7,424 nucleotides of DNA. It comes from Desulfobacula sp. GTDB lineage: Bacteria; Desulfobacterota; Desulfobacteria; Desulfobacterales; Desulfobacteraceae. The stretch is from positions 1 to 7,424 of the forward strand of contig NZ_JAIOSW010000449.1 in NCBI RefSeq assembly GCF_021107415.1. Reading direction: 5' to 3'. The position numbers and the translations under genes were made by a program. Below are positions 1-7,424 of this stretch, in pieces; within the stretch, counting starts at the first letter, position 1; each line of letters opens with the position of its first letter. Below the pieces are notes generated by a model. The model was given only the letters and a program-made list of their open reading frames with translations. It made no database searches and was not told the DNA's origin.

Positions 1-1311
1 CCCCCCATGGTTTTATCCCAGAGCCGGTTACCGTTAAAATCGGTGGCCACTAGCCAGACATCCAGGCCCCCATACCCTTTCATGGTGGTGGAACCCACCG
101 CCACATATCCATAATCAGTGCGTACCACCTTAACCAGTTCACACTGATTTTCCGTACAGCCAAAAAGGGTTGACCAGATTACGGATCCGGTGTTGTCAAT
201 TTTGACCAGGGCAGGATAGTTTTCTCCTCCAACTTCAAGAGTCGTCACTACAACCGTATCAGTGCCTTCTTGAATCATGGATCGATACCCATGTACACCG
301 CCGTCATATTCCCAGGCAAGATCACGATTCGAATCAAGTCCCCAGACACCTCTGTCATTTGTGACAAGGTAACCGCTGCCGGTTTCAAAGGCTTGGGTCA
401 TCCCATGTCCTCCCAGCGGATAGGGAGGACTGGTGGGAAGAAGCCATGCATTATACCACAGGTCACGATCATTTTGATCTAAGTCTTCCCATTTTCCCCA
501 CTCTATGGTGTCATAGTTATCCGTATCCGTTTTAAACAGCCACCCATACAAATTTGGTGTTATTGTCGAGATTAGCTCCCACTAAAAAATCATAGTTGCC
601 GGTTGTAGAATCATAAAGCGGGGTGAGAGAGGCGCCATAGGAATAATAGGGATCAAGGGGCTGATCCGGGGCAAGCTGCTGGGGAAACTGATCGGCATAG
701 CCCACATCAGTAAGCGTATTGCCGTCGCTGTCAGTTCTCAGCAGCCAGACACCGGGCATATTCTGGTACACTATTTCATGGGTGTCCGGGTCTTCATAGC
801 TGAATTCCATCTTTTTGGTGCCAAGGAGCACATATTCTTCTCCGCCGCCCACAGGAATGACTGCAAGATCGGAAATTCTGTTACAGCTTCCTGCATATTC
901 ATAACTGTTTTTGTAAAGGGTGATATCAGAGGTAAAACTTTGGACATCAATCGAATCGCAGGTAACACAGATACTGGAATCACAGTAGTAATCGTCGTCA
1001 CTGACATAGGAACGGTAAAATGGTTCGCTGCCAACCAACACCCGGTTTCCATTTTCATCCAGTTTATATAAAACGCCGTAGCCTCCTTTTGCAGAGTCAA
1101 AAAGGTAGGGTACGTAAGCACTGACAATAAAACCATCGCTGGTCCTGGCAATGGCGGTGGCCCTGTCCGGCTCAGGGTTCAATTCACCCCAGGCGCAGCC
1201 CAGTGGGTTGGTAAAGGTTGTCAGGGTATCAGCTGCAAAGCAATGGCTGATGAAATAAAAATGAATAAAGAGAAGAAAAATAATCAATGTATTAAAATGA
1301 ATCTGTTTCAC
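1..1311 (-). pseudogene. Secreted beta-propeller-like repeat protein, frameshifted and running off the left edge
   Basis: The gene starts with GTG at 1309-1311, with a purine-rich GGGGGAA ribosome site about 3-5 bases upstream. The first about 26 residues form a Sec signal peptide (hydrophobic core LIIFLLFIHFYFI, then CFA before ADTLT), so the product is exported. The first frame gives 259 residues and stops at 532-534. In the +1 frame coding continues without a stop from 542 to base 1 (about 180 codons) in the same style. VWLLRTDSDGN before the break matches WLFKTDTDN just after it and VWLVATDFNGN near the left edge. These short repeats with a V-W-L-x-x-T-D core resemble PQQ/quinoprotein-like or delta-60-like beta-propeller blades. 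No catalytic residues are recognisable and the function is unknown. The break could be a real mutation, phase variation or a sequencing error. The 3' end lies outside the window. Confidence 0.75.
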
Positions 1312-1398
1312 GACTTCCCCCTTTTTATGAAGACTTTCTTTAAAAAACTGGTTGGAGCTTGTGTAATATTTATAAATTCACAATAAGTATATGCAAAA

Positions 1399-1426
1399 AT
1401 CATACCCTTTTTTCTATATTTTGAAA
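1399..1426 (-). promoter_or_regulatory. Possible sigma-70 promoter for the minus-strand secreted gene
   Basis: On the minus strand TTTCAA (1421-1426) is followed after 16 bases by TATGAT (1399-1404). This would start transcription near 1392 and give a leader of about 80 bases before the GTG start at 1311. The -35 hexamer overlaps the end of the GTTAAGGGTTT word. The match is modest and the region is AT-rich, so chance resemblance is possible. Confidence 0.3.
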
Positions 1427-1678
1427 CCCTTAACCTGCTGTATTTACGGTATTTTTGTGTAATTTTTTTCTTAGGAAAAAAATGTAACATTATAACAAAA
1501 AGTTCCATAAATTGAGTAAAAAAAGTAACAATTGATTGAAAGTGTACGATTTTATACTGTTTTTTCTATAATAGGAAATTTATTTCTCAAAAGTGTGTAA
1601 ATTTTGTAACATTGTTACTTTTATTACATAGGAAAAAAAGTACCCAAATATTCTTTAAATTCCTATAGTTAAGGGTTT
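1424..1678. repeat. 11-bp word GTTAAGGGTTT in inverted copies, one facing each divergent gene
   Basis: The plus strand reads AAACCCTTAAC at 1424-1434 and GTTAAGGGTTT at 1668-1678; these are exact reverse complements. Each copy therefore reads GTTAAGGGTTT towards its own gene, about 113 bases from the GTG start at 1311 and 88 bases before the ATG at 1766. Similar bases follow both copies (CAAAATATAG on one side, TGAAAG on the other). This fits a regulator or sigma-factor site used at both promoters. The entry spans both copies and the 233 bases between them. Confidence 0.5.
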
Positions 1679-1705
1679 TGAAAGACCGGATCTCAGGCAT
1701 AAATC

Positions 1706-1733
1706 TTGCATTATCTTTATAAAAGTATATATA
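1706..1733 (+). promoter_or_regulatory. Possible sigma-70 promoter for the 799-residue secreted protein
   Basis: TTGCAT (1706-1711), a 16-base spacer and TATATA (1728-1733) form an acceptable sigma-70 promoter. Transcription would begin near 1740, leaving a leader of about 25 bases that contains the AAGGAG ribosome site at 1754-1759. The surrounding AT-richness lowers confidence. Confidence 0.4.
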
Positions 1734-1765
1734 AAAGCAAATCCATTATTACTAAGGAGAAAAAG

Positions 1766-4165
1766 ATGAAAAATACATTTTTTGGAATGGTGTTGATGGG
1801 TATGATTTTTGTGTTATACACGCCGCAATTATCAGCTAAAGGCTGGGAATATCAGCAAAGCAATGTTCGTGACAATTTGACTTCCATAAGTTTTGTAGAC
1901 AGTGCTGTTGGCTGGGCAGTTGGTGAAAACGGTGTTATTTTATCCACAACCGACGGGGGGGCGAACTGGGAAATTATGCATCCCCGTATATTGGATGATG
2001 TACCCGATTCCGAGATCTCCTGCACCAGAGTGTGCGATTTTTACAGCGTATATTTTATGGACAAAAATAATGGCTGGGCTGCCGGTGAAATGCATCTGCT
2101 GAATTCTCAAACTGAAGATATTATCCCGGTTCCCATCTCATTCGGCGTCATCCTTTTTAGCAAAGATGGCGGGCAGAGCTGGGAATGCCAATACCCCTGC
2201 AGTGCATGGGCCGAGATTTTATCCACGGACAGACCTTATATGCAGAAGATAAATCATATCTTTTTTTTAAATGCTCAACAGGGTTGGGCCGTGGGGGACG
2301 GCTTTTATTATCTGGCTACCAAGGATGGCGGCAGGACCTGGAAAGAAAATTCCATAGGTTTTTGGGCCATACCGGAAATCCGGCACACCCTTACCTCGAC
2401 CCGATGGTTGTCCCCAATGCAGGGATGGGTTTGTGGATATCAATACAATATGTTTTTACCTGAAATAAGGCGCGGTTTCATTGCCAGAACCAAAGATGGT
2501 GGTAAAATTTGGACTGTTGATCCCTTTTGTCCACAGACCTTTGTACCGGTTGGGGCTCAGATGGATCTTGAAATTCTTGAACCACGATCAAACATTGAAA
2601 ATCAAATGCTCGCTGCCTGGTCAGTGGGTGAAGAGGGTTCCATCTTTCGACTGGGCATCCAGGGGTGGGAAATGCAAAGCTTTATATGGCCTTTTAGTTT
2701 GCCTCTTCCGGACTTTAATGCTGTTGGGTTTGCTGATAATAATTATGGATGGATCATTGGATGGCATGAACAGGGCTTTGGCACTGGAGAAGTTGATCTA
2801 CGCGAAATTATGACAATATTTCGAACAGATAATGGCGGGAAGAACTGGAAATATTTTGGCTGGAATGATCCCGGGAAACTCAATGACATAGATCTGATCG
2901 GGTTTACGGATGCCTGGGCCATCGGAGATGACGGTAAGATCATCCATTATCAAAATAACGAGCCACAAATCTGTTTTGAAAATATCGATCCTCAAACCGT
3001 ATATGCCGGTGATACAGTGGAATTGAATGTCTATGTGAAAGACCTGGATGGCAACGATGATATCAAGACAGTGTCCGTAGATGCCCGGTCCATTGGGGCA
3101 GGCATTATTACATTAAAGCCTTCATGGCAGATTCCCGGTGATCGTCGATGCGTGCTTTATGTGAGTGAGTCTGAGGTATCTTCCCTGGCATCATATGGAA
3201 CGCACTATTTGCCAATTAAGGTAATTGACAATGACGGTGCCGGCGATTCGGCTGTGATGGAGCTTTTTGTTATAACGAGCTGGGTTGAGATCAAATCCAC
3301 TTGGGCAATCCCAAACCCGGCAGGACTGGACGATAAAATTCTGCTGGCCGCAAAAGTGGATATTATTGCCCCAAAAAGCGAGGAGTATGATGACTATGAC
3401 ATCCCACACAACCAGATTGAAAAGGTAACCATAGATATTATGGAACTTCTTCAGGTGGACTGTGGGCCTGATATGGACTGCATTATGATTGTCGAGATGA
3501 CTGATCCGGACGGGGACGGTATCTATACGTATGTCGTGAAGCCCTTCATGGCTTTGCCGGGGAAATATGAACTGCCGGTAACAGCCGTTGACACTCTGGG
3601 TCATGTGGCAAAGAAATATCTCAGTCTCAAGGTTTCTAGCACTGCGCCATGCCGTTTTGATGTAAACCGCGACGGAGATGTGGACGGTGTGGATCTTGCT
3701 CATTTTGCAAGGTATTATTCAATGATTGACGGCGGTGGTGTAAATCTGTTGAAGCTGTTTGCACAAGAGTTTGGCAGTGATGACTGCCGGATGATGCCGT
3801 GGTTGAAAGAGTATTCGAACAGCGGGTGTCTGCCCAGGCTCCAGGAAAATTATGCTGATGAACAATATCCATGGTGCGGCAAAGATCGGATTGAAGTCAT
3901 TAAAACGGGCATGGAGGTTCATTTGATCCATAGGAACGCCACGTACAACTGCTGTCCGGATGACATTCGGGTTTCCATGTCTGTGGATGGAAATGTGATA
4001 AAAGTGACTGAAGAGGAGATCGGGGGGCTTTGTGATTGCATGTGCTGTTATGATATAAAATCTGTGATCGTTAACCTGTCTCCAGGTATCTACGAGATTG
4101 AATACTGCTGGCATGATTATGAGACAGGTGAAGAATGTTACAGGGAAGAAATTATATTGCCCTAG
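1766..4165 (+). CDS. Secreted Ycf48/BNR-like propeller protein with Ig-like, EF-hand and Cys-rich C-terminal domains
   Basis: The product has 799 residues. The ATG at 1766 is chosen because AAGGAG lies six bases upstream and a signal peptide follows at once (about 1-24, core FFGMVLMGMIFVL, cleavage near LSA-KG). An in-frame TTG at 1706 has no ribosome site. Residues 38-400 carry irregular repeats of the form GWAVG...T-x-DGG-x-x-W (W50 to W68, W104 to W139, W174 to W192, W221 to W249, W329 to W361), as in Ycf48/BNR beta-propellers. Residues 405-505 and 508-625 look like Ig-like beta-sandwiches. Residues 632-643 form a canonical EF-hand loop (D632, N634, D636, D638, D640, D643), dockerin-like but single. 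Residues 674-799 form a Cys-rich region with NCC and CDCMCC motifs, seen as an unnamed domain in other bacterial exported proteins. The role is unknown; an extracellular binding or scaffold protein is plausible. It is divergent from the broken gene on its left. Confidence 0.85.
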   Translation: MKNTFFGMVLMGMIFVLYTPQLSAKGWEYQQSNVRDNLTSISFVDSAVGWAVGENGVILSTTDGGANWEIMHPRILDDVPDSEISCTRVCDFYSVYFMDKNNGWAAGEMHLLNSQTEDIIPVPISFGVILFSKDGGQSWECQYPCSAWAEILSTDRPYMQKINHIFFLNAQQGWAVGDGFYYLATKDGGRTWKENSIGFWAIPEIRHTLTSTRWLSPMQGWVCGYQYNMFLPEIRRGFIARTKDGGKIWTVDPFCPQTFVPVGAQMDLEILEPRSNIENQMLAAWSVGEEGSIFRLGIQGWEMQSFIWPFSLPLPDFNAVGFADNNYGWIIGWHEQGFGTGEVDLREIMTIFRTDNGGKNWKYFGWNDPGKLNDIDLIGFTDAWAIGDDGKIIHYQNNEPQICFENIDPQTVYAGDTVELNVYVKDLDGNDDIKTVSVDARSIGAGIITLKPSWQIPGDRRCVLYVSESEVSSLASYGTHYLPIKVIDNDGAGDSAVMELFVITSWVEIKSTWAIPNPAGLDDKILLAAKVDIIAPKSEEYDDYDIPHNQIEKVTIDIMELLQVDCGPDMDCIMIVEMTDPDGDGIYTYVVKPFMALPGKYELPVTAVDTLGHVAKKYLSLKVSSTAPCRFDVNRDGDVDGVDLAHFARYYSMIDGGGVNLLKLFAQEFGSDDCRMMPWLKEYSNSGCLPRLQENYADEQYPWCGKDRIEVIKTGMEVHLIHRNATYNCCPDDIRVSMSVDGNVIKVTEEEIGGLCDCMCCYDIKSVIVNLSPGIYEIEYCWHDYETGEECYREEIILP

Positions 4166-4225
4166 AAAAAGCGATTTTAAAAGATTCTACCGCAGCTGTT
4201 TGGTTTCAGAAAAATGACTATTTGT

Positions 4226-5350
4226 TCAAAATTTTCGCTTGAAATATGTGACAGGGTCAACCACATTTATCTTGCCGCTGGAATAGGAGTGTTTCAGGTT
4301 TGCAACAATCTGGGTTGCTTTTTTGGGATTTAACTTTTCCGCATAATATTTTAAATGCCTTGATAGCCTGTCATCAGAGAATTTTACTTCAATAAGTTCT
4401 TCAATCATCCCTTCTTTTAAGATGACAAAGTCTACCTCCCGGCTTTCCTTATCCCGGATATACCTTAGCTCATACCTGTATCCGTCCCTGTCTTCCAGAA
4501 AATGAATTTTCTTTAGAAGCTGGGTTGCCACAAGATTTTCAAAAACAGCACCTTTGTCCCCAATGACATCCCCATTATCGTAGAAAAAAACTTTGGGCGG
4601 TTTGATCACTGCCCTTGGCAGATTTTTAGTGTAAGGTCGAACTGCAAATACAAGATACATGCTTTCCAGGACGTCAAGCCATTTTTTCACGGTTTTGGGA
4701 GACGCCTGGATTTCCCCTGCAATATTTGACATGACGATAAGGCTGCCCACACGGGTTCTGAGTTGATGGATAAACAGATCAAGCAGAGAAATGTGTCGAA
4801 TTGACTCAAGGTCCCTGATATCCTCTTTTAATACCCTGTCAAACCGTTCTCTGCGCCATCTTCTTGCTTCACGTTCATCTCCGTCAAGAAATGGTTCGGG
4901 AAACCCGCCAACCGTCATTAACCGTTTAAACACTTCCTTTGGGGTCATCTTTTTTGGGTATTCATCAAACCCAAAAGGATGAAGCCGCCAGTAATGATAC
5001 CGCCCTAAAAGAGAATCTCCCCCCCGCCTGTATATGTCAAGTCTTGCTGATCCGGTCACAAGAAAATGGGCAGGTCCTTTTTTGGTGTCGTAGACCCCTT
5101 TGATCCAGTTTTTCCAATTTTTGTATTTATGGAGTTCGTCAAAAACGATAAGGCCGTCATCATCATGCCATTTGGCGGCTAACAGGTTCTGCCTGTCTTC
5201 ATTGTAATCCCAGTTAAAATATCTTCCTGACGGATAGGCCTGTTCCAGAATATTTTTAGCAAGGGTTGTCTTGCCCACCTGTCTGGGACCGCCAATAAAG
5301 ACCATTTTTCGCTTTAAATCTTTAAGGATATTTTTATATAGATATCTCAT
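4226..5350 (-). CDS. AAA_14/DUF4143 family ATPase with PD-(D/E)XK-like C-terminus
   Basis: The 374-residue product matches the usual layout and length of AAA_14 plus DUF4143 proteins. Walker A is GGPRQVGKTT (residues 20-29, K27, T28), Walker B is LIVFDE (67-72) and a sensor-like FLVTGSA follows at 96-102. A helical middle (about 172-245) leads to a C-terminal fold with E271, D307 and E321-V-K323, spaced like the catalytic E, D and ExK of PD-(D/E)XK nucleases. The ATP-binding fold is clear from sequence; nuclease activity is inference. The biological role of this widespread, often horizontally spread family is poorly known. The ATG at 5348-5350 places Walker A at the normal distance from the N-terminus. 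There is no Shine-Dalgarno sequence: two bases upstream begins a 62-bp palindrome holding the likely promoter. The gene is convergent with the secreted-protein gene, 60 bp apart, with no clear terminator between them. Confidence 0.9.
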   Translation of the reverse strand: MRYLYKNILKDLKRKMVFIGGPRQVGKTTLAKNILEQAYPSGRYFNWDYNEDRQNLLAAKWHDDDGLIVFDELHKYKNWKNWIKGVYDTKKGPAHFLVTGSARLDIYRRGGDSLLGRYHYWRLHPFGFDEYPKKMTPKEVFKRLMTVGGFPEPFLDGDEREARRWRRERFDRVLKEDIRDLESIRHISLLDLFIHQLRTRVGSLIVMSNIAGEIQASPKTVKKWLDVLESMYLVFAVRPYTKNLPRAVIKPPKVFFYDNGDVIGDKGAVFENLVATQLLKKIHFLEDRDGYRYELRYIRDKESREVDFVILKEGMIEELIEVKFSDDRLSRHLKYYAEKLNPKKATQIVANLKHSYSSGKINVVDPVTYFKRKF

Positions 5351-5352
5351 GT

Positions 5353-5414
5353 GGCTATTTTATACCGTAATCCAAAATAGTCAAGGCTATTTTGGATTAC
5401 GGTATAAAATAGCC
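5353..5414. repeat. Perfect inverted repeat, 28-bp arms with 6-bp spacer
   Basis: The left arm at 5353-5380 and right arm at 5387-5414 are exact reverse complements; the spacer TCAAGG is at 5381-5386. Within each arm CTATTTT and AAAATAG bound a 12-base core (ATACCGTAATCC or its complement), so the heptamer pair occurs twice in opposite orientation. The repeat ends two bases before the ATPase start codon and 26 bases before the sigma-54 promoter on the other strand. No T-tract follows either arm, so it is not a typical terminator. It may be an operator for the ATPase, an activator-binding site for the sigma-54 promoter, or a mobile-element or recombination site. Confidence 0.95.
5357..5384 (-). 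promoter_or_regulatory. Sigma-70 promoter inside the palindrome, predicted leaderless start
   Basis: On the minus strand TTGACT (5379-5384), 16 bases, then TAAAAT (5357-5362) form a good sigma-70 promoter. Six bases separate the -10 box from the A of the ATPase ATG at 5350, so transcription should begin at or within a base or two of the start codon. The absence of a ribosome site agrees with a leaderless mRNA. The -35 box uses the asymmetric spacer, so only the minus strand has this promoter although the arms are symmetric. A factor bound to the palindrome would cover both boxes. Confidence 0.6.
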
Positions 5415-5439
5415 CGGTTTATTTGGAGTTTTATTTATA

Positions 5440-5455
5440 TGGCACATGGATTGCA
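5440..5455 (+). promoter_or_regulatory. Sigma-54 (RpoN) -24/-12 promoter
   Basis: TGGCACATGGATTGCA matches the sigma-54 consensus TGGCAC-N5-TTGCA exactly in the conserved positions. The invariant GG is at 5441-5442 and GC at 5453-5454, twelve bases apart. Predicted transcription starts near 5466 and reads into the transporter gene at 5543. Two genes on, a sigma-54-dependent activator is encoded, which supports the call. The activator would bind upstream; the palindrome centred near 5383 lies about 83 bases before the start site. Confidence 0.75.
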
Positions 5456-5456
5456 A

Positions 5457-5489
5457 AGATAAAAAGAGATAAAAAGAGATAAAAAGAGA
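5457..5489 (+). repeat. Tandem direct repeat, 10-bp unit AGATAAAAAG, 3.3 copies
   Basis: Three exact copies at 5457-5466, 5467-5476 and 5477-5486 are followed by a partial copy (AGA). The array covers about -9 to +24 of the predicted sigma-54 transcript, that is, the melted region and first transcribed bases. The one-helical-turn period and the slippage-prone sequence are notable. Its role is unknown. Confidence 0.9.
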
Positions 5490-5542
5490 CAGGAAAATCT
5501 TTTATAAATGTGCTAATATTGATACTGCCCGTTTGAATATGA

Positions 5543-6841
5543 ATGGATCAAATATATTTTAACAAAATTAAAGGAACGAGAACTATCGATAAAAGGGAAC
5601 AATTAGAGAAAGGGCAGCGGATTGCATTCTTATCAACGCTGTTAATACTCGTTTTGGCTTTGCTGAAAGCATTTGTCGGGTATACATTCAACTCCCCACT
5701 TTTGATTGCAGATGCCTGGCACAGCGGTGCTGATATTTTAATTAATCTTTCATCACTTATCGGTCTTAAACTCGCGTCAAAAAAAAAATCCAATCGGTTC
5801 CCATACGGACTTTACAGGGCGGAAACCATTGCCTGCCTTTTGATTGGAGCGCTGATTGCCTTTATCGGGGTTGATATGTTTAAGGACGGCTGGCATAAGC
5901 TATTTCTGATGGATTCCCAGGATGGATTCCCAATATTTCCCATTGGTGCTTCAATTGTTTCATGTGCTGTTGCAGCTTTTCTGGCCATTAAACAGCGGGC
6001 CATTGGAAAAGCTATCGGTTCCCAGGCCCTTTTGGCGACAGCTAAAGAAGCCTTTTTTGATATATTTACATCATTATTTGTATTAATCGGTATTGTTTTT
6101 GTATATGCACAGATTCCCTATGTGGAAGGTGCCGTCATCATTTTGATCGCAGTGTTGATCTTAAAGCTTGGGATTGAAACCGCATGGAAATCCATCATGA
6201 TTTTGATGGACGCAGATATGGATACGGAGTTGAAGATAGAGATTGAGGAAAAATTAAACCGGATACAGGGGGTCAAGGGTGTTACCGGGATCAAAATACG
6301 ACGCTCGGGTCCTTTTAAAATAGTCAATTGTATTATTAAAACAATTCCGTCCCTGATATTGTACAAATCTCATGAGTTGGCGGATATTGCTGAAAACATG
6401 CTGCTAACGGAATATGAGAATATTGAATCTGTTTTTATTCATGTTGAACCGGAAAAAGAGATTATTGAAACCGCTATAATACCCGTTCAGGATAAAGATG
6501 GTCTTGAATCCAGGCTCCATCCGCATTTTGGCAAAGCTCCCTATTTTATTATATTAAATCTTGGCAATGGAAGGATTGATATTGATTCATATGTGGTTAA
6601 TGAGTTTCTTGATAAAAAAGGACATATCGGGCTCAATGTTGCAAAATCAATGATTGATTATCCGATTCACCTGCTATTTGTTTCAAGTATTGGTGAGATT
6701 TCATTTCATTTGTTAAAAAATAACTATGTTGATATATTTAAAGTTGATAAACAAATGAAAGTAAAAGATATTATCACTTTGTATAAAGCAAATAAACTTG
6801 ATCCCATGACCCAGCCGAATTTGTCCCAACAACAATTTTAA
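5543..6841 (+). CDS. CDF-family divalent metal transporter fused to a NifX/NifB-like C-terminal domain
   Basis: The 432-residue inner-membrane protein exchanges divalent metal (Zn, Fe, Mn or similar) for protons in characterised relatives. About six hydrophobic segments lie between residues 27 and 220. TM2 carries the metal-site motif DAWHSGAD (H60, D64). In TM5 the usual HxxxD or DxxxD is E169-A-F-F-D173, an uncommon first ligand. Residues about 222-303 form the cytoplasmic CDF dimer domain, ending IHVEPEKE. Residues about 311-413 match the dinitrogenase iron-molybdenum cofactor (NifX/NifB C-terminal, PF02579-type) domain, with the HPHFGKAPYF signature (326-335); this extra domain hints at a metal or cofactor sensor. 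The ATG at 5543 is preceded directly by an in-frame TGA and has no Shine-Dalgarno sequence; no better start with a ribosome site is evident downstream. It is likely transcribed from the sigma-54 promoter at 5440 together with the activator gene 3 bp downstream. The substrate is not determined. Confidence 0.88.
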   Translation: MDQIYFNKIKGTRTIDKREQLEKGQRIAFLSTLLILVLALLKAFVGYTFNSPLLIADAWHSGADILINLSSLIGLKLASKKKSNRFPYGLYRAETIACLLIGALIAFIGVDMFKDGWHKLFLMDSQDGFPIFPIGASIVSCAVAAFLAIKQRAIGKAIGSQALLATAKEAFFDIFTSLFVLIGIVFVYAQIPYVEGAVIILIAVLILKLGIETAWKSIMILMDADMDTELKIEIEEKLNRIQGVKGVTGIKIRRSGPFKIVNCIIKTIPSLILYKSHELADIAENMLLTEYENIESVFIHVEPEKEIIETAIIPVQDKDGLESRLHPHFGKAPYFIILNLGNGRIDIDSYVVNEFLDKKGHIGLNVAKSMIDYPIHLLFVSSIGEISFHLLKNNYVDIFKVDKQMKVKDIITLYKANKLDPMTQPNLSQQQF

Positions 6842-6844
6842 AAA

Positions 6845-7424
6845 ATGCAAATGAAGAAAAAAAAAACCACATCGGATACATTCACCCAGGATACGACTGA
6901 AATTATTCTTGAAAGCATATCGGACGGTGTTTTTACGGTTGATCATGAGTGGAAAATCATGTCTTTTAACCGTGCAGCTGAAAAAATTACCGGCGTATCG
7001 CGGAAAGAAGCAATTGGCAGACATTGCTGGAATGTGTTTCGATCAAATATGTGCCAGGATGAATGTGCCTTAAAAAAAACCATGCAGGAAGGCAAATCAT
7101 TCTTCAGCAGTTTCACTTATATCATTAACAGCAGTAAAAAACGGATTCCCACAACGGTTTTCACATCTCCCTTAAAAGATAAAAACGGGAATATTATCGG
7201 TGGTGTTGAGACCTTCAGGGATCACAGCCTTGTGGAGGAATTACGAAAAAAACTCTATGACAGTTTTCAAATGGGAGATATGATCAGCCGCAGTCAGGCA
7301 ATGAGAAATATATTTAAAATCCTGCCGAAAGTATCCCAAAGTGAAAGCACAGTGCTGATCAGGGGGGAAACAGGTACGGGTAAAGAGTTGATAGCAAAGG
7401 CGATTCACGACCTGAGCCTACGAA
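6845..7424 (+). CDS. Sigma-54-dependent transcriptional activator, PAS plus AAA+ domain, 3' end outside window
   Basis: The frame is open from ATG at 6845 (or ATG 6851) to the window end, giving 193 residues. After a lysine-rich start, residues about 16-125 form a PAS sensor domain (TEIILESISDGVFTVD, later FNRAAEKITG). It holds C61, C70 and C74 in the segment HCWNVF...NMCQDEC, a pattern I recall in other PAS activators of sulfate reducers, which could bind metal or sense redox. A short linker helix follows, then the start of the sigma-54 interaction AAA+ domain with Walker A GETGTGKE (174-181). The GAFTGA loop and the expected Fis-type HTH lie beyond the window. It begins three bases after the transporter stop without a clear ribosome site, suggesting co-transcription and translational coupling. 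It probably activates the sigma-54 promoter at 5440, its own operon. Confidence 0.88.
   Translation, partial: MQMKKKKTTSDTFTQDTTEIILESISDGVFTVDHEWKIMSFNRAAEKITGVSRKEAIGRHCWNVFRSNMCQDECALKKTMQEGKSFFSSFTYIINSSKKRIPTTVFTSPLKDKNGNIIGGVETFRDHSLVEELRKKLYDSFQMGDMISRSQAMRNIFKILPKVSQSESTVLIRGETGTGKELIAKAIHDLSLR

Follow-up and report, generated by a model that had tools for sequence, protein, structure and literature searches.

The window, a stretch of 7,424 nucleotides from a Desulfobacula sp. contig, carries on its minus strand the gene of a 374-residue ATPase (4226..5350) and, directly upstream of it, a 62-bp palindrome (5353..5414). To the right, an ORF on the plus strand (5543-6841) encodes a cation-efflux transporter with a C-terminal Nitro_FeMo-Co (NifX-like) domain. 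At the other end, two overlapping minus-strand ORFs in different frames (3-551 and 532-1311) look by eye like one gene frameshifted near 540. The ATPase consists of an AAA_14 domain (residues 14-131) and a DUF4143 domain (residues 176-324), which scored 90.3 and 92.9 bits against Pfam cut-offs of 27 and 28.1. These are the sole Pfam families above cut-off, with no known transposase domain among them, and both are matched by all 86 homologues at E ≤ 1. We take AAA_14/DUF4143 ATPases to be COG1373. The protein also matches four models of PDC-S01, an unvalidated single-gene phage-defence candidate of PADLOC, at E 1.6e-28 or better; the best model, PDLC04790, reached 187.9 bits over residues 14-353, in a library that gives no cut-off.

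An AlphaFold2 model of the ATPase from an 86-sequence alignment had a pLDDT of 90.5, whereas a 20-sequence alignment gave a poor one (50.7). Helices 207-214 and 218-230 of the model form a winged-helix-like segment (residues 207-230; 4661..4732, minus strand), and HTH families are weakly matched by some homologues, for example HTH_36 in 12 of 86. A further stretch (4382..4540, minus strand) contains the PD-(D/E)XK-like residues E271, D307, E321, and K323, which are invariant in the 86 homologues and correspond to the E...D...ExK pattern of a putative PD-(D/E)XK catalytic site. Searching solved structures by sequence gave none at E ≤ 1. In the fold comparison, the model is close to STAND/Orc-type ATPases and has the SSO1545-type AAA+ fold with AAA and winged-helix parts, but the match lists for the whole model are filled by the AAA part and tell little about the C-terminal domain. 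The likeness to the archaeal AAA+ ATPases SSO1545 and PABY2304 (PDB 2fna, 2qen) lies in the AAA and winged-helix part, and we know of no operator for either. The top Foldseek match was the Cdc6/Orc1 initiators (PDB 2qby; E 1.8e-7), with a whole-model TM of only 0.33. Cdc6/Orc1 proteins combine an AAA module with a winged helix and bind inverted DNA repeats. They are not known to have a nuclease domain, and their sites are origins, whereas the dyad of the window is a predicted promoter.

The repeat search of the window located the arms of the palindrome at 5353-5380 and 5387-5414, each 28 nt long and 100% complementary to the other, with a 6-bp non-palindromic centre between them. Each arm has the form GG-CTATTTT-12-base core-AAAATAG, and the edge of the dyad is 2 bp from the ATG of the ATPase gene, so the mismatch-free arms, the CTATTTT/AAAATAG ends, and the position next to the start codon described in the initial annotation are all confirmed. 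The chance expectation for such arms in the window is about 3e-12, assuming independent bases and loops of 0-14. The inverted-repeat score of the dyad was 27.4, whereas 385 dinucleotide shuffles of 110-bp upstream regions scored at most 8.5 and 20 shuffles of one 1-kb window piece at most 10.9. On the gene strand, the dyad reads GGCTATTTT-12-AAAATAGCC-TT-GACTATTTT-12-AAAATAGCC-AC-ATG, that is, two 30-bp units 2 bp apart, each a half-site, a 12-bp core, and a second half-site. The half-sites, defined by a 62-bp profile and an alignment, lie on the minus strand at 5406..5414 (half-site 1, GGCTATTTT), 5385..5393 (half-site 2, AAAATAGCC), 5374..5382 (half-site 3, GACTATTTT), and 5353..5361 (half-site 4, AAAATAGCC). 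Their consensus is AAAATRGYC and its complement. Since the four centres are spaced 21, 11, and 21 bp, the half-sites would lie roughly on one face of the helix.

Relatives of the locus were taken as the best 80 loci from one scan of genome contigs, with protein identities of 88-45%. All come from records titled MAG, whose labels include Desulfobacteraceae and other Deltaproteobacteria, Bdellovibrionales, Bacteriovorax, Oligoflexia, Myxococcota, Gammaproteobacteria, Leptospiraceae, Verrucomicrobia, Calditrichaceae, and Nitrospirae, among others. Among the 77 upstream regions with at least 110 bp available, window included, 37 had an inverted repeat scoring at least 10, a value reached by none of 385 shuffles and by 4 of the 234 other ORFs in these loci. 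One of those four ORFs, in L004, is itself an AAA_14-like gene as judged by eye. L040 and L068, which lack the 5' end, and L076, whose upstream sequence is too short, were left out. Of the 78 genes examined, the ungapped 62-bp profile detected the element near 77 with a score above 12, missing only L070, and 71 scored at least 42; the weak scores are soft because the profile was trained on the same loci. The element stands at exactly -64 in 43 of the 77, and the gapless layout of two 30-bp units two bases apart is kept in the relatives. Half-site 1 is degenerate in several of them (e.g. L005, L012, L016, L018, L020, L031).

We then compared the two arms over a 69-row alignment, which omits 7 elements scoring below 42 and the near-duplicates L007 and L019. 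The 28 arm pairs showed 250 cells with two-sided changes against 110 in shuffles, and the arm covariation score was 0.335, compared with 0.162 when shuffled and at most 0.120 when slid. Full symmetry (28/28 pairs) was found in just two elements, those of the window and L060, and the commonest value was 19/28. The earlier suggestion that the perfect arms signal recent conversion is thus not borne out, as most elements are imperfect and their arms covary. The 12-base cores agree as inverted copies at a mean of 7.8/12 within a locus versus 5.05 between loci. In four elements, such as L065 and L036, they instead match at 11/12 or better as direct copies, indicating that the basic unit is the 30-bp piece, used twice. 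Three successive 30-bp units, not two, precede one gene at L050:2895-2988.

The centre of the palindrome contains a -35-like box TTGACT (5379..5384, minus strand) overlapping half-site 3. A -10-like box TAAAAT (5357..5362, minus strand) follows after a 16-bp spacer and overlaps half-site 4, which ends 2 bp before the ATG, and the predicted +1 falls at the start codon. As read from the sequence, four half-sites thus surround a sigma-70-like promoter, with the -35 in the centre and the -10 in the last half-site. The promoter scan itself found no excess over shuffles (4 vs 4.0), so the evidence for the promoter is conservation. Counting elements that scored at least 29 (76 of 78 kept), TTGAC was present in 55 of 65 located no more than 12 bp from the start codon, compared with 2 of the 11 farther ones (Fisher p 2.7e-5). 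Of the 55 TTGAC elements near starts, 54 have their predicted +1 no more than two bases from the start codon. Where TTGAC is missing, as in most of the 11 distant loci, the centre is often CG-like (e.g. GACGCGTC). TTGAC therefore looks like a promoter constraint laid over a symmetric binding site, and a leaderless mRNA is predicted from the dyad promoter.

The dyad might alternatively act in RNA as a hairpin or attenuator. The hairpin prediction is strong (-47.6 kcal/mol, z -9.6), and G-U mismatches slightly outnumber A-C mismatches in the arms (133 vs 105 over the 28 pairs of the 69 elements; p 0.08), although the mismatch types neither show nor exclude an RNA constraint. We prefer a role in DNA chiefly because the predicted promoter lies inside the dyad, which would not be transcribed from it. 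Two units that are direct copies in some loci and 0 Rfam matches at gathering score also count against the RNA role, which we consider highly improbable.

The initial annotation had asked whether copies of the repeat lie upstream of other AAA_14/DUF4143 genes, and the distribution of the element across genomes supports a tie to such genes. A covariance model (R1) found 69 places in 33 whole genomes, 35 of them seeds, with an overlapping hit at G027:C9 merged. At 61 of the 69 (26 of the 34 non-seed places), the element sits 2-111 bp before a match to the A1 family of ATPases. Two of the remaining eight are L112, which lies 173 bp ahead of a gene whose AAA_14 and DUF4143 domains both exceed the cut-off, and L115, at an 82-codon AAA_14 fragment. 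The other six have no such ATPase among the nearby ORFs; five of them score 27-33 bits and one, L111, 50 bits. The L111 element (1680-1741) is a well-scoring solo copy. At L119:1907-1990, counted among the 61, the element precedes an ATPase remnant that has lost an internal part but retains its start and C-terminus. In a second set of 59 genomes of the phylum, searched with stricter filters, 12 places were found, including 3 seeds. A DUF4143 match follows nine of them and a broken copy follows one (G016:C214); two are unlinked. We examined 20 linked copies, 2 of them seeds; 16 of the other 18 are exactly 62 bp long with different letters, and 12 have TTGAC. Copies of the element are thus mostly linked to these genes rather than scattered, and the orthologues carry it.

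Other DUF4143 subfamilies have other repeats at their starts, for example of the TTTACTCATGAGTAAA and TTTTGCC...GGCAAAA types. In a sample from the phylum, 90 DUF4143 loci gave 80 genes for scoring; those in which no Walker motif was recognised, or whose start or upstream region was lacking, were dropped, and at least two genes entered the sample twice. An inverted-repeat score of at least 8 was reached by 31 of the 80, compared with 11 of 247 other ORFs and 4 of 240 shuffles, and 49 are without a clear palindrome. A gammaproteobacterial sample gave a repeat in 11 of 29 DUF4143 genes versus 3 of 27 other ORFs. The enrichment is clear (pooled Fisher p 4e-15), but most of the sampled genes show no clear palindrome by this measure. 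At L004, a palindrome of quite another kind (GTGATATAAATCACAT...) precedes the TTGACA that belongs to the second AAA_14-like gene downstream (1481-1590, plus strand).

We searched for protein residues that change together with the half-sites. The codon of residue 303 (4442..4444, minus strand), which is Ser in the window and mostly Gly, or Lys/His, in relatives, covaries with base n of AAAATRGnC. Most loci have C at this base, and others have T. Among the 67 loci of clear type, all 16 with Lys/His303 have T except L063, and the other 51 comprise 45 with C, 4 with A, and 2 with T (L005, L067). On trees, 8 residue-class changes and 9 site-type changes were counted, of which 6 coincide (P 3.4e-7); under the other resolution of parsimony ties on the tree from residues 1-260, 7 coincide (P 2.4e-9). 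The residue grouping behind these values was picked after inspection of the data, and unrecoded residues give a P of only about 0.03. With the best grouping allowed for every column, 246 columns showed at least one coincidence; residue 303 came out on top of these, and the next column reached 4.6e-5. Across 15 half-site positions and all groupings, two pairs stand out, that of residue 303 (P 3e-7) and that of residue 362 with position 2 (P 4e-7). In 18 non-seed paralogues, 16 of them scored, T is found in 9 of 10 with Lys/Arg/Gln303 and also in 4 of 6 with Gly303, and no clear new C-type site was seen among the 18. Given the T in these Gly303 paralogues, the rule linking residue and base appears local to the close subfamily.

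We had expected the winged helix to hold the column covarying with the site, but the strongest column lies in the nuclease-like domain. In the AlphaFold2 model, residue 303 is in the turn before D307, between strands 293-299 and 305-312. Since residue and half-site base change together, the ATPase probably reads its own operator through the nuclease-like domain. The suggestion that the repeat is the recognition site of the ATPase itself and its operator is thereby probably right, judging from gene linkage together with the covariation of residue 303. A host regulator binding the dyad in place of the ATPase has nothing specific in its favour. It would have to fit a site that is kept across differently labelled phyla, occurs mostly at these ATPase genes, and covaries with a residue of the ATPase, and we find it scarcely credible.

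We consider it likely that the palindrome is a composite promoter-operator of the adjacent ATPase gene, which travels with the gene and is read by the gene's own protein. The ATPase, with its AAA+ module, winged helix, and C-terminal PD-(D/E)XK-like domain, would assemble on the four half-sites, reading them at least partly via the turn of residue 303 and possibly also via the winged helix. Oligomerisation through the AAA+ part would cover the -35, the -10, and the +1, and with the polymerase blocked, the single gene would repress itself. Relief from this repression might depend on ATP state, phage DNA, or DNA ends. Self-repression next to the operator is familiar from toxin-antitoxin and restriction-modification controller genes, where the protein encoded beside the operator represses its own promoter. 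Those operators are served by a separate small DNA-binding protein or antitoxin, whereas here one ATPase/nuclease-like protein probably does all. We infer binding, the sign of regulation, and any cleavage at the dyad from sequence. In a distinctly unlikely variant, the ATPase would be an activator working like a STAND switch, or a repressor only for as long as it is not titrated by similar sites on phage or foreign DNA. The closeness of the fold to STAND/Orc-type ATPases and the listing of PDC-S01 as a defence candidate would suit this variant, but half-site 3 covers part of the -35 and half-site 4 part of the -10, an arrangement usual for repression.

Autorepression that needs no host regulator would allow the 1.2-kb unit of operator and gene to work on arrival in a new genome. 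We compared 15 locus pairs with at least 80% nucleotide identity over the unit, some of them with short flanks. In 12 pairs, there is no flank nucleotide homology beyond 24 bp (L074/L080 has one weak translated match); homology starts at most 24 bp from the element edge and stops at most 33 bp from the stop codon. Unit identities in unrelated surroundings reach 93.9% for L009/L029, 93.2% for L013/L020, 90.9% for L013/L015, and 86.2% for the window and L001. The remaining three pairs do have flanks in common: L007/L009 (left), L010/L012, and L017/L019. The 95% pair L007/L009 was considered as a moved unit and rejected, as its left flanks are orthologous and L009 has an insertion. This insertion, about 220 bp long, contains what looks like the 3' end of a further ATPase copy, left over next to the intact unit.

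In the window, homology with the two closest flank relatives (87-88% nucleotide identity) starts at 5418, 4 bp outside the dyad (junction 5415..5418). Neither relative has an ATPase at that place, the left-hand gene of the window was not found in either genome, and both have other members of the ATPase family elsewhere. The window's left flank is not orthologous in the relatives examined for an empty site. Among 86 genomes examined for L001 and 85 for L015, none offered a clean empty site. Alignment of the L001 relatives begins 3-7 bp past the stop codon and reaches no further than the end of a convergent gene; where both flanks were seen, other genes lie between them. Half-sites are not enriched in the 60 bp that follow the stop codon, and terminal inverted repeats at both ends, as in an insertion sequence, were not found. 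A search of plasmid records with 261 bp around the dyad gave no match, and the 37 pattern matches in viral contigs include no relative. The findings do not establish the palindrome as a mobility site: operator and gene occur together in unrelated surroundings, but the dyad is at one end only and no copy was found at the right end.

These flanks also bear on a different reading, in which the dyad serves mainly for recombination or nicking: the PD-(D/E)XK-like domain would cut or nick at the half-sites, the unit spreading in this way and regulation being secondary. The invariant catalytic-type residues and the position of the covarying residue beside the active site would fit, as would closely similar units that have unrelated surroundings and whose homology begins close to the edge of the dyad, the window junction, and one truncated and one internally deleted copy that retain the dyad. 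Against cutting, the right end has no half-site above background, the searches with L001 and L015 gave no clean empty site, half-site 1 is degenerate in several loci, and the promoter within the dyad argues for regulation. We think this reading unlikely. A bolder combination, which is speculative and rather doubtful, would make the unit of about 1.2 kb self-mobilising. The sequence-specific AAA+/nuclease protein would read, and perhaps nick, its own dyad via the PD-(D/E)XK domain, and the dyad would be at once an autoregulatory switch, the moving end, and a tag that tells the unit from paralogues of the same genome, with a private protein-operator code for each subfamily.

The make-up of PDC-S01 as an ATPase with a PD-(D/E)XK domain and its transfer across domains are already published, and the sections of that paper available to us make no mention of an operator, a promoter, a recognition site, or a unit that moves (PMC12988326). 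In the available parts of the literature on DUF4143, AAA_14, COG1373, PDC-S01, and SSO1545, no operator of these genes is described. To this extent, the operator of AAA_14/DUF4143 genes appears new, while PDC-S01, its domain make-up, and its spread are known (PMC12988326). The same sections rank PDC-S01 fourth by frequency among defences across all prokaryotes and note that most such candidates await experimental validation (PMC12988326). A private operator and a link from residue to base give PDC-S01 a concrete DNA target and a testable mode of control. Private operators may be a reason why many paralogues coexist in one genome, and the abundance of PDC-S01 possibly reflects in part the mobility of the unit rather than defence.

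Other repeats were noted in the window. Three tandem 10-bp units (gataaaaaga) at 5458-5487 lie just outside the dyad and, by eye, are absent at that place in L241 and L242. A 17-bp inverted repeat (94%; 1516-1532 and 1611-1627) lies between divergent genes, with other AT-rich repeats there too.
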